Shown here piece after piece: positions 1-64,000 of a stretch of DNA of 64,000 nucleotides (position 1 is its first letter; every line of letters begins with the position of its first letter). Position numbers and translations under genes: made by a program. This DNA comes from an uncultured Massilia sp. GTDB lineage: Bacteria; Pseudomonadota; Gammaproteobacteria; Burkholderiales; Burkholderiaceae_D. A model generated the notes under the pieces. The model was not told where the DNA came from. It searched no databases and worked only from the letters and a program-made list of their open reading frames with translations. The DNA is taken from the NCBI RefSeq assembly GCF_913773735.1, contig NZ_CAJYEB010000049.1, forward strand, positions 62,001-126,000, written 5' to 3'.

Positions 1-500
1 GCCACGCCGGCGCGACGATCGTCGCCATCGCCGGCCCCGGCCCGGCCCCGCTCCACGCCCAGCGGGGCGAACGCCTGGCCCGCCTGCGCCGGCGCGCCGG
101 CCACCGCGTCCTGCTGGTCGACGCCACGCTGCTCGACGCCGCCGCCGGCGACTAAGACGACGTGCTGGTCGATGCCGGCGGCTGCGCCGCGCGCGACTGC
201 TGCTGCGCGCTGGCGGCGGCCCAGGTGGCGCTGGTGCCGGTGGCCCCGGGCGACGCCGATCCGGTGCGCAACTATGGGCTGATCGCGCGCCTGAACGCGG
301 CGCGCATGGCCAATCCCGGCCTGCGCGTGCTGTTCGTCGCCCTGGGCGACGGCGCGCCGCAGGCGCTACGCACCGTGCAGGCCTACGCGCGCGAGGTGAT
401 GTCCGGCCACGTCGCGGCCACGGTGCTCGACGCCGCCGCGCTGCGCGACGACGGCAGCCTGGCGGCGCTGGGCGACGAGGTGTTCGGCCAGCGGCACTGA
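1..500 (+). pseudogene. ParA/MinD-like ATPase, interrupted by an in-frame stop
   Basis: The frame that ends at the TGA before 500 can be read back to the window edge and crosses one stop, TAA at 153-155. Upstream of it the translation reads TIVAIAGPGP, then a region ending in RVLLVDA. Downstream it reads VLVDAGG followed by VALVPVAPGDADPV, which matches the order of the ParA family strands (start of the fold, Walker A', Walker B with the conserved D-A-G, then a V-P-V-P-like strand). The P-loop position carries GPGPAPLHAQRGERLA instead of a KGGxGKT motif, so ATP binding is probably lost as well. A GTG at 162 could start a 112-residue fragment, but no good ribosome binding site precedes it. The 5' end is outside the window. 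Degenerate gene is the best reading; a sequencing error at 153 would not restore the P-loop. Confidence 0.55.
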
Positions 501-556
501 CGCGCCGGCGCATCGCCGTGCTAGCATCCCGTCCATTCGACAACGACGGGGTGCCG

Positions 557-1411
557 ATGCGCGTTCCTCTCCTTTCCTCCCTCGACGCGCTGCTGCTGGA
601 CGCGCGCGCACGTCCGCTGGCCGGCTGGCGCCGGGGGCTGGCGGAATTCCTGATGTTCGGGGTGAAGGAGGCGCGCGCCTGCCTGTTCGCCGGCCTGTTC
701 TTCGGCGCCGTGCTGCTGGTGCCGCGCGCCGGCATCCTCGGGCTGCCGCGCTACGACGCGCTGCTGGCCATCGCGCTGGCGATCCAGGCCTGGATGCTCC
801 GCACGGGCCTGGAAAGCCGCGACGAACTGAAGGCGGTGTGCCTGTTCCACCTGCTCGGCTTCGCGCTGGAGGCGTTCAAGACCTCCAGCGGGATCCGCTC
901 ATGGTCGTATCCCGACTTCGCCTGGACCAAGGTGGCCGGCGTGCCGCTGTTCTCGGGATTCATGTACGCGGCCGTCGGCAGCTACATCATCCAGGCCTGG
1001 CGCCTGCTCGACCTGCGCGTGCGCCATCATCCGCCGCACTGGATGTCGGCCCTGGTGGCGCTGCTGATCTACGCGAATTTCTTCGCCCACCACTGGCTGG
1101 GCGACGCGCGCTGGTACCTGGCGGCCGTGGCGCTCGGCCTGTACGCGCGCACCACGGTGTATTTCCGGCCGCTCGACCGCGAGCGGCGCATGCCGCTGCT
1201 GCTGGGGTTCGTGCTGACCGGGTTCTTCATCTGGCTGGCCGAGAACGTGGGCACGTTCTGGGGACTGTGGCGCTATCCGAACCAGCTGGGCGCGTGGTCG
1301 GCCGTCCACGTGGGCAAGTGGCCGGCCTGGTCGCTACTGGTCGTCATGACCTTCACGATCGTGGCCAACCTCAAGCACCTCAAAGCGAAGATACATGTGC
1401 CAGCGCCGTGA
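557..1411 (+). CDS. DUF817 family integral membrane protein
   Basis: A 284-residue polytopic membrane protein with about eight hydrophobic segments. It carries the signature blocks of the DUF817 family: FGVKEARACLFAGLFF near the N-terminus, GVPLFSGFMYAAVGSYI in the middle, then LLIYANFFAHHW and FIWLAENVGTFWGLWRYP near the C-terminus. The biochemical role of DUF817 is unknown. Many His and Trp residues sit in or next to membrane helices, which could bind a cofactor, but that is inference. I chose the ATG at 557 because it begins the conserved region; an ATG-like start at 518 would add 13 unconserved residues. The gene is monocistronic and its last 32 bases overlap the convergent small gene at 1380-1541. 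Confidence 0.85.
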   Translation: MRVPLLSSLDALLLDARARPLAGWRRGLAEFLMFGVKEARACLFAGLFFGAVLLVPRAGILGLPRYDALLAIALAIQAWMLRTGLESRDELKAVCLFHLLGFALEAFKTSSGIRSWSYPDFAWTKVAGVPLFSGFMYAAVGSYIIQAWRLLDLRVRHHPPHWMSALVALLIYANFFAHHWLGDARWYLAAVALGLYARTTVYFRPLDRERRMPLLLGFVLTGFFIWLAENVGTFWGLWRYPNQLGAWSAVHVGKWPAWSLLVVMTFTIVANLKHLKAKIHVPAP

Positions 1412-1541
1412 CGCCGGTCTTGGCGAACGCCAGCGCAACGGGCAGCGCGCACAGCGCCAGCATGACACCGATGCGCACGCGCAGCGCGCGCTGCTTCTGT
1501 TCCTCCAGACGGGAAATCCGGTCGCCTGCCTCGTTGTTCAT
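1380..1541 (-). CDS. Small single-span membrane protein, 53 residues
   Basis: The product begins MNNEAGDRISRLEEQKQRA, a short charged and probably helical stretch, then has one hydrophobic segment (RIGVMLALCALPVALAFA) and a short C-terminal tail. The start is supported by a clear ribosome binding site, GAAAGGA, about five bases upstream of the ATG at 1541. It converges on the DUF817 gene and overlaps its 3' end by 32 bases. No family is recognised. The coiled-coil-like N-terminus followed by a single helix suggests a small membrane-anchored regulatory or assembly protein, but nothing more can be said. The reading frame is open far upstream of this start, so the start depends on the ribosome binding site. 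Confidence 0.55.
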   Translation of the reverse strand: MNNEAGDRISRLEEQKQRALRVRIGVMLALCALPVALAFAKTGVTALAHVSSL

Positions 1542-1777
1542 GGAAATCCTTTCATGTATGGTGAATAATGCAATCATAATACGGGGACGCGAAAACTGGC
1601 GACACGAATGGACGCGCCCCCCGAAGCGGCCGGCTGCACGCCGCGGCGCCCCCTGCACGCCGGGTCCCGTTTGCCGCGCGAAACATCCAGCGTACACCCA
1701 TCGTAAGTACAAATCCATGCGTTAGAATCAATACCTGGAATTCCTTTTTCGTATACGTCTGTTTTTATCCACGCCCC

Positions 1778-4270
<2,493 letters not shown>

Positions 4271-4297
4271 CACCGTACTGCCGTCCTGCCGCATGAC

Positions 4298-4326
4298 GCA
4301 GGGTGGGCACGGGATGCCCACCCTGC
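4298..4326. terminator. Perfect 12-bp hairpin between convergent genes
   Basis: The arms GCAGGGTGGGCA and TGCCCACCCTGC are perfect complements around a five-base loop (CGGGA). The hairpin lies between the 3' ends of the hybrid kinase (4270) and the S-adenosylmethionine decarboxylase gene (4334), so a bidirectional transcription end is the simplest reading. There is no T-tract on either side, so it is not a classical intrinsic terminator; it may instead be a dispersed palindromic repeat. Confidence 0.5.
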
Positions 4327-4333
4327 CGGATGG

Positions 4334-4723
4334 CTACCGCGCCGGCTCGGCAGTGACGCCCCGCGCGATCGTGCGCGTCTCGCAGGACTGCGGCCGCAGC
4401 GCCGCCTCGATCAGTTCCAGCGCCAGTCCCGGCCGCGCCGCGCCGCACATGAACACGTCGGCGGCGGCGAAGCCGCTTTCCGGCCAGGTGTGGATCGAGA
4501 TGTGCGATTCGGCCAGCAGCAGCACGCCGGTCACGCCGCCGCCGGCGCCGAAGGTGTGGAAGTGGCCGTGCAGGATGCGCGCGCCCGCCGCCAGCGCGGC
4601 GCGGCGCAGCAGCGCATCGATGGCGGTGGCGTCGCGCAGCAGCGCCGGGTCGACGCCGTGCAGGTCGGCCAGCAGGTGCACCCCGCTGGCGGCGTGCGCG
4701 GTCGCGGCGTCCGCCCCGCTCAC
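4334..4723 (-). CDS. speD: S-adenosylmethionine decarboxylase proenzyme, prokaryotic SpeD/SpeH type
   Basis: A 129-residue protein of the short AdoMetDC class 1B family (usually 115-135 residues). It makes decarboxylated AdoMet, the aminopropyl donor for spermidine synthesis. The self-cleavage and pyruvoyl-forming site is visible as AESHISIHTWPESG, with cleavage expected between Glu72 and Ser73. The His in the HGHFHTFG block before it and the Cys in DVFMCGAA after it match conserved catalytic positions. The start is the GTG at 4723, which overlaps the TGA of the upstream 60-residue gene (GTGA), so translation is coupled. It is the last gene of the DUF350-SPFH-DUF4178-small protein-SpeD operon and faces the divergent aminopropyltransferase gene across that operon. 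That context argues for a dedicated decarboxylase for this locus rather than the housekeeping enzyme. Confidence 0.9.
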   Translation of the reverse strand: MSGADAATAHAASGVHLLADLHGVDPALLRDATAIDALLRRAALAAGARILHGHFHTFGAGGGVTGVLLLAESHISIHTWPESGFAAADVFMCGAARPGLALELIEAALRPQSCETRTIARGVTAEPAR

Positions 4724-4902
4724 TTGTGCCCGCCCCCGCCGGAATACCCGCCGCCAAAGCCGCCGGTGCCCCCGCGCGTGCCCGCCGTCCAGCTGCTGGC
4801 GCCGGAACGCGTCGACGTCGATTCGGACAACATGCTGAACCAGCTGCCGCAGGTGGCGACGATGGTCACGAACAGCGCGTACAGGAAATAACGGTTGTTC
4901 AC
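4720..4902 (-). CDS. Gly-rich single-span membrane peptide, 60 residues, in the polyamine operon
   Basis: The product starts MNNRYFLYALFVTIVATCGSW, a single membrane segment, then has a Ser/Thr-rich linker and ends in FGGGYSGGGGHK. The start is a GTG at 4902 that overlaps the stop of the upstream DUF4178 gene (GTGA), and its own stop overlaps the start of the decarboxylase gene in the same way. This double coupling is the main evidence that it is translated. No domain is recognised. The glycine-rich tail after a membrane anchor suggests a small partner of the DUF4178 or SPFH protein. Its function is unknown. Confidence 0.7.
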   Translation of the reverse strand: MNNRYFLYALFVTIVATCGSWFSMLSESTSTRSGASSWTAGTRGGTGGFGGGYSGGGGHK

Positions 4903-6347
4903 TGGCGGTCCTTCCCGATGAACGAGGGCGGCAGCGCCAGCGCCAGCAGCCCGACCAGCACCCAAGGCGCTGCGCCGCTGAAATGCAGGACCAGCGGCAC
5001 GAGGTTCAGCAGCACCAGCCACAGCAGGAAGCGGCCGGTGCGCGTGACGCGCGCGGGCGCGCCGGCGCCGGTGGCGCCGCCCTGCGCGGCCGGCAGCTTG
5101 AACCACAGGCGCACCTGGTCGTACGCCACCCGGCTCGAGCGCGACCAGGTGAACTCCTCGTCCGACAGCTCGGACGACAGACGGACCGGCCCGTGCTGGT
5201 ATTCCGCCACCCGCACGGTGTCGCCCGCCTGCGCCTTCCAGTAAAACGCACCCAGCACCTGCTCGGTGCGCGCCGGATAGTCGTAGAGTTTGGTGAACGC
5301 CACGCGGTCGTGCCGCACGGCCACCGCGCCCGCCTCGGCCGGCCACTCGTCCATGCCCTCGGCACGCCACCACTCGCCGTCGCTCTCGATCAGCCAGGAA
5401 AAGCCGGCGCGCCCGCCGCCGTGCAGCAGGTATTCGGTCCAGCGGTTGCCCTCGTCGTCGGCGCGCACCAGCGCGCCCAGCACGCGCGTCTCGCGGCCGT
5501 TGACCTGGCCGGTGCTGCCCAGCGGCAGCGTGAGCGGCGTGCGCCCGGCTTCCTCGCCCTTGGCCAGCACCTGCACGACGGGCGTGGCGGCGTCCAGCTG
5601 CGCGCGGCAGGCCTGGCACACCAGGCTGGCGGTGATGCCCGGCAGGTAGGCAATGGCCGTGCCGCACTGCGGGCAGGACAGCGATTCGACGCGGCCGCGG
5701 TACTTGCCGGCGCTGGCCTTGATCGCCTCGTCGTCGCGCAGCAGCTGGCAGCCCATCTGTTCGAGCGTGACGGCGGCGCCGGCGTACAGCGCGGGACGGT
5801 CGCCGTCGGAATAGTCGAGCGTGACGAAGTCCGAGCCGCGCCGGAAGTCGGCCACGCGCGCCTCCCAGCCCGCGCCGACGCGAAACGGCAGCTCGCCCTG
5901 GCCGGCGATGCAGCGCGCGCTGCGCCGCTCGGCCGCGATGTAGCGGCCGGCGCCGGTCTCCATCTCGCGGCCCGGCTGGATCGCCTCGAACACCGGCCAG
6001 CCCACTTCCAGCGCGCGTTGCAAGGTGATGACGTAGCGTCCGGCCGAATCGCCCAGCCAGCCGTTGCCGCCGTCGCCGAACAGCAGGTACCACTCGTTCC
6101 AGATGCCGCCCGACCAGCGCAGCTGGATGCGTCCGACCACGGTGAACGCGCGCTCGCCGTACCTGCCCGACGTGCCGATCTGGATCGGGGAATAATCCTC
6201 CAGCACGGCCGCCATCTTGCCGAGGTCGCGCACCGCGTCGGCGTCCTTGACGACCACGGTGCGGCAGAAATCGCACACGGCCATCACGGACGCGTGCGAC
6301 TTGAACTCGAGCGGCGCCCCGCAGCCGGGGCAGGAAACTGTCTGCAT
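4899..6347 (-). CDS. Zinc-ribbon protein with two DUF4178 domains and a C-terminal membrane hairpin
   Basis: A 482-residue protein. It starts with a zinc ribbon (CPGC then CDFC), followed by a first DUF4178 domain (PIQIGTSGRYGERAFTVVGR and WNEWYLLFGDG). A second zinc ribbon (CPQC then CQAC, around residue 220) leads into a second DUF4178 domain (LPLGSTGQVNGRETRVLGAL and WTEYLLH). The last 60 residues hold two hydrophobic helices. DUF4178 has no established activity; it is known to occur near DUF350, PspA or SPFH proteins and polyamine genes. The product is most likely a membrane-anchored cytosolic scaffold. The ATG at 6347 lies ten bases after the SPFH gene and the stop overlaps the next GTG start, so it sits in the middle of a compact operon. 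Confidence 0.8.
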   Translation of the reverse strand: MQTVSCPGCGAPLEFKSHASVMAVCDFCRTVVVKDADAVRDLGKMAAVLEDYSPIQIGTSGRYGERAFTVVGRIQLRWSGGIWNEWYLLFGDGGNGWLGDSAGRYVITLQRALEVGWPVFEAIQPGREMETGAGRYIAAERRSARCIAGQGELPFRVGAGWEARVADFRRGSDFVTLDYSDGDRPALYAGAAVTLEQMGCQLLRDDEAIKASAGKYRGRVESLSCPQCGTAIAYLPGITASLVCQACRAQLDAATPVVQVLAKGEEAGRTPLTLPLGSTGQVNGRETRVLGALVRADDEGNRWTEYLLHGGGRAGFSWLIESDGEWWRAEGMDEWPAEAGAVAVRHDRVAFTKLYDYPARTEQVLGAFYWKAQAGDTVRVAEYQHGPVRLSSELSDEEFTWSRSSRVAYDQVRLWFKLPAAQGGATGAGAPARVTRTGRFLLWLVLLNLVPLVLHFSGAAPWVLVGLLALALPPSFIGKDRQ

Positions 6348-6357
6348 GCGTTGCCGT

Positions 6358-7389
6358 CTAGCCGATCAGTTTCTTGAGCAGCTCGGCCTTGGCGCCGTCG
6401 TAGTCGGCCTGCGAGATCAGGCCCTTGTCGAGCAGTCCCTTGAGCTTGGCCAGGCGCTCCTCCACCGGCTCGGCGGCGGGCGCGGCCTGGGGGGTGGCGA
6501 CCTGCTGCGGCGCGAACGCCCCGCCCAGTCCCTGGGCCATGGCCTGGCCGATGGTCGCGCCGGCGCCCAGGCCCGCGCCGATGCCGGCCAGGCCGCCCTC
6601 GTTCTGCGCCGCCAGCGGGATGCTGGACGCGGCCTGGAAGCGGGTGTAGCCGGTCATCTTGTCGCTCGACAGCGACCCCTTCATGCCGGCCGAGATGCGT
6701 TCGTCCAGCGCGGCCTGCAGTTCTTCCGGCAGGCTGACGCTGGCCACGTTGAACTGGTCCAGTTCGATGCCGTAGCGGGCGAACGCCACGCTCAGGTCCT
6801 TGCCGACCTGCTGCGCCATCAGGCCCTGGTTGGCGGCCATGTCGAGGAAGGCCACGTTGGCGCCGCCCAGCGAACTGGCCATCGTGGCCAGCATGATGCC
6901 GCGCAGCTGGTCCTCGACCTCGTCGCGGGTGTACACGTCGCGCGTGCCGCTGATGGCGGTGAAGAAGGCGCGCGGATCGGCCACGCGGTACGAGTACATG
7001 CCGAAGGCGCGCACGCGGATCATGTCGAAGTCCTTGTCGCGGATCGTGATCGGCTGCGGCGTGCCCCATTTGCGGCCGGTCTGCACGCGCGTGCTGAAGA
7101 AATACACGTCCGACTTGAACGGCGAATCGAACAGCTTGTCCCAGTTCTTCAGGTTGGTCAGCACCGGCAGCGTGCGCGTGGTCAAGGTGTGGGTGCCGGG
7201 GCCGAACACGTCGGCGATCGTGCCTTCGTTGACGAACACGGCGACCTGCGACTCGCGCACGACCAGCTGGCCGCCGTTCTGGATCTCGAAATCCTGCATC
7301 GGGAAGCGCCAGGCGATCACGCCCTCGCTGTCCTCGTTCCACTGGATGACGTCGATGAACTGCTTCTTGATGAACGAACCGAGGGACAT
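6358..7389 (-). CDS. SPFH (band-7/flotillin-like) protein with C-terminal SHOCT domain
   Basis: A 343-residue protein. The N-terminal MSLGSFIKKQFIDVIQW and LVVRESQVAVFVNEG are typical of the cytosolic SPFH subfamily often labelled virion-core-like. The SPFH core runs to about residue 220, followed by a Gly/Ala-rich linker and a SHOCT domain (VEERLAKLKGLLDKGLISQA) over the last 35 residues. SPFH proteins oligomerise on membranes and organise microdomains; SHOCT is a short oligomerisation module. There is no N-terminal membrane helix, so contact with the membrane probably goes through DUF350 or DUF4178 partners. I chose the ATG at 7389 because AAAGGAG lies six bases upstream of it, rather than an in-frame ATG seven codons earlier. 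The DUF350 gene is 31 bases upstream and DUF4178 ten bases downstream. Confidence 0.85.
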   Translation of the reverse strand: MSLGSFIKKQFIDVIQWNEDSEGVIAWRFPMQDFEIQNGGQLVVRESQVAVFVNEGTIADVFGPGTHTLTTRTLPVLTNLKNWDKLFDSPFKSDVYFFSTRVQTGRKWGTPQPITIRDKDFDMIRVRAFGMYSYRVADPRAFFTAISGTRDVYTRDEVEDQLRGIMLATMASSLGGANVAFLDMAANQGLMAQQVGKDLSVAFARYGIELDQFNVASVSLPEELQAALDERISAGMKGSLSSDKMTGYTRFQAASSIPLAAQNEGGLAGIGAGLGAGATIGQAMAQGLGGAFAPQQVATPQAAPAAEPVEERLAKLKGLLDKGLISQADYDGAKAELLKKLIG

Positions 7390-7420
7390 GGCAGGCTCCT
7401 TTGCGGGCAATGGGGATGGT

Positions 7421-7807
7421 TCAGGAAATGCAGCCGGCGTTGACCAGGCCGATCGACAGCGAGATGGCGCCCAGCAGGCCGCCGAACGCGCAGTTGTCCG
7501 CCTCGATCTGGTCGCGCGCCATGCGCAGCAGGCGCGTCGCCACGACCCACACCACCAGCTGCACCAGCGCCGCGCCGGCGGCCCAGCCGGCGAACTCGAC
7601 GTAGTCCGCCGTATGCATCAGGCTCGACGCGATGGTGGCCGAGAAGCCGATCAGGCTGCCGCCCAGCGACAGCGCGGCCGCGCCGTTGCCCGCGCGGATC
7701 AGCGCGACCTCGTCGTACGGCGTGACCCGGGTGTACACGACAAAAAACGCCAAAACCAGCGCGGCAGCCGTCAATAGATGCAGCAGATAGTTTAGGATGG
7801 CGGGCAC
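7421..7807 (-). CDS. DUF350 (YjfL-like) membrane protein, first gene of the operon
   Basis: A 128-residue protein with four hydrophobic segments, including an early YLLHLLTAAALVLAFFVVY, the DEVALIRAGNGAAALSLGGSLIGF block and a closing GGLLGAISLSIGLVNAGCIS. These are the features of DUF350, the family of E. coli YjfL. Its function is unknown; members sit with PspA-like, SPFH, DUF4178 or polyamine genes. I start it at the GTG at 7807 because a GGAG sequence lies six bases upstream; a TTG at 7831 would add eight residues. It is transcribed divergently from the aminopropyltransferase gene, with only 60 bases between the two starts, so both operons probably share one control region. Confidence 0.8.
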   Translation of the reverse strand: MPAILNYLLHLLTAAALVLAFFVVYTRVTPYDEVALIRAGNGAAALSLGGSLIGFSATIASSLMHTADYVEFAGWAAGAALVQLVVWVVATRLLRMARDQIEADNCAFGGLLGAISLSIGLVNAGCIS

Positions 7808-7867
7808 GAAATTCTCCGAAGAAATGGCCAAGATGTTATCACCCGCATCTTAGAACAAAAACACCGA

Positions 7868-9379
7868 ATGACCAAAAAAATCCTGATCCTGTCGGTTTTC
7901 GTCGTGGCGTCCTGCGGGCTGGCCTACGAACTGATCGCCGGCGCCCTGTCCAGCTACCTGCTGGGCGACTCCATCCTGCAATTCTCGACCATCATCGGAT
8001 GCTACCTGTTCGCCATGGGCGTGGGCGCGCACCTGTCGAAGTACGTGGCCGACGCCGACGTGCTGGAGCGCTTCATCGACATCGAGCTGGCCGTGGGCCT
8101 GATCGGCGGCGTCTCGGCCGCGCTGCTGTTCATGACCTTCTCGTGGATGACGGCGCCGTTCCGCACGCTGCTGTACGTGCTGGTGTTCCTGATCGGCGCG
8201 CTGGTCGGCATGGAGGTGCCGCTGGTGATGCGCGCGCTGAACGCGCGCCAGACCGCGTTCAACGAACTGGTGAGCCGCGTGCTGACCTTCGACTACCTGG
8301 GCGCGCTGGCCGTCTCGCTGCTGTTCCCGCTGGTGCTGGCGCCCTACCTGGGCCTGGTGCGCACCGGTTTCCTGTTCGGCATGCTCAACGTCGGCGTGGC
8401 CTGCTGGACCCTGTACGTGTTCCGGCGCGAGCTGGTGCACCTGGCCGGGCGGGCCATGCGCGCCGGCGCCGTGCTGGTGCTGCTGGTGGCGGGATTCGGC
8501 CTGTCGGACCGGATGGTCGACTGGGGCGAGCACGGCCTGTTCGGCGACGAGGTCGTGTGGTCGTCCAGCACGCCCTACCAGCGCCTGGTCGTCACGCGCT
8601 GGAAGGACGACCTGCGCCTGTACATCAACGGCAACCTGCAATTCTCCTCGCGCGACGAGTACCGCTACCACGAGGCCCTGGTGCACCCGGTCATGGCCGC
8701 CCTGCCCTGGGCCAGGAACGTGCTGGTGCTGGGCGGCGGCGACGGCCTGGCGCTGCGCGAGATCCTGCGCTACCCGAACGTGCGGCACGTCACGCTGGTC
8801 GACCTCGACCCCGCCATGACCGGCGCCTTCACGCGCCGCGCCGAACTGGCCGCGCTGAACCACCATGCCTTCTCGGACCCGCGCGTGAAGGTCGTGAACG
8901 CGGACGCCGCGGTCTGGCTGCAGCAGAATCGCGAGGTGTTCGACGCCGCCATCGTCGACTTCCCCGACCCGTCCAGCTTCGCGCTCGGCAAGCTGTATTC
9001 GGTGCCGTTCTACGGCATCCTGGCGCGCCACGTGGCCGAGCACGGACTCATGGTCGTGCAATCGACCTCGCCGTTCTTCGCGCCGCACGCCTACTGGACC
9101 ATCGACGCCACGCTGCGCGACGTCGGCCTGCACACCTGGCCCTACCACGCCTACGTGCCCTCGTTCGGCGAATGGGGCTTCATCCTGGCATCAAAGAGCC
9201 CCGGCTACGTGCCGCCGGCCGGCTACGCGCTGCCGATGCGCTGGCTGGACGCCGACACGACCCGCGCGATGTTCGCCTTCCCGCCCGACATGCGGCGCCT
9301 CGAGATGGCGCCCAACCGCCTGAACACGCAATCGCTGGTGCGCGAGTTCGAGCACGACTGGCGCCAGGTGATCCGCTGA
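7868..9379 (+). CDS. Membrane-embedded polyamine aminopropyltransferase (SpeE-like)
   Basis: A 503-residue protein. The N-terminal 210 residues form about seven membrane helices, and the C-terminal half is a spermidine synthase fold. Visible catalytic features are STPYQRLVVT (polyamine pocket Tyr-Gln), YRYHEALVHPVM, the nucleotide-binding loop GGGDG at residues 289-293, LVDLDPAM for the ribose of decarboxylated AdoMet, and AAIVDFPDPSS, in which both Asp of the D-x-x-D catalytic pair are kept. It should therefore transfer aminopropyl groups at the membrane; the acceptor cannot be read from sequence. Soluble SpeE proteins are about 290 residues long, so the membrane domain is an addition. It is translated from the ATG at 7868 and coupled by ATGA to the FAD gene. 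The decarboxylase that makes its donor is encoded in the divergent operon. Confidence 0.88.
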   Translation: MTKKILILSVFVVASCGLAYELIAGALSSYLLGDSILQFSTIIGCYLFAMGVGAHLSKYVADADVLERFIDIELAVGLIGGVSAALLFMTFSWMTAPFRTLLYVLVFLIGALVGMEVPLVMRALNARQTAFNELVSRVLTFDYLGALAVSLLFPLVLAPYLGLVRTGFLFGMLNVGVACWTLYVFRRELVHLAGRAMRAGAVLVLLVAGFGLSDRMVDWGEHGLFGDEVVWSSSTPYQRLVVTRWKDDLRLYINGNLQFSSRDEYRYHEALVHPVMAALPWARNVLVLGGGDGLALREILRYPNVRHVTLVDLDPAMTGAFTRRAELAALNHHAFSDPRVKVVNADAAVWLQQNREVFDAAIVDFPDPSSFALGKLYSVPFYGILARHVAEHGLMVVQSTSPFFAPHAYWTIDATLRDVGLHTWPYHAYVPSFGEWGFILASKSPGYVPPAGYALPMRWLDADTTRAMFAFPPDMRRLEMAPNRLNTQSLVREFEHDWRQVIR

Positions 9380-10989
9380 TGGACCGCCGCAGCTTCCTCC
9401 TGCATGCCGGCGGCGCCGGGGCCGCGCTGGCGGCCAGCGCGGCCGGCTATGCGCGCTGGCAGGAGATCGCCCCCGAGGTGCACTATCCGGGCCGCCTGGA
9501 AGGCCACTACCTGCGCGACCGCCGCGCGCTGCCGCCGCCGTCGCGGGTGCTGGAGACCGACGTCGCCATCCTCGGCTCGGGCATCGCGGGCCTGTCGGCC
9601 GCCTGGCAGCTGCGGCGCGCCGGCCACGCGCGCTTCCTGATGGTGGACGGGCCGCAAGCCTTCGGCAACGCGGCCGGCGCGCGCTTCGGCGAACTGGCCT
9701 GCCCGACGGGCGCCCACTACCTGCCGCTGCCGTCGCCGGAATCGGTGCACGTGCGCGAGATCCTGCTCGACCTGGGCATCGTCGAGCGCGACGCGTTCGG
9801 CGCGCAGCCGACCTACGACGAGCGCGCGATCCTGCACGCGCCGGAGGAGCGCCTGCTGTTCAACGGCGCCTGGCAGGACGGCTTCCTGCCGGTCGAGGGC
9901 GTGGCCGCCTGGGAACTGGCCGAGCACCGGCGCTTCTTCGCCCAGGTGGAAACCCTGCGCGCCGCGCGCGGCGCCGACGGCCGGCGCGCCTTCGTGTTCC
10001 CGACCGTGCTGTCCTCGCGCGATCCGCGCTGGGACGACCTCGACCGCATCACGTTGAAGGCGTGGATGGAACGCGAAGGCTATCGCGCGCCGACGCTGCA
10101 CTGGTACCTGAACTACTGCTGCCGCGACGACTACGGCACCCGCTACGACAAGGTCTCGGCCTGGGCCGGCCTGCACTACTACTGCAGCCGCTGGGGCCAG
10201 GCCGCCAACGCCGGCAACGGCGCCTGGCTGACCTGGCCCGGCGGCCTGGCGCCGCTGGCCGAACGCCTGGCCGCGCGCGCCGCGGTGCCGCGCCACGCCG
10301 GCACCGTGGCGTCGGTGCGCAGGACGGCCGGCGGCGTGGAGGCGCTGTGCTTCGCGCTGGACGGTGCCACGCCGCGCACCTACCTGGTGCGGGCCCGCAA
10401 GGCCATCGTCGCCATGCCGGTCTACGTGGCCGCGCGCGTGGTCGAGGACATCGCGGCGCTCGGCTTCGACGCGCGCCGCCACACGCCGGCCTACGCCCCA
10501 TGGCTGGTGGCGAACTTCCTGATGAAGGCATTCCCGCGCGAGCTGCCGCACGCCCCGCTGTCGTGGGACAACGTCGTGTATGGCGAGCCGGGGCTCGGCT
10601 ACGTCGTCTCCACGCACCAGGACATCCGCGTGGCGCCGCCGGACAAGACGGTGTTCACGGCCTACGTCGCGCTGTCGGACCGCACGCCGCGCCAGGCGCG
10701 CGACTGGATGATGAAGGCGACGCCGGCCGCGCTGGTGGACCTCGCCGCGCGCGACCTGCGCGCGGCCTACGGCTGGACCTTCGCGCCCTGCGTCGAGCGC
10801 GTCGACATCACCCTGCGCGGCCACGCGATGGCGGCGCCGCTGCCGGGCTTTCGCAGCAACGCCGGGCTGGCCGCGCTGCGCGAGGCCGACGGGCCGGTCC
10901 TGTTCGCGCATGCGGACCTGTCGGGGTTCTCGGTGTTCGAGGAGGCGGCGTGGTGGGGCATACAGGCGGCGCGCAAGGCGCTGGGGTGA
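9379..10989 (+). CDS. Tat-exported FAD-dependent amine-oxidase-like protein
   Basis: A 536-residue flavoprotein. It begins MDRRSFLLHAGGAGAALAAS, a twin-arginine signal, so the folded enzyme should be exported. The dinucleotide-binding motif GSGIAG (residues 66-71) follows DVAIL and is part of the NAD(P)-binding Rossmann domain of the amine oxidase and phytoene desaturase superfamily. The C-terminal FAHADLSGFSVFEEAAWWG is the usual FAD-contacting end. The start codon overlaps the stop of the aminopropyltransferase gene (ATGA). Its place in a polyamine operon suggests that it oxidises a polyamine or a polyamine-modified product on the periplasmic side. The substrate is inference; no known specific polyamine oxidase signature stands out. 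Confidence 0.8.
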   Translation: MDRRSFLLHAGGAGAALAASAAGYARWQEIAPEVHYPGRLEGHYLRDRRALPPPSRVLETDVAILGSGIAGLSAAWQLRRAGHARFLMVDGPQAFGNAAGARFGELACPTGAHYLPLPSPESVHVREILLDLGIVERDAFGAQPTYDERAILHAPEERLLFNGAWQDGFLPVEGVAAWELAEHRRFFAQVETLRAARGADGRRAFVFPTVLSSRDPRWDDLDRITLKAWMEREGYRAPTLHWYLNYCCRDDYGTRYDKVSAWAGLHYYCSRWGQAANAGNGAWLTWPGGLAPLAERLAARAAVPRHAGTVASVRRTAGGVEALCFALDGATPRTYLVRARKAIVAMPVYVAARVVEDIAALGFDARRHTPAYAPWLVANFLMKAFPRELPHAPLSWDNVVYGEPGLGYVVSTHQDIRVAPPDKTVFTAYVALSDRTPRQARDWMMKATPAALVDLAARDLRAAYGWTFAPCVERVDITLRGHAMAAPLPGFRSNAGLAALREADGPVLFAHADLSGFSVFEEAAWWGIQAARKALG

Positions 10990-10999
10990 GTAGCCAGCA

Positions 11000-11085
11000 C
11001 GTCGTCCCGGCGCAGGCCGGGACCCAATTTGCGCGCGCTACTGTAACGCAGGCAAGCTTGGGCCCCGGCCTGCGCCGGGGCGACG
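11000..11085. repeat. REP-like inverted pair
   Basis: Two 28-base palindromic units in opposite orientation, at 11000-11027 and 11058-11085, separated by 30 bases. Each can fold into a hairpin with a stem such as GTCCCGGC/GCCGGGAC in the first unit and GCCCCGGC/GCCGGGGC in the second, so one base pair differs by a compensated change. The second unit is identical to the one at 41118-41145. The pair lies between the convergent FAD gene and the TPR gene and could also end transcription. Confidence 0.8.
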
Positions 11086-11094
11086 GTCCTGCTC

Positions 11095-12282
11095 TCAGGG
11101 CATGATCCCGTACCTATCCACGAACAGGCGCACGCCGTCCGGATGCGCCTGCAGCCACGCCTCCAGCGCCGGCCGGTACGATTCGCGGTACTGCAGCAGC
11201 AGGATCGCCGCTTCCAGCTGGCCGTCCTTGCCGAAGGCGATCATCTGCGCCAGCGCCGGGTCGGACACCGGGGGCTGGCCGGCCGCCGCCGTCTCCTGCA
11301 TGACCTGCAGCGCCATCCGCCACGCGCCCAGTTCGATCTCGTAGGGAAACAGGGCCTTGTCCCTGGCGGTGCGCGCATTGGCTTCGCTCACGGCCAGGGC
11401 CAGGCGCATCGCGTTGTCGGGCGCGGGGGCGCGCTTCTGCAGGTCGCCGTCGATCTCCACCGTGGCCTTGCCGTCGGCACCGATCTTGACGCGCGCACCG
11501 CGGCGCAGGTGCAGCGGCTTGAGCGGCATGGCCATCGCGCGGCGCGCCGCCGCCAGCTTGGTCCAGGTGGGCAGTTGCGCCGGGTCGGCGGCGATGCCGT
11601 CCAGCAGGGCGCGCTCGGCCTGCGCGCCCTTGCCCTGCGCGGCCAGGGCGTCGGCCAGGAAGCGCCAGGCCTGGCCGTTGCGCGGCTCGATCTCGACGGC
11701 CCGGCGGAACAGCCCGGCCGCCTTGTCCCAGTCCTTGCGCATGAACCAGCAGTCGCCGGCCCCGACCCAGGCATACGAGGCCTGCGGGTCGAGGCGCATC
11801 GCTTCCTCGAACTGCGCCAGCGCGTCGGCATGGCGGTGCTGGGAGAACAGCTGCTCGGCCCTGGCGATCGCCTGCGCCGCCTGGGCGTTCGGCACGTGCA
11901 GCGGCGACGGCGCATCGGCCTCGAGCAGGCGCAGGGTTTCCAGCGCCGCCGGATCGTCCGGCGCCAGCCCCAGCGCCGCCTGCGCCAGCCGGCGCGCTTC
12001 GGCGCGCAAGGCGTCCGCCTTGGCCGGATTGGCGTCGGCCGCCACCAGGTAAGCGTAGGCCGCCGACGACACCGGCGTCGACGCCTGCGGCGCGGCCTGG
12101 TGGGCGGCGAGGAATTTTGCCAGGGCCTCGGGAACCTTGCCCTGCGCATGCAGGACCTGGCCCTCCTTCAGCAGGTCGGCGCAGGTGCCGGCGCACGGCT
12201 CGGCGGCGCGCGCCGGGGCGACGAACATGGGAGCACAACAGGCGGCCAGCAATGCGCAGGCAAGCATCGAACGGTTCATCAT
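11095..12282 (-). CDS. Secreted or periplasmic TPR-repeat protein
   Basis: A 395-residue protein with an N-terminal signal peptide (MMNRSMLACALLAACCAP, with cleavage near ARAAEP). Several tetratricopeptide repeats follow: LLKEGQVLHAQGKVPEALAKF, then IARAEQLFSQHRHADALAQF, SYAWVGAGDCWFMRKDWDKA and GQAWRFLADALAAQGKGAQA. The C-terminal 150 residues are not clearly repetitive. TPR proteins act as protein-binding scaffolds. There is no enzymatic motif and no informative partner: it converges on the polyamine operon and shares its orientation with the phosphatase gene upstream. I start it at the first ATG of the signal peptide (12282); a second ATG is the next codon. The specific role is unknown. 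Confidence 0.75.
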   Translation of the reverse strand: MMNRSMLACALLAACCAPMFVAPARAAEPCAGTCADLLKEGQVLHAQGKVPEALAKFLAAHQAAPQASTPVSSAAYAYLVAADANPAKADALRAEARRLAQAALGLAPDDPAALETLRLLEADAPSPLHVPNAQAAQAIARAEQLFSQHRHADALAQFEEAMRLDPQASYAWVGAGDCWFMRKDWDKAAGLFRRAVEIEPRNGQAWRFLADALAAQGKGAQAERALLDGIAADPAQLPTWTKLAAARRAMAMPLKPLHLRRGARVKIGADGKATVEIDGDLQKRAPAPDNAMRLALAVSEANARTARDKALFPYEIELGAWRMALQVMQETAAAGQPPVSDPALAQMIAFGKDGQLEAAILLLQYRESYRPALEAWLQAHPDGVRLFVDRYGIMP

Positions 12283-12414
12283 GGATCGGATGGCCAAAGA
12301 CCCGATGGTACCGCGCCGGCGGGCGTCCAAAACTACCGAATTGTCACGCTCACCGGGACGACCGGCACCCGCCGACGCGGCGCGCCCATGCGGTTCTCCA
12401 GGAACGTCGGCGCG

Positions 12415-13293
12415 TCAGTCCAGCCGCCAGGCGACGGCCGACGCGTCGTCGGCCCGCTTGGCGGCGATGCCGGCGCCGGCCAGCGCGCCCGCCTCGAAGG
12501 CGCGCAGTTCGTCGACCAGCGCATCCAGGCCGCGCGCCAGGCAGGCCGCCCCCAGGCCGGCGTCGTCGTACAGCGCGTAGGGATCGACGAGGCGGTAGAA
12601 ACCGTCGCTCATCGCCAGCAGCAGCGCGCCGCGCGGCGCCGCGAGCGTGGTCGTGCGCGCCGCGAACGGGCCGCGCGGCTCCAGGCACAGCACCTGCGGA
12701 TTGGGCGCCGTGTTCTGGACGTGGCGGCGCTCCTGCAGCATCGGCAGCAGGCGCTCCCAGCGCGCGCCGGCGTCGCTCACGCCTTCGGCCACCAGCGCGG
12801 CGACGGCCGCCAGCACCTCCCGCTCGGCGGGATTGTCGAACGGATCGAGGTCGCGCGCCAGCGGCCGTCCCGTGGCGTCGGCGCCCGCCAGCAGGATCTT
12901 GCTGTCGCCCAGGCAGTACAGTTCGAGGGTGCCGGCCGCGCCGCCGCGGCCATGGCGCAGGCGCACCCAGCTCAGCGTCGATACCGGCCAGGCATACGGC
13001 GGCGCCGGCGGCCCGGCCGCCTGCGCGCGCCAGGCGGCGCGGGTGGCGGACAGGGCCTGGCGCACCAGCGCCTCCTGGCTGCCGGCGCGGTGCAGCACGG
13101 CGCCCAGGTCGGCGGCGAACTGGCGCACGAACCACGCCGGATCGCTGTCGCCGGCGCCGATCCAGCGCTGCGGCGTCAGCGGCGTGGCGCCGTCCATCAC
13201 GATGATGTCGGTACGGCCGTCGCCCTCGTGGACGGCGACCAGGTCTTCGTTGATGCGGCCATTGCCGGCCGATGACACGAGGCTGTACCTCAT
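12415..13293 (-). CDS. PP2C-like protein phosphatase family protein
   Basis: A 292-residue protein. It starts MRYSLVSSAGNGRINEDLVA and has DIIVMDGATPL and, near the end, LLLAMSDGFYRLVD and KRADDASAVAWRLD. These correspond to the metal-binding motifs of the PP2C superfamily (N-E-D, M-D-G, S-D-G and D-D-A-S), in a diverged form. It would dephosphorylate Ser or Thr residues in the cytosol; the substrate is unknown. The ATG at 13293 has GGAGCGGGA directly upstream. It diverges from the GGCT-like gene at 13455, with 161 bases between starts. No Ser/Thr kinase gene is nearby. Confidence 0.7.
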   Translation of the reverse strand: MRYSLVSSAGNGRINEDLVAVHEGDGRTDIIVMDGATPLTPQRWIGAGDSDPAWFVRQFAADLGAVLHRAGSQEALVRQALSATRAAWRAQAAGPPAPPYAWPVSTLSWVRLRHGRGGAAGTLELYCLGDSKILLAGADATGRPLARDLDPFDNPAEREVLAAVAALVAEGVSDAGARWERLLPMLQERRHVQNTAPNPQVLCLEPRGPFAARTTTLAAPRGALLLAMSDGFYRLVDPYALYDDAGLGAACLARGLDALVDELRAFEAGALAGAGIAAKRADDASAVAWRLD

Positions 13294-13454
13294 TCCCGCT
13301 CCGTTCGCTATGCACCCGTCCGTTACTATACCCGAGGTCGACGCGGCGATTTCGCCGGCCGGACGATTTTTCCGGGTCGCGCACGCCAGCGCCAGCCGCG
13401 GCCGCCTGCTTGCCGGTAGAATGACACGGCCGGGTTCGACTGAAAGGAGTGACC

Positions 13455-14003
13455 GTGAACATCGCCTGCATCGCCTGGGGTTCCCTGATCTGGAAGCCCG
13501 GTCCGCTGAAGCTGGCGTCCGACTGGATGCCGGACGGCCCGCGCCTGCCGCTGGAATTCGTGCGCGACAGCGACGACAGCGACGAGCTGGCGCTGGTCCT
13601 GCACGACCCGGCGCCGCCGATGCCGACCTACTGGGCACGCCTGGACGCCGCCGGCCTCGACGACGCGCGCGAGATGCTGCGCCAGCGCGAGAAGATCCGT
13701 CCCGCCTACCCGCACTGGGTGGGCAGCATCCCCAATCCGCACGGGCCGGCCGATGCGCGCATCGCGCCGTGGATGCGCGCGCGCGGCCTCGACGCCGTGG
13801 TGTGGACGGCCGTGCCGGCCAAGTTCGCCGGGGTCGGCGAGCGCGCGCCCAGCGCGCACGAAGCCGTGGCCTTCCTGGCCGGCCTGGATGGCGAACGGCG
13901 CGCCAGGGCGGAGGACTACGTGCGCCGGGTGCCGGCCGACATCCGCACGCTGTACCGCGCGCTGTTCGAGGAGCGGCTGGGCTGGACGCCGCGCCAGTCC
14001 TGA
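13455..14003 (+). CDS. Gamma-glutamylcyclotransferase-like conserved protein
   Basis: A 182-residue soluble protein. The N-terminal NIACIAWGSLIWKPG resembles the Y-G-S-L-x-W substrate loop of the GGCT/AIG2-like fold, with Trp in place of the usual Tyr. A later block GLDAVVWTAVPAKFAG and the C-terminal RAEDYVRRVPADIRTLYRAL look conserved, although I cannot name a characterised member. If it is a true GGCT it would act on gamma-glutamyl amines or peptides, and the catalytic Glu is not obvious. I chose the GTG at 13455 because AAAGGAG lies five bases upstream; a GTG at 13449 overlaps that ribosome binding site. Confidence 0.5.
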   Translation: MNIACIAWGSLIWKPGPLKLASDWMPDGPRLPLEFVRDSDDSDELALVLHDPAPPMPTYWARLDAAGLDDAREMLRQREKIRPAYPHWVGSIPNPHGPADARIAPWMRARGLDAVVWTAVPAKFAGVGERAPSAHEAVAFLAGLDGERRARAEDYVRRVPADIRTLYRALFEERLGWTPRQS

Positions 14004-14033
14004 GCCGGTGGCGCGCGCCGACGCGGCCCGCCA

Positions 14034-14048
14034 CTGTCCTTTGGACAG
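14034..14048. promoter_or_regulatory. Perfect inverted repeat, candidate operator
   Basis: CTGTCC-TTT-GGACAG is a perfect six-base dyad about 190 bases upstream of the sensorless kinase gene. A related sequence (CTGTCCTATGGGATAG, read on the minus strand) occurs at 17217-17232, before the next NarL-type regulator. The similarity suggests a shared regulator. No binding protein is known. Confidence 0.3.
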
Positions 14049-14239
14049 GTACCGGCCGGCGCGCGATGCGGTATGCTCCATCCTGCACCTTCAGCAACCG
14101 GAACGCCATCATCCTTTGGTATTAGCCGGTATCTCTTCGTATAGCTAGACTGCCGGGCTTGCACTGCCGACAATGCAGCCATGTCACGTGCCGCCCCAGG
14201 GCTGCCGTGCGCACGGTTCCAACGTACGAGGAGCAGCCC

Positions 14240-15151
14240 ATGAGCAACCACCCATCTCCCTCCGGCACCGGCCCGGCCATGCCGCCGACGGCCATCGGCC
14301 AGCTGGCCGCGTCCATCGCCCACGAGGTCGACCAGCCGCTCGCCGCCATCGCCCTGCACGCACGGGCCGCGCTGCGCTGCATCGAGCGCGCCCAGGCGGC
14401 GGCCGCCGGCCATGACGGCCATCCCGAAGGCGGCCAGGCCAACCGCCAGGCCGGCGAGGCGCTGCGCGCCGTGCTGCAGGCCTCGGCCCATGCCAGCGAC
14501 ATCCTGCGCAGCATGCGCACGCTGGCCGGCCAGGCGCATGCCGCGCGCGAGCACTGCGATCTGGCCGGCGCCGTCGACGACGTGCTCGCCGTCCACGAGG
14601 ACGAGCTGGCGCGCCTGGGCGTGGCGCCGCGCGTGAGCATCGCACGCCAGGCGCGCACCGTGCACGCCAGCCCGGTGCAGTTGCGCCAGCTGCTGCGCAA
14701 CCTGGTCGGCAACGCGGTCGACGCCCTCGCCGCCGTGCCCGCCGCCGGGCGCCAGCTGCGCATCGCGGCCCAGCTGGACGGCGCCGGCATGCTGGTGCTG
14801 ACCGTGCATGACACCGGCATCGGGATGGATGCGGCCCACGCGCGCCACGCCTTCGACCCGATGTTCACGACCAAGCCGGGCGGCCTGGGGCTGGGCCTGG
14901 CGATCTGCCGCGCCATCGTCGACGCCCACGGCGGCCGCATCTGGGCCGAGGCGCTGCCGGGCCGGGGCTGCATGGCCGGCGTCGCGCTGCCGCATCCGGC
15001 GCACGAGGCCGTCGCCGACGGCGCGGGGCAAGGCGCAGGGCAAGGTGCGGCGGCGCGCCGCCGCCATGTGCCCGTGGCGCCAGCCTCGCATGCCGTGCCC
15101 CCCGCACTCGCCCACGACCGCTTCGCCACCACGGAGGACCACCATGGATGA
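14240..15151 (+). CDS. Sensorless soluble histidine kinase
   Basis: A 303-residue kinase with almost nothing before the HisKA domain: phospho-acceptor His28 is in SIAHEVDQPLAAIALHARAA. The HATPase follows with LRNLVGNAVDAL, DTGIGMD, FTTKPGGLGLGLAI and PGRGCMAGVALP. It has no membrane segment and no PAS or GAF domain, so the signal must come from a partner or through the kinase dimer itself. A 50-residue low-complexity tail (GAGQGAGQGAAARRRH) closes the protein. I chose the ATG at 14240 because GAGGAG lies six bases upstream. The 3' end overlaps the response regulator by eight bases, so they are a cognate pair. The kinase core is of the HEVxQPLAAI type seen in FixL-like proteins. Confidence 0.85.
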   Translation: MSNHPSPSGTGPAMPPTAIGQLAASIAHEVDQPLAAIALHARAALRCIERAQAAAAGHDGHPEGGQANRQAGEALRAVLQASAHASDILRSMRTLAGQAHAAREHCDLAGAVDDVLAVHEDELARLGVAPRVSIARQARTVHASPVQLRQLLRNLVGNAVDALAAVPAAGRQLRIAAQLDGAGMLVLTVHDTGIGMDAAHARHAFDPMFTTKPGGLGLGLAICRAIVDAHGGRIWAEALPGRGCMAGVALPHPAHEAVADGAGQGAGQGAAARRRHVPVAPASHAVPPALAHDRFATTEDHHG

Positions 15152-15776
15152 CCGCCGCCCGATTTCCCTCGTCATCGCCGACGACCACCCGCTGATCCTG
15201 GCCGGCCTGGCCGCCATGATCCGCGACGAGCCGGCGCTCACGCTGCTGGGCCAGGCCGTCGACGGCCCGGCCGCCGTCGACATGGTCCTGCGCCTGCGCC
15301 CGGACGTCCTGCTGATCGACCTGAACATGCCAGGCGGCAACGGTGTCGACGCGATCCGCCGCATCCGCGCCGCGCTGCCGGACGCCAGGATCGTCATCCT
15401 GACGACCTGGGAAGGCGACGAGGACGTGCACCGCGGCCTGCTCGCCGGCGCCAGCGCCTACCTGCTCAAGCAGTCCAGCCTGGAACAGGTGGTCGACTGC
15501 GTGCGCCAGGTCGCCGCCAACCGCCGCTACCTGGCGCCCGGCCTGGCCGAGAAGCTGGCCGCGCGGGTGCCGGCCAACCGGCTGTCGCGCCGCGAACTGG
15601 AAATCCTCGCGCACCTGAGCGCCGGCATGAGCAACAAGATGATCGCGCGCACCGAGAACATCGGCGTGGGCACCGTCAAGTACCACGTCAACAACATCCT
15701 GTCCAAGCTCGACGTCTCGTGCCGCACCGAGGCGGCATGCGTGGCGGCGCGGCGCGGACTGCTGCACCACGTCTGA
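15144..15776 (+). CDS. NarL/FixJ-type response regulator
   Basis: A 210-residue regulator. The receiver has the acidic pair in LVIADDHPLI, phospho-acceptor Asp59 in LLIDLNMPG, and the conserved Thr and Lys in ILTTWEGD and AYLLKQSS. The C-terminal LuxR-type helix-turn-helix reads LSRRELEILAHLSAGMSNKM followed by IGVGTVKYHVNNILSKLDV. It should be phosphorylated by the kinase whose gene overlaps its start by eight bases. The exported hydrolase gene 28 bases downstream is the closest candidate target, or is co-transcribed with it. Confidence 0.93.
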   Translation: MDDRRPISLVIADDHPLILAGLAAMIRDEPALTLLGQAVDGPAAVDMVLRLRPDVLLIDLNMPGGNGVDAIRRIRAALPDARIVILTTWEGDEDVHRGLLAGASAYLLKQSSLEQVVDCVRQVAANRRYLAPGLAEKLAARVPANRLSRRELEILAHLSAGMSNKMIARTENIGVGTVKYHVNNILSKLDVSCRTEAACVAARRGLLHHV

Positions 15777-15804
15777 ACCCACCAACTCCCCGACAGGAAC
15801 CACG

Positions 15805-16800
15805 ATGAAACGATCCGCCACCGCGCGCGCCGCGCGCGTCCTGGCCGCCGCCCTGCTGGCGACGGCCGCCACCGCCGCTCCCCTCGCCGCCCGCGCCGCC
15901 GCGCCGCTGGCCGCCGTCCAGGCCCCCGGCTGGTACCGCACCATGGTGGGCGCCTACGAGGTCACCGTCCTCTCGGACGGCACCCATACCTTCCCGGTCA
16001 ACGACGTCATGACCGGCATCGCCGCGCCGGACGTGGCCCGCGCGCTCGACCGCCAGGCGCTGAAACCGCCGGTGCAGGGCTCGATCAACGCCTTCCTGAT
16101 CAATACCGGCAGCCGCCTGGTGCTGATCGATACCGGCGCCGGCAGCCTGTACGGCGCCTGCTGCGGGCGCCTGCTGGCCAACCTGCGCGCGTCCGGTTAC
16201 CGGCCCGAACAGGTCGACCTGGTGCTGCTGACCCACTTGCACAAGGACCACGTGGGCGGCGTCCTGGCGGACGGCAAGCCGGCCTTCCCGAACGCCGTCG
16301 TGCGCGCCGCCCGCACGGACGCCGACTACTGGCGCGACGCCGGCAGCAAGGCGCGCGCCCCGGACTTCCTGTCGACCTTCTTCGACGCCGCCAAGGCCGC
16401 GCTGGCGCCGTACGACGCGGCCGGCCGCTTCGTCCCGTTCGACGCCGCCGGCGCCGCCGAGCTGGCGCCCGGCATCCGCGCCCTGCCGGAGAGCGGCCAC
16501 ACGCCCGGCCATACCGGCTACCTGGTCGAGAACGGCGGCCAGGCGCTGCTGGTGTGGGGCGACGTGGTGCACGTGGCGGCGATCCAGCTCGACCATCCCG
16601 ACGCCGCCGTCAAGTACGACAGCGACCGCGACGACGCCGTGGCGACGCGCCGCGCGCTGCTCGAGCGCGCCGCGTCGCAGCGCCTGCTCGTGGGCGCGGC
16701 CCACGTCGCCTTCCCCGGCCTGGGCCACCTGCGCCGCGACGGCGCCGGCTACACCTGGATCCCCGCCAACTACGAGGGCGATCCGGCCGATCCGCACTGA
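15805..16800 (+). CDS. Exported metallo-beta-lactamase-fold hydrolase
   Basis: A 331-residue protein with a long Ala-rich signal peptide (MKRSATARAARVLAAALLAT, cleavage near ARAAAP). The MBL-fold zinc motif is THLHKDHVGG, with further ligands in the ESGHTPGHTGY block, WGDVVH and the late GAAHVAFPGLGH. The strand before the motif, RLVLIDTGAGSLYG, is typical. This pattern is that of the lactonase or quorum-quenching-like and general hydrolase subgroup rather than true beta-lactamases. The substrate cannot be told. It follows the kinase-regulator pair by 28 bases and is probably in the same transcript, so the pair may control its export-side activity. It converges on the 118-residue unknown, with no gap. 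Confidence 0.85.
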   Translation: MKRSATARAARVLAAALLATAATAAPLAARAAAPLAAVQAPGWYRTMVGAYEVTVLSDGTHTFPVNDVMTGIAAPDVARALDRQALKPPVQGSINAFLINTGSRLVLIDTGAGSLYGACCGRLLANLRASGYRPEQVDLVLLTHLHKDHVGGVLADGKPAFPNAVVRAARTDADYWRDAGSKARAPDFLSTFFDAAKAALAPYDAAGRFVPFDAAGAAELAPGIRALPESGHTPGHTGYLVENGGQALLVWGDVVHVAAIQLDHPDAAVKYDSDRDDAVATRRALLERAASQRLLVGAAHVAFPGLGHLRRDGAGYTWIPANYEGDPADPH

Positions 16801-17157
16801 TCAGCCATCGACCAGGTAGCGCGACGGCTCGGCCAGCGCGGCCGACGCCATCGACGCGCCCTGCGCCATCGCCTTGAACAGGCGCCGCACCACCCGGCTC
16901 AGCGAGACGTGGCTGCGGCCCCGGCGCAGCAGGTCGTGGCAGCCGCGCAGGCGGTAGCCGTCGAAGAACACGATGTCGTAGTCGACCTGCACGTCGCGGC
17001 AGGCCGGCGCCGCCTCGTCGGCCCAGCCGGCCAGCACCCGGTTGGCCATGCGGAACTCGCTGACCACGACGGTGGCGCTGGCGCGGCGCGTGAGGCGGAT
17101 GCGCACGACGTCGATCGGTTCGGCGGCGCAGCTGGCGGCATGGGCGGGGATGGTCAT
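16801..17157 (-). CDS. Unknown protein, 118 residues
   Basis: The product is soluble and Arg-rich. It has a compact central stretch, VQVDYDIVFFDGYRLRGC, and an earlier VVRIRLTRRASATVVVSEF. I recognise no family. The start at 17157 has GGAG seven bases upstream. The gene sits directly against the end of the MBL-fold hydrolase gene (adjacent at 16800/16801) and diverges from the second response regulator. The strand-rich pattern suggests a small beta-barrel or ligand-binding domain, which is only a guess. Confidence 0.6.
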   Translation of the reverse strand: MTIPAHAASCAAEPIDVVRIRLTRRASATVVVSEFRMANRVLAGWADEAAPACRDVQVDYDIVFFDGYRLRGCHDLLRRGRSHVSLSRVVRRLFKAMAQGASMASAALAEPSRYLVDG

Positions 17158-17216
17158 GGCGGGCTCCGGGAAGGGGTGGATGATGACCGATGGTAGCAAT
17201 GCACGCCAGCACGCGC

Positions 17217-17232
17217 CTATCCCATAGGACAG
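17217..17232. promoter_or_regulatory. Partial dyad related to the 14034 site, candidate operator
   Basis: On the minus strand this reads CTGTCCTATGGGATAG, close to the dyad CTGTCCTTTGGACAG at 14034-14048. It lies between the divergent 118-residue gene and the second response regulator, about 40 bases upstream of the latter's start, which is a plausible place for control of either. The inner part CTATCCCATAG is itself palindromic. Confidence 0.3.
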
Positions 17233-17272
17233 GGCCGCGATATTGTATGATTCACGAGGACCACGACCAGAC

Positions 17273-17914
17273 ATGATGTTCAGCATGACCAGCACCGACA
17301 CGATCCGCGTGATGATCGCCGACGACCACCCGATGATGCGCGAGGGTATCGCCGCGTCCCTGTGCGCCCACGGCGGCATCGAGATCGTCGCCGAGGCGGC
17401 CGACGGCGACGAGGCGATCCACTGCTTTTCCAGCCAGCGTCCGGACGTGGCGCTGGTGGACCTGCAGATGCCCGGCAAGGACGGGCTGGAAGCGATCCGC
17501 GCGATCCGCAGCCTGCATCCTGACGCGCGCCTGATCGTGCTGACCACCTACGACGGCGATGCCCGCATCGCCGCCGCGCTCAAGGCCGGCGCCTCGGCCT
17601 ACCTGCTCAAGAACGTGCCCGGCCGCGAGCTGGCCGCCACCGTGCGCGAGGTGCACAACGGGTCGCACGTGCTGCCGCAGGCGCTGCGGCGCGAGGTGGC
17701 GATCCACTACGCCGGCGACGCGCTGTCGCCGCGCGAGCTGGACGTGCTGCGCCTTGCCGCGCTGGGCCATTCGAACCGCGCGATCGGCGGCCACCTGCAC
17801 ATCGGCGAGACCACGGTCAAGACCCACATGAGCACCATCCTCGTCAAACTCGGCGCGAACGACCGGGCGCACGCCGTCACCCTGGCCGCGCAGCGCGGCT
17901 ACATCGACCTGTGA
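17273..17914 (+). CDS. NarL/FixJ-type response regulator
   Basis: About 213 residues. The receiver shows VMIADDHPMM, phospho-acceptor Asp63 in ALVDLQMPGKDG, and the Thr and Lys of VLTTYDGD and AYLLKNVPG. The LuxR-type DNA-binding domain reads LSPRELDVLRLAALGHSNRA and GETTVKTHMSTILVKLGAND. The stop overlaps the GTG start of the following beta-propeller kinase gene (GTGA), so the two form a cognate pair. The start is uncertain: ATG codons at 17273, 17276 and 17285 are all possible, and the only ribosome-binding-like sequence, GAGGA, is 12 bases before the first. Confidence 0.9.
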   Translation: MMFSMTSTDTIRVMIADDHPMMREGIAASLCAHGGIEIVAEAADGDEAIHCFSSQRPDVALVDLQMPGKDGLEAIRAIRSLHPDARLIVLTTYDGDARIAAALKAGASAYLLKNVPGRELAATVREVHNGSHVLPQALRREVAIHYAGDALSPRELDVLRLAALGHSNRAIGGHLHIGETTVKTHMSTILVKLGANDRAHAVTLAAQRGYIDL

Positions 17915-20895
17915 CCACGCGCCGCCACCGGTTGCCCGCGCTCGCGCTGGCGGCGTGGATGGGCGGCGCCGGCGCCGCGCCGGTGGCGCCGGCGCCGCAG
18001 GAAGCGGCGCGCTACCAGCACAAGCAGTGGACGGCGGCCGACGGCGCGCCGCTGCAGATCACCAGCATGGCGCAGACCAGCGACGGCTGGCTCTGGCTCG
18101 GGACGTTCGACGGCCTGTACCGCTTCGACGGCCTGCGCTTCATGCGCTACCCGCTGCCGCGGCGCACGGCCGCCAACAGCAGCCGCATCATCGCGCTGCA
18201 CGCCGGCCCGCGCGACGACCTGTACATCGCCTATGCAGGCGAAGGGTTGTCGCGGCTGGCGCCGGACGGCACCCTGGAGGCGCTGCCGCCCGGGCCGGCG
18301 CCGGCGCCGGCGCAGCAGGTCAACGCCATGGTGGTCGATACCGACGGCAGCCTGTGGACGATGCACGCCGGCATCGAGCACCTGCAGGGCGGGCGCTGGG
18401 TTACGGTGGCGCCGGCCGCCGACTGGGCCGGCACCGAGCAGCGCAGCTTCGCCATCGACGCCCAGGGCCGGCTGTGGGCGGTCAGCGACCGCGCCACCTG
18501 GCGCCTGGACCGGGCGCGCATGCGCTTCGAGCGGGTGCTGGACGTGGGCGGCGAACCCGTGCTCGCGCCGGACGGCCGGCTGTGGCTGCTGGAACCCGAC
18601 GGCGGCGCGCGCGTGATCGCCGCGGCCGGCAACGGCGCGCCCGTCGGCCGCGCCGCCGGCCACTATGCGGGGCAGTTCGGCCCGGACGGCGCGCTCTGGC
18701 TGCTGGCGGGCTGTCCGCAGCGGGTCTGCGTCGTTCCCGACGCCGCGGGCCGGCCCGGCGCGCGCTACGCCGCGGCGCGCGCCGCGACGCTGCACTTTCC
18801 CGGCGCCGCCACGCTGTCGGGCATGGTCCCGCACGGCGCGCTGGCCGACCGCGAAGGCAATGTCTGGATCGCCACCGAGAACGGCCTCGATCGTTATCGG
18901 CGCAAGGCGTTCGAGCACGCCGGCCTGCCCGGCATCGGTACCCAGTACAGCCTCGCCACCGACGCGGACGGCCGGATGTGGGCCGCGTCCGCGGTCGCGG
19001 CGACGCTGTGGCGCCTGCCCGTCGACGGGCCGCCCCGGCGCCAGCCCGGGCCGGCCACGGTCATCGCCCGCGACGCGCACGGCGCGCTGCTGGTGGGGAC
19101 GCCGCGCGCCATCGAGCGGCGCAGCGACGACGCCGCCGAGCGCATCGCGCTGCCGCCCGGGCCGGACGGCAAGCCGGTCGACCGCGACCTGTTCGGCATC
19201 CTCGACGACGGCCAGGTGCTGTGGACGTCGTCGCGCTCCACCGGCCTGATCGGCTGGCGCGACGGCCGCTGGCTGGCGCGCGATGCGTTCCGCCTGCCCC
19301 CCAAGATCTTCCAGTCCGCCGCAGGCGGCCCGGGGCGCTTGTGGCTGGCGACCGGGGACGGCAAGCTGTTCCACTACGACGGCGCCAGCGACACCAGCAG
19401 CGCGACCGACATCGCGGCGCTGGGCACGGTGAGCGCGATCTTCCCGGACGGCGACCTCACCGTCAGCGGCGACGGCGGCATGGGCGTGGTGCGCGGCGGC
19501 GCGCTGCACCTGCTGCGCGCCGCCGATCCGGACGTGCTGCGCAACGTTTCCGGCCGCGTGATCACCCCGGACGGCAACCGCTGGTTCAACGGCGCCGCCG
19601 GCCTGGTGCGGGTACGCGCCGACGACTGGCGCCGCAGCGTCGACGACCCGGCCGTGCCGCTGCGCTACCGCCTATTCGACGCGCTCGACGGTTATCCGGG
19701 CCACGCCGTCATCGAGAACCGCTGGCCCAGCGCCTGGAGTCCGGACGGCCGCCACCTGTGGCTGGCCACCACCGGCAGCGTGGTGCGTTTCGACACGGGC
19801 GCGCGGCTGCCGGCCATTCCCGCGCCGACGGCATCCATCCTGCGCGTGGCCACCGACGGCGAATCGTACGCGCCGCGCGGTCCGCTGGCGCTGCCCGCCG
19901 GCACCGGCAGCCTGCGCATCGAGTACACGGCGCCGGTGCTGCACGCGCCCGAGCGGGTCCGCTTCGAATACCGCCTCGACGGCATCGACCGCGGCTGGCA
20001 GGACGCCGGCAACCGGCGCGCCATCTCGTACACGAACATCGGCCCCGGCGACTACGTGTTCCGCGTGCGCGCCCTCGACGAGGATGGCCTCACCGGTCCG
20101 GAGGACGCCACGCTGGCCCTGAGCGTGGCGCCGACGCTCACGCAGAGCGGCTGGTTCAGGCTGCTGTGCCTGGCCAGCGTCGCCATGCTGGGCGTGGCGC
20201 TGTACCGCTACCGGGTGCGCCGGCTGACGGCGCGCCTGGCCGAGCGCATGCGCGTCAAGACCGCCGAGCGCGAACGCATCGCGCGCACCCTGCACGACAC
20301 CTTCCTGCAGACCGTGCAGGGCCTGGTGCTGCGGGTGGACGCCGTCGCCGCCGCGCTGCCGCCCGGCGACGGCGCGCGCCGCCAGCTCGAGGCCCTGCTG
20401 GCGGACGCCGGCCGGGCCATCGGCGAAGGCCGCGAGCAGTTGCAGGAACTGCGCGCGGGCGACGCCCTGGTGCTCGACGACGTGCTCCACGATGCCGTCG
20501 CGCGCCTGCGCGCCGCCCACGGCATCGACGTCGCGCTGCGCGTGGAGGGCGAGCGGCGCGCGCTCGATCCGCTCGTGGCCGACGAGGTCGCCGACGTGGC
20601 GCGCGAGGCGCTGCGCAACGCCTGCCGGCACGCCGGCGCCGCCCACGTGCGCGCGACGCTGAGCTACGGCCGCCAGGCGCTGGCGCTGCTCGTGGCCGAC
20701 GACGGCCGCGGCTTCCCGGACGAGGTCCTGCGCGCCGGCGCGCGCGCCGGCCACTGGGGCCTGGTCGGCCTGCGCGAACGCGCGACGCGGATCGGAGCGC
20801 GGCTGGCGGTCGGCAACGGCCCCCGGGGCGGCGCCCAGGTGACGCTGGAAGTGCCGGCCGCGCGCGCCTACGCCGCCGCGCCGCCGTCGAGGTAG
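17911..20895 (+). CDS. Two-component sensor with periplasmic beta-propeller and Y_Y_Y domain
   Basis: A 994-residue sensor. After a signal sequence comes a long periplasmic region of Reg_prop-type propeller repeats (first one SDGWLWLGTFDGLYRFDG), then a Y_Y_Y-like domain with FEYRLDGIDRGWQDAGN and YTNIGPGDYVFRVRA. One membrane helix around residue 750-770 leads to a HisKA_3 kinase with His795 in IARTLHDTFLQTVQGL and a HATPase with ALRNACRHAGAAHV and GRGFP. This layout is common in carbohydrate-sensing systems. The kinase part pairs with LuxR-type regulators, as here. It starts with GTG at 17911, overlapping the regulator stop, and its last 28 bases overlap the convergent LysR gene. Confidence 0.9.
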   Translation: MTTRRHRLPALALAAWMGGAGAAPVAPAPQEAARYQHKQWTAADGAPLQITSMAQTSDGWLWLGTFDGLYRFDGLRFMRYPLPRRTAANSSRIIALHAGPRDDLYIAYAGEGLSRLAPDGTLEALPPGPAPAPAQQVNAMVVDTDGSLWTMHAGIEHLQGGRWVTVAPAADWAGTEQRSFAIDAQGRLWAVSDRATWRLDRARMRFERVLDVGGEPVLAPDGRLWLLEPDGGARVIAAAGNGAPVGRAAGHYAGQFGPDGALWLLAGCPQRVCVVPDAAGRPGARYAAARAATLHFPGAATLSGMVPHGALADREGNVWIATENGLDRYRRKAFEHAGLPGIGTQYSLATDADGRMWAASAVAATLWRLPVDGPPRRQPGPATVIARDAHGALLVGTPRAIERRSDDAAERIALPPGPDGKPVDRDLFGILDDGQVLWTSSRSTGLIGWRDGRWLARDAFRLPPKIFQSAAGGPGRLWLATGDGKLFHYDGASDTSSATDIAALGTVSAIFPDGDLTVSGDGGMGVVRGGALHLLRAADPDVLRNVSGRVITPDGNRWFNGAAGLVRVRADDWRRSVDDPAVPLRYRLFDALDGYPGHAVIENRWPSAWSPDGRHLWLATTGSVVRFDTGARLPAIPAPTASILRVATDGESYAPRGPLALPAGTGSLRIEYTAPVLHAPERVRFEYRLDGIDRGWQDAGNRRAISYTNIGPGDYVFRVRALDEDGLTGPEDATLALSVAPTLTQSGWFRLLCLASVAMLGVALYRYRVRRLTARLAERMRVKTAERERIARTLHDTFLQTVQGLVLRVDAVAAALPPGDGARRQLEALLADAGRAIGEGREQLQELRAGDALVLDDVLHDAVARLRAAHGIDVALRVEGERRALDPLVADEVADVAREALRNACRHAGAAHVRATLSYGRQALALLVADDGRGFPDEVLRAGARAGHWGLVGLRERATRIGARLAVGNGPRGGAQVTLEVPAARAYAAAPPSR

Positions 20896-21791
20896 GCGCG
20901 CAGGCCCTCGGCCAGCGCATCGAACGCGGCGCGGCAGCGCGGGCTGTCGCGCAGGTCCTCGTGCATCGTGACCCAGGTATCGAAGGCCAGCGCGAACGCT
21001 TGCGGCAGCACCCGCACCAGCGCCGGCGCGCGCGCCGCCAGGCCGGACTGGCAAAAGCCGATGCCGGCGCCGGCGCGGATCAGCGCCAGCTGGGCGACGT
21101 CGCTGTCGGTGCGCAGCGAGAACGCGGCGCGGCGCCAGGCCGGCACCGTGCGCGCCGCCTCGCGCACGTAGGGCGGCGGCTGGTCGTAGCCGATCAGCGC
21201 ATGGCGCGCCAGGTCGGCCGCGCCGGCCGGCATGCCGTGGGCGGCGAGATAGGCCGGGCTCGCATACAGGCCGATGGCAACGGCGCCGATGCGGCGCGCC
21301 ACCAGCTGGTCCTGGCGCGGCGCCGTCATGCGCACGGCGATGTCGGCCTCGCGCCGCAGCAGGTCCTGCACCCGGTTGGTCAGCACCAGTTCCACCTTCA
21401 GTGCCGGGTGGCGCGCGCGCAGCCGCGCCAGGATGGCCGGCATGACCTCGACGCCCATCACCTCGCTCACCGACACCCGCACCACGCCGCGCACGCCGTC
21501 GCCGTAGCTGGCCGCGGCCCGTTCCAGCGCCGCGGCCGTGCTCTCCATCGCCTCGGCATGCGCGCGCAGCGCCAGCGCCGCCTCGGTCGGCAGCAGGCCG
21601 GATGGCGAGCGCGTGAACAGCGCCAGGCCGAGCCCCGCCTCCAGCGCCGCGACGTGGCGGCCGACCGTCGGCTGCGCCACCCCGAGGGCGCGCGCCGCGC
21701 CGGACAGCGAGCCCTCGCGCAGCACGCCCAGCAGGGAGCGGTACAGCTCCCATTCCACATGGCCGCTCACGGACGCCGTCCCGTCATACAT
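20868..21791 (-). CDS. LysR-family transcriptional regulator
   Basis: About 307 residues. The N-terminal winged helix-turn-helix is WELYRSLLGVLREGSLSGAA then ALGVAQPTVGRHVAALEAG. The effector-binding domain follows with VRVSVSEVMGVEVMPAILA and ALIGYDQPPPY. It is transcribed divergently from the NAD-epimerase gene at 21880, the usual arrangement of a LysR regulator and its target. The ATG at 21791 gives MYDGTASVSGHVEWELY; one at 21818 adds nine residues and neither has a strong ribosome binding site at normal spacing. Its 3' end overlaps that of the propeller kinase by 28 bases. Confidence 0.88.
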   Translation of the reverse strand: MYDGTASVSGHVEWELYRSLLGVLREGSLSGAARALGVAQPTVGRHVAALEAGLGLALFTRSPSGLLPTEAALALRAHAEAMESTAAALERAAASYGDGVRGVVRVSVSEVMGVEVMPAILARLRARHPALKVELVLTNRVQDLLRREADIAVRMTAPRQDQLVARRIGAVAIGLYASPAYLAAHGMPAGAADLARHALIGYDQPPPYVREAARTVPAWRRAAFSLRTDSDVAQLALIRAGAGIGFCQSGLAARAPALVRVLPQAFALAFDTWVTMHEDLRDSPRCRAAFDALAEGLRAYLDGGAAA

Positions 21792-21879
21792 AACTGCATA
21801 GCCGCTCTCCTCTTTCATGCAATTCCATTGAGCCTGCCGGAGCGCTACGCTGTCAACATCTTTCGACGAGGAGGCGGCA

Positions 21880-22959
21880 ATGGACGACACGATGGACAAG
21901 GGCACGGCGCTGGTACTGGGCGCCACGGGAGGCATCGGCGGCGCGGTGGCGCGGCGCCTGCTGCGCGGCGGCTGGGCCGTGCGCGCGCTGCGGCGCGCCG
22001 GGCCGGGGGTGGCTCCGGGAGTGGCGCCGCACATGACGCCGCAACCGGCGCCAGCAGCCGGCGATATCGCCTGGATGCAGGGCGACGCGATGGACGCCGC
22101 CGCCGTGGCGCGCGCCGCCGCTGGCTGCGACGTGATCGTCCACGCCGTCAATCCGCCCGGCTACAGCCGCTGGGCGCAACTGGTGCTGCCGATGCTGCGC
22201 AACGCGATCGCCGCCGCGGAGAACGAGGGCGCGCTGCTGGTGGTGCCGGGCTCGTTCTACAACTTCGGCCCCGACGCCTTCCCGCTGATCGCCGAGGAGG
22301 CGCCGCAGCACCCGCTGACGCGCAAGGGCCGCGTGCGCGTGCAGGCCGACGAGGCACTGCGGGCCTGCGCCGCGCGCGGCCGGGCGCGCGTGCTGACGGT
22401 GCGCGCCGGCGACTACTTCGGCCCCGGCGCCGGCAACAACTGGTTCGGCCAGGGCCTGGTGAAGCCGGGCCGGCCGGTGACGCGCATCCTGGTGCCGAAC
22501 GATCCCGGCGTGGGCCACCAATGGGCCTACCTGCCGGACGTGGCCGAGACGATGGCGGCGCTGATCGCGCGGCGCGCCGGACTCGCGCCGTTCGCGGCCT
22601 TCCACATGGCCGGCCACTGGGACCCGGACGGCGCCACGCTGGCGCGCGCGATCGCCGACGCGGTGCGCCGGCGCGGCGGCGCCCTGCCCGCGACGCGGCG
22701 CTTCCCGTGGTGGGCCGCCATGCTGGCGGCACCGTTCGACGTCACGATGCGCGAGGTGCTGGAGATGCGCTACCTGTGGCGCACGCCGCTGCGCCTGGAC
22801 AACCGCAAGCTGGTCGCGCTGCTGGGCGCCGAGCCGCACACGCCGCTGGAGCGGGCCGTCGAGTGCACGCTGGAAGGACTGGGGTGCCTGCCGCCTACTG
22901 CGCCAGGTGCAGCAGCGGAAACGGCCGCCCCTGGCCGTCGACCGGCGCGCGGCCAATGA
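21880..22959 (+). CDS. NAD-dependent epimerase/dehydratase family (extended SDR) protein
   Basis: A 359-residue protein with the nucleotide-binding motif VLGATGGIGGAVARRLL at the N-terminus and CDVIVHAVNPPGYSRW in the next strand. The usual YxxxK motif is not obvious: the segment where it would fall reads VPGSFYNFGPDAFPLIAEE, so this is an atypical member, as in many NmrA- or epimerase-like oxidoreductases. The ATG at 21880 has GAGGAGG five bases upstream. It is divergent from the LysR regulator, which probably controls it. The last 65 bases overlap the opposite-strand GNAT gene, and the C-terminal 20 residues (Ala/Pro/Arg-rich) look unconserved, as if the reading frame had lost an earlier stop. 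Confidence 0.75.
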   Translation: MDDTMDKGTALVLGATGGIGGAVARRLLRGGWAVRALRRAGPGVAPGVAPHMTPQPAPAAGDIAWMQGDAMDAAAVARAAAGCDVIVHAVNPPGYSRWAQLVLPMLRNAIAAAENEGALLVVPGSFYNFGPDAFPLIAEEAPQHPLTRKGRVRVQADEALRACAARGRARVLTVRAGDYFGPGAGNNWFGQGLVKPGRPVTRILVPNDPGVGHQWAYLPDVAETMAALIARRAGLAPFAAFHMAGHWDPDGATLARAIADAVRRRGGALPATRRFPWWAAMLAAPFDVTMREVLEMRYLWRTPLRLDNRKLVALLGAEPHTPLERAVECTLEGLGCLPPTAPGAAAETAAPGRRPARGQ

Positions 22960-23326
22960 CGCGGAACCCCATGCGCAGGTAGAACGCCAGCGCGTCGGGA
23001 TTGGCTTCGTTGACGTCCAGCCGCAACGGCCCCTTGAGGGCGCGCGCATGGGCCAGCAGGACGCGCCCGGCGCCGCGCCGGAACCGGGCCGGATCGACGA
23101 ACAGCGCCTCGACCGTCGCGCCGTCCAGGCCCATGAAGGCTTGCGGGGCGCCGTCGTCCTCGAGCACCCAGACCTCGAGCGCCGGCAGGACCTGGTCGCG
23201 CACGACGGGCAGCAACGCGTCGATGTCCCCGGGGGACAGGAAGTGGTGCGTGGCGCGCACCGAGCGCAGCCAGATGGCCAGCAGCGCATCGGTGTCGGCG
23301 GCGCGCAATGCACGGATGGTCGGCAT
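22895..23326 (-). CDS. GNAT-family N-acetyltransferase (YjaB-like)
   Basis: A 143-residue protein of the acetyl-CoA-dependent N-acetyltransferase fold. It begins MPTIRALRAADTDALLAIWL. The acetyl-CoA loop is present as ARFRRGAGRVLLAHARAL (a R-x-x-G-x-G/A-like signature) and the C-terminal LDVNEANPDALAFYLRMGFR is the typical last motif. The closest architecture I recall is E. coli YjaB. The acceptor is unknown. The gene lies 12 bases downstream of the phosphoethanolamine transferase gene on the same strand and probably shares its transcript; its 3' end overlaps the SDR gene by 65 bases. Confidence 0.85.
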   Translation of the reverse strand: MPTIRALRAADTDALLAIWLRSVRATHHFLSPGDIDALLPVVRDQVLPALEVWVLEDDGAPQAFMGLDGATVEALFVDPARFRRGAGRVLLAHARALKGPLRLDVNEANPDALAFYLRMGFRVIGRAPVDGQGRPFPLLHLAQ

Positions 23327-23338
23327 CGCGTCCCGTCC

Positions 23339-25036
23339 TTACTGCACCGCCGCCGGCAAGGCGGGGCCGCCCGGCAGGGGCGCACGGCGCGCATCGGCGC
23401 CGAAGCTGGCGCTGAGCAGGTCGTCCTCGGCGCGGTAGCCGGGCGCACGGATGTCGAGCAGGCCATACAGGGTATGGTCGAGCACGTCGGTGCGGTAGGC
23501 CCGGCCCTCGAGCGCGTCGCGGTCGATGCGCGCGGTCTTGTCGGCGCGGTTCGACCACACCAGCAGCGGCACCTGGTAGCCGCTGGCGTCGGTGGCCGAG
23601 TGGCCGGCGAAATCGCGGTTGTGGCCCACTTCCTGGCCGTGGTCGGACACGTACAGCAGCGACGTCGGCCGTCCGGCCTGGCGCTGAGCGAGGTCGAGGA
23701 TGGCGGCGATCACGTGGTCGCCGTACAGCATGGCGTTGTCGTACTGGTCGCGCGCCTTGACGATCCAGAACGGCCGTCCGGCCTGGCGCAGCGCGGCGTC
23801 GACGCCGTCCTCGGTGCGCGTGAAGCGGTCGAAGGCTTGCGGATAGCGCAGGTCGTAGCGCAGGTGCGCGCCCTGCATGTGCACGACCACGAGCTTCTTC
23901 GGTTCGGGGCGCGCCAGGATCCGCTCCAGCGGCGGCAGCATGCGCTCGTCCAGGCTGCGCGCCTCGCGCCCGCGCCCGCTGTTGACGAACACCTGCTCGT
24001 GCGCGTGCTCGGCCAGGATCTGGATCGGGCCGTCGGCCCGTTCCTGGTTCGACACCCAGAACACGCGGTAGCCGGCCACGCGCGCCAGCGCCAGCACGTT
24101 CGGCTGGCCGCGCCAGGCCTGCGGGTCGGCGGCGGTGGCCGGGGTCAGCATCTTCAGCAGGGACTGCGCGGTGGCCGCGTCGGCCGAATTCACGTTGCGG
24201 AACACCAGCAGGTCCTTGCGCCGCCGCTCCAGCTCGGGCGTGGTGGCGCGCGGATAGCCGTACAGCGACCAGTTGCTGCGGTTGACGCTCTCGCCCAGCA
24301 CCAGCACCACCGTCTGCTCGGGCGGACCGGCATAGCTGGCCCGGTCCTGCCCGGCGCGCTGCAGGTCGCGCGCGACCTTGCGGCGGATGTCTTCCATCAG
24401 CGCGCGCTGGTCGAAATAGTCGTCGACGTAGGCCGGCCAGTAGACCAGCGGATTCTCGCGCGCCATGGTCGGGTTCAGGTGCAGGGCGCCGAACAGCACG
24501 GCCAGGCCGGCGCCGATCCAGCGCGCCGCGCGCCCCGCCCGCAGCGGGCCGTCGTGCGGCCGGCCCCAGCGCCGCTCCAGCCACGCCAGCAGCACGACCA
24601 GCACCGTCGGCAACGCCGCCACCAGCAGCATGTGCAGGCCGTAGGTGGCGAGGAATTCGCTCGCTTCTTCCGGATTGCTACCGAGGATGGCGTCGGCCAC
24701 GGCGATGTGCTTGGGCGTCATGCCGTACAACCAGAACAGGAAACCTTCGATCGCGGCGGTCGCCAGCACCAGCCCGTTGAGCAGCAGGGCCGCGCCGGAC
24801 AGCGCGCGCCGCCACGGCAGCAGCAGCGCCAGGCCGCCCAGCCCGAGGTTGGCGACGGCGGCGAAGGCGGCCGCCTTGGTGAAGCTGTGCTGGTCCTGCA
24901 TGCCGAGGCGCCAGAACAGGGCCAGGCCGGCGATGGTGACGAGGGCGCGCACGAGCGCGTGGCGCAGCGCGGGCGGCAGCGCGGACGACGGCGCACGCGG
25001 TTTTCGCGCAGCGCCGCCGGGACGGACGATAAACAA
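23339..25036 (-). CDS. Phosphoethanolamine transferase, EptA/CptA family
   Basis: A 565-residue inner-membrane sulfatase-like transferase that moves phosphoethanolamine onto lipopolysaccharide sugars or lipid A. Five hydrophobic helices occupy the first 190 residues. The periplasmic catalytic domain has VLVLGESVNRSNWSLYGYPR (metal-binding Glu), NSADAATAQSLLKML (the Thr nucleophile lies in ATAQS), VVVHMQGAHLRYDLRYP and YVSDHGQEVGHN (metal-binding Asp and His). EASEFL before the catalytic domain resembles CptA. I chose a TTG start at 25036 because GGAG lies six bases upstream and the upstream residues are unconserved. It may confer resistance to cationic peptides, which is an inference from the family. 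Confidence 0.85.
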   Translation of the reverse strand: MFIVRPGGAARKPRAPSSALPPALRHALVRALVTIAGLALFWRLGMQDQHSFTKAAAFAAVANLGLGGLALLLPWRRALSGAALLLNGLVLATAAIEGFLFWLYGMTPKHIAVADAILGSNPEEASEFLATYGLHMLLVAALPTVLVVLLAWLERRWGRPHDGPLRAGRAARWIGAGLAVLFGALHLNPTMARENPLVYWPAYVDDYFDQRALMEDIRRKVARDLQRAGQDRASYAGPPEQTVVLVLGESVNRSNWSLYGYPRATTPELERRRKDLLVFRNVNSADAATAQSLLKMLTPATAADPQAWRGQPNVLALARVAGYRVFWVSNQERADGPIQILAEHAHEQVFVNSGRGREARSLDERMLPPLERILARPEPKKLVVVHMQGAHLRYDLRYPQAFDRFTRTEDGVDAALRQAGRPFWIVKARDQYDNAMLYGDHVIAAILDLAQRQAGRPTSLLYVSDHGQEVGHNRDFAGHSATDASGYQVPLLVWSNRADKTARIDRDALEGRAYRTDVLDHTLYGLLDIRAPGYRAEDDLLSASFGADARRAPLPGGPALPAAVQ

Positions 25037-25585
25037 TGCTCTCTCCAGTGGACACGGCCGTGGGGCCGGTGGCGGGCGCCGATTCTGTGTCCGGCTGCGC
25101 CGCCGCAAGACATCCCGGACGGGCGGCGCCGGCCATGCCTGGGACCGGTGCACCCGTCAATACCGGCGGATTATTGCACAGGAGATTGCTTAATCCAAGG
25201 TAATATGCAGTCGCGACGTTGCCGGCCTTGACGGACAAGCATGTTGCACTGCAAAATGCCGCCCATGACCGCCCCCACGTTCCCGCCCGTTCCCGTCGTC
25301 CGCCCGGCCTGCGCCGCCGCGGCCGCGCGCTTCGCGCGCAACGGGCTGGATGCCATCGCCTTCCCGGGCGCCGGGCTGCCGCGCGGTTATTTCTGTTCCG
25401 TGACGCCGCCCTGAGCGCCAACTGAGCGCCGGCGCCAGTCGCGCGCCTCCCGGGCGCCGCCCGCCAGCCGTCGCTGCGCGGGCCGCCCACCCGATCGCTT
25501 CGCCCGTCCCGTCGCTCGCGCGCGGCAGCACGGGCGCGCCTTTACTCCCCTGTTGCCCGGCACCGCACGCCGGGAAGGAATCCGC
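25037..25585. other. Intergenic region of 549 bases
   Basis: This gap separates the divergent phosphoethanolamine transferase and SulP genes. It holds a short AT-richer patch around 25165-25215 (TTGCAC and TAATAT boxes, but 21 bases apart) that may be a promoter. An open frame from ATG at 25265 to TGA at 25414 encodes 49 residues beginning MTAPTFPPVPVVRPAC. It has no ribosome binding site and no recognised domain, so I do not call it a gene. The last 150 bases show nothing except the GGAAGGA ribosome binding site of the SulP gene. Confidence 0.5.
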
Positions 25586-27067
25586 ATGTCCCTGTCATCC
25601 CTGCGCCAGACCTGGTTCTTCAATACCCGCGCCGACGTCCTGGCCGGCCTCGTCGTCGCGCTGGCCCTGATCCCCGAAGCCATCGCCTTTTCCATCATCG
25701 CCGGCGTCGACCCCAAGGTCGGCCTGTACGCCTCGTTCTCGATCGCCACGCTGATCGCCTTCTGCGGCGGCCGCCCGGGCATGATCTCCGCCGCCACCGG
25801 CGCCATGGCGCTGGTCATGGCCGGCCTGGTGAGATCCCACGGCCTGGACTACCTGCTGGCCGCCACCATCCTGGCCGGCGCGCTGCAGGTGGGCGCCGGC
25901 CTGCTCGGGCTCGGGCGCCTGATGCGCTTCGTCTCGCGCTCGGTCGTGACGGGCTTCGTCAACGCCCTGGCCATCCTGATCTTCCTGGCCCAGCTGCCGG
26001 AGCTGCTGCACGTGACCTGGCATGTGTACGCGATCACCGCGGCCGGCCTTGCGATCATCTACGGCCTGCCGCGCCTGACGACGGCCGTGCCGTCGCCGCT
26101 GGTGGCCATCGTCGTGCTCACCGCCGTCTCGGTCGCCCTGGGCCTGGACGTGCGCACGGTCGGCGACATGGGCCAGCTGCCGGACAGCCTGCCGTCCTTC
26201 CTGCTGCCGGACGTGCCGCTGGACCTCGCGACGCTGCGCATCATCCTGCCCTACTCGGCCACGCTGGCCGTGGTCGGCCTGCTCGAATCCCTGATGACGG
26301 CGACCATCGTCGACGACTTCACCGACACGCGCAGCGACAAGCGCCGCGAATGCGTGGGCCAGGGCATCGCCAACATCGCCACCGGCTTCATCGGCGGCAT
26401 GGCCGGCTGCGCCATGATCGGCCAGTCCGTCATCAACGTGAAGTCGGGCGGCCGCGGGCGCCTGTCGACGCTGGTCGCGGGCGTGGTGCTGCTGATCCTC
26501 GTCGTGTTCCTGGGCGACTGGGTGCGCCGCATCCCGATGGCGGCGCTGGTCGCCGTGATGATCATGGTCTCGATCGGCACCTTCGACTGGCACTCGCTGC
26601 GCCGCCTGCGCGCGCATCCGTCCACGTCCAGCGTGGTGATGCTCGCCACCGTGGCCGTCACCGTCGCGACGCACGACCTGGCCAAGGGCGTCGTCACGGG
26701 CGTGCTGCTGTCGGGCGTGTTCTTCGCCCAGAAGGTGAGCCGGCTGCTGCGCGTCGACGCGGCGCTGGAAGCGGACGGACGCACGCGCCGCTACACGGTA
26801 AGCGGCCAGGTGTTCTTCGCGTCGGCAGAGCGGCTGGTGCAGGCGTTCGACTACCACGAGGCGCCGGAGGCCGTCGTCATCGACGTCGGGCAGGCGCATT
26901 TCTGGGACATCACGGCCGTGGGGGCGCTGGACAAGGTGGTGCTCAAGTTGCGCCGCAGCGGGGTGCGGGTCGAGGTGCTGGGGTTGAACGCGGCCAGCGC
27001 GGGGCTGGTGGACCGGTTCGGGGTGCATGACAAGGATACGGAGGGGGGCGTGACGGCGGGGCATTGA
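25586..27067 (+). CDS. SulP-family inorganic anion transporter with STAS domain
   Basis: A 493-residue inner-membrane transporter. It starts [20 protein letters not shown], and the first helices carry the SulP signature [20 protein letters not shown]. About twelve membrane segments follow, including [20 protein letters not shown] and [20 protein letters not shown]. The cytosolic STAS domain begins near residue 395 ([19 protein letters not shown]) and includes [20 protein letters not shown]. SulP proteins carry sulfate, bicarbonate, or dicarboxylates; the substrate cannot be assigned here, and no carbonic anhydrase or sulfur gene is adjacent. I chose the ATG at 25586 because GGAAGGA precedes it. 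Confidence 0.9.
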
Positions 27068-27109
27068 GCGACGGCGCCATCGTCGTCGCCCCGGCGCGGA
27101 CGCGCCCCC

Positions 27110-28048
27110 TCACTTGCACGGTCGCGCCCCCACCTCGCCTGCCAAGAGCACCGGCGGCACATCGTCGAACGGCTCCGCATCCAGCCCATTCAACGGGCGC
27201 GGCGGCACCTCGTTCGGACACGCCGGCACCGCCTTCGGCAAGGACGCCGCCAGCGCGAAGAGCTGGTCGCGCACCGGCCCGCGCACGGCCGGCGCATCGA
27301 TCCACAATTCGTAGCTGCGCCGGCCCTCGACCCAGGACAGGTGCGACACGGTCGTCCCCGCCGTGTCCCGGAACACGCTAAGGCGCGCCGGCATGCCGCG
27401 GATGCGTTCCGGCTCGTCGGCCGGAGCGCGCCACATATTGCTGCCGTCGGCCGACATATCGTGCTCGGACAGCGTCACGCGGTGCCCGTCCGGCGTGCGG
27501 AAGCCGCGGTACAGGCGCGAGCGCACGTCGCCGCTCCGTTCCGAGCGCGCCCCCAGGCTTTCCAGTCGCGCGAACGGCGTCTGCCGCAGGTCGACCGGCG
27601 CGAACGCCAGGTCGCGCGTGCCCGCGGCCAGCGAGCGGAATCCGATATCGTAGTGCGCCAGGCGGCCCACGCAGCCGAAGTCGACGCCATCCCTGCGCCG
27701 TTCGGTGCCTGTCAGGGCGCGGCAATCCGCACTGTCGATGGCCATGCGCCCCGCCACGACCGCGGCCAGCGCCACGACGGCGCCGCCGCCGATGGCCGTC
27801 CACTTCCAGGCCCGGCCGCTCATCGCCACGGCGGCCTGGCCGCGCCGCAGGCGCCGGCCGATCCTGGCGCAGGCCCAGCCGAGCGCGATGAGCGGCAGCG
27901 CCGGCACCGCAACCACCGCCAGCACGCCGCCGAGCGGCGCCTGCATCCACACATGGAAGCCGAACGCGTAGACGCCGGCTTGGTACAGCGTCGCCAGGAC
28001 GACGAGGCAGCCGCCCACCCACATTAGCCAGCCGATCGTGCGCTTCAC
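27110..28048 (-). CDS. Membrane protein of unknown family
   Basis: A 312-residue protein with three hydrophobic segments in the first 105 residues (LMWVGGCLVVLATLYQAGVY, then GGVLAVVAVPALPLIALGWA and AIGGGAVVALAAVVAGRMA). The rest is a soluble, probably periplasmic domain with Cys in SADCRALTG and DFGCVGRLAHY. It ends in a Cys-containing stretch. The start is GTG at 28048 with AAGGAG four bases upstream. The gene lies downstream of the mdcR-type gene on the same strand, with 72 bases between, and converges on the SulP gene. I do not recognise the family. Confidence 0.65.
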   Translation of the reverse strand: MKRTIGWLMWVGGCLVVLATLYQAGVYAFGFHVWMQAPLGGVLAVVAVPALPLIALGWACARIGRRLRRGQAAVAMSGRAWKWTAIGGGAVVALAAVVAGRMAIDSADCRALTGTERRRDGVDFGCVGRLAHYDIGFRSLAAGTRDLAFAPVDLRQTPFARLESLGARSERSGDVRSRLYRGFRTPDGHRVTLSEHDMSADGSNMWRAPADEPERIRGMPARLSVFRDTAGTTVSHLSWVEGRRSYELWIDAPAVRGPVRDQLFALAASLPKAVPACPNEVPPRPLNGLDAEPFDDVPPVLLAGEVGARPCK

Positions 28049-28120
28049 GCTTCTCCTTCCGATGCCGGGAACGGCGGCCAGTGTAAGGCCGTTATTGCTC
28101 CTGATGCAAGCATGGCAAGC

Positions 28121-29065
28121 CTACAGGCGCAGTCCCGGCGCCGGCCGCTGCAGGCCCGCGCCCAGCCCCTTGCCGTACATCCGGCATTCCGCCGCCAGCG
28201 CCAGCAGGTTCGGATCGCGCTCGCGCGAGCGCGACAGGATCAGCGTGATCGTCTGCGACGAGGCGTAGGGCTCGTCCAGCGGGATCAGGTCGACCCGCGC
28301 GCTGAACTCGGCCACGCGGCCGGGCAACAGGCTGTAGCCCATGCCGCCGCCGACCAGGTTGATCAGCGAGAAGATGTCGCTGACGCGCATGACGGTGTCC
28401 GGCACGAAGCCGGCGCGCTGGAAGGCGTGGTCGAAGCTGGCCGCCGTGACGAAGCCGCCGCCGAGGGTCATGAATTTTTCGCCCGCCAGTTCGCGCAGGT
28501 CGACGTGCGCGCGCCCCGCGTAGGGCGAACCGAGCGGCGCCGCCAGGTGCACCTTGTCCTCGAACAGCGGCACGCCCAGCAACTGCGGATCGTCGACGGG
28601 CCCCTGCAGGCCGATGACGACGGCGTCCAGCCGGCCGTCGTCCAGGCCGTGCAGCAGTTCCTGGTTCGAGCCCAGCGTCAGGTCGATCTGCAGCTCGGGC
28701 CGGCGCAACTTGAGGCCCATCAGCAGTTGCGGGATGCAGCGCAGCGTCAGCGAGTACAGCGAACCGATCTTCAGGCGGGTGCCGTTGAAGCCGGCCTGTT
28801 CGCGCACCTTGCGGATGCCTTCTTCCGTCTCGGCGACCGCACGCTGCGCATGCTTGGCGAAGGCAAAAGCGGCCGGCAGCGGCGCCAGCGTGCGGCCCTC
28901 GCGCCGGAACAGCGGGCAGCGCAGTCCCTCTTCCAGCGAATGCAGCGCGCGGTGGATGCTGACGGTGGACTGGCCCAGTTCTTCCGACACCCGCGCCAGG
29001 CTGTGCAGGCGCATGAAGGACAGGAAGACTTCGAGCTTCTTCAATGTAATTTCTTCATCGATCAT
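28121..29065 (-). CDS. mdcR: LysR-family regulator of the malonate locus (MdcR-type)
   Basis: A 314-residue LysR regulator. The winged helix-turn-helix reads LEVFLSFMRLHSLARVSEEL then GQSTVSIHRALHSLEEGL. The ligand-binding domain starts at RLKIGSLYSLTLRCIPQLL and contains NLVGGGMGYSLLPGRVAEF. It is divergent from mdcA, the normal position of MdcR, which activates the mdc genes in response to malonate in Klebsiella and Acinetobacter. The assignment therefore rests on both family resemblance and position. The ATG at 29065 precedes a 141-base shared control region. Confidence 0.85.
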   Translation of the reverse strand: MIDEEITLKKLEVFLSFMRLHSLARVSEELGQSTVSIHRALHSLEEGLRCPLFRREGRTLAPLPAAFAFAKHAQRAVAETEEGIRKVREQAGFNGTRLKIGSLYSLTLRCIPQLLMGLKLRRPELQIDLTLGSNQELLHGLDDGRLDAVVIGLQGPVDDPQLLGVPLFEDKVHLAAPLGSPYAGRAHVDLRELAGEKFMTLGGGFVTAASFDHAFQRAGFVPDTVMRVSDIFSLINLVGGGMGYSLLPGRVAEFSARVDLIPLDEPYASSQTITLILSRSRERDPNLLALAAECRMYGKGLGAGLQRPAPGLRL

Positions 29066-29131
29066 CGCGTCATCCTATCCTCGATTCACTCGGCAAGCAT
29101 ACCGCAATCATTAACCTCAGAGTAAACGTTC

Positions 29132-29164
29132 GACGGCCGGGTTGATTGAAAGCCCCCGGCCGTC
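29132..29164. promoter_or_regulatory. Inverted repeat in the mdcR-mdcA control region
   Basis: Ten-base perfect arms GACGGCCGGG and CCCGGCCGTC flank a 13-base loop, between the divergent mdcR and mdcA starts and ending 42 bases before mdcA. It could be an MdcR operator or a leader hairpin in the mdcA transcript. About 20 bases to the left, TTAACCTCAGAGTAA is an imperfect AT-rich dyad and another possible LysR-type site. Confidence 0.4.
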
Positions 29165-29206
29165 TTCCTATGCTGGCAGCACAGGTTTTCATCACGAGGA
29201 GACACT

Positions 29207-30874
29207 ATGGAAAGCAATCCGTCCACGCCGGCCGGGCGCCGGTGGGACACGCGCCGCCAGGAAAAGGCGCGCCGGCTCGCCGCCGTGGGCCACCTGGCCG
29301 ACGGCCCGGTGCTGCGTGCCGAGCGGATCGTCGAGGCGCTGGAAGCGCTGGTCGCCAGGGGGGATCGCGTGGTCCTGGAAGGGAACAACCAGAAGCAGGC
29401 CGACTTCCTCGCCCGCGCGCTGGTGCAGGTGGATCCGGGCCGGGTCGACGGCCTGCACATGATCATGCCCAGCGTGAGCCTGCCCGAGCACCTCGACCTG
29501 TTCGAGCGCGGCATCGCCAGCAAGCTCGATTTCGCCTATGCCGGCGCGCAGAGCCTGCGCATCTCGCAATTCCTGCAGGAGGGATCGCTCCAGGTAGGCG
29601 CCCTGCACACCTATGTCGAACTGTATGCCCGCCTGTACGTGGACCTGTCGCCCAATGTCGTGATGGTGGCAGGCTACAAGGCCGACCGCCAGGGCAACCT
29701 GTACACGGGGCCGAGCACCGAGGACACCCCGGCACTGGTGGAGGCGGCCGCCTTCCGCGACGGCATCGTGATCGCCCAGGTCAACGAGATCGTCGACGAC
29801 CCGAAGGACCTGCCGCGCGTCGACATCCCCGGCTCGTGGATCGACTTCGTCGTGGAATCGGATAAACCGTTCTATATCGAGCCGCTGTTCACGCGCGACC
29901 CGCGCCTGATCAAGCCGGTGCACGTGCTGATGGCGATGATGGCGATCCGCGGCGTCTACGAGCGCCACCAGGTGCAGTCGCTGAACCACGGCATCGGCTT
30001 CAACACGGCCGCCATCGAACTGCTGCTGCCGACCTATGGCGCCCAGCTCGGCCTGAAGGGCAGGATCTGCCGCAACTGGACGCTCAACCCGCATCCCACG
30101 CTGATCCCCGCCATCGAGTCGGGCTGGGTCGAGAGCGTGCATTGCTTCGGCGCCGAACTCGGCATGGAAGCCTATACGGCGGCCCGTCCCGACATCTTCT
30201 TCACGGGCCGCGACGGTTCGATGCGCTCGAACCGGGCGTTCTGCCAGCTGGCCGGCCAGTACGCCGTCGACCTGTTCATCGGCTCCACGCTGCAGATGGA
30301 CGGCCTGGGCAACTCGTCCACCGTCACCCACGGCCGCCTGACCGGCTTCGGCGGCGCCCCCAACATGGGCCACGACCCGCACGGCCGCCGCCACGCCACG
30401 CCGGCCTGGCTCGACCTCGTCGAGACCGACGACCCGCTCGCGCGCGGCAAGAAGCTCGTCGTGCAGATGGTCGAGACCTTCCAGGACGGCACCGCGCCCA
30501 CCATCGTCGAATCGCTCGACGCCGTCGACGTCGGCAAGGCGTCCGGCATGCCCCTGGCGCCGGTGATGATCTACGGCGACGACGTGACGCACGTGCTGAC
30601 CGAGGAAGGCATCGCCTACCTGTACAAGGCGCGCTCGCTGGAAGAGCGCAAGGCCATGCTGGCCGCGGTGGCCGGCGTGACGCCGATCGGCATGCGCCAC
30701 GACCCGAAGCAGACGGCGCGCATGCGCAAACAGGGCCTGATCGCCCTGCCCGAGGACATGGGCGTGCAGCGCGCCCAGGCCACGCGCTCGCTGCTGGCGG
30801 CCAAGAGCATCGCCGAGCTGGTCGACTGGTCGGGCGGCCTGTACGACCCGCCGGCCAAGTTCAGGAGCTGGTGA
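29207..30874 (+). CDS. mdcA: Malonate decarboxylase alpha subunit (acetyl-ACP:malonate ACP transferase)
   Basis: A 555-residue protein, the usual length of MdcA. It swaps the acetyl group on the acyl carrier subunit for malonate, forming malonyl-ACP and acetate. The sequence is family-typical: GNNQKQADFLARALVQVDP near the N-terminus, VMVAGYKADRQGNLYTGPST in the middle, then HGIGFNTAAIELLLPTYGA and GFGGAPNMGHDPHGRRHATP. These belong to the CoA-transferase-like fold shared with citrate lyase alpha. The gene starts the mdc operon; GAGGAG lies before the ATG at 29207. It overlaps mdcB by the four bases ATGA, so the two are translated together. Confidence 0.95.
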   Translation: MESNPSTPAGRRWDTRRQEKARRLAAVGHLADGPVLRAERIVEALEALVARGDRVVLEGNNQKQADFLARALVQVDPGRVDGLHMIMPSVSLPEHLDLFERGIASKLDFAYAGAQSLRISQFLQEGSLQVGALHTYVELYARLYVDLSPNVVMVAGYKADRQGNLYTGPSTEDTPALVEAAAFRDGIVIAQVNEIVDDPKDLPRVDIPGSWIDFVVESDKPFYIEPLFTRDPRLIKPVHVLMAMMAIRGVYERHQVQSLNHGIGFNTAAIELLLPTYGAQLGLKGRICRNWTLNPHPTLIPAIESGWVESVHCFGAELGMEAYTAARPDIFFTGRDGSMRSNRAFCQLAGQYAVDLFIGSTLQMDGLGNSSTVTHGRLTGFGGAPNMGHDPHGRRHATPAWLDLVETDDPLARGKKLVVQMVETFQDGTAPTIVESLDAVDVGKASGMPLAPVMIYGDDVTHVLTEEGIAYLYKARSLEERKAMLAAVAGVTPIGMRHDPKQTARMRKQGLIALPEDMGVQRAQATRSLLAAKSIAELVDWSGGLYDPPAKFRSW

Positions 30875-31755
30875 TGACGGCCGTCTTCCCAACCCGCGCG
30901 GCGGCGATCGCCGGCCACGCCGTGCAGGCGCTGGTCGACGAGGCGATGCTCACGCCCAAGCCCGGCCTGGTCGACCTGCGCGGCCGCGGCGCGCACGCCG
31001 ACCTGAGCTGGCCACTAATGTGCGCCTCCGCCTGCGTGCTCGGCCCGTATTTCGAACGGATGGCGCAGGCCGGCGCCGCGCTGGCCGCGGACGGTCCGGC
31101 GCTGCGCCGCCGCATCGGCGCCATCGGCCGCGCCGCCGAAGCCGCGATGATGGCGGCAACCGGCGGCGTCAACACCCACCGCGGCGCGATCTGGGCGCTG
31201 GGCCTGCTGGCGACGGCGGCGGGCGGCGCCGGCAGCGACGGGCTGGATGCCGGCGCCGTCGCGGCCCGTGCCGGCGCGCTGGCCCGCATCGACGATCCGG
31301 ACGCCCCCGTCGTCACCGGCAACAAGGGCGAACGCGCACGCATCGAGCACGGCGTCGGCGGCGCACGCGGCCAGGCGCAGGCCGGCTTCCCGCAGGTGAC
31401 GGCGCACGCGCTGCCGATGCTGCGCCTGTCGCGCGCCCGCGGCGACGCCGAGGCCCATGCGCGCGTGAATGCCCTGTTGGCCGTGATGGCGCGGCTGGAC
31501 GACACCTGCCTGCTGGCGCGCGGCGGCAAGCCGGCGCTGCTGGCCACCCAGCGCGGGGCGCGCCGGGTGCTGGCGGCGGGCGGCATGGGCACACCGATCG
31601 GGAGGCGCCTGCTGGGCGAACTGGAAGCGCGCATGGGCGCGCGGCGCGTGTCGCCCGGCGGCGCGGCCGACCTGCTGGCCGCCGCCCTGCTGCTGGACCG
31701 GCTGGAACGCCTGGTGCTGCCGCGACGAGAACAGACGACGATGGAGACGGAATAA
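30874..31755 (+). CDS. mdcB: Triphosphoribosyl-dephospho-CoA synthase
   Basis: A 293-residue protein of the CitG/MdcB family. It makes 2'-(5''-triphosphoribosyl)-3'-dephospho-CoA, the precursor of the prosthetic group attached to the acyl carrier subunit. Family features are VDEAMLTPKPGLVDLRGRGA near the N-terminus, ATGGVNTHRGAIWALGLLA, and VVTGNKGERARIEHGVGGAR. Its ATG overlaps the mdcA stop (ATGA), and mdcC begins four bases after its stop. The Ala-rich middle is unremarkable for this GC-rich genome. Confidence 0.93.
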   Translation: MTAVFPTRAAAIAGHAVQALVDEAMLTPKPGLVDLRGRGAHADLSWPLMCASACVLGPYFERMAQAGAALAADGPALRRRIGAIGRAAEAAMMAATGGVNTHRGAIWALGLLATAAGGAGSDGLDAGAVAARAGALARIDDPDAPVVTGNKGERARIEHGVGGARGQAQAGFPQVTAHALPMLRLSRARGDAEAHARVNALLAVMARLDDTCLLARGGKPALLATQRGARRVLAAGGMGTPIGRRLLGELEARMGARRVSPGGAADLLAAALLLDRLERLVLPRREQTTMETE

Positions 31756-31758
31756 ATC

Positions 31759-32082
31759 ATGGAAAAACTGACATACGAGTTCGCCGCCGGCCAGCCGGCG
31801 CCAGGGCGCACGGTCAGCGGCGTGGTGGCCTCGGGCGACCTGGAGGTGCTGCTGGAGCCGCACGGCGCCGGCCGCACGACGGTGGCCGTGCAGACCTCGG
31901 TCGACGGCTACGGCAACACCTGGACGGCGCTGCTGGAACGGCTGTTCGGGGCCGGCGACCTGCCGGCCGCGCGGATCGAGATCAACGACAACGGCGCCAC
32001 GCCGGGCGTGGTGCGCATGCGCATCGAACAGGCTTACGAACAAGCCGCCACGGCGGCAAAAAGCGCGGGAGGCCGGCCATGA
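31759..32082 (+). CDS. mdcC: Malonate decarboxylase acyl carrier protein (delta subunit)
   Basis: A 107-residue carrier protein. The 2'-(5''-phosphoribosyl)-3'-dephospho-CoA arm should be attached to Ser25 in VASGDLEVLLEPHG, the position used in the Klebsiella protein. The following block TVAVQTSVDGYGNTW is also family-typical. It carries the malonyl and acetyl groups through the decarboxylase cycle. It sits between mdcB and mdcD, and its stop overlaps the mdcD start (ATGA). Confidence 0.93.
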   Translation: MEKLTYEFAAGQPAPGRTVSGVVASGDLEVLLEPHGAGRTTVAVQTSVDGYGNTWTALLERLFGAGDLPAARIEINDNGATPGVVRMRIEQAYEQAATAAKSAGGRP

Positions 32083-32930
32083 GCGACATCGACACCCTCC
32101 TCGCGCGCGACAGCTTCATCGAACGCGGCGCGCGCAGCCGCGCCCGGGCGTTGCTGGACGACGGCACGTTCCGCGAACTGGTCGGCCCGTTCGAACGCGT
32201 CACCTCGCCCTGGCTCGCCATGCAGAACCTCGTCACGCAGTCGGACGACGGCGTGGTCGTGGCCAAGGGCCGGCTGGACGGCCAGCCCACGGTGGTGCTG
32301 GCCATCGAAGGCGCCTTCCAGGGCGGCAGCATGGGCGAAGTGGGCGCCGCCAAGATCGCCGGCGCGCTGGAACTGGCGGCGCGCGACAACCGCCAGGGCG
32401 TCCCCACGCAGGCCGTGATCCTGTTCGAGACCGGCGGCGTACGCCTGCAGGAAGCCAACCTGGGCCTGGCGGGCATCGCCGAGATCCAGTCGGCCATCGT
32501 CGACCTGCGCCGCTACCGCCCGGTGATCGGCGTCAGCGCCGGCACCGTCGGCTGCTACGGCGGCATGTCGATCGCGGCGGGCCTGTGTTCCTACCTGGTG
32601 CTGACGCGCGAGGCGCGCCTAGGCCTGAACGGCCCGCAAGTGATCGAGCAGGAAGCCGGCGTGGCGGAATTCGATGCGCGCCAGCGCAGTCTGATCTGGG
32701 GCCTGACCGGCGGCGAACAGCGCGTCGCCGCGCGCCTGGCCGACGCCTGCGTGGCGGACGACACCGACGCGATCCGCGCCACCGTGGCCGAGCTGTTCCG
32801 GCGCGGCGTGCCGGCCGTGCACCGCAGCGACCGCATCGACGATTTCCTCGCCTGCCTGGCCAGCGTGGACGCCGGCCCGAAAGCCACGCCCGCCGCCGTG
32901 CGCGACATCTACAGCAAAGGACTCGCATGA
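32079..32930 (+). CDS. mdcD: Malonate decarboxylase beta subunit
   Basis: A 283-residue protein of the carboxyltransferase (crotonase-like) fold. With MdcE it decarboxylates malonyl-ACP to acetyl-ACP without biotin. Family blocks are VVVAKGRLDGQPTVVLAIEG, GGSMGEVGAAKIAGALELA and FETGGVRLQEANLGLAGIAE; VSAGTVGCYGGMSIAAGLCS is likely an oxyanion loop. It overlaps mdcC at its start and mdcE at its end, both by ATGA. Confidence 0.93.
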   Translation: MSDIDTLLARDSFIERGARSRARALLDDGTFRELVGPFERVTSPWLAMQNLVTQSDDGVVVAKGRLDGQPTVVLAIEGAFQGGSMGEVGAAKIAGALELAARDNRQGVPTQAVILFETGGVRLQEANLGLAGIAEIQSAIVDLRRYRPVIGVSAGTVGCYGGMSIAAGLCSYLVLTREARLGLNGPQVIEQEAGVAEFDARQRSLIWGLTGGEQRVAARLADACVADDTDAIRATVAELFRRGVPAVHRSDRIDDFLACLASVDAGPKATPAAVRDIYSKGLA

Positions 32931-33751
32931 TGGACACGAACCTGAACGCCGCGCGCGGCGCCATGTGGCTGCGCCTCCTGACCGGCGGCGCCGCTCCGGC
33001 GCGCGACTGGCCCGCGGTAAAAGCCTGCGACGCCATCCTGGCCGGCCGGCCGGCGCGCTACATCGCCGTCGTGCCCGACCCGGACAACCGCTTCCTGCGC
33101 GCGCGCAACGGCGAAGTCGGCCTGGTCGAGGGCTGGCAGCTCGCCGCGGCCGTGCAGGACGTGATCGCGCTGGACCGCGACGCCACCGTCAAGCGCCCGA
33201 TCGTGGCCGTCATCGACGTGCCCAGCCAGGCCTACGGCCGGCGCGAGGAAGCCTACGGCATCCACCAGGCACTGGCCGGCGCCGCCGGTGCCTATGCCCG
33301 GGCGCGCCAGGCCGGCCATCCGGTCATCGGCCTGGTGGTGGGCCTGGCGATGTCGGGCGCCTTCCTCGCGCACGGCTACCAGGCCAACCGCCTGATCGCG
33401 CTGGACGATCCGGCCGTGCAGGTGCATGCGATGGGCAAGGCGTCGGCCGCGCGCGTCACGCTGCGCTCGGTCGACGCGCTGGAACGGCTGGCCGCCAGCG
33501 TGCCGCCGATGGCCTACGACGTGCACAGCTTCGCTTCGCTGGGCATCCTGTGGCGGGTGCTGCAACTGACCAACCTGGCGCTGCCGGACGAGCAGGACCT
33601 CGCGCTGGTGCACGGCGCCCTCGAAGCGGCGCTGGCCGATATCCTGGACGATCCCGAACGCGACCTGTCCGGCCGCCTGCAGGGCCGCCACCGCGCCGCA
33701 TCGCGCCGCGTGCGCGCACTGCTGCGGGCAGAATGGGAGGCCGCCGACTGA
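32927..33751 (+). CDS. mdcE: Malonate decarboxylase gamma subunit
   Basis: A 274-residue partner of MdcD in the decarboxylase. It begins MMDTNLNAARGAMWLRLLTG. A typical block is IGLVVGLAMSGAFLAHGYQA followed by VQVHAMGKASAARVTLRS, with IVAVIDVPSQAYGRREEA before it. The ATG at 32927 overlaps the mdcD stop; a second ATG is the next codon. After this gene there is a 110-base gap before the transporter pair, the longest break in the operon. Confidence 0.92.
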   Translation: MMDTNLNAARGAMWLRLLTGGAAPARDWPAVKACDAILAGRPARYIAVVPDPDNRFLRARNGEVGLVEGWQLAAAVQDVIALDRDATVKRPIVAVIDVPSQAYGRREEAYGIHQALAGAAGAYARARQAGHPVIGLVVGLAMSGAFLAHGYQANRLIALDDPAVQVHAMGKASAARVTLRSVDALERLAASVPPMAYDVHSFASLGILWRVLQLTNLALPDEQDLALVHGALEAALADILDDPERDLSGRLQGRHRAASRRVRALLRAEWEAAD

Positions 33752-33861
33752 CGACAGCGCGATCACCCGCAAGCAGCTCGCCGCCGCCGCACCACTACCA
33801 CTACATCAACGAACCGCGCGGCGCGGCCCACCAATTTTTTGGAAACATAGAGGAGACAACC

Positions 33862-34287
33862 GTGATTATCTATGGAACCGCATTACTGGCAGTCTGCCAC
33901 CTGCTCGGCATCTTCCTGGGCGACCTGCTCGGCACGATGCTGGGCGCGAAAACCAATGTCGGCGGCGTCGGCATCGCCATGATCCTGCTGATCTGCGCCC
34001 GCCTGTGGATGCACAGGCGCGGCCTGATGCCGGCCCAGACCGAGATGGGCGTGGGCTTCTGGGGCGCGATGTACATCCCCGTCGTGGTCGCGATGGCCGC
34101 CCAGCAGAACGTCGTGTCGGCCCTGCGCGGCGGCCCGGTGGCGCTGGTGGCGGCCGTGGCGACGGTGGCGGTGTGCGCCGTCTGCATCAGCCTGATCAAC
34201 CGCGGCGAACGCGCGGCCCCGGAATGGGATGCCGACGCGCAGGCCGACGCCGGCGCGAAGTCGCGCGCCCACCCGCAATCGATCTGA
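33862..34287 (+). CDS. madL: Malonate transporter small subunit MadL
   Basis: A 141-residue inner-membrane protein with four hydrophobic segments, beginning MIIYGTALLAVCHLLGIFLG and including GDLLGTMLGAKTNVGGVGIA and YIPVVVAMAAQQNVVSALRG. It matches MadL, which with MadM forms a two-part sodium-dependent malonate importer. The start is GTG at 33862 with AGAGGAG six bases upstream. It stands in the mdc operon between mdcE and mdcG, the place where enteric operons have the unrelated transporter mdcF. Confidence 0.93.
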   Translation: MIIYGTALLAVCHLLGIFLGDLLGTMLGAKTNVGGVGIAMILLICARLWMHRRGLMPAQTEMGVGFWGAMYIPVVVAMAAQQNVVSALRGGPVALVAAVATVAVCAVCISLINRGERAAPEWDADAQADAGAKSRAHPQSI

Positions 34288-34297
34288 GGAGACCGCC

Positions 34298-35062
34298 ATG
34301 CTCGAACTCCTGGAAAAAACCGCGAAGCACAACGGCCTGGTGCTGGCCTTCGCCCTGGTCGGCCTGGTGATGGTCGTGTCGATGCAGCTGTCGAAGCGCC
34401 TGACCATGGGCCGCGTGCACGGCTCGGCCATCGCCATCGTGATCGGCCTGGCCCTGGCCTACTGGGGCGGCATCCAGACCGGCGGCAAGAACGGCATCGC
34501 CGACCTGTCGCTGTTCGCCGGCATCGGCCTGATGGGCGGCGCCATGCTGCGCGACTTCGCCATCGTCGCCACCGCCTTCGAGGTGCAGGTGGTGGAAGCG
34601 CGCAAGGCCGGCTTCGTCGGCGCCGCCGCGCTGATGCTCGGCACCGTGCTGCCCTTCATCGTCGGCGCCTGCGTGGCCTGGGCCTTCGGCTACCGCGACG
34701 CCGTCAGCATCACGACCATCGGCGCCGGCGCCGTCACCTACATCGTCGGCCCGGTGACGGGCGCGGCGATCGGCGCCAGTTCCGAGATCATGGCGCTGTC
34801 CATCGCCACCGGCCTGGTCAAGGCGATCCTGGTCATGGTCGGCACGCCGATGGCGGCCGGCTTCCTGCGCCTGCGCACGCCGCGCTCGGCGATGGTGTTC
34901 GGCGGCCTGGCCGGTACCGTCAGCGGCGTGTCGGCCGGCCTGGCCGCGACCGACCGTCGCCTGGTGCCCTACGGCGCACTGGTCGCGACCTTCCACACGG
35001 GCCTGGGCTGCCTGCTCGGCCCCTCGCTGCTGTACTTCGCGACGCGCTCGCTGGTGGGCTGA
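34298..35062 (+). CDS. madM: Malonate transporter large subunit MadM
   Basis: A 254-residue membrane protein, partner of MadL, with about eight membrane segments. Typical sequences are QLSKRLTMGRVHGSAIAIVI, GIGLMGGAMLRDFAIVATAF, ITTIGAGAVTYIVGPVTGAA and GGLAGTVSGVSAGLAATDRR. It should bring malonate in with sodium for the decarboxylase. The ATG at 34298 has GAGGAG six bases upstream, lying just after the madL stop. The mdcG start follows its stop by one base. Confidence 0.93.
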   Translation: MLELLEKTAKHNGLVLAFALVGLVMVVSMQLSKRLTMGRVHGSAIAIVIGLALAYWGGIQTGGKNGIADLSLFAGIGLMGGAMLRDFAIVATAFEVQVVEARKAGFVGAAALMLGTVLPFIVGACVAWAFGYRDAVSITTIGAGAVTYIVGPVTGAAIGASSEIMALSIATGLVKAILVMVGTPMAAGFLRLRTPRSAMVFGGLAGTVSGVSAGLAATDRRLVPYGALVATFHTGLGCLLGPSLLYFATRSLVG

Positions 35063-35063
35063 C

Positions 35064-35705
35064 GTGGACATCGTCGCGCCCTGCCGCCCGCACGACCTGC
35101 TGTTCCTGCGCACGCCGCCGGCCTTCGACTGTGCCGGCGCCTGCCCGGAGTGGCTCGACGGCGCCTGGCTGGCGCGCGCCCCGCTGGTCGTGCGGCGCGC
35201 AGCCTGCGCACCCGGCCGCGTCCCGGTCGGCGCGCGCGGCACGCAGCGTAACCAGCGCTGCGCCGGCTACGTCGCCGCGGGCGCCGTCGCCCGGCGCGTG
35301 ACGCCGGAGTGCCTGGCGCGGCACGTGCTCGGCGGCGGCCTGCCGGCGTCCGACCTGCCCTGCGTCGTCGCCCTGGGCACGCTCGCGCCGCGGCTGGCGG
35401 CGCTGGGACTGGACTGGGGCCCGGCCGGCGGCGCCGGCTTCTGGCTCGCCACCGGCCTGCCGGTGCTGCGCGCCACCAGCGACCTCGACCTGCTGGTGCG
35501 CGCCCCGCGACCGCTGGCGCCGGCGACGCTGGATGCGCTGGCCGCGTTGCAGGCCAAGGCGCCCTGCCGCCTCGACATCCAGGTCGACACCGGGGCCGGC
35601 GGCTTCGCGCTGGCGGAATACGTGCGGGGTGGCCGGGTCATGCTCAAGACCGCGCACGGGCCGGTGCTGGTGGCCGATCCATGGCGGGAACCGGCGGTGG
35701 CATGA
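35064..35705 (+). CDS. mdcG: Malonate decarboxylase holo-ACP synthase (phosphoribosyl-dephospho-CoA transferase)
   Basis: A 213-residue nucleotidyltransferase that attaches the prosthetic group made by MdcB to Ser25 of MdcC. The nucleotidyltransferase motif is visible as ATSDLDLLVRAP. Other family features are VGARGTQRNQRCAGYVAA near residue 60 and CRLDIQVDTGAGGFALAEY near the C-terminus. The start is GTG at 35064 immediately after the madM stop. The 3' end overlaps mdcH (ATGA). Confidence 0.9.
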   Translation: MDIVAPCRPHDLLFLRTPPAFDCAGACPEWLDGAWLARAPLVVRRAACAPGRVPVGARGTQRNQRCAGYVAAGAVARRVTPECLARHVLGGGLPASDLPCVVALGTLAPRLAALGLDWGPAGGAGFWLATGLPVLRATSDLDLLVRAPRPLAPATLDALAALQAKAPCRLDIQVDTGAGGFALAEYVRGGRVMLKTAHGPVLVADPWREPAVA

Positions 35706-36625
35706 GCGTCCTGTTCACCTTTCCCGGCCAGGGCGCGCAGCAAGCCGGCATGCTGCACGCGTTGCCCGGCCATCCCGAGACCGCGCGCACGCTGGCCGAC
35801 GCCTCGGCGGCGCTGGGCCGCGACGTGCTGGCGCTGGACACGGCGGACGCGCTGCGCTCCACCGTCGCCGTGCAACTGTGCCTGCTGGTGGCCGGCGTCG
35901 CGATGGCGCGGGTGCTGGCGGCGCACGATGCGCGCCCGCAGATGGTGGCCGGACTGTCGATCGGCGCCTGGCCGGCGGCGGTGACGGCCGGGGTGCTCGA
36001 CTTCGCCGACGCCGTGCGCCTGGTGGAACTGCGCGCGCGGCTGATGGAAGACGCCTATCCGTCCGGGTATGGCATGACGGCGATCGGCGGCCTGGCGCGC
36101 CAGCAACTGGAACCGCTGGTGGCGCAGGTGCACGGCCCGGGCAGCCCGGTCTATCTTGCCAACCTGAACGCGGCGCGCCAGATCGTGGTCGCGGGGTCGG
36201 ACGCTGCCATGCAGGCGGTGGCCGACCTGGCGCTGGCGCACGGCGCGCAGAAAGCGGAGCGCCTGGCCGTGGCCGTGCCCTCGCACTGCGAACTGTTCGA
36301 CGACCAGGCGCGCACGCTGGCCCGCGCCGTCGGCCAGGTGGCGCTGGCGCAGCCGCGCATCACGTGGATCAGCAGCAGCCAGGCGCGCGCGCTGTTCGAC
36401 GGCGCGCGCATCGGCGCCGACCTGGCCGCGAACATGGCGCGGCCGGTGCTGTGGGCGGATACGGTGCGGCATGCGTGGGAGCGCGGGGCGCGCCTCGCCG
36501 TCGAGATGCCGCCGGGGGCGGTGCTCACGCGCCTGACGGAGGCGGCGTTCGTCGATGGGGCGGCGCTGGCTGCCGCGTCGGTGCGGACCGACAGCCTGGT
36601 GGATGTCGTGCGCGACGGCGCATAG
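35702..36625 (+). CDS. mdcH: Malonyl-CoA:ACP transacylase of malonate decarboxylase
   Basis: A 307-residue acyltransferase of the FabD-like family. It starts MSVLFTFPGQGAQQAGMLHA. The nucleophile is Ser86 in VAGLSIGAWPAAVTAG, and the conserved Arg and His of the pocket fall in VELRARLMEDA and AVAVPSHCELFDDQA. In this system it first charges the acetyl-carrying or free carrier protein with malonyl from malonyl-CoA to start the cycle. It is the last gene of the operon: 50 bases further a convergent gene ends. Confidence 0.93.
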   Translation: MSVLFTFPGQGAQQAGMLHALPGHPETARTLADASAALGRDVLALDTADALRSTVAVQLCLLVAGVAMARVLAAHDARPQMVAGLSIGAWPAAVTAGVLDFADAVRLVELRARLMEDAYPSGYGMTAIGGLARQQLEPLVAQVHGPGSPVYLANLNAARQIVVAGSDAAMQAVADLALAHGAQKAERLAVAVPSHCELFDDQARTLARAVGQVALAQPRITWISSSQARALFDGARIGADLAANMARPVLWADTVRHAWERGARLAVEMPPGAVLTRLTEAAFVDGAALAAASVRTDSLVDVVRDGA

Positions 36626-36675
36626 GCATCGGCGCCGGGCGGACCCCGTCGCCCACGCAGGCGCTCCCCACCACG

Positions 36676-37254
36676 CTACGTGCACACCGCCTTGCCGCTC
36701 CTGGTCCCGCATCGATGGACCACCTTGCTGGAATAGCCGACCCGCCTGCCCCACCCTTCCATCGCCGCCGCGACGTCGCGGTCCACGGCAGCGCGCGGCG
36801 TCCGGCCGAAGAAGAACAGCGCGAGGGTCGGCTCGGTATCGCATGTGCTGGTCCGCCGGAGCGGGCCTGCCGGCGCGGATTGCCCATGCGGCGGCGCATC
36901 CTCGTACCGGCAATGGAAATGGCGTATGCCGATCGCCTGCAATTTCCGGTTGCGGTCATCGATGACGACCGCGCCCTTTTCATCACAACTGTGCCGGCGG
37001 CAGCCGGAAAGGAACAGGAGATGCGGGCCGACCGCATGCGGCCGGTCCTCGTCGCTGGTCGCCAGTTCCAGCGTGTCCAGCAGTTGCTCCGGCATGTTTC
37101 CCGGATAGAGGAAATCGGCGTGCGCGCCGTCGAACAGGGCTTCGACCTGCGTCGCGACCGCGCGCGAAACCCGATCCGCCGCCTGCGCGCCCCGGACGGG
37201 ACCGAACAGCGCGCCCGCGACGAACAGGCAGGTCAATGCGGCTTTCATCGCCAT
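36676..37254 (-). CDS. Secreted Cys-containing protein of unknown function
   Basis: A 192-residue protein with a signal peptide (MAMKAALTCLFVAGALFGPV, cleavage near GAQAAD). The mature part has several Cys, in LSGCRRHSCDEKGAVVI, RHFHCRYEDA, STCDTEPTL and VVHRCGTRSGKAVC, which may form disulfides in the periplasm. The C-terminal half has AAMEGWGRRVGYSSKV. I recognise no family. I chose the ATG at 37254, which has GAGGG eight bases upstream. The gene is divergent from the small membrane protein gene at 37390 and convergent with mdcH. Confidence 0.65.
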   Translation of the reverse strand: MAMKAALTCLFVAGALFGPVRGAQAADRVSRAVATQVEALFDGAHADFLYPGNMPEQLLDTLELATSDEDRPHAVGPHLLFLSGCRRHSCDEKGAVVIDDRNRKLQAIGIRHFHCRYEDAPPHGQSAPAGPLRRTSTCDTEPTLALFFFGRTPRAAVDRDVAAAMEGWGRRVGYSSKVVHRCGTRSGKAVCT

Positions 37255-37389
37255 GGCAAGCACCCTCGGCAACATGGAACACGAAGTGGACAACGATCCC
37301 GCGTGGCGATACGCTGCAAGGCGCAGCGAAACAACACGCGGACCGGGACGTTCCCCAACGCGAGGATACGCTATTTGAATGGGACGCGC

Positions 37390-37704
37390 ATGACACTTTT
37401 CTGGACGATCTGGGCCGCCGTGGTTTTCGGCATCTTCTTTCTCGCCTGCTGCATCGAGGTGAATGGCGCACGCAAGGGCTTCCACGGCGCGAACGGCATT
37501 TTCCTGTTCGCCAGCGGCATCATCGGCGCGTTCTCCATTCCCGTCCTGTTCGTCGGCACGTGGATCGGCGCCGATTTCTGGAGCGCTGCGAAGGCCGCCC
37601 TGGTCGGTGCGATCGCCTATGGCGCCGTGTATGCGGTGGGTCTGCGAGTGGCCAGCAACATGGTGCGGGACAGCGGCGCCAGGTCGGTCGGGCGCCGCTC
37701 GTGA
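37390..37704 (+). CDS. Small membrane protein, 104 residues
   Basis: Three hydrophobic segments (TLFWTIWAAVVFGIFFLACC, IFLFASGIIGAFSIPVLFVG, and AALVGAIAYGAVYAVGL) and no recognised domain. The ATG at 37390 is preceded by GGGACGCGC; a TTG at 37375 with GAGGA eight bases upstream would add five residues and is a real alternative. Its stop overlaps the GTG start of the following zinc-finger-like gene (GTGA), so the two were built as one unit. Confidence 0.6.
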   Translation: MTLFWTIWAAVVFGIFFLACCIEVNGARKGFHGANGIFLFASGIIGAFSIPVLFVGTWIGADFWSAAKAALVGAIAYGAVYAVGLRVASNMVRDSGARSVGRRS

Positions 37705-38056
37705 CGATCGACCCGCCATCCAGCGCCGCATCCTGCCTGTGCAGGCAGCCGCCGTTCCGCTTCACGGACTACGACACCGTCGAGCTGGGCGAGGACAAGC
37801 ACGGCGCCGAGGTTTCGCTGTCGACCTGCAAATCCTGCGGCGCCACGTGGCTCACCTACCTGGTCGGGGAGCCCCAGTACGGCCGGTCCGGCCGCTGGTG
37901 GCGCGTCGCCGTCGGGGCGGCGCACCGGCACGCCGGCACGCCGTCTCTGCGGCGACGGCCAGGACGTTCGTCGAACGGTCGGCCGGGGGATTTGCGGGCG
38001 GCAGCTATTTCGACTCGCCGGGCCACGCGATCACCGCGCCGATCAGGGTCGCGTAG
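37701..38056 (+). pseudogene. Small Cys-containing protein gene with apparent frameshift
   Basis: From GTG at 37701 the frame gives MTIDPPSSAASCLCRQPPFR and then STCKSCGATWLTYLVGEPQY and GRSGRWWRVAVG, a coherent protein with a C-x-x-C pair. After about 37917 that frame becomes Arg-rich and loses resemblance to a protein. One of the other frames continues with a plausible C-terminus, AATARTFVERSAGGFAGGSY then FDSPGHAITAPIRVA, and stops at 38056. The switch is best explained by one missing base in the GGGG run at 37914-37917 or nearby. It could be a true pseudogene or a sequencing error. The intact product would be about 118 residues long and cytosolic. Confidence 0.6.
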
Positions 38057-38211
38057 CGCGCGCTTCGGCCATCGCGCAGGCGCCCGCGCCGCAAACGATC
38101 ATGCGTGGCTTCCTGCGCCGGCCGCGCGTCGCGTCGGTCGGGTTGCTGCGCCCGACGATGGCGCGCCGTTCCTGGCGCACCGGAAACCGGTAGGCACGGT
38201 CCAGGCGCGCA

Positions 38212-40980
38212 TCACCCCAGGCTCCTGGCCTGCGCCACGTCCTGCAACACCGCCAGGATGTCGGCCGCCTTCACCGGCTTGACGAAGTGGCGGTCGAATC
38301 CGGCCGCCAGCGCCTTTTCGCGGTCCTGGGCCTGGCCATAGCCGCTGACGGCGACCAGCGGCACGTGCTGCATGCCGGGCAGCGCGCGCAGGCGGCGCGC
38401 CAGTTCGTGGCCGTCGATTTCCGGCAGGCCGATGTCGAGCACGCACAGGTCCGGGCGGTGGCGCGCCGCGTGGTCCAGCGCCTTGAGCGGGCTGTGGCAG
38501 ACGCTGGCGCGGTGGCCCACGGCCTCGATGTACATCGCCAGGATCTGGGCGGCGTCGACGTTGTCGTCCACGATCAGCACCTGCAGCGCCTCCGCCGGCG
38601 CGGCGACGGTGGCCAGCGCCAGTTCGCCCTCCTCGTCCTCGCGCTCGTCGTGGAAGCGCGGCAGCGTCACCGTGAAGCGGCTGCCCCGGCCCGGGCCCTC
38701 GCTGTCGCCGCGCACGGTACCGCCGTGCAGTTCGACGAGGCTCTTCACCAGCGCCAGGCCGATGCCCAGGCCGCCCTGCGAGCGGTCGGCGCTGCGCTCG
38801 CCCTGCGAGAACAGGTCGAAGGCGCGCGCCACCAGTTCGGCCGACATGCCGATGCCGTCGTCGCCCACGCACACCTCGACCTCGTCGGGCGCCACGCGGA
38901 TGTGCACGTCGATGCGGCCGCCGTCCGGCGTGTACTTGGCGGCGTTGCCGAGCAGGTTGGCGAAGATCTGCACCAGGCGCTTGCGGTCGCCGTGCACCAG
39001 TGCCTCGTCGGGCGGCATGTGCAGTTCCAGGCGGTGGTCCTTGGCCTTGACCAGCGGGCGCACCTGCTCGACGGCCTCGCCGACCAGCCCGGCCAGCGCC
39101 GCCGGGCAGCGGTCCAGCGTGATCAGGCCACGCGTCACGCGCGAGACGTCCAGCAGGTCGTCGATCAGGCCGGTCATGTGGCTGGCCTGGCGCGAGATGA
39201 TGGCCGTCACCTGGCGGATGCGCGCCTCGTCCGGCTTGCCGATCTTGAGGAAGTCGGCAGCCGCCGTGATCGGCGCCAGCGGGTTGCGCAGCTCGTGCGC
39301 GAGCATCGCCAGGAACTCGTCCTTGCGCCGGTCGGCGTCGCGCAGCGCCTGCTGGGCCTCGCGGATCGGCGAGATGTCGACCACGTAGGCCACGCCCTCG
39401 TCCGCGTCCACGCCGTCCGCGCCCGTCCCGATGCGGGCCGCGCCGATCTGCACGCTGGCGCGGCTGCCATCCTTGCGGTAGTACTCCTTGACGTAGCTGT
39501 CCATGCGCCCGACCGTGCGCAGGCGTTCCATGACCTGTTCGTTCTCGGTGCGCCACTCGGGCGGCGTCAGCCTGGCGGAGGTCAGCTCGCCGCGCGCCAG
39601 CGCGTCGCGGCCGAATCCCAGCATGTCGAGGAAGGCCTGGTTGGCCTCGAGGATGGTGCCGTCCATGCGGAAGCGGATGATGCCGATGACGTTCGATTCG
39701 GCCAGCCGGCGAAAGCGCGTCTCGCTCTCGCGCAGCGCCTGCTCCGCCAGGCGCTGGCGCGTCACGTCGAGCACGATCCCGGGCAGCCAGGCAGGCTGCC
39801 CGGCAGCGTCCAGCGTCACCTTGCCGCGCGCCAGCAGGTGGCGCCAGCCGTCGCCCGCGCGCACGCGATAGTTGCACTCGTAGCTGTCGCCGGTCGCCAC
39901 CGCCTGCGCGATCGCCGCCCGGGCGGCGTCGACGTCGTCCGGATGCAGGGCCGCCAGGTAGGACGCGAGGTGGCCGCCCGCCGCGTCGCGCGCGTCGACG
40001 CCGAACAGGCCGGCCAGGTTCGGGTCGGCATAGATGCGGTCGTGCTTGAGGTCGTAGGTCCAGGTGCCGATGTCGGCCGCCACCAGCGCCGCCTCCTGGC
40101 GCAGGCGCGCGTCCGCGACGATGGCCTCGTTGCGCTTCTGCTGGTCGATGTCGGTGCAGGTGCCCATCCAGCGCACGATGCGGCCATGCGCGTCGCGCAC
40201 GGGCAGCGCGCGGCCCAGCACCCAGCGGTAGGCCCCGCTGTGGTGGCGCAGCCGGTATTCGACCTCGTACTGCTCGCCCGTCGCCAGCGCGTGGCGCCAG
40301 CGCTCCCAGGCGCACTCGCGGTCGTCCGGATGGAACATGCCGGCCCAGCGCTCGCCGTCGGTATCGCCCGGCCGCATGCCGGTGAACTCGTACCAGCGCT
40401 GGTTGTAATAGTCATGGTAGCCGTCGGGCAGCGTCGACCATACCATCTGCGGCATGGCGTCGGTGATCGCGCGGAACTTGGCTTCGCTCTCGCGCAGCGC
40501 CGTGGTGTCGTGGACGCTGCAGGAAAAGCCCAGCACCGCGCCGTCCAGCCCGCGCAGCGGCGCGAACGCCAGCTTCAGCCAGGACTGGTCCCGTGCGGAC
40601 TCCGGTGCGCCGGTGCCGTGCGCCGCCAGCGCCGGCTGATCGACCTGGAACGCTTCGCCGGCCAGCGCGCGCCGGATCGACGGTTCGAGTGCGGCCCAGG
40701 CCTGCGGCCAGGTGCTTGCCAGCGGATGGCCGAGCAGCCCGGGATGGCGCGCCCCCACCAGCGCCAGCGCGGCGTCGTTGTAGAGCAGGCACGCGTCCGC
40801 CCCCCAGCCCAGGAAGACCGGAGTGGCGGCATCGAACATGAAGCGCGCGGCGTACTGCAGCGGCAGGGGCCAGGAGGACGGTGGGCCGAGCGCGCACGCC
40901 GCCTGGCCCGGCGCGTGCAGGCGGCGTTCGACGCTGTCGGGCAGGCTGCCCGTGCGGGGAAATTCGGTCATGGTGTCCAT
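38212..40980 (-). CDS. Cytoplasmic hybrid histidine kinase (four PAS domains, HisKA, HATPase, REC)
   Basis: A 922-residue soluble kinase. After a PAS-like domain (about residues 35-160) come three further PAS domains (about 165-285, ending WMGTCTDIDQQKRNEAIVAD; 300-415; 420-545). HisKA has His562 in MLAHELRNPLAPI. HATPase shows NLLGNAAKYTPDGG, DDGIGMS and GGLGIGLALV. The receiver has Asp849 in CVLDIGLPEIDGHELARRL and ends with HFVKPVKAADILAVLQDV. The core DADRRKDEFLAMLAHELRNP and the receiver are close to those of the protein at 1778-4270, but the sensor half differs. No HPt domain or output regulator is beside it. It faces the REP pair at 41061-41145 across 80 bases. Confidence 0.9.
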   Translation of the reverse strand: MDTMTEFPRTGSLPDSVERRLHAPGQAACALGPPSSWPLPLQYAARFMFDAATPVFLGWGADACLLYNDAALALVGARHPGLLGHPLASTWPQAWAALEPSIRRALAGEAFQVDQPALAAHGTGAPESARDQSWLKLAFAPLRGLDGAVLGFSCSVHDTTALRESEAKFRAITDAMPQMVWSTLPDGYHDYYNQRWYEFTGMRPGDTDGERWAGMFHPDDRECAWERWRHALATGEQYEVEYRLRHHSGAYRWVLGRALPVRDAHGRIVRWMGTCTDIDQQKRNEAIVADARLRQEAALVAADIGTWTYDLKHDRIYADPNLAGLFGVDARDAAGGHLASYLAALHPDDVDAARAAIAQAVATGDSYECNYRVRAGDGWRHLLARGKVTLDAAGQPAWLPGIVLDVTRQRLAEQALRESETRFRRLAESNVIGIIRFRMDGTILEANQAFLDMLGFGRDALARGELTSARLTPPEWRTENEQVMERLRTVGRMDSYVKEYYRKDGSRASVQIGAARIGTGADGVDADEGVAYVVDISPIREAQQALRDADRRKDEFLAMLAHELRNPLAPITAAADFLKIGKPDEARIRQVTAIISRQASHMTGLIDDLLDVSRVTRGLITLDRCPAALAGLVGEAVEQVRPLVKAKDHRLELHMPPDEALVHGDRKRLVQIFANLLGNAAKYTPDGGRIDVHIRVAPDEVEVCVGDDGIGMSAELVARAFDLFSQGERSADRSQGGLGIGLALVKSLVELHGGTVRGDSEGPGRGSRFTVTLPRFHDEREDEEGELALATVAAPAEALQVLIVDDNVDAAQILAMYIEAVGHRASVCHSPLKALDHAARHRPDLCVLDIGLPEIDGHELARRLRALPGMQHVPLVAVSGYGQAQDREKALAAGFDRHFVKPVKAADILAVLQDVAQARSLG

Positions 40981-41060
40981 CCGTGGCGCAATCCTGCCAT
41001 TTTATGCGCTGACGGAAGCGCGCAGTGTGCTTTATGCGGGTGGCCAGGTGAAACGGACGC

Positions 41061-41145
41061 CGTCGCCCCGGCGCATGCCGGGGCCCGCTGTGGGCGCGCC
41101 TCGACGGCGCGACGGCATTGGGCCCCGGCCTGCGCCGGGGCGACG
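41061..41145. repeat. REP-like inverted pair, second copy
   Basis: Two units in opposite orientation at 41061-41086 and 41118-41145. The second is identical over 28 bases to the unit at 11058-11085. The first has a stem GCCCCGGC/GCCGGGGC around the loop GCAT and differs from the 11000 unit by the same kind of compensated pairs. It lies between the divergent hybrid kinase start and the 3' end of the molybdenum enzyme operon. Confidence 0.8.
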
Positions 41146-41172
41146 TGGCAGCCTGCGCCGGAGGACGCGGCG

Positions 41173-43380
41173 TCAGGCGCTGCGCAGCGGCGGCAGCTTC
41201 GGCAGCAGCTTGTCGAGCGTGACCGGATAGTCGCGCACGCGCACGCCGGTGGCGTTGTAGATGGCGTTCGCCACCGCCGCCGCCACGCCGCAGATGCCGA
41301 GCTCGCCGACGCCCTTGGCCTTCATGGGCGAGGAGATCGGGTCGGTCTCGTCCAGGAACACCACCTCCTGGTGCGGGATGTCGGCGTGCACCGGCACCTC
41401 GTAGCCGGCCAGGTCGTGGTTGACGAAGAAACCGATGCGCTTGTCGACCACGAGGTCTTCCATCAGCGCCGCGCCGACACCCATCGTCATCGCGCCGATC
41501 ACCTGGCTACGCGCCGACTTCGGGTTCAGGATGCGGCCCGCCGCGCACACGGCCAGCATGCGGCGCACGCGGATCTCGCCGGTGGCCGCGTCCACGCCGA
41601 CCTCGACGAAGTGGGCGCCGAACGTCGACTGCTGGAACTTCTTGTCCAGGTCGCCGTACTCCATCTTGTCCTCGCCGACCACCTCGGCGTCGCGCGCCGC
41701 GTCCTGCAGCGCCACCGCCTTGCCGCCGGCGCGCACCTGGCCGTCGGCGAAGTCGGCGCCCGCCGGGTCGAGGCCGAGCTTCTTCGCCACCGCCTCGCGC
41801 AGCTTGACGCAGGCCGCGTACACGCCGGCCGTCGAGCTGTTGCCGCCCCACTGGCCGCCGGAGCCGGACGAGACGGGGTACGCGGAGTCGCCCAGCCGCA
41901 CGTCCACCCGCTCGAGCGGCACGCCCATCATCTCGGCCGCGGTCTGGGCGATGATGGTGTAGCTGCCGGTGCCGATGTCGGTCATGTCGGTCTCGACCGT
42001 GATGCGGCCGTCGCGGCCCAGGCGCACGCGCGCCGCCGACGGCGTCACGATATTGTTGCGGAACGCCGACGCCACGCCGATGCCGACCAGCCAGCGGCCG
42101 TCGCGGACCTGGCCCGGCACCGGATTGCGCTTGTTCCAGCCGAAGCGCTCGGCGCCCATGCGCATGCAGTCGACGAAGCGGCGCTGCGAGAACTTGCGGC
42201 CCGGTTTCTCCGGGTCGACCGTCGTGTCGTTGACGATGCGGAAGGTCACGGGGTCCATCTTGAGCTTTTCCGCCATCTCGTCGATGGCGATCTCCAGCGC
42301 CATCAGGCCCGGCGCCTCGCCCGGCGCGCGCATCGAGTTGCCCTCGGGGAGGTCGAGCGTCGCCAGGCGCATGCGCGTCATGCGGTGCTGGCCGGCGTAC
42401 AGCAGGCGCGTCTGCATCACGGCCGTTTCGGGCTGGCCGCCGGGCTGGTCGCCCGACCAGCTCTCGTGGGCGATGGCCGTGATGCGGCCCTCGCGCGTGG
42501 CGCCGATGCGGATGCGCTGGATGGTGGCCGGGCGGTGCGTGGTGTTGTTGATCATGATGGCGCGCTGCAGCGTCACCTTGACCGGGCGGCCCGCGGCGCG
42601 CGCGCCCAGCGCCGCCATCAACGCCTCGGCACGCAGGAACAGCTTGCCGCCGAAGCCGCCGCCCACGTAGGGCGACACCAGGCGCACGTTCTGTTCGGGG
42701 ATGCCGAGCGTCTTGGCCAGGTCCTTCTTGCCCCAGTTGATCATCTGGTTCGACGTGTACAGCGTCAGCTTGTCGCCGTTCCAGACGGCGATCGACGCAT
42801 GCGGTTCCATCATCGCGTGCGACTGGTCCGGGGTGGTGTAGGTGCCGTCGAACTTGACCGGGGCGCTCGCATATGCGCTGTCGAAGCTGCCGACCTTCGT
42901 GTCCGGCTTGTCCTTCTCGTCCGGCTTCTTGGCGGCGTTCTTGGCCGCTTCGAGGTCGTACACGCCGGCCTGCTTCGCATACTCGACCTTCAGCAGCGCG
43001 GCGGCGGCGCGCGCCTGCTCGAACGTCTCGGCGACGATCACGGCGACGGCCTGGTGGTAGTGCTGGACCTCGGGCCCGGCGAGCAGCCGGACCGTGTTCT
43101 TGTCGCCCTTGCCCAGCTTGCCGGCATTCTCGTGGGTGACGACGGCCAGCACGCCCGGCGCGGCCTTGGCGGCGGCCGTGTCGATCGCGGCGATGCGGCC
43201 CTTGGCGATGGCGGCGCCCACCACGTAGCCGTAGGCGGCGTCCGGCGCCGCCTTGTGCTGTTCGTAGGCATAGGGCGCCGTGCCGGTGGTCTTGAGCGGG
43301 CCGTCGATGCGGTCGGTGGGCTTGCCGACGACCTTCAGGCGGTCGATCGGGTTGGTGGTGGCGGGTGTGGTGAATTTCAT
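41173..43380 (-). CDS. Molybdenum-cofactor subunit of an aldehyde oxidoreductase (PaoC-type)
   Basis: A 735-residue catalytic subunit of the xanthine dehydrogenase family. It begins with MKFTTPATTNPIDRLKVVGK and TDRIDGPLKTTGTAPYAYEQ, the start of this subfamily. Cofactor-binding stretches are VSPYVGGGFGGKLFLRAEAL and GSGGQWGGNSSTAGV. The active-site Glu is in MKAKGVGELGICGVAAAVAN near the C-terminus. The enzyme oxidises aldehydes to acids; the E. coli PaoABC enzyme prefers aromatic aldehydes, but specificity here is not readable. GGAGG lies seven bases before the ATG at 43380, which follows the FAD gene by 13 bases. No XdhC/PaoD-like cofactor chaperone gene is adjacent. Confidence 0.88.
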   Translation of the reverse strand: MKFTTPATTNPIDRLKVVGKPTDRIDGPLKTTGTAPYAYEQHKAAPDAAYGYVVGAAIAKGRIAAIDTAAAKAAPGVLAVVTHENAGKLGKGDKNTVRLLAGPEVQHYHQAVAVIVAETFEQARAAAALLKVEYAKQAGVYDLEAAKNAAKKPDEKDKPDTKVGSFDSAYASAPVKFDGTYTTPDQSHAMMEPHASIAVWNGDKLTLYTSNQMINWGKKDLAKTLGIPEQNVRLVSPYVGGGFGGKLFLRAEALMAALGARAAGRPVKVTLQRAIMINNTTHRPATIQRIRIGATREGRITAIAHESWSGDQPGGQPETAVMQTRLLYAGQHRMTRMRLATLDLPEGNSMRAPGEAPGLMALEIAIDEMAEKLKMDPVTFRIVNDTTVDPEKPGRKFSQRRFVDCMRMGAERFGWNKRNPVPGQVRDGRWLVGIGVASAFRNNIVTPSAARVRLGRDGRITVETDMTDIGTGSYTIIAQTAAEMMGVPLERVDVRLGDSAYPVSSGSGGQWGGNSSTAGVYAACVKLREAVAKKLGLDPAGADFADGQVRAGGKAVALQDAARDAEVVGEDKMEYGDLDKKFQQSTFGAHFVEVGVDAATGEIRVRRMLAVCAAGRILNPKSARSQVIGAMTMGVGAALMEDLVVDKRIGFFVNHDLAGYEVPVHADIPHQEVVFLDETDPISSPMKAKGVGELGICGVAAAVANAIYNATGVRVRDYPVTLDKLLPKLPPLRSA

Positions 43381-43393
43381 GGATCGGCCTCCT

Positions 43394-44356
43394 TCAGCCC
43401 GTGCGCTGTCCGGCGCGCGCTTCGGCCAGGATGGCGTCGAGCGTGCGCTGCACCAGCGGCACCTTGAATGCGTTATCGTTGGTGACGCGGGCGCCGGCCA
43501 GCAGCTGGTCCGTCACCGCCACGGCGCCGCGCGCCATCGCGCTTTCCGCCTGCGCCACGCGCCACGGCCGGTGCGCGACGCCGCCCAGCGCCACCCGTCC
43601 GCTGCCGTCCGGCTGCACCACCGCCGCCACCGATACCAGGGCGAAGGCGTAGGAGGCGCGGTCGCGCACCTTGCGGTAGTAATGCTTGCCGCCCAGCGGC
43701 CGCGGCAGCGTCACCGCCGTGATCAGTTCCCCGGGCTGCAGCGTGGTCTCGATGTGCGGCGTCGTGCCGGGCAGGCGGTAGAAGTCGGCGATCGGGATGA
43801 CGCGGGTGGCGCCGGCGGCGTTCACCGTCTCGACGCCCGCGTCCAGCAGCTGCATGGCCACCGCCATGTCGCTCGGATGGGTGGCGATGCAGGCCTCGCT
43901 GTGGCCGACGATCGCCAGCTGGCGCGTGTAGCCGCCGATGGCCGCGCAGCCGCTGCCCGGCTGGCGCTTGTTGCAGGCCTGGTTGGTGTCGTAGAAATAC
44001 GGGCAGCGGGTGCGCTGCAGCAGGTTGCCGGCCGTCGTCGCCTTGTTGCGCAGCTGGGCCGAGGCGCCCGCCAGCAGCGCGCGCGACAGGACGGCATAGT
44101 CGCGCCGCACGCGCGCGTCCGCGGCCAGGTCGGTGTTGCGCACCAGGGCGCCGACGCGCAGGCCGCCGTCCTGCGTGGGCTCGATCTTGTCCAGGCCCAG
44201 GCCGTTCACGTCGACCAGGTGGGCCGGGGTCTCGATCTCCAGCTTCATCAGGTCCAGCAGGTTGGTGCCGCCAGCGATGAAGCGGGCGTTGGGCTTCTGC
44301 GCCGCGGCCGCGGCCTGCGCCGGATTCTGCGCGCGTTCGTAGGTGAATGCCTTCAT
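43394..44356 (-). CDS. FAD subunit of the aldehyde oxidoreductase (PaoB-type)
   Basis: A 320-residue subunit. FAD-binding features are [20 protein letters not shown] and [16 protein letters not shown]. Three Cys at positions 118, 128 and 137 (in [14 protein letters not shown] and [11 protein letters not shown]) match the extra [4Fe-4S] cluster insert of PaoB-like subunits. It passes electrons from the molybdenum site to an acceptor. Its ATG at 44356 overlaps the stop of the [2Fe-2S] subunit gene (ATGA), and the molybdenum subunit gene follows by 13 bases. Confidence 0.88.
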
Positions 44357-45009
44357 GCCTTGCCCTCCGCCACGTCGGTCATGGCTTCCATGATGTTGGA
44401 ATAGGCGCCGCAGCGACAGATGTTGCCGCTCATGCGTTCGCGCAGCTCGTCGACCGACAGCAGCGGCTTGGCGTTCAGGTCGGACGTGACGTGGCTCGGG
44501 ATGCCGCGCCGCAGTTCGTCGAGCGCCGACACGGCCGAACAGATCTGGCCCGGGGTGCAGTAGCCGCACTGGTAGCCGTCGTGCTTGACGAAGGCGGCCT
44601 GCATCGGGTGCAGCTTGCCGGGCTGGCCCAGGCCCTCGATGGTCGTGACCTCGGCGCCTTCGTGCATCACCGCCAGCGTCAGGCAGGAATTGATGCGGCG
44701 GCCGTCGACGATGACCGTGCAGGCGCCGCACTGGCCCTGGTCGCAGCCCTTCTTGGTGCCGGTCAGGTGCATGTGTTCGCGCAGCAGGTCGAGCAGCGTC
44801 GTGCGCGTGTCGACGGTCATCTCGTAGCGCTGGCCGTTGACGCGCAGCGCCACCTTGCCGTTGACCGGCGCCGGGGTGGCGGCGGGCGCGCCGCCGCCGG
44901 GGGCGGCATCGGCCTGCGCCATCGCGGGCAGCGCGGCGGCGGTGGCCGACAGCGCGCCGCCGATCAGCAGGTCGCGCCGTGTGTGGTTGATGTCCTTGAA
45001 GTGGTCCAT
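44353..45009 (-). CDS. [2Fe-2S] subunit of the aldehyde oxidoreductase, Tat-exported (PaoA-type)
   Basis: A 218-residue iron-sulfur subunit. It begins with a twin-arginine signal ([20 protein letters not shown], cleavage near AMAQAD), so the whole complex should travel to the periplasm with this subunit. The first cluster motif is [14 protein letters not shown] and the second lies in [11 protein letters not shown] and [11 protein letters not shown]. The start at 45009 has AAGGAAG upstream; a more upstream start would spoil the Tat signal. It is the first gene of the three-gene operon; the region upstream has no recognisable regulator. Confidence 0.9.
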
Positions 45010-45335
45010 GTCGCTTCCTTTTGTTGAAGTCGGGCCGAATCCGGAGCGGCGGACCGGCGATGACAATATGGTAAGCGGATTTTTGACGGGACCTTAACAC
45101 TGTTCGGCACGGCACCATTTGCACCAAACAAGTGCGATGCTTGACGGCATTCACACCATTCCCGATGCGGCACCCTTGTCGTTTATGCAAAGAAACTATT
45201 TTCCTGCTTCCGGCGTGCGGTAGCGCGGGACGATACCCGGCGACGCACCGCGCGCGACCGGCCCGACACGCGGTTGTGCGCGCGCCCGGCGCGGCCGAGA
45301 ATGCTGCCATCCCGTCTCGATGGCATCCCTATCCC
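45010..45335. other. Intergenic control region of 326 bases
   Basis: This separates the divergent iron-sulfur subunit and small secreted protein genes and should contain both promoters. It is less GC-rich at 45060-45180. Two TTGACG hexamers (45083-45088 and 45141-45146, plus strand) match the -35 consensus, but neither has a convincing -10 box at 16-18 bases. No gene is visible in it. Confidence 0.4.
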
Positions 45336-45731
45336 ATGAAACGCCTGTTCGTATTGACTCTGTTCAGCCTGGCGGTCGGCAGCCCCCATGCCGCCGACCT
45401 GTCGGCTCCCTCGCAAGCCCTGGGCGACGCCTCCGCCATGGTGGTCGGCGGGTCGCTCCTGTCGGTGGCGGCCGCCGGCAGCGTGGTCGTCGCCAGCGCG
45501 CAGGCCGTCGGCGACGGCATCGAGATCGTGCTGCGCGGCGCCGCCGGCGCCAGCGTCGCCACCGTGCGCCTGTCCGGCGCCGCCGCACGCGGCGTGCTCG
45601 TCGCAGCCGGCACCACGCTGGACGTGGTGGCGCTGTCCACCGGCCACCTGCTGGTCCTGTCCGGAAAGGCGCTGGCGTTCATCCCGAACGAGGCGGGCAA
45701 GGTCCTGCTGCACCATGGCCGCGCGGCCTGA
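45336..45731 (+). CDS. Small secreted protein, 131 residues
   Basis: A signal peptide (MKRLFVLTLFSLAVGSPHAA) followed by a low-complexity, Ala/Val/Ser-rich mature part with short repeats (GGSLLSVAAAGSVVVASAQA, VATVRLSGAAARGVLVAAGT) and no Cys. I recognise no family. The alternating hydrophobic pattern suggests beta structure, perhaps surface-associated. Its last 17 bases overlap the DUF2145 gene in another frame, so the pair is probably co-translated and co-functional. Confidence 0.65.
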   Translation: MKRLFVLTLFSLAVGSPHAADLSAPSQALGDASAMVVGGSLLSVAAAGSVVVASAQAVGDGIEIVLRGAAGASVATVRLSGAAARGVLVAAGTTLDVVALSTGHLLVLSGKALAFIPNEAGKVLLHHGRAA

Positions 45732-46518
45732 GGCGGTGGGTGCCGCGGCGGCGTTGGCGCTCATGCTGGCGTTGGCCGCCGGCCGGGCCCACGCCGGCCA
45801 GGCCTGCCGCGAGGAGGCGCTGTCGGTGGACGAGGCGCGCCGCGCGATGGCGCTGGCCGAACGCAGCTTCGCCGCGCTGGAAGCGAGCGGCGCCAGCGTC
45901 GCGCTGCTGGCGCGCGCCGGCCAGGACCTGTCCGCCTACGGCCTCGTTTACTCGCACATGGGCATCGCCGTGCGCGACCACCGGGCCGGCCGCTGGACCG
46001 TCGTGCACGCCCTGAACGACTGCGGTACCGCCAGTTCCGACCTGTACGAGGACGGCGTCGGCAACTTCTTCCTGACCGACCTGTTCCGCTACCGCGCGCA
46101 GGTGGCGATTCCCGGTCCCGCGCTGCAGGCGCGCCTCGCCGCCGCCATGGCCGGCACGCTGCCGCGCCGCCTGCACGAGCCGCGCTACAACATGCTGTCC
46201 TATGTGTACGGCACCCGTTACCAGAACTCGAACCAGTGGGTGCTGGAAGTGCTCGCCGGCGCCGAAGTCCCTGCCGGACCCGCCGTCACGCGCGCCGCCG
46301 CCCAGTCCTGGCTGCGCGGGCACGGCTACCGGCCGCCCACCGTGCACGTGCCGGCCGCGGTGCGCCTGGGCGCGCGCATGTTCCGCGCCAACGTCGCCTT
46401 CGACGACCACCCGTTCGACCGGCGCATGGCGGGCAGCATCGACACCGTGAGCACCGATGCCGTGCTGGCCTGGCTGCGCCAGCGCGATCCGGATGCACGG
46501 GTATTGCTCATCGAATAA
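45715..46518 (+). CDS. DUF2145 family protein with signal peptide
   Basis: A 267-residue protein. After an N-terminal hydrophobic signal (ALALMLALAAGRAHAGQACR) it has the DUF2145 blocks YGLVYSHMGIAVRDHRAG, TVVHALNDCGTASSDLYEDG, RYNMLSYVYGTRYQNSNQWV and RMFRANVAFDDHPFDRRMAG. DUF2145 has no established function; the Cys, His and Asn residues look like an active-site set of a papain-like or NlpC-like enzyme (C-x-x, then H), but this is inference. The ATG at 45715 lies inside the previous gene, overlapping it by 17 bases. A TetR-regulated efflux operon begins 80 bases later on the same strand. Confidence 0.75.
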   Translation: MAARPEAVGAAAALALMLALAAGRAHAGQACREEALSVDEARRAMALAERSFAALEASGASVALLARAGQDLSAYGLVYSHMGIAVRDHRAGRWTVVHALNDCGTASSDLYEDGVGNFFLTDLFRYRAQVAIPGPALQARLAAAMAGTLPRRLHEPRYNMLSYVYGTRYQNSNQWVLEVLAGAEVPAGPAVTRAAAQSWLRGHGYRPPTVHVPAAVRLGARMFRANVAFDDHPFDRRMAGSIDTVSTDAVLAWLRQRDPDARVLLIE

Positions 46519-46598
46519 AACTTTTCCTTGCACGAATCGAACTGCGCGGTTGTTATAAAAAGTTTACGATTGATTTAACTCAAACAGTCGTTTAACTG
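46519..46598. promoter_or_regulatory. AT-rich promoter/operator region of the efflux operon
   Basis: This 80-base stretch is far more AT-rich than its surroundings. The heptamer TTTAACT occurs twice, about 19 bases apart, just before the ATG of the TetR gene, and an AAACAGTCGTTT core lies between. Such an arrangement is what an autoregulating TetR protein could bind. It also includes TATAAAAAG as a possible -10 region. Confidence 0.4.
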
Positions 46599-47318
46599 AT
46601 GATCGAAGACGATTCCGTGCCCGCGTCCTGCGGCCGCAAGCCGCGCAGCGACGGCGTGCACGCCCGCGAGCGCATCCTCGCCAGCGCCCTGCGCCTGTTC
46701 GCCGAGCGCGGCTACGCCAGCACCTCGGTGCGCGAACTCGCCCAGGCGGCCGACGCCAACGTCGCCGCCATCGCCTACTATTTCGGCGACAAGGCGGGGC
46801 TGTACCGCGCCGCCCTCTACGAACCGCTGCAGCGCGCGGCGGACGCCGACCTGCCGACCTTCGACGCGCCCGGCCTGGCGCTGCGCGAAGCGCTCGCCCG
46901 CTTCCTGCGCAACTGCCTGCAACCGCTGGACGACGGCCCGGCCGCGCTGCTGAGCGTGCGCCTGCGCCTGCGCGAAGCCTTCGAGCCGACCGGCATGCTC
47001 GAGGAGGAGCGCACCAGCCGCGAACGGCTGCAGCGGCGCCTGCGGGCGCTGCTGGCGCGCGAACTGGGGTTGCCGGCGCCCGATCCCGACCTGCACGCGC
47101 TGACGTTCTCGATCTGGGCGCTCGTCACCTATCCCTACATCGGCCACGAACACATCGCGCGCGCCGCGCCCGGCCTGTTCGACGCCCCCGGCGCCCTCGA
47201 CGCCTGGGTCGCGCGCCTGGCCGCCTATGCCTGCGCGATGGTCGACGCCGAACGCGCGCGCCGCGCCGCCGCGCCCGCATGCCAGCCAGACTCCCAACCG
47301 ACAGGAACCCCGCGATGA
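46599..47318 (+). CDS. TetR/AcrR-family regulator of the efflux operon
   Basis: A 239-residue regulator. The N-terminal helix-turn-helix is RERILASALRLFAERGYAST then SVRELAQAADANVAAIAYYF GDKAGLY. The C-terminal domain resembles the DUF1956/CecR-type ligand domain. It is the first gene of an efflux operon and its stop overlaps the periplasmic adaptor start (ATGA), so it probably represses its own operon and responds to a substrate of the pump. The ATG at 46599 lies just after an AT-rich operator-like region. Confidence 0.88.
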   Translation: MIEDDSVPASCGRKPRSDGVHARERILASALRLFAERGYASTSVRELAQAADANVAAIAYYFGDKAGLYRAALYEPLQRAADADLPTFDAPGLALREALARFLRNCLQPLDDGPAALLSVRLRLREAFEPTGMLEEERTSRERLQRRLRALLARELGLPAPDPDLHALTFSIWALVTYPYIGHEHIARAAPGLFDAPGALDAWVARLAAYACAMVDAERARRAAAPACQPDSQPTGTPR

Positions 47319-48574
47319 CCGACCAGCAGGACGACGACAGGACGCCGGATGCGCAGTCCGGCAGCAATGACGACCAGGACCAGGGCCGCGGCAAGGAAAA
47401 GGACGAGGACAAGGCCAAGGAAGGCGGCGACGCCAAGGACGGCGGGCAGGTCTCGCCCGCGAAGAAGCGCAAGATCCGCATCGTGCTGGTGGTCGTCGGC
47501 ATCGTCGTGCTGCTGGCCGGCCTGGGCTGGCTGCTGTATTACCAGCTCCACGGCAAGTACTTCGAAGAGACCGACGACGCCTACACGCAGGCCGACACGG
47601 TGACGGTCTCGCCCAAGGTCGGCGGCTACGTCGAGGCAGTGCTGGTGAACGAGAACCAGGACGTGCGCGCCGGCCAGGCGCTGGTGCGCATCGACGCGCG
47701 CGACTACCGCGCCCAGGCCGAGCAGTTCCAGGCCCAGATCGACATCGCGCGCGCCAATGCCGACGCGGTGCGCGCCCAGATCGCGGAACAGGAGTCGACT
47801 GTCGCGCAGATGCGCGCCCAGCTGGCGGCCGCGCGAGACAACGCGTCGTTCGCCGCCGGCGAGGCGCGCCGCTACGCGCCGCTGGTGGAGATCGGCGCCG
47901 AGAACGCCCAGGTCCTGGCGGCGCGCCGCAACGACGCCGACCAGGGCGCCCGCCAGGTCGCCGCCCAGCGCGCGGCGCTGGAGAATGCGACCAGGCGCAT
48001 CGTGTCGCTGCAGGCCCAGGTACGCCAGGCCGAAGCCCAGGCCGGCACCGCGCGCGCCCAGCTGAAGGCGGCCGAGGTCAACCTCGAATCGACGACGCTC
48101 ACCGCCAGCGTGGCCGGCCGCGTCGGCGACCGCCAGGTGCGCGTCGGCCAGTTCGTCCAGCCCGGCACGCGCCTGATGACGCTGGTCCCGCTGGGCACGC
48201 TGTACATCGGCGCCAACTTCAAGGAAACCCAGATCGGCCGCATGCGCGTGGGCCAGCCCGCCGAGGTCAAGGTCGACGCCCTGCCCGGCCTGGCGCTGCA
48301 CGGCCACGTCGAGAGCCTCGCGCCCGGCACCAGCGCCCAGTTCTCGCTGCTGCCGCCGCAGAACGCCACCGGCAACTTCACCAAGATCGTCCAGCGCGTG
48401 CCGGTGCGCATCGCCCTCGACGCCGGCCCGGAAACGCGCCGCATCCTGGTGCCGGGCCTGTCGCTGAAGGTCGAAGTCGACACCCGCAACGCCAAGGACG
48501 ACTATCAGCGGATCAAGGACCACGAAGAGGAACGCCAGGACGCCCACGAGGACGCGCGCAAGGAGCGCGGGTGA
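47315..48574 (+). CDS. HlyD/EmrA-family periplasmic adaptor subunit
   Basis: A 419-residue membrane fusion protein. A charged cytosolic N-terminus (many Asp, Glu and Lys) leads to one membrane helix (RIVLVVVGIVVLLAGLGWLL), then the biotinyl-lipoyl-like motif ETDDAYTQADTVTVSPKVGG and a long alpha-helical hairpin, typical of EmrA partners of MFS pumps. The C-terminal TLYIGANFKETQIGRMRVGQ is the adaptor beta-barrel. It starts four bases within the TetR gene (ATGA) and ends coupled to the MFS gene (GTGA). AGGAA lies before the ATG. Confidence 0.92.
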   Translation: MTDQQDDDRTPDAQSGSNDDQDQGRGKEKDEDKAKEGGDAKDGGQVSPAKKRKIRIVLVVVGIVVLLAGLGWLLYYQLHGKYFEETDDAYTQADTVTVSPKVGGYVEAVLVNENQDVRAGQALVRIDARDYRAQAEQFQAQIDIARANADAVRAQIAEQESTVAQMRAQLAAARDNASFAAGEARRYAPLVEIGAENAQVLAARRNDADQGARQVAAQRAALENATRRIVSLQAQVRQAEAQAGTARAQLKAAEVNLESTTLTASVAGRVGDRQVRVGQFVQPGTRLMTLVPLGTLYIGANFKETQIGRMRVGQPAEVKVDALPGLALHGHVESLAPGTSAQFSLLPPQNATGNFTKIVQRVPVRIALDAGPETRRILVPGLSLKVEVDTRNAKDDYQRIKDHEEERQDAHEDARKERG

Positions 48575-50121
48575 GCGCCGCCGCGCAGGGCGCGCAGGCT
48601 GGCGGGCGCGCCGACGCCGGCGCCTGGCTGGCGGTGGCCGCCGGCACGCTGGGGGCGCTGATGGCCACGCTCGACATCTCGATCGTGAACTCCTCGCTGC
48701 CGACGATCCAGGGCGAGATCGGCGCCAGCGGCACCGAGGGCACCTGGATCGCCACCGGCTACCTGGTCGCGGAAATCGTCATCATCCCGCTCTCGGGCTG
48801 GCTGGAACGCGTGTTCGGGCTGCGCACCTTCCTGCTGCTGGTGGCCGCGCTGTTCACCGGCTTCTCGGTGCTGTGCGGGCTGTCGACGTCGCTCGGGATG
48901 ATGATCGCGGGGCGCGTCGGCCAGGGCTTCACCGGCGGCGCCATGATCCCGACCGCGCAGACCATCATCGCCACCCGCCTGCCGCGCAGCCAGCAGCCGG
49001 TCGGCACGGCCATGTTCGGCGCCACCGCCATCCTCGGGCCGGTGGTCGGCCCGCTGATCGGCGGGTGGCTGACCGAGAACCTGAGCTGGCACTATGCCTT
49101 CTTCCTCAACGTCCCGATCTGCATCGGCCTGGTGATCCTGCTGCTGGTCGGCCTGCCGCACGAAAAGCCGCAGGCCGGCCAGCTGCTGCAGGCCGACTGG
49201 CTCGGCATCGCGGGCCTGGCCGCGTTCCTCGGCGGCCTGACGGTGGTGCTGGAGGAAGGCGAGCGCGAACAGTGGTACTCGTCGCGCGAGATCGTCTGGC
49301 TGACGATCGTCTCGGCGATCGGCTTCGTGCTGCTGATGGTCGGCCAGGTGACGGCCAGGCGGCCCGTCATCCGCCTCAAGCTCCTGCTCGACCGCCAGTT
49401 CGGCAGCGTGGTCGCGATGGGCATCGTGATCGGCATGGTGATCTACGGCACCTCCTACGTGATCCCGCAGTTCCTGTCCGCGATCAGCGGCTACAACGCC
49501 CTCCAGTCGGGCAAGATCGTGGCGCTGGGCGGCCTGCCCAGCCTGTTGATGATGCCGCTGGTGCCGCTGCTGATCCGCTACGTCGACATCCGCCTGGCGG
49601 TCGGCTTCGGCCTGGCCGTGCTGGCCTTCAGCGCCTGGCTCGACAGCGACCTGACGGCGCAGGCGGCCGGCGGCGACTTCGTGGCCGGGCAACTGATCCG
49701 CGGCGTCGGCACCATCTTCGCGATGCTGTTCCTGAACCAGGCGGCGATCCAGTCGGTCACGCCGGACCATGCCAGCGACGCCGCCGGCCTGTTCAACGCG
49801 GCGCGCAATATGGGCGGCTCGCTGGCGCTGGCCGGCATCGCCGTGCTGCAGGACCAGCGCCTGTGGCTGCACGAGCGGCGCATCGAGGAAACGCTGGGCG
49901 CGAACCGGGTGGCCGTGCAGGACTGGCTGGCGGCCCAGGCGCAGGGGTCCGGCGGCATGGCCGGCGCGCTGCGCAGCCTGCAGGGCACGATCCAGCTGCA
50001 GGCGCTGACGATGACGTACATGGACCTGTTCTGGATCCTGTCGGTGGGCATCTGCTGCGTGATCCCGCTGGTGCTATTCCTGCGTCCCCTGAACAAGAGC
50101 GCCCCGGTGGCGGGCCACTGA
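48571..50121 (+). CDS. DHA2-family (EmrB/QacA) MFS multidrug efflux transporter
   Basis: A 516-residue pump with 14 hydrophobic segments. Diagnostic parts are LMATLDISIVNSSLPTIQGE in helix 1, GTWIATGYLVAEIVIIPLSG and the motif C region FGATAILGPVVGPLIGGWLT. It uses the proton gradient to drive drug efflux together with the adaptor upstream and the outer-membrane channel downstream. The start is GTG at 48571, overlapping the adaptor stop. Substrates are not predictable from sequence. Confidence 0.92.
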   Translation: MSAAAQGAQAGGRADAGAWLAVAAGTLGALMATLDISIVNSSLPTIQGEIGASGTEGTWIATGYLVAEIVIIPLSGWLERVFGLRTFLLLVAALFTGFSVLCGLSTSLGMMIAGRVGQGFTGGAMIPTAQTIIATRLPRSQQPVGTAMFGATAILGPVVGPLIGGWLTENLSWHYAFFLNVPICIGLVILLLVGLPHEKPQAGQLLQADWLGIAGLAAFLGGLTVVLEEGEREQWYSSREIVWLTIVSAIGFVLLMVGQVTARRPVIRLKLLLDRQFGSVVAMGIVIGMVIYGTSYVIPQFLSAISGYNALQSGKIVALGGLPSLLMMPLVPLLIRYVDIRLAVGFGLAVLAFSAWLDSDLTAQAAGGDFVAGQLIRGVGTIFAMLFLNQAAIQSVTPDHASDAAGLFNAARNMGGSLALAGIAVLQDQRLWLHERRIEETLGANRVAVQDWLAAQAQGSGGMAGALRSLQGTIQLQALTMTYMDLFWILSVGICCVIPLVLFLRPLNKSAPVAGH

Positions 50122-50130
50122 GGAGTCACG

Positions 50131-51624
50131 ATGAAGCCAACCCTACTTGCTGGCATCCTCGCCCTGTCGCTGGCGGGCTGCACGACCGTCGGGACCGACT
50201 ACGCGGGTCCCCCCGCCACCGTCCAGGGCGCCGCGTTCGCGCGCGCCGGCGCGCCCGCCGATCCCGCGTCGGTCCCGGGCCAGGTGCTGGCGCACTGGTG
50301 GACCGCGCTGGACGACCCCGTGCTGGACGCCCTGGTCGAACGCGCGCTGCACGCCAACCCGACTCTGGCCGTCGCGTCGGCGCGCCTGCGCCAGGCCCGC
50401 GCCGCGCTGCGCAGCGAACGCGCCGCCAGTCTCCCGAACGGCACCGCCACCCTGCTGGCCGCCCATGCGCACCTGCCGCCGCTGGGCGACCTGGCGGGCG
50501 GCGCCCAGGGCCAGCCGGACCAGGGGCAGGCGGCGAGCCAGGGCGGCGCGGCGCTGCCGTCCTCGCTGAACCTGTACAGCGCCGGCTTCGACGCCACCTG
50601 GGAAATCGACCTGTTCGGCGGCCGCCGCCGCGCCGCCGAGGCCGCCGGCGCGCTGGCCGACGCCGCCGCGGCCAACCTGGCCGACGCCCAGCTGAGCCTT
50701 GCCGCGGAAGTGGCGCAGGCCTACGTCAACCTGCGCGCCACCCAGGCCCGGATCGCGCTGAGCGACGCCGCCATCGCGCGCCAGCAGCAGGCGCTCGACC
50801 TGACCGCGCGCCGCGTGGCCGCGGGCACGGCATCGCGGCTCGACCTGGAACGCCTGCAGGGCCAGCTGGAATCGACCCGCGCCGACGCCGAACCGCTCGG
50901 CGCCCAGCTCGACGCCTTGCGCGACGAGCTGGCGGTGCTGGTGGGCCAGGCGCCCGGCGCCATCGACGCAGCGCTGGGCACGCCCGCCGCCGGCGCCGCC
51001 GCGGTGCCGCTGCCGCCGGCGAGCGTCGCCGTCGGCGATCCGGCCGCGATGCTGCGCCGCCGCCCCGACATCCGCGCCGCCGAACGCACGCTGGCCGCGC
51101 GCAACGCCCAGGTCGGCCAGGCCGAGGCGGCGCGCTTCCCGCGCCTGACCCTGCTCGGCATGATCGGCATCGGCGGCACCCACCTGCGCGACCTGACGCA
51201 CCTGGACGACTACACGGCGGTGGCGGCGCCGCAGCTGAGCTGGAACGTCCTCGACTTCGGCCGCGCCAGGGCGGGCGTGGCCCGGGCCGAAGGCGTGCGC
51301 GAGGAAGCCGAGGCGCAGTACCGGCTGGCCGTGCTGGGCGCGCTGCGCGACGCCGAGGACGCGCTGTCGCGCTTTCGCCAGCGCCGCACGACGGTGGCGA
51401 CGATCGCCCGCGCCAAGGCCACGGCCGACCGCGCCGCGCTGCTGACGGGCGCGCGCCGCAAGGCCGGCACCGCCAACCTGATCGACATGCTCGACGCCGA
51501 GCGCCAGCAGCTGGCGGCGGAACAGAACCTGGCGCAGGCGCAGGCGGCGCTGACCGGGGATTTCATCGCCCTGCACAAGGCGCTGGGGCTGGGGTGGGAC
51601 GACGCGGCCGGGTCCGGCCGCTAG
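50131..51624 (+). CDS. Outer-membrane efflux lipoprotein (NodT/OprM-like)
   Basis: A 497-residue outer-membrane factor. The lipoprotein signal is MKPTLLAGILALSLAGCTTV, with lipid attachment at the Cys. Two repeated domains follow, e.g. ATWEIDLFGGRRRAAEAAGA and SWNVLDFGRARAGVARAEGV. It closes the tripartite pump encoded by the two upstream genes. The start codon follows the MFS stop by nine bases, with GAGGAG in between. This is the last gene of the efflux operon. Confidence 0.92.
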   Translation: MKPTLLAGILALSLAGCTTVGTDYAGPPATVQGAAFARAGAPADPASVPGQVLAHWWTALDDPVLDALVERALHANPTLAVASARLRQARAALRSERAASLPNGTATLLAAHAHLPPLGDLAGGAQGQPDQGQAASQGGAALPSSLNLYSAGFDATWEIDLFGGRRRAAEAAGALADAAAANLADAQLSLAAEVAQAYVNLRATQARIALSDAAIARQQQALDLTARRVAAGTASRLDLERLQGQLESTRADAEPLGAQLDALRDELAVLVGQAPGAIDAALGTPAAGAAAVPLPPASVAVGDPAAMLRRRPDIRAAERTLAARNAQVGQAEAARFPRLTLLGMIGIGGTHLRDLTHLDDYTAVAAPQLSWNVLDFGRARAGVARAEGVREEAEAQYRLAVLGALRDAEDALSRFRQRRTTVATIARAKATADRAALLTGARRKAGTANLIDMLDAERQQLAAEQNLAQAQAALTGDFIALHKALGLGWDDAAGSGR

Positions 51625-51765
51625 GACGCGCATCGCGGCCGAGCGCTGGGCGCTGGGCGCTCCCGCACGCTTGTCGTGGCGTGGACGAGAGACCCGTCCC
51701 CCCCCTGACCGATGCGTCGGACCCGGACGCGCGTCGGCGGCGCTCCAGCAACAGGCCGGGTGCGT

Positions 51766-52284
51766 TCATCGATCGCCGCCGGCGGCGGCGCGGCGGCGCG
51801 CATGCGGTCGCAGCCGTCCCCAGTCGGCCGGATGGCGGCGCGACTCGCGCCCGGGATCGTGCAGCCAGCAACGACCGCACGCGCGCGACTGCACGAGCCT
51901 GCCGGCATCGTCGCCCAGCGTGACGGTGCAGCGGAACGGCTTGCCGTACCCGGCCAGGTAGCGCATCGGCCCCGCGAAGCCCGCGTCGGGCGCGGCGTCG
52001 AACTCCACCAGCACCTCGGCACGCGCCAGCGCCGGGACCGCGATACCGTGCGCGCCCAAGGCCCACGCCAGGTAATCCGCCCAGCGCCGCGCCATCGCCA
52101 GGCAGTCCGGCGCCGGCGGCGTGGCGCCGCCAGCGCGCAGGTCCAGCACGACCGATGGCGTGGCCGGATCGGCCGCCGCGTACAGTTTGCCCAGGGCCCA
52201 GTAGCCGTCCTGGTCGTTATTGCGGCCGACGAAGGCGTCGCGCAGGCCGCTCGCCACGTGCCGCAGTGTCTTGGTTCTTACCAT
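51766..52284 (-). CDS. Unknown soluble protein, 172 residues
   Basis: The product begins MVRTKTLRHVASGLRDAFVG and RNNDQDGYWALGKLYAAAD. The middle has CLAMARRWADYLAWALGAHG and a short Cys pair in ACGRCWLHDPGRES near residue 150. No family is recognised. I chose the ATG at 52284, which has GAGG eight bases upstream, rather than the earlier in-frame start. It converges on the efflux operon with a 141-base gap and diverges from the hydrolase gene at 52586. Confidence 0.6.
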   Translation of the reverse strand: MVRTKTLRHVASGLRDAFVGRNNDQDGYWALGKLYAAADPATPSVVLDLRAGGATPPAPDCLAMARRWADYLAWALGAHGIAVPALARAEVLVEFDAAPDAGFAGPMRYLAGYGKPFRCTVTLGDDAGRLVQSRACGRCWLHDPGRESRRHPADWGRLRPHARRRAAAGGDR

Positions 52285-52585
52285 GGTGTTTGCCTCGTCG
52301 TCGCCCTGCCCGGAAACCGCATGATGCCACAGGCGCGAATCAGGCAAATGCACGGATTGTCACGCCGCCGGACGGCGCAGCGGCGGCCTGGCTGGGAGCG
52401 GGGAGCGGACGGCATGGGCAATGCGACGTGGTGCTGGCGCGATCCTCGCGCGCAGTTCCCCGCAAGCCGTACGGCAGCGCGCATTGCGCGCGTCAATACG
52501 GCATCCGCTGTTAAAAATCCGGCAAACACTTTCCAAGCGGATTTATACTGCGCGTTTTGCCTGTTCCCACCACGCCAAGGAACCC
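52285..52585. other. Intergenic region of 301 bases
   Basis: The region lies between the divergent 172-residue gene and the CocE-like hydrolase gene. A possible -10 box, TATACT, occurs at 52544-52549 in an AT-richer patch (52510-52560), but a -35 box at the right distance is not convincing. Nothing else is visible. Confidence 0.4.
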
Positions 52586-54586
52586 ATGATCCGCCGTCCC
52601 CTGCCCCTGCTGTCCCTACTGGTAGCGCTCGCCTGCACGCCGCTGGCCGTCCATGCCGCCGCCGCTGACACCGCTGCCGCGAATGCCGCCGCGAATGCCG
52701 CCGCGAATGCTGCCGATACAGCGCCCGCCCCGCGCGACCTGCGCGAGACCTACACCAAGTACGAGTACCGCATCCCGATGCGCGACGGCGTGCGCCTGTT
52801 CACCGTCATCTACGTGCCCAAGGATGCGTCGAAGCGCTATCCGTTCCTGCTGCAACGCACGCCGTACAGCGCGGGCGTGCAGGCGGAGGGCGAACTGCAT
52901 TACGGCCAGGACTGGTTCCCGAAGCAGATCGGCCCGTCGAAGGAGTTCGAGGACGCCGGCTACATCTTCGTCAAGCAGGACGTGCGCGGGCGCTACATGT
53001 CCGAGGGCAAATGGGTCGAGATGACGCCGCACGCGAATCCGCAGCGCCGTCCCGGCGAGGGCCAGGAAAGCCAGGACATGTACGACACCATGGAATGGCT
53101 GCTGAAGAACGTCCCGAACAACAACGGCAAGGCCGGCATCCTGGGCATCAGCTACCCGGGCTTCTACACGTCGGCGTCGATCATCGATTCGCACCCGTCG
53201 ATCAAGGCCGCCTCGCCGCAGGCGCCGGTCACCGACCTGTTCATGGGCGACGACTCCTACCACGGCGGCGCGTTCATGCTGGCCGCGAACTTCGGCTTCT
53301 ATGCCTCGTTCACGGAGCAGCAGAACCCGACCCCGCTGCCCAAGACCTGGTCCGGCTTCGACTACGGCGAGGCCGACGGCTACGACTTCTTCCTCAAGCA
53401 TCGCACGATGCAGAACATCCTGGCCACGCTGACCCCGCAGCAGCGCGCCCTGCTGCAGCCGACCATCGAGCACGACACCTACGACGCGTTCTGGAAACTG
53501 CGCGCCATCGCCCCGCACCTGAAGAACATCAAGGCGGCCGTGCTGACGGTGGGCGGCTGGTTCGACGCCGAGGACCTGCAGGGACCGTTCACCACCTACC
53601 ACGCGGTGAAGCGCTACAATCCGGGCATCTTCAACGGGCTGGTGATCGGCCCCTGGGTGCATGGCGGCTGGGCGCGCTACGAGGGCAAGCGCCTGGGCAA
53701 CGTCTCGTTCGACAGCAAGACGGGCGACTACTTCCGCACCCGGATCCAGTTCCCCTTCTTCGAGGAACACCTGAAGGGCGTGAAACCGGCCCAGCCGATC
53801 GCGCCGGTCACCGCCTTCGAGACCGGCTCCAACGTCTGGCGCCAGTACGACGCCTGGCCGCCCGTGCAGGCCAGGGCGCGCACGCTGTACTTCGGCGCGG
53901 ACGGCAAGCTGTCCTGGCAGCAGGACGCCAGGGCGCCGGCCGACGGCGCCTTCGACGAGTACGTGTCCGACCCGGCCAGGCCGGTGCCGTACATCGGCTA
54001 CGCGGCCACCGGCGTGCCGCAGGAATACATGGTGTCGGACCAGCGCTTCGCCAGCACCCGGCCGGACGTGCTCACCTACCGCAGCGAGGTGCTGGAAGAG
54101 GACGTGACGATCGCCGGCCCGGTCAGGCCGAAGCTGTTCGTCTCGACCACCGGGACCGACGCCGACTGGGTCGTCAAGCTGATCGACGTGTACCCGGCCG
54201 AGTTCCCGGCGGGCGAGCCGCGTCCGCGCGGCAACGACGTGGCGCCGCCGGCTGCCCCGCTGGGCGGCTACCAGCAGCTGGTGCGCGGCAACCCGCTGCG
54301 CGGCAAGTTCCGCCACGCCTTCGACAAGCCCGAGCCTTTCGTGCCGGGCAAGGTCGAGGCGCTGGACTTCGACATCGGCGACGTCAACCACACCTTCCGC
54401 CGCGGCCACCGCATCATGGTGCAGGTGCAGAGTTCCTGGTTCCCGCTGGTCGACCTGAACCCGCAGACCTTCACCTCGATCCCGCAGGCGAAGCCGGAAG
54501 ACTTCAGGAAGGCGACCCAGCGCGTCTACCGCGCGCCGCAGACCCCGTCCGGCCTGCAGGTGCTGGTGCTGCCGGGCGTGCGCTGA
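52586..54586 (+). CDS. Secreted CocE/NonD-family (X-Pro dipeptidyl-peptidase-like) hydrolase
   Basis: A 666-residue secreted serine hydrolase. The signal peptide MIRRPLPLLSLLVALACTPL is followed by a low-complexity Ala/Asn stretch. The alpha/beta-hydrolase domain has the nucleophile Ser189 in LGISYPGFYTS, Asp327 in GGWFDAEDL and His359 in IGPWVHGGW, the catalytic set of the family. A C-terminal beta-domain, with ERRVDEV-like features, begins after VLTYRSEVLEEDVTIAGPVR and ends in HRIMVQVQSSWFPLVDLNPQ. Members act as alpha-amino-acid ester hydrolases, acylases or X-Pro peptidases; the substrate is open. The ATG at 52586 follows AAGG. Confidence 0.88.
   Translation: MIRRPLPLLSLLVALACTPLAVHAAAADTAAANAAANAAANAADTAPAPRDLRETYTKYEYRIPMRDGVRLFTVIYVPKDASKRYPFLLQRTPYSAGVQAEGELHYGQDWFPKQIGPSKEFEDAGYIFVKQDVRGRYMSEGKWVEMTPHANPQRRPGEGQESQDMYDTMEWLLKNVPNNNGKAGILGISYPGFYTSASIIDSHPSIKAASPQAPVTDLFMGDDSYHGGAFMLAANFGFYASFTEQQNPTPLPKTWSGFDYGEADGYDFFLKHRTMQNILATLTPQQRALLQPTIEHDTYDAFWKLRAIAPHLKNIKAAVLTVGGWFDAEDLQGPFTTYHAVKRYNPGIFNGLVIGPWVHGGWARYEGKRLGNVSFDSKTGDYFRTRIQFPFFEEHLKGVKPAQPIAPVTAFETGSNVWRQYDAWPPVQARARTLYFGADGKLSWQQDARAPADGAFDEYVSDPARPVPYIGYAATGVPQEYMVSDQRFASTRPDVLTYRSEVLEEDVTIAGPVRPKLFVSTTGTDADWVVKLIDVYPAEFPAGEPRPRGNDVAPPAAPLGGYQQLVRGNPLRGKFRHAFDKPEPFVPGKVEALDFDIGDVNHTFRRGHRIMVQVQSSWFPLVDLNPQTFTSIPQAKPEDFRKATQRVYRAPQTPSGLQVLVLPGVR
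52673..52708 (+). repeat. Three tandem 12-base repeats in the hydrolase signal region
   Basis: Three copies of a 12-base unit (GCCGCCGCGAAT, the first with one T for C), followed by a partial fourth, encode A-A-A-N repeats just after the signal peptide. The unit is a multiple of three, so gain or loss of copies would alter the linker length without a frameshift. Confidence 0.7.
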
Positions 54587-54605
54587 ACCCGGCGCCGGGC
54601 GCCGC

Positions 54606-56642
54606 TCAGGCGCACAGCGGCGCGCCGGCGCCGCTGCGGCCCGGCAGCACCGCTTCCAGGCGCAGCCCGGCCACGCCGGCGCGCACCAGGCGGCCGTCGG
54701 CCAGGTAGCCGCGGTGGCGTCCCGCGTCCTTGGCGCGGTACAGCGCATGGTCGGCCAGCGCCAGCGCCTGCTGCCAGTCGAGCGGCGCGGCGCCCACCGC
54801 CGGCAGCGCCAGGGCGCCGGCGCTGATCGTCACTGCGGTGACCACGTCCTCGCCCGCCGCGACCGGCCCGGCCGCCACCGCTTCCAGCAGTTCGCGCACG
54901 AACCCGGCGTGGCGCCCGACCGGCAGGCCGTCCGCGTACACCAGGAACTCCTCGCCGCCCCAGCGCAGCACGCTGGCCCTGGCGCCGGCCGTCTCGCGCA
55001 GGCGGCGCGCCACCTCGACCAGCACCGCGTCGCCCGCGGCATGGCCCAGGCGGTCGTTGATCGCCTTGAAGTGGTCGATGTCGAGCAGCACGAAGCACTG
55101 GTCGGCGCCGCGCGTCGCGCCCTCCTGCGCGGCCGCGCGCGCCAGCATGGTGTCGCGGAACGAGCGCCGGTTCAGCAGGCCGGTCAGCGCGTCGTGGGTC
55201 GAATGGAATTCCAGTTCCGCGTTCAACACCTGCAGGCGCCGCGCGCCCTGCGCCGAACGGCGGTACAGCAGCCAGGCCACGGCGCACAGCAGCAGCGCGG
55301 CGGCGGCGCCGGCCGAGGCCACGGCCTGCCAGGTGCGGCGGCTGCGGATCTCGTCGTCCTTGAGCGCGTTCTCGCGCCGCAGGCCCTCGATCTGCACGGC
55401 CCGGCGCTGCGCGTTGAACTGCTCCTGGAGCACCATCACGGCGTTCTCGCGCTCGGCGGCCGTCAGGCGCGCGGCGATGCGCTGCTGGTGGCGCAGCGCC
55501 GCCAGCGCATCGCGCCAGCGTCCCGCCTGTTCCAGGCCGCGGCTCTTCTCCGACAGCGCGTTGACCAGGTCCGGCCAGGATTGCTCGACCTCCATCTCGC
55601 GCGCCGCCCGGTCGATCTGCTTCATCCCTTCGTCGACGCGGCCCTGGCCGGCCAGCGCCATGCCCAGGTTGACCATGGCCATGCGCGCGGTGTGCACGTC
55701 GTGCGCGCGCTCGGCCACGCGCAGGGCGGCGCTCGCGGTCTGCTCGGCCTTGACCCAGCTGCGCTCCTGCAGGTAGCCGTCGGCCAGGTTGGACAGGGCG
55801 TTCGCCTCCAGCGCCGGCAGGTCGTAGGTGCGCGCCAGCTCCAGGCCGCGCCGGTAGGCGCCCAGGCTGCGCGCGCCGTTGCCGCGCATGCTCTGCGCGA
55901 TGCCTTCGATCACGGCCGCGCGTACCCGCCCCGCCGGCGGCAGCGCGCCGCCGTCCGCCGCGATCTGGCCGAGCGTCTCGAGCACCTGCTCGGGCGCGCG
56001 CGTGTAGACCTGCAGCTTGGCGATCGACAGGCGCAGCAGGTTCGGGGTCGGGCGCAGCAGCGCCGGGTGCTGGCGGCAGACCTCCAGCGCCTTCAGGTAG
56101 TGGCTCAGCGCGAAGTCGAACTGGCCCAGGGCCAGGTAGGCGTCGCCGTAGGCCTGCTGCAGCGCGGCCACGAACTCGGGCTGGCCCAGGCGCGCGCTGC
56201 GCGCATCCAGCGCATTCAGCGCCGCCAGCGCGTCCGCCGGGCGCGACGCGGTCAGCCGTTCGATGCGGCCGAGCGCGCCCAGCGCCGCGTTCAGGCCGTC
56301 GTCCGCGGCCAGCGCGGCCCGTTCGATCTCGATGGCCACGTCGGCGGCCGCGGCGCCGTCGCCCTTGTCCACGTGGGCCTGGCGCAGCAGCGTCAGGTAG
56401 GCGATGCGCTGCGCCGGCGACACGCCCGCCAGGAAGTGGCGGCGCTCGGCCAGCAGGGCCGCCAGCGCACCGGGCGCCCCGGCGCGCACCTGTTCCTCCA
56501 GGCGTTCCAGCGCCAGCGCGGGCGCTTCCGGCGCCGGCGCCGCTGCCGCAGCCGCTGTTGCCGCCGTGACCGTTGCACCAGGCTGCAGCCACAGCGCCGC
56601 CAGCAGCAGTCCCATGCGCGCCGTCGATGTGATTCGTCCCAT
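54606..56642 (-). CDS. Exported TPR-sensor diguanylate cyclase (GGDEF)
   Basis: A 678-residue protein with a signal segment (MGRITSTARMGLLLAALWLQ), a periplasmic TPR-like helical domain to about residue 420, one membrane helix (SAGAAAALLLCAVAWLLYRR) and a cytosolic GGDEF domain beginning HSTHDALTGLLNRRSFRD. The catalytic motif is GGEEF (residues 562-566), so it should make c-di-GMP. The allosteric RxxD site is missing: the residues before the motif read GARASVLRWGGEEF. It therefore may lack product inhibition. It lies 25 bases downstream of the larger GGDEF-EAL gene on the same strand, so the two could be co-transcribed. The ATG is weakly preceded by a GGGGGG run. Confidence 0.88.
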   Translation of the reverse strand: MGRITSTARMGLLLAALWLQPGATVTAATAAAAAAPAPEAPALALERLEEQVRAGAPGALAALLAERRHFLAGVSPAQRIAYLTLLRQAHVDKGDGAAAADVAIEIERAALAADDGLNAALGALGRIERLTASRPADALAALNALDARSARLGQPEFVAALQQAYGDAYLALGQFDFALSHYLKALEVCRQHPALLRPTPNLLRLSIAKLQVYTRAPEQVLETLGQIAADGGALPPAGRVRAAVIEGIAQSMRGNGARSLGAYRRGLELARTYDLPALEANALSNLADGYLQERSWVKAEQTASAALRVAERAHDVHTARMAMVNLGMALAGQGRVDEGMKQIDRAAREMEVEQSWPDLVNALSEKSRGLEQAGRWRDALAALRHQQRIAARLTAAERENAVMVLQEQFNAQRRAVQIEGLRRENALKDDEIRSRRTWQAVASAGAAAALLLCAVAWLLYRRSAQGARRLQVLNAELEFHSTHDALTGLLNRRSFRDTMLARAAAQEGATRGADQCFVLLDIDHFKAINDRLGHAAGDAVLVEVARRLRETAGARASVLRWGGEEFLVYADGLPVGRHAGFVRELLEAVAAGPVAAGEDVVTAVTISAGALALPAVGAAPLDWQQALALADHALYRAKDAGRHRGYLADGRLVRAGVAGLRLEAVLPGRSGAGAPLCA

Positions 56643-56667
56643 GTCGCCGCCCCCCTGCCGCCGTCCG

Positions 56668-59600
56668 CTAGCCGAGCACGTGGCGCGCATCGAGCGCGCA
56701 CGCCGCGGGCACCTGCGGACGGCCGAAATAATAGCCCTGCATCTCGAAGCAGCCGTCGAGCATCAGGAGGCGCGCCTGCTCCTCCTGTTCGATGCCTTCG
56801 GCCACCACGTCCAGGCCCAGGCAGCGCGCCGCCGTCACGATCGCCTGCACGATGGCGCGCGACTCGGCGCTCTGCCCCAGGTCGGAGACGAACGCGCGGT
56901 CGATCTTGACCTTGTCGATCGGCAGGCGCTTGAGGTAGGCGAGGCTCGAATAGCCGGTGCCGAAGTCATCGATGCTGAGCACCACGCCGGCATCCTTCAG
57001 GCGCTTCATCACCGTGATGCTGCGCTGGACGTCCTGCATCGAGGTCGATTCCGTCAGCTCCAGTTCCAGCGCGCCGTGCGGCAGGCGGTGGCGCGCCAGC
57101 GTGGCCACCACGTGGGCCGCCACGCCGTCGTCGAGGAACTGGCGCGCCGACAGGTTGACGGCCATCGTCAGCCCGGCATGGCCGGCGTCGCGCCAGGCGC
57201 GCAACTGGGCGCAGGCCTGTTCCAGCACCCACTGGCCGATCGGGACGATCAGGCCGCTCTCTTCCGCCACCGGGATGAACTCGGCCGGCGCCACCTGGCC
57301 GAACGAGGGATGGCGCCAGCGCAGCAAGGCCTCCACGCCCACCACGCCCCCGCTGCGCAGGTCGACCTTGGGCTGGTACACCAGGGTCAGCTCTTCGCGC
57401 GCCAGCGCCCCGCGCAGCTCGTGCTCGAGGGCGCGCCAGCCCGGCTTGACCTGGCTGGCCTCGAATTCGCAGGCCAGGCCGTGGCCCTGCGTCTTGGCAT
57501 GGCGCAGGGCCGCGTGCGCCTTGTGCAGCAGCGACTCGGCGTCGTCGCCGTCGCGGCCGAAGCGGCTGCAGCCGAGGGTCACGCTGCCGTGGATGACCTG
57601 CTGCCCCACCTGCACCGGGCGGTTCAGCGCCTGGCGCAGCCCATGCAGGCGGCAACCCTTGTCGTCGGCGCCGGCCAGCATCCACAGCAGGAAGGTGCTG
57701 CCGCCGACGCGCGCCGCCACGTCGCGCGCGCCGACCTGGCGGCGCAGGCGCTCGGCGATGGCGACCAGCACCGCGTCGCCGCTGGCGTGCCCGCCACCCT
57801 CGTTGACCGCGGCCAGGTCGTCGATGTCGATCGCCACCAGCAGGGCATCCATGCCGTCCGGGGCGCCGGACGCATGGCGCGCGATCGCGTCCTCGACCGC
57901 CAGCCGGTTCGGCAGGCCGGTGAGCGGATCGCGCATGAACCGCCGGCGCGGCGGTTCCGGCGCGTCCTCGCGGCCCGGCGGCACGGCACGCGCGCCGCGC
58001 CCGTGCAGGCGCTGCACGGTCAGCAACGCCGCGGTGCGCAGCGCGATCAGGTCTTCCACCGTGCGCGCCAGTTGCCCGAGCACGACCAGGTCCTGCGGCG
58101 CCAGCGCGCGCGCCACGCTGTCGATCACGCACAGGGTGCCGATGCGCTGGCCCTCGCTGCGCAGCGGGACCCCGGCGTAGAAGCGCACGTGCGGCTCGCC
58201 GGTGACGAGCGGATTGGCCGCGAAGCGCGGATCGGCCCACGCGTCGGTCACCACCAGCGGCTCGTCGCCCAGCACCGCGTAGGCGCAGAACGAGATGTCG
58301 CGCGCCGTCTGCTGCAGGCCCAGGCCGCAGCCGGCCTTGAACCACTGGCGTTCGGCGTCGACCAGCGAGATCAGGGCGATCGGCACGTTCAGGCTGGCGC
58401 AGGCGATGCGCGTGATGCGGTCGAACAGCTCGTCCGGCTCGCTGTCCAGCAGCCGGGTCGCGTGCAGCGCGCGCAGGCGCCGCTCCTCGTTGCGCGGCAC
58501 CGGCGGCCGCGCCAGCGCGCCGGCGGGGAGCGCCGGCGGCCGCTGCGGCGCCTCGTGGAACGCGGCCGTGTTCTTGCCGCGCTGCTTGGCGAGGTACATG
58601 GCGGCGTCCGCCTCGGCCAGCAGCGCATCGGCCCCGGCGCCGGCGCGGTGCAGGGCCATGCCGATGCTGGCGCTGACCGGACAGACGCGCGCGGCGCCCG
58701 GCAGCGGGTTCTCGGCCGCGGCCAGCACCTTGGCGGCCAGCGCCACCATGTCCTCCTGCGGGTGGGCCAGGTTGGCCAGCAGGACGACGAACTCGTCGCC
58801 GGCCAGGCGCGCCGCGAAATCGGTCTTGCGCAGCGACGCGCGCAGGCGCTCGGCGAAGGCGCGCAGCACGGCGTCGCCGGTCTCGTGGCCGAGCCGGTCG
58901 TTGACGCACTTGAAGCCGTCCAGGTCGATGAACATCAGGCCCAGGCGGCCGTGCTGGCCGCTGCGCGACTCGGCCGCCAGCGCCCGTTCCAGCTGGGTCA
59001 TGAACTCGTAGCGGTTGGGCAGGCCGGTGACGAAGTCGTGGGTGGCCTGGTAATGCATGCGCCGCTCCAGCGACTGGCGCGCCGAGAGGTCGCGCATGAA
59101 GACGGCGAAATCGACGGCGTCGCCGCGGCGCACCGGACCGATGCTCATCTCGACCTGGCATTCGGCGCCGTCGCTGGCGATCAGCGTCAGTTCCACCGGG
59201 CGGTCGAACAGCGCGTCCAGGTCGGGGTGCGGGTAGCGCGCCAGGCCCGCCAGCGGATTGCGCCCCGCCGCGCGCGGCAGCAGCAAGGCCGACAGTTCCT
59301 GGCCGAGCGCCTGCGCGCGGGTCCAGCCGAACATCGCGGCGGCCTGGTCGTTCCAGTCGACGATGCGCCCGTGGGCATTGATCTCGACGAAGGCGTCGCT
59401 GACCTGGTCGAGCATCTGGCGCAGCCGTTGCGCCTCCGCGCAGCGCCGCTCGGCATCCTCGCGTTCGGCGGTGATGTCGGTGATCAGGCCCGTGTACATG
59501 ACCCGCGTCGGCGAGACGAGGGTCCGCGCGGCGCGCATCGCGACCCAGCGCACCTGGCCGTCGCCCAGCAGCATGCGGCAGGTGTGGCGCCAGTCGGCGC

Positions 59601-59850
59601 CGGCGGCGACGCAGCGCTCGATCGATTCGAGCCAGGCGGCGCGGTCCTCCGGGTGTACCGGCACCGCCGTCCAGTCGGCCATGATGGCCGCGCGATCCAT
59701 GCCGGTCAGCGCGCCCCAGCGCTCGGACAGGTACACGACGCTGCGCGCGCCGCTGGCATCGACGTACCATTGATAGACGGTCGCGGGAATGCTGGTGCTG
59801 CGCTGCTGCGGCGCCTGGGCGCCCTGGGGATCGGTGCGTGTGGAATGCAT
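56668..59850 (-). CDS. PAS-PAS-GGDEF-GAF-GGDEF-EAL signalling protein
   Basis: A 1060-residue cytosolic protein. In order: PAS (from about residue 20, ending [17 protein letters not shown]), PAS (about 140-265, ending [17 protein letters not shown]), GGDEF with LAGDEF at residues 349-354, GAF (about 425-590, [20 protein letters not shown]), a second GGDEF-like domain whose motif has decayed to GGSTF (716-720), and EAL with EALLRW at 840-845 and later [17 protein letters not shown]. The EAL Glu and metal ligands look intact, so c-di-GMP hydrolysis is likely; the first GGDEF is a variant, with Ala for the first Gly, and may be active or a GTP sensor. The gap to the TPR cyclase gene is 25 bases. 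Confidence 0.9.
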
Positions 59851-60147
59851 GGCGGTGGCCAGTATCGCCGGTCCGGCACGGGCGTTGCGAAACCGGACAG
59901 GGCGCCGGAGGGCGCGAAACTGGCGGATTGTCGGCCAGCGGGCTGGAAGCGGGGATTGGGCAGCCCTACTATACCACCGATGCCAGCCAAATTTCCTGAA
60001 TGCATCATCGGCGACGACAAATTTCCGACAGTTACGACATATTATTCCACAAGCATGCCCGCCACGCGTCACGAGCCCGATGTTCGATCGTCAATTCCAG
60101 CATATCCATCGGCGCCCGCGCCATGCCGGGCAACCGCGCGGCAGCCG

Positions 60148-60477
60148 TCAGCGGCCCCTGCCCAGGCCGGCGACGGTGTCGAGCAGGGCGGCGCGCGCCT
60201 TGGCCCAGGCGCCGTCGGCGAGCTGCGCGGTGCACTCGGCGCAGGGCTCGAACGGATTGCAGGCATGGGCCAGCGCGACGTAGTTGGCGCCGACCGCCAG
60301 CTTGGCCGCCGCGCTGTCGCTGCGCCCGCCGGACGCGGCGGCCGCGCCGAGCCACTTCTGGAACGGCTCCAGCGCCACGCCGGTCGGCACGTACCAGCGC
60401 TTGCGGCCCGGGTTCCAGCGTGCGCCCAGGGCGCGGGCTTCGTCTTTCTCGGCGTAGGGGACGTTCAGGAAGGTCAT
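60148..60477 (-). CDS. DUF5710-domain protein
   Basis: A 109-residue protein. It opens MTFLNVPYAEKDEARALGAR then WNPGRKRWYVPTGVALEPFQ, the whole DUF5710 signature, a small domain otherwise found on DNA-processing and mobile-element proteins and presumed to bind nucleic acid. A linker follows and the C-terminal part has C-x5-C-x2-C (ACNPFEPCAECTAQL), which may bind metal. I chose the ATG at 60477 because it opens the domain; an earlier in-frame start adds 21 unconserved residues. No mobile element is visible nearby, so this is a chromosomal single-domain member. Its role is unknown. Confidence 0.75.
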   Translation of the reverse strand: MTFLNVPYAEKDEARALGARWNPGRKRWYVPTGVALEPFQKWLGAAAASGGRSDSAAAKLAVGANYVALAHACNPFEPCAECTAQLADGAWAKARAALLDTVAGLGRGR

Positions 60478-60612
60478 GGTTCGTCGTGCTCGGGCATGGA
60501 TGCGGGCGACGATCCTAACGTATCCGCCGGGGATGCGCAATCGCGTGCGTCCGTGCGCGACCGAGGGGGCCGCGCCGGCCGCGAGGGGCCCGGGCGCCCG
60601 CCGCGCAGGCGC

Positions 60613-61542
60613 CTAGCGGCACACCCCGTCGAGCGGCGCCACCGGCTCGACCTCGGGCAGGCCGGCCGTGTCCACGCCCAGCTCCCCGGCCCGGCGCTCC
60701 ATCAGCGCGCCGTTGCCGGAACGCGGCCCGGTGTCGCGGTAGGCGGCGTCGGCCTGCGCCTGGGCCAGGGTCACGTAATGGGCGCCGGCGGCGTCCAGCC
60801 TGGCCAACACCTGCGGCAGCGTGGCCGCGCTCCAGGCGCCGACGTGGGTCAGCAGCACCTGCGGGATCACGCGGCCGTAGACGCGCCGCGACAGCGCCTT
60901 GCTGCGCGCGATCTGCTGGTCGACGCGGCGCAGGAAGCCGTCCCGCATCGCCGCGATGGCAACGGCGTCGCCCTTGTCCAGGCAGCGCGCGTAGGGCGCC
61001 GAATAGGCCCAGTCGTCGAACCCGAGGGTGACGTCGGCGATGCGGTAGCCGCGCCGCTGCAGCCAGGCCAGCGCGCCGTCGTGGCGCGGGCCGGCGCCGG
61101 CATCGAGGAAGGGGTAGCGCAGCCAGTGCCAGTCCCCGGCGCCCATGCGCGCCGCCAGCGCCGGTTCGTTGCGCGCGACGTCGTCGGTCCAGGCGTCCAG
61201 CGACGGCGCCTGCGACAGGCCCAGGTGGCCATAGGTGTGGTTGCCGAGCGGGTAGCCGGCCGCGCGCCACAGCGCCAGCGCGGCGGCGCTGTCCGGCTCG
61301 TCGGCCAGGCCGCGGGCGTTGACGAAGCCGAACGCCTCGGGCACGCCGTGCGCGCGCAGCGTGCCGGCGTACGCGCCGGCGATCGCGGCGCGCGTCAGGC
61401 CGCGCGGCAGCGGCCCGTGCGCCGGCAGGTCGTCGACGGTGACGGCGACCGCGAAGCCGTCGTCCGCCGCGATGGCGGGCCCCGGCGCGCCGGCCAGCAT
61501 GCTGGCGAACAGCAGCGCGGCGCCACGGATGGATGTGATCAT
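60613..61542 (-). CDS. Exported polysaccharide deacetylase-family protein
   Basis: A 309-residue protein with a signal peptide (MITSIRGAALLFASMLAGAP, cleavage near AIAADD). The NodB-type motifs are present: DD in AVTVDDLPAHG, H-x-x-x-H in LGNHTYGHLGLS, and later LRYPFLDAG and QVLLTHVGAWSA. It should remove acetyl groups from a cell-wall or exopolysaccharide sugar in the periplasm, depending on a metal bound by Asp and two His. The gene is preceded, before its ribosome binding site, by a hexanucleotide repeat at 61560-61583. Confidence 0.87.
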   Translation of the reverse strand: MITSIRGAALLFASMLAGAPGPAIAADDGFAVAVTVDDLPAHGPLPRGLTRAAIAGAYAGTLRAHGVPEAFGFVNARGLADEPDSAAALALWRAAGYPLGNHTYGHLGLSQAPSLDAWTDDVARNEPALAARMGAGDWHWLRYPFLDAGAGPRHDGALAWLQRRGYRIADVTLGFDDWAYSAPYARCLDKGDAVAIAAMRDGFLRRVDQQIARSKALSRRVYGRVIPQVLLTHVGAWSAATLPQVLARLDAAGAHYVTLAQAQADAAYRDTGPRSGNGALMERRAGELGVDTAGLPEVEPVAPLDGVCR

Positions 61543-61559
61543 GTCGTCTCTTCCTCGCT

Positions 61560-61583
61560 CTCGTTCTCGTTCTCGTTCTCGTT
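61560..61583. repeat. Four-copy hexanucleotide repeat upstream of the deacetylase
   Basis: Four perfect CTCGTT units (AACGAG on the minus strand), flanked by a degenerate copy at 61554-61559, end 18 bases upstream of the deacetylase ATG at 61542. They overlap the region between the promoter and the ribosome binding site (GAGCGAGGAAGAG). Such simple repeats can change copy number by slippage and so alter spacing or expression. Variation is untested. Confidence 0.7.
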
Positions 61584-61767
61584 GTTATTGTGGTTCTCGT
61601 GCCCGTCGTCGGCCGCGGCCGCGCCGCCGATTATCCGCCGGCGCGGCAGGCCGCCGCAACCGGTCAGCGGCCGCCCTCGCCCGCCATCCCGGCGATCCGG
61701 CGACGGCGCGCAAGCCGGTATGATGTGCAGGATCTCCGCCAACCCGCAACGATGAAAGGTCATCCGC

Positions 61768-62673
61768 ATGCGCATCCTGCCCGCCCTCGCCGTCTCCACC
61801 TTCCTGGCCGCCCTCGCGCCGCCGTCCGGCGCCGCCACGCCGGCGCCGCCGCGCGCCGTCGTCGCCGATCCGGCGCAGGACGCGCGGCACCCGGCCGCCA
61901 ACCGCCAGGTGCTGATCCTGAACCGCGGCGACGGCATGAACGCGCTGTTCATGCTGGCCGCCGGCGCCGGGCCCAAGCCCACCCTGCTGTTGCTGCACGG
62001 CCTGCCCGGCAACGAGCAGAACCTCGACCTCGCCCAGGCCGCGCGCCGCGCCGGCTGGAACGTGCTGACCATGCACTACCGCGGCAGCTGGGGCTCGGCG
62101 GGCCGCTTCACGCTGGCCGGCGCCGGCGACGACGTCGACGCCGCGATGGCCTTCCTGCGCGATCCGGCGACGGTGCAGCGCTTCGGCATCGACACGCGCC
62201 GCATCGTCGTCGCCGGCCACAGCATGGGCGGCTTCTTCGCCGCCCGCCATGCCGCCAGCCACGACGTCGCCGGCGCGATCCTGCTCGATCCGTGGAACAT
62301 CGGCGCCACCGGCAAGGACGTGCGCGCCCATCCCGAAACCCGCCAGGACCGCATCGCCGCGATGGGCGAAGACTTCGGCACCAGCCTGGCCGGCACCGAC
62401 GCCGCCACCCTGATGCGCGAGGTCGAGCAGCATGCCGACGACTGGGACCTGGCCGACGCCGCCGCCGGCCTGGCGCGCAAGCCGCTGCTGGTCGTCGGCG
62501 CGCAGCGCGGTTCCGCCGCCGCCGTCGCGCCGGTCGTGGCCGCCGTCAAGGCGCAGCCGGGCGCGCAGGTGCAGGCGCTGACCCTGGCGTCGGACCACGC
62601 GTTCGCCGACCAGCGCATCGCGCTGGCCGCGGCCGTGGTGCGCTGGCTGGACGCGCGGCGCAGCGCACGCTGA
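61768..62673 (+). CDS. Exported alpha/beta-hydrolase
   Basis: A 301-residue protein with a signal peptide (MRILPALAVSTFLAALAPPS). The fold is marked by KPTLLLLHGLPGNEQNLDLA, the nucleophile elbow VVAGHSMGGFFAARHAA (Ser in GHSMGG), and later LASDHAFADQRIALA, which should hold the catalytic His. The acid residue probably lies in the LLVVGAQRGSAAA region. The substrate is unknown. It is divergent from the deacetylase gene, with 225 bases between, and 85 bases upstream of the glycoside hydrolase gene on the same strand. Confidence 0.85.
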   Translation: MRILPALAVSTFLAALAPPSGAATPAPPRAVVADPAQDARHPAANRQVLILNRGDGMNALFMLAAGAGPKPTLLLLHGLPGNEQNLDLAQAARRAGWNVLTMHYRGSWGSAGRFTLAGAGDDVDAAMAFLRDPATVQRFGIDTRRIVVAGHSMGGFFAARHAASHDVAGAILLDPWNIGATGKDVRAHPETRQDRIAAMGEDFGTSLAGTDAATLMREVEQHADDWDLADAAAGLARKPLLVVGAQRGSAAAVAPVVAAVKAQPGAQVQALTLASDHAFADQRIALAAAVVRWLDARRSAR

Positions 62674-62758
62674 CGCCGGCGCGGGTTGACCGCGCGCCTT
62701 GCCGCCGGTAGGATGAAATCGATTACACACCATCACCGCATCCACCCCGGGAGACCGC

Positions 62759-64000
62759 ATGCCACTTCGCGCGCGCCGCCACGCCGCCCATCCTTTCCAT
62801 CCGCGCCGGCTGGCCGTCCTGGCCGCGCTGCTCGGCGCCGCCCAAGGTGCAGCCCAGGGGACCGACGCCATCCAGGTCAACCAGCTGGGCTTTTTGCCCG
62901 GCGCGCGCAAGCTGGCCGTGGTGGCGGTGGCCGACGGGGCGGCGGCCGCGCGCTTCGCGGTGCGGGACGCCGCCGGCCGCACCGTGCTCGCCGGGCCGCT
63001 CGGCGCCGCCACCACCTGGGCCCCCTCCGGCCAGCCGGTGCGCGTGGCCGATTTCTCGGCGCTGCGCACGCCCGGCACCTACCGCATCGCCGTCGACGGC
63101 GTGGGCGAGTCGACGCCGTTTCCCGTCTCCGCCGACGCCTACCGCGCGCTCGACGCCGCCGCGGTCCGTGCCTACACGATGAACCGCGCCGGCATCGCCC
63201 TCGACCGGCGCGTGGCGGGGCCGTACGCGCGCGCGGCCGGCCATCCGGACGACAGGGTGCTGGTGCACGCGTCGGCGGCCTCCGCGGCGCGCCCCGCCCG
63301 CACCGTCATCGCCAGCCCGAAAGGCTGGTACGACGCCGGCGACTACAACAAGTACGTCGTCAACTCGGGCATCAGCACCTGGACGCTGCTGGCCGCCTAC
63401 GCGCACTTCCCGGCCTGGTTCGACGCGCTGGCGCTGGACCTGCCGGAGGATGCCGGCGGCGGCCCGCGCCTGCCCGGCCTGGTGCACGAGGTCCTGTGGA
63501 ACCTCGACTGGATGGCGACGATGCAGGATCCGCAGGACGGCGGCGTCTACCACAAGCTGACCAACCAGGGCTTCGACGGCATGGTGATGCCGGACCGGGC
63601 GACGGCGCCGCGCTACGTGGTGCAGAAGACCACCGCGGCGGCGCTCGACTTCGCGGCGACGCTGGCCGCCGCCAGCCGGGTGCTGGCGCGCTTCGACACC
63701 GCGGCGCCCGGGCGCTCGGCGCGCTGGCTGGCGGCGGCCGAGCGCGCGTGGCAGTGGGCGCTGGCGCATCCGGACGTGGTCTACCGCCAGCCGGACGACA
63801 TCCGGACCGGCACCTACGGCGACGATCGCCTGGACGACGAATTCGCCTGGGCCGCGGCCGAGCTGCTGGCCGCCACCGGCAAGGCCGCGTACCGCGACCC
63901 GGCGCCGGCCGCGGGCGCCGCGCGCTCCACGCAACCCGACTGGGGCGACGTGCGCATGCTGGGCTGGATCGCGCTGGCCGGCCAGGAACGGCGCCTGCCG
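62759..64000 (+). CDS. Glycoside hydrolase family 9 enzyme, N-terminal part (runs off the window)
   Basis: The frame from ATG at 62759 is open to the window end, 414 codons. It has a signal sequence (RRLAVLAALLGAAQGAAQGT), then an immunoglobulin-like CelD_N domain (DAIQVNQLGFLPGARKLAVV, TPGTYRIAVDGVGESTPFPV), then the start of the family 9 catalytic domain with GWYDAGDYNKYVVNSGIST, where Asp192 and Asp195 are the catalytic base pair. The segment VLWNLDWMATMQDPQDGGVY is also typical. The proton-donor Glu would lie beyond the window. Family 9 enzymes hydrolyse cellulose and related beta-glucans; with an Ig domain it is most likely an endoglucanase or exo-beta-glucosaminidase-like enzyme. GGGAGA precedes the start. 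Confidence 0.88.
   Translation, partial: MPLRARRHAAHPFHPRRLAVLAALLGAAQGAAQGTDAIQVNQLGFLPGARKLAVVAVADGAAAARFAVRDAAGRTVLAGPLGAATTWAPSGQPVRVADFSALRTPGTYRIAVDGVGESTPFPVSADAYRALDAAAVRAYTMNRAGIALDRRVAGPYARAAGHPDDRVLVHASAASAARPARTVIASPKGWYDAGDYNKYVVNSGISTWTLLAAYAHFPAWFDALALDLPEDAGGGPRLPGLVHEVLWNLDWMATMQDPQDGGVYHKLTNQGFDGMVMPDRATAPRYVVQKTTAAALDFAATLAAASRVLARFDTAAPGRSARWLAAAERAWQWALAHPDVVYRQPDDIRTGTYGDDRLDDEFAWAAAELLAATGKAAYRDPAPAAGAARSTQPDWGDVRMLGWIALAGQERRLP

Follow-up and report, generated by a model that had tools for sequence, protein, structure and literature searches.

A membrane-fused aminopropyltransferase and a Tat-signal flavoenzyme at one locus of an uncultured Massilia: a candidate envelope module

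Genes of the locus

The window studied here, i.e. the whole stretch of 64,000 nt that was analysed, belongs to an uncultured Massilia sp. (assembly GCF_913773735.1, contig NZ_CAJYEB010000049.1, positions 62,001-126,000) and harbours, at positions 4334-10989, two divergent sets of genes. The minus-strand set comprises speD, a 60-codon gene and the genes of a DUF4178, an SPFH-SHOCT and a DUF350 protein; the plus-strand set consists of a membrane aminopropyltransferase (SYN) and a Tat-signal enzyme that has the fold of flavin amine oxidases (Table 1). All genes named in an earlier, sequence-only reading of this DNA were confirmed by Pfam and NCBIfam, but the 60-codon gene had been overlooked. Clusters of this kind are found in records of several phyla and have already been noticed by others.

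Table 1. Features of the locus, in positions of the window
Feature	Positions	Strand	Remarks
speD, S-adenosylmethionine decarboxylase	4334..4723	-	PF02675 (AdoMet_dc) 117.7 bits, cut-off 25
60-codon gene	4720..4902	-	4-base overlap with each neighbour; tail rich in Gly/Ser, with GGGHK at its end
DUF4178 protein	4899..6347	-	PF13785 97.8 bits, in two stretches
SPFH/band-7 protein with C-terminal SHOCT	6358..7389	-	PF13421 (Band_7_1) 250.6 bits
DUF350 membrane protein	7421..7807	-	PF03994 110.9 bits
Intergenic region between divergent genes	7808..7867	.	60 bases
SYN, aminopropyltransferase	7868..9379	+	membrane domain residues 1-211; catalytic domain ~219-503
Flavoprotein, flavin amine oxidase fold, Tat signal	9379..10989	+	PF01593 (Amino_oxidase) 35.8 bits, cut-off 19.8

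SpeD matches the equivalog TIGR03330 (122.8 bits, cut-off 75.65), is the single PF02675 match of its genome and contains ESHISIHTWPE, which we take to be the self-cleavage motif of prokaryotic AdoMet decarboxylase; judged by eye, its sequence bears no export signal. The product of the 60-codon gene has a single hydrophobic segment (residues 7-25 in the hydropathy scan) and matches nothing in Pfam or NCBIfam at 0.1; the gene aligns with 25 other loci. The DUF4178 protein shows zinc-ribbon-like matches below cut-off and ends in a hydrophobic hairpin of two segments (440-458 and 460-478). In the SPFH protein, the SHOCT domain (PF09851) scores 27.1 bits, barely above the cut-off of 27; its start was picked by eye as the ATG of MSLGSF, with a longer TTG frame extending to 7410. 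The DUF350 protein, with four hydrophobic segments, probably starts at GTG 7807 rather than at TTG 7831, where its reading frame first offers a start, since ATG, GTG or TTG stands at the former position in 12/12 aligned sequences (the window and 11 loci). With this start, the shared divergent region has the 60 bases that the sequence-only reading gave it.

The flavoenzyme carries a twin arginine (R3 R4) that is invariant in 32/32 homologues, followed by F6 in at least 90%, and the Tat signal proposed earlier thus stands, though the Pfam TAT_signal model stays below its cut-off (16 bits against 22.7). The modelled structure has a pLDDT of 92.8. The neighbours by fold and profile are mixed (L-amino acid oxidase, protoporphyrinogen oxidase, fatty acid isomerase, putrescine oxidase), so that they do not fix the substrate, a point against the explanation favoured below; a single-sequence search of solved structures returned no match at 0.01.

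Between speD and the 60-codon gene, as between the latter and the DUF4178 gene, 4 bases overlap, and the SYN stop shares 1 base with the flavoenzyme start, an arrangement that would be consistent with co-translation. A scan of the locus for sigma-70 promoters gave none (0.3 in shuffles), and a scan for terminators gave 4 (2.4 in shuffles), numbers that are not informative. None of the seven genes has a Pfam match to PspA or CesT/Tir at 0.1. Among the PADLOC defence models, mad2 partially matches the synthase domain of SYN (54.4 bits) and two models weakly match the flavoenzyme (18.8 and 12.2 bits); the remaining five genes have no match.

Distribution of the gene set

The occurrence of the partner genes was compared between genomes with and without SYN. 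In a sample of 200 genomes of the order, 39 matched SYN at 1e-30; we counted as SYN-positive the 32 in which the match begins at or before query residue 6, leaving out seven in which only the catalytic domain is matched. Genomes G105, which was counted, and G193, which was dropped, hold two SYN matches each. DUF4178 is present in all 32 SYN-positive genomes and in none of the other 168, and the flavoenzyme in 31/32 against 1/168; for its counts in this sample and in that of the phylum, scoring took in the 6 or 7 top first-look candidates of each genome. DUF350 was found in 31/32 against 21/168 (3 of these 21 under the Pfam cut-off), and both it and DUF4178 lie within 15 kb of SYN in 30/32 genomes. 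SpeD likewise occurs in 31/32 SYN-positive genomes, against 38/168 of the others, which bears out the coupling of donor enzyme and membrane transferase put forward in the sequence-only reading. Of the 32 genomes, 19 have SpeD no more than 15 kb from SYN and 12 have it at a greater distance or on a different contig; SYN thus accompanies the donor enzyme even when the genes are apart. Because the sampled genomes are related, Fisher values overstate their independence.

The association is looser in a sample of 239 genomes of the phylum, where every genome that matched at 1e-45 was taken as SYN-positive (27 in total), 10 of them through a match that is partial, late-starting in the query or split. 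SpeD was detected in 22/27 against 33/212, DUF4178 in 17/27 (one under cut-off) against 0/212 and the flavoenzyme in 7/27 against 0/212. SYN thus occurs there without SpeD in 5 genomes, without DUF4178 in 10 and without the flavoenzyme in 20, which weighs against the explanation that we favour below.

Across 80 SYN loci, the neighbours include DUF4178, SPFH and the flavoenzyme (64 each), SpeD (55), DUF350 (52) and the 60-codon gene (26), in a table that used trimmed profiles and in which many contigs end within the cluster. The DUF350 count is too low owing to the loss of half-size forms, and rises to 64 with untrimmed profiles. At some loci SYN stands without any of the six others; two of these, L063 and L074, extend 9 kb on either side. 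Such solitary loci likewise count against our explanation, and outside the order the gene set looks looser. Nevertheless, the 200-genome profile and the 80 loci place co-conservation, the check suggested earlier, well past close relatives.

Acceptor and topology of the synthase

SYN matches Spermine_synth (Pfam) with 122.6 bits, and the AlphaFold2 model of the protein reaches a pLDDT of 88.5. Like canonical spermidine synthase, SYN keeps the catalytic and donor-binding residues checked, which we take to be D292, D314, D346, D364, D367, Y267 and Q238, each conserved in 78/78 homologues, and position 312 (D in 73 of the 78, E in the other 5). By contrast, its acceptor side is unlike that of 14 canonical spermidine synthases of the order: R266 and H427 are each found in 77/78 homologues but in none of the 14, E/D435 in 76/78 and likewise in none, and F433 in 78/78 against 2/14, while Q398 and T400 also differ from most of the 14. 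The residues at 266, 398, 427, 433 and 435 therefore suggest an acceptor that is probably not putrescine.

Ahead of the catalytic domain the model places seven long helices, and the hydropathy scan gives seven segments as well, in agreement with the seven-helix extra domain noted earlier. The charged residues of the membrane domain are conserved. Lysine and arginine are concentrated near the side of the membrane where the N-terminus lies (mean 10.7, against 1.9 on the opposite side), and this bias has the same sign in 59/59 close and 19/19 further homologues. The pattern hints at a cytoplasmic N-terminus; with seven helices, the catalytic domain is then predicted to lie in the periplasm. What is new here is this charge-based topology, which would place the catalytic domain where the flavoenzyme also goes. 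A low cysteine content was considered as a further sign of export: the 59 SYN catalytic domains hold 30/16772 cysteines (0.18%), against 28/3231 in a control set in which a SYN protein is included and one protein enters as two overlapping pieces. We dropped this sign on account of the Tat flavoenzyme (1.11%; 334/30005, after the signal) and SPFH (0.02%; 5/22090). Likewise rejected was an assignment of the membrane domain to the MFS, given no Pfam MFS match at 0.1 and 18.4 bits for MFS_SpdSyn (NCBIfam, cut-off 40); in the fold search of SYN, matches to the catalytic domain filled the list.

We tentatively propose, with a probability of roughly 0.42, that the locus is an envelope module, in which SYN aminopropylates a membrane acceptor outside and the Tat flavoenzyme then oxidises the product. 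SpeD, by its family, would produce decarboxylated AdoMet in the cytoplasm, and SYN would move the aminopropyl group onto a membrane acceptor, to judge from its residues probably one other than putrescine. Donor or acceptor may get to the catalytic domain, predicted on the periplasmic side, via the SYN membrane domain; the exported flavoenzyme could oxidise the product in the periplasm, and DUF350, SPFH-SHOCT and DUF4178 may serve in organising or sensing at the membrane. In favour of this proposal are the profiles of the order and phylum samples, in which the flavoenzyme is all but confined to genomes with SYN, the conserved catalytic and donor-binding residues beside a divergent acceptor side, the charge bias, the hydropathy of segment 7 and the invariant twin arginine. 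The periplasmic placement of the active site, with a cytoplasmic donor decorating an envelope acceptor and the flavoenzyme oxidising the new amine, is an element to which we give somewhat less than even credence. It would be unexpected: we know of no aminopropyltransferase described as working outside the cytoplasm, nor did we recognise an extracytoplasmic one in a literature search. An outside active site also needs export or passage of the donor, which weighs against the proposal.

In a rival arrangement the catalytic domain would be cytoplasmic, either because segment 7 does not cross the membrane or because the charge rule fails; a lipid or soluble amine could then be aminopropylated inside and its product moved out to the flavoenzyme by the SYN membrane domain or DUF350. 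MprF, which couples synthesis and flipping, offers an analogy. Decarboxylated AdoMet is expected inside, given a SpeD devoid of an export signal, none of the seven modelled helices is shorter than helix 7 (192-211), whose hydrophobic part in the window's SYN measures about 15 residues by eye, and DUF350 is a nearly constant companion (31/32). The hydropathy scan additionally marks a segment within the catalytic domain (1.36). Against a cytoplasmic domain speak the uniform sign of the charge bias in 78/78 homologues and the 19-residue mean hydropathy of segment 7, which is 1.76-2.51 in the five further homologues displayed. On balance we regard this arrangement as rather doubtful, yet as a serious competitor.

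Alternatively, SYN could simply be the cell's ordinary spermidine synthase, anchored in the membrane within a housekeeping polyamine operon. It is the sole strong Spermine_synth match of its genome, the three further matches above cut-off scoring 26-32 bits and not being recovered by a profile of the SYN catalytic domain at 1e-5; it adjoins the one SpeD, and no nspC match, as the carboxyspermidine route would imply, was found in the genome. Furthermore, the available part of a report on Massilia antarctica gives some spermidine (0.3, against putrescine at 4.8 umol per g dry weight; PMC9028926). The divergent acceptor-side residues nevertheless make an ordinary synthase unlikely, as does the retention of SYN in 4 of the 12 genomes with a distant SpeD, where SpeD lies beside or is fused to a canonical SpeE. 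The best fold match, moreover, is a triamine/agmatine enzyme, though the gaps in Z among aminopropyltransferases are small, and a membrane fusion of the SYN type reportedly failed to replace SpeE of E. coli in the work of Li et al. of 2019. Finally, a mere sensor, whose synthase domain binds decarboxylated AdoMet or polyamines and reports to an SPFH/DUF4178 assembly without any new product, would suit the non-enzymatic Pfam matches of SPFH-SHOCT, DUF350 and DUF4178, the exact tracking of SYN by DUF4178 in the order and the mention of polyamine monitoring in the available part of PMC11237479, but is very improbable in view of the aspartates 292, 314, 346, 364 and 367 retained in 78/78 homologues and of an exported flavoenzyme, which would be an odd sensor component.

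The envelope module inherits much of the sequence-only reading, in which a polyamine is built and then oxidised at the membrane: donor enzyme, membrane transferase, a second enzyme with an export signal and co-conservation hold. A free polyamine as product, its oxidation by the flavoenzyme and a part in an envelope-stress response are conjectural elements of that reading, and the acceptor side of SYN is unlike that of canonical synthases. By linking SYN to the donor enzyme, the exported flavoenzyme and DUF4178, and by predicting a side of the membrane, the proposal turns a vague association of polyamines and membranes into a testable form. If the active site does lie outside, polyamine-type chemistry would have an overlooked part in bacterial envelopes.

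Comparison with known systems

SYN matches the family NF002956 (PRK03612) over its full length, membrane domain included (682.7 bits, cut-off 472; residues 3-501 on positions 19-521 of the 522-position profile); the family name implies polyamine synthesis, a putative role for SYN. The catalytic fold resembles that of the triamine/agmatine aminopropyltransferase of Thermus thermophilus (1uir, 3anx), with 1uir as the best match, at 30% identity over 274 aligned residues (Z 35.4, rmsd 2.2); unlike SYN, the aligned chain, which is 309 residues long, has no membrane domain. Similarly, the flavoenzyme shares its fold with putrescine oxidase and bacterial monoamine oxidase (2yg3, 8p84; Z ~28, ~420 residues aligned), at 16-22% identity and with matches that start at residue 56 or 57, past the Tat signal.

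In 2019 Li et al. reportedly described AdoMet decarboxylase paired with a membrane/spermidine-synthase-like fusion and DUF350, and are said to have suggested an acceptor other than putrescine; compared with that system, both the Tat flavoenzyme and the topology read from the charges may be new. The sequence-only reading was also right in recalling PspA-linked relatives from comparative genomics: the available part of Ravi et al. 2024 (PMC11237479) describes related operons that are linked to PspA and combine DUF350 and DUF4178 with a spermidine-synthase-like protein fused to a 7TM domain, as well as variants without the CesT/Tir-PspA pair, and speaks of polyamine monitoring while leaving the product unnamed. 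The Massilia locus likewise joins a 7TM synthase, DUF350 and DUF4178. Unlike the PspA-linked operons of that account (PMC11237479), its genes show no PspA or CesT/Tir match, and it unites SPFH-SHOCT, SpeD and the flavoenzyme with the 7TM synthase. Tat export, a predicted synthase topology and the 60-codon gene, all absent from the available part of the account, set the Massilia locus apart.

Organization and conservation of the gene cluster

The aminopropyltransferase with a fused membrane domain (hereafter SYN) and its neighbours form two divergently oriented gene sets, with overlaps of 1 or 4 bases at three gene junctions. GTG 7807 is best read as the start of the DUF350 gene, because this position is occupied by ATG, GTG or TTG in 12 of 12 aligned sequences and conservation drops upstream of it. 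With this start, 60 bases separate the two sets, which agrees with the gap proposed in the sequence-only reading. The 60-codon gene is conserved, aligning with 25 other loci, and encodes one hydrophobic segment followed by a Gly/Ser tail with a GGGHK end, while family matches to it were absent in Pfam and NCBIfam. The genome containing the window measures 5.9 Mb; the nearest named relatives of SYN (records of this same genome possibly being excluded from the comparison) are from Massilia, Duganella and Janthinobacterium, the protein of Massilia sp. Bi118 being 87% identical.

Genes of the two divergent sets, those on the minus strand in their order away from position 7807, and one further gene of the window
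Feature	Position	Strand	Remark
DUF350	7421-7807	-	full four-segment form
SPFH-SHOCT	6358-7389	-	
DUF4178	4899-6347	-	two stretches
60-codon gene	4720-4902	-	
speD	4334-4723	-	
SYN	7868-9379	+	
Flavoenzyme	9379-10989	+	flavoprotein
DUF817 membrane protein	518-1411	+	326 bits

Full-length SYN is found in 32 of the 200 Burkholderiales genomes sampled. DUF4178 is present in all 32 and in none of the other 168, the flavoenzyme in 31 and 1, SpeD in 31 and 38, and DUF350 in 31 and 21 (3 of these 21 under the Pfam cut-off), respectively; Fisher tests on such co-occurrence count related genomes as independent. The sole SYN genome devoid of SpeD, flavoenzyme and DUF350 (G159, ~680 contigs) and the sole flavoenzyme genome devoid of SYN (G195, ~440 contigs) belong to the same genus, and given this fragmentation both exceptions may be assembly gaps. 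In the sample of 239 genomes from the phylum, SpeD accompanies SYN in 22 of 27 genomes (33 of 212 others), DUF4178 in 17, one under the cut-off (missing from 10; 0 of 212 others), and the flavoenzyme, here an optional partner found only with SYN, in 7 (0 of 212 others).

The neighbourhoods of 80 named loci, where many contigs end early, contain SpeD in 55, DUF4178, SPFH and the flavoenzyme in 64 each, and DUF350 in 52 cases. The cluster is not universal, since some loci show SYN without any of the other six genes, L063 and L074 despite 9 kb on each side, L059 and L056 within the DNA available there. Most Burkholderiales records share one gene order, from which those annotated as Acidobacteria, Psychrobacter and others depart. 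At eight loci (L070, L071, L073, L075, L076, L078, L079, L084), from records labelled Acidobacteria, Bryobacterales and Roseisolibacter, two adjacent open reading frames share the DUF4178 matches and speD lies between SPFH and DUF4178. Half-length DUF350 matches (about positions 4-67 of the 133-position model) occur beside SYN in several lineages (G121, G112, G068, G188 and other genomes); the four-segment form could represent two copies of a two-helix unit. At L049, near the SYN cluster, another SYN-like match spans ~755 codons (1777-4041, minus strand).

Donor enzyme and presumed acceptor side of SYN

SpeD is encoded less than 15 kb from SYN in 19 of the 32 genomes and more distantly, or on another contig, in 12; a canonical SpeE is adjacent or fused to the unlinked SpeD in four of the latter (G093, G105, G133, G152) and was not found within the 4.5-5 kb examined around SpeD in the remaining eight. 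SYN thus accompanies the donor enzyme even if unlinked, and persists alongside a canonical synthase. In five genomes (L130, L132, L133, L135, L136) a transketolase-like reading frame was seen by eye near SpeD, with SYN located elsewhere. The window's own genome has a single SpeD, three further weak Spermine_synth matches above the cut-off (26-32 bits) and no match to nspC. For Massilia antarctica, the excerpted text of PMC9028926 gives putrescine, 2-hydroxyputrescine, spermidine and cadaverine at 4.8, 0.5, 0.3 and 0.1 umol per g dry weight.

The AlphaFold2 model of SYN (pLDDT 88.5, pTM 0.68) comprises seven long helices, a short helix and an aminopropyltransferase fold. Its best PDB match is the Thermus triamine/agmatine enzyme 1uir (Z 35.4, 274 residues, rmsd 2.2), followed by thermospermine synthase 6bq2 (Z 33.8) and spermidine synthases (Z <=32.5), these differences being modest. 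Fourteen SpeE proteins from this order, all without the membrane domain, share Q238, Y267, H268, D314, D346, D364 and D367 with SYN. By contrast, R266 (77 of 78 SYN homologues vs 0 of 14 SpeE), Q398 (78 vs 2), H427 (77 vs 0), F433 (78 vs 2) and E/D435 (76 vs 0) set SYN apart. We take these five to be acceptor-side positions, 433 presumably corresponding to the putrescine-contacting tyrosine of known structures, and the differences point to an acceptor other than that of canonical SpeE. Such an acceptor would be in line with the study of Li et al. 2019, in which membrane-synthase fusions reportedly fail to replace E. coli SpeE, spermidine is said to be absent, and DUF350 is said to be clustered with the fusions.

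Predicted topology of SYN and export signal of the flavoenzyme

With helix borders guided by the AlphaFold2 model, lysines and arginines were summed for the N-terminal side, made up of the N-terminus and the loops that follow helices 2, 4 and 6, and for the opposite side, made up of the loops that follow helices 1, 3 and 5 plus the residues beyond helix 7. The means are 10.7 vs 1.9 in 59 homologues (alignment A1) and 10.0 vs 2.1 in 19 homologues from the phylum search, and the excess on the N-terminal side holds in 78 of 78, per residue too. Applied to these counts, the positive-inside rule predicts an N-terminus on the inside, which with seven helices would place the catalytic domain outside. 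The weak point of this prediction is helix 7, which is short in the window protein, although its segment is hydrophobic, scoring 1.69 in a hydropathy scan (1.76 to 2.51 in five further homologues); the same scan also flags a catalytic-domain segment of the window protein at 1.36. Rough estimates of insertion energy give 0.7 for helix 7, better than helices 2, 5 and 6 (1.66-1.83). In all 78 homologues the membrane domain retains E21, E116, R122, D142, Y143 and N174, as expected if this domain handled a polar substrate. No paper stating such a topology was recognised in a literature search, most subscription papers, including Li et al. 2019, lying outside its reach.

A twin arginine near the flavoenzyme N-terminus is kept in all 32 homologues compared, with the next 20-30 residues varying freely. 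A looser scan finds a twin arginine in 59 of 59 sequences, although for two of them, L073 and the split-frame L009, it selected a motif other than the one at the gene start. As 14 of the 59 carry a strict lipobox-like motif, the flavoenzyme may be an exported lipoprotein in some species. The flavoenzyme match at L009 (10512-12139) runs over two frames, which may reflect a broken gene or a sequencing error. The fold is of the flavin amine oxidase type, with bacterial monoamine oxidase and putrescine oxidase as top Foldseek matches, L-amino acid oxidase, putrescine oxidase and monoamine oxidase tied at Z ~28 in VIA-align, and mixed nearest PDB sequences by profile, including protoporphyrinogen oxidase and fatty acid isomerase. 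Because these neighbours are mixed, the fold does not fix the substrate.

Relation to described operons

The match to NF002956/PRK03612 spans the entire SYN, membrane domain included (682.7 bits vs a cut-off of 472), which indicates that the fused architecture is already known and named. The excerpted text of Ravi et al. 2024 (PMC11237479), which cites Li et al. 2019, describes operons of a 7TM-fused spermidine-synthase-like protein, DUF350 and DUF4178 that adjoin PspA. The sequence-only reading, in which the locus builds and then oxidises a polyamine that would modify or stabilise the membrane, observed the genes correctly and put forward a reasonable broad idea, for a kind of cluster already described elsewhere. 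Relative to that excerpted text, the main addition of the present analysis is the predicted placement of the SYN catalytic domain on the outside. It further contributes the exact co-occurrence of SYN with DUF4178 across the order sample, the association with SpeD even where the two genes are unlinked, the residues that set the presumed acceptor side apart, the invariance of the Tat signal and the 60-codon gene.
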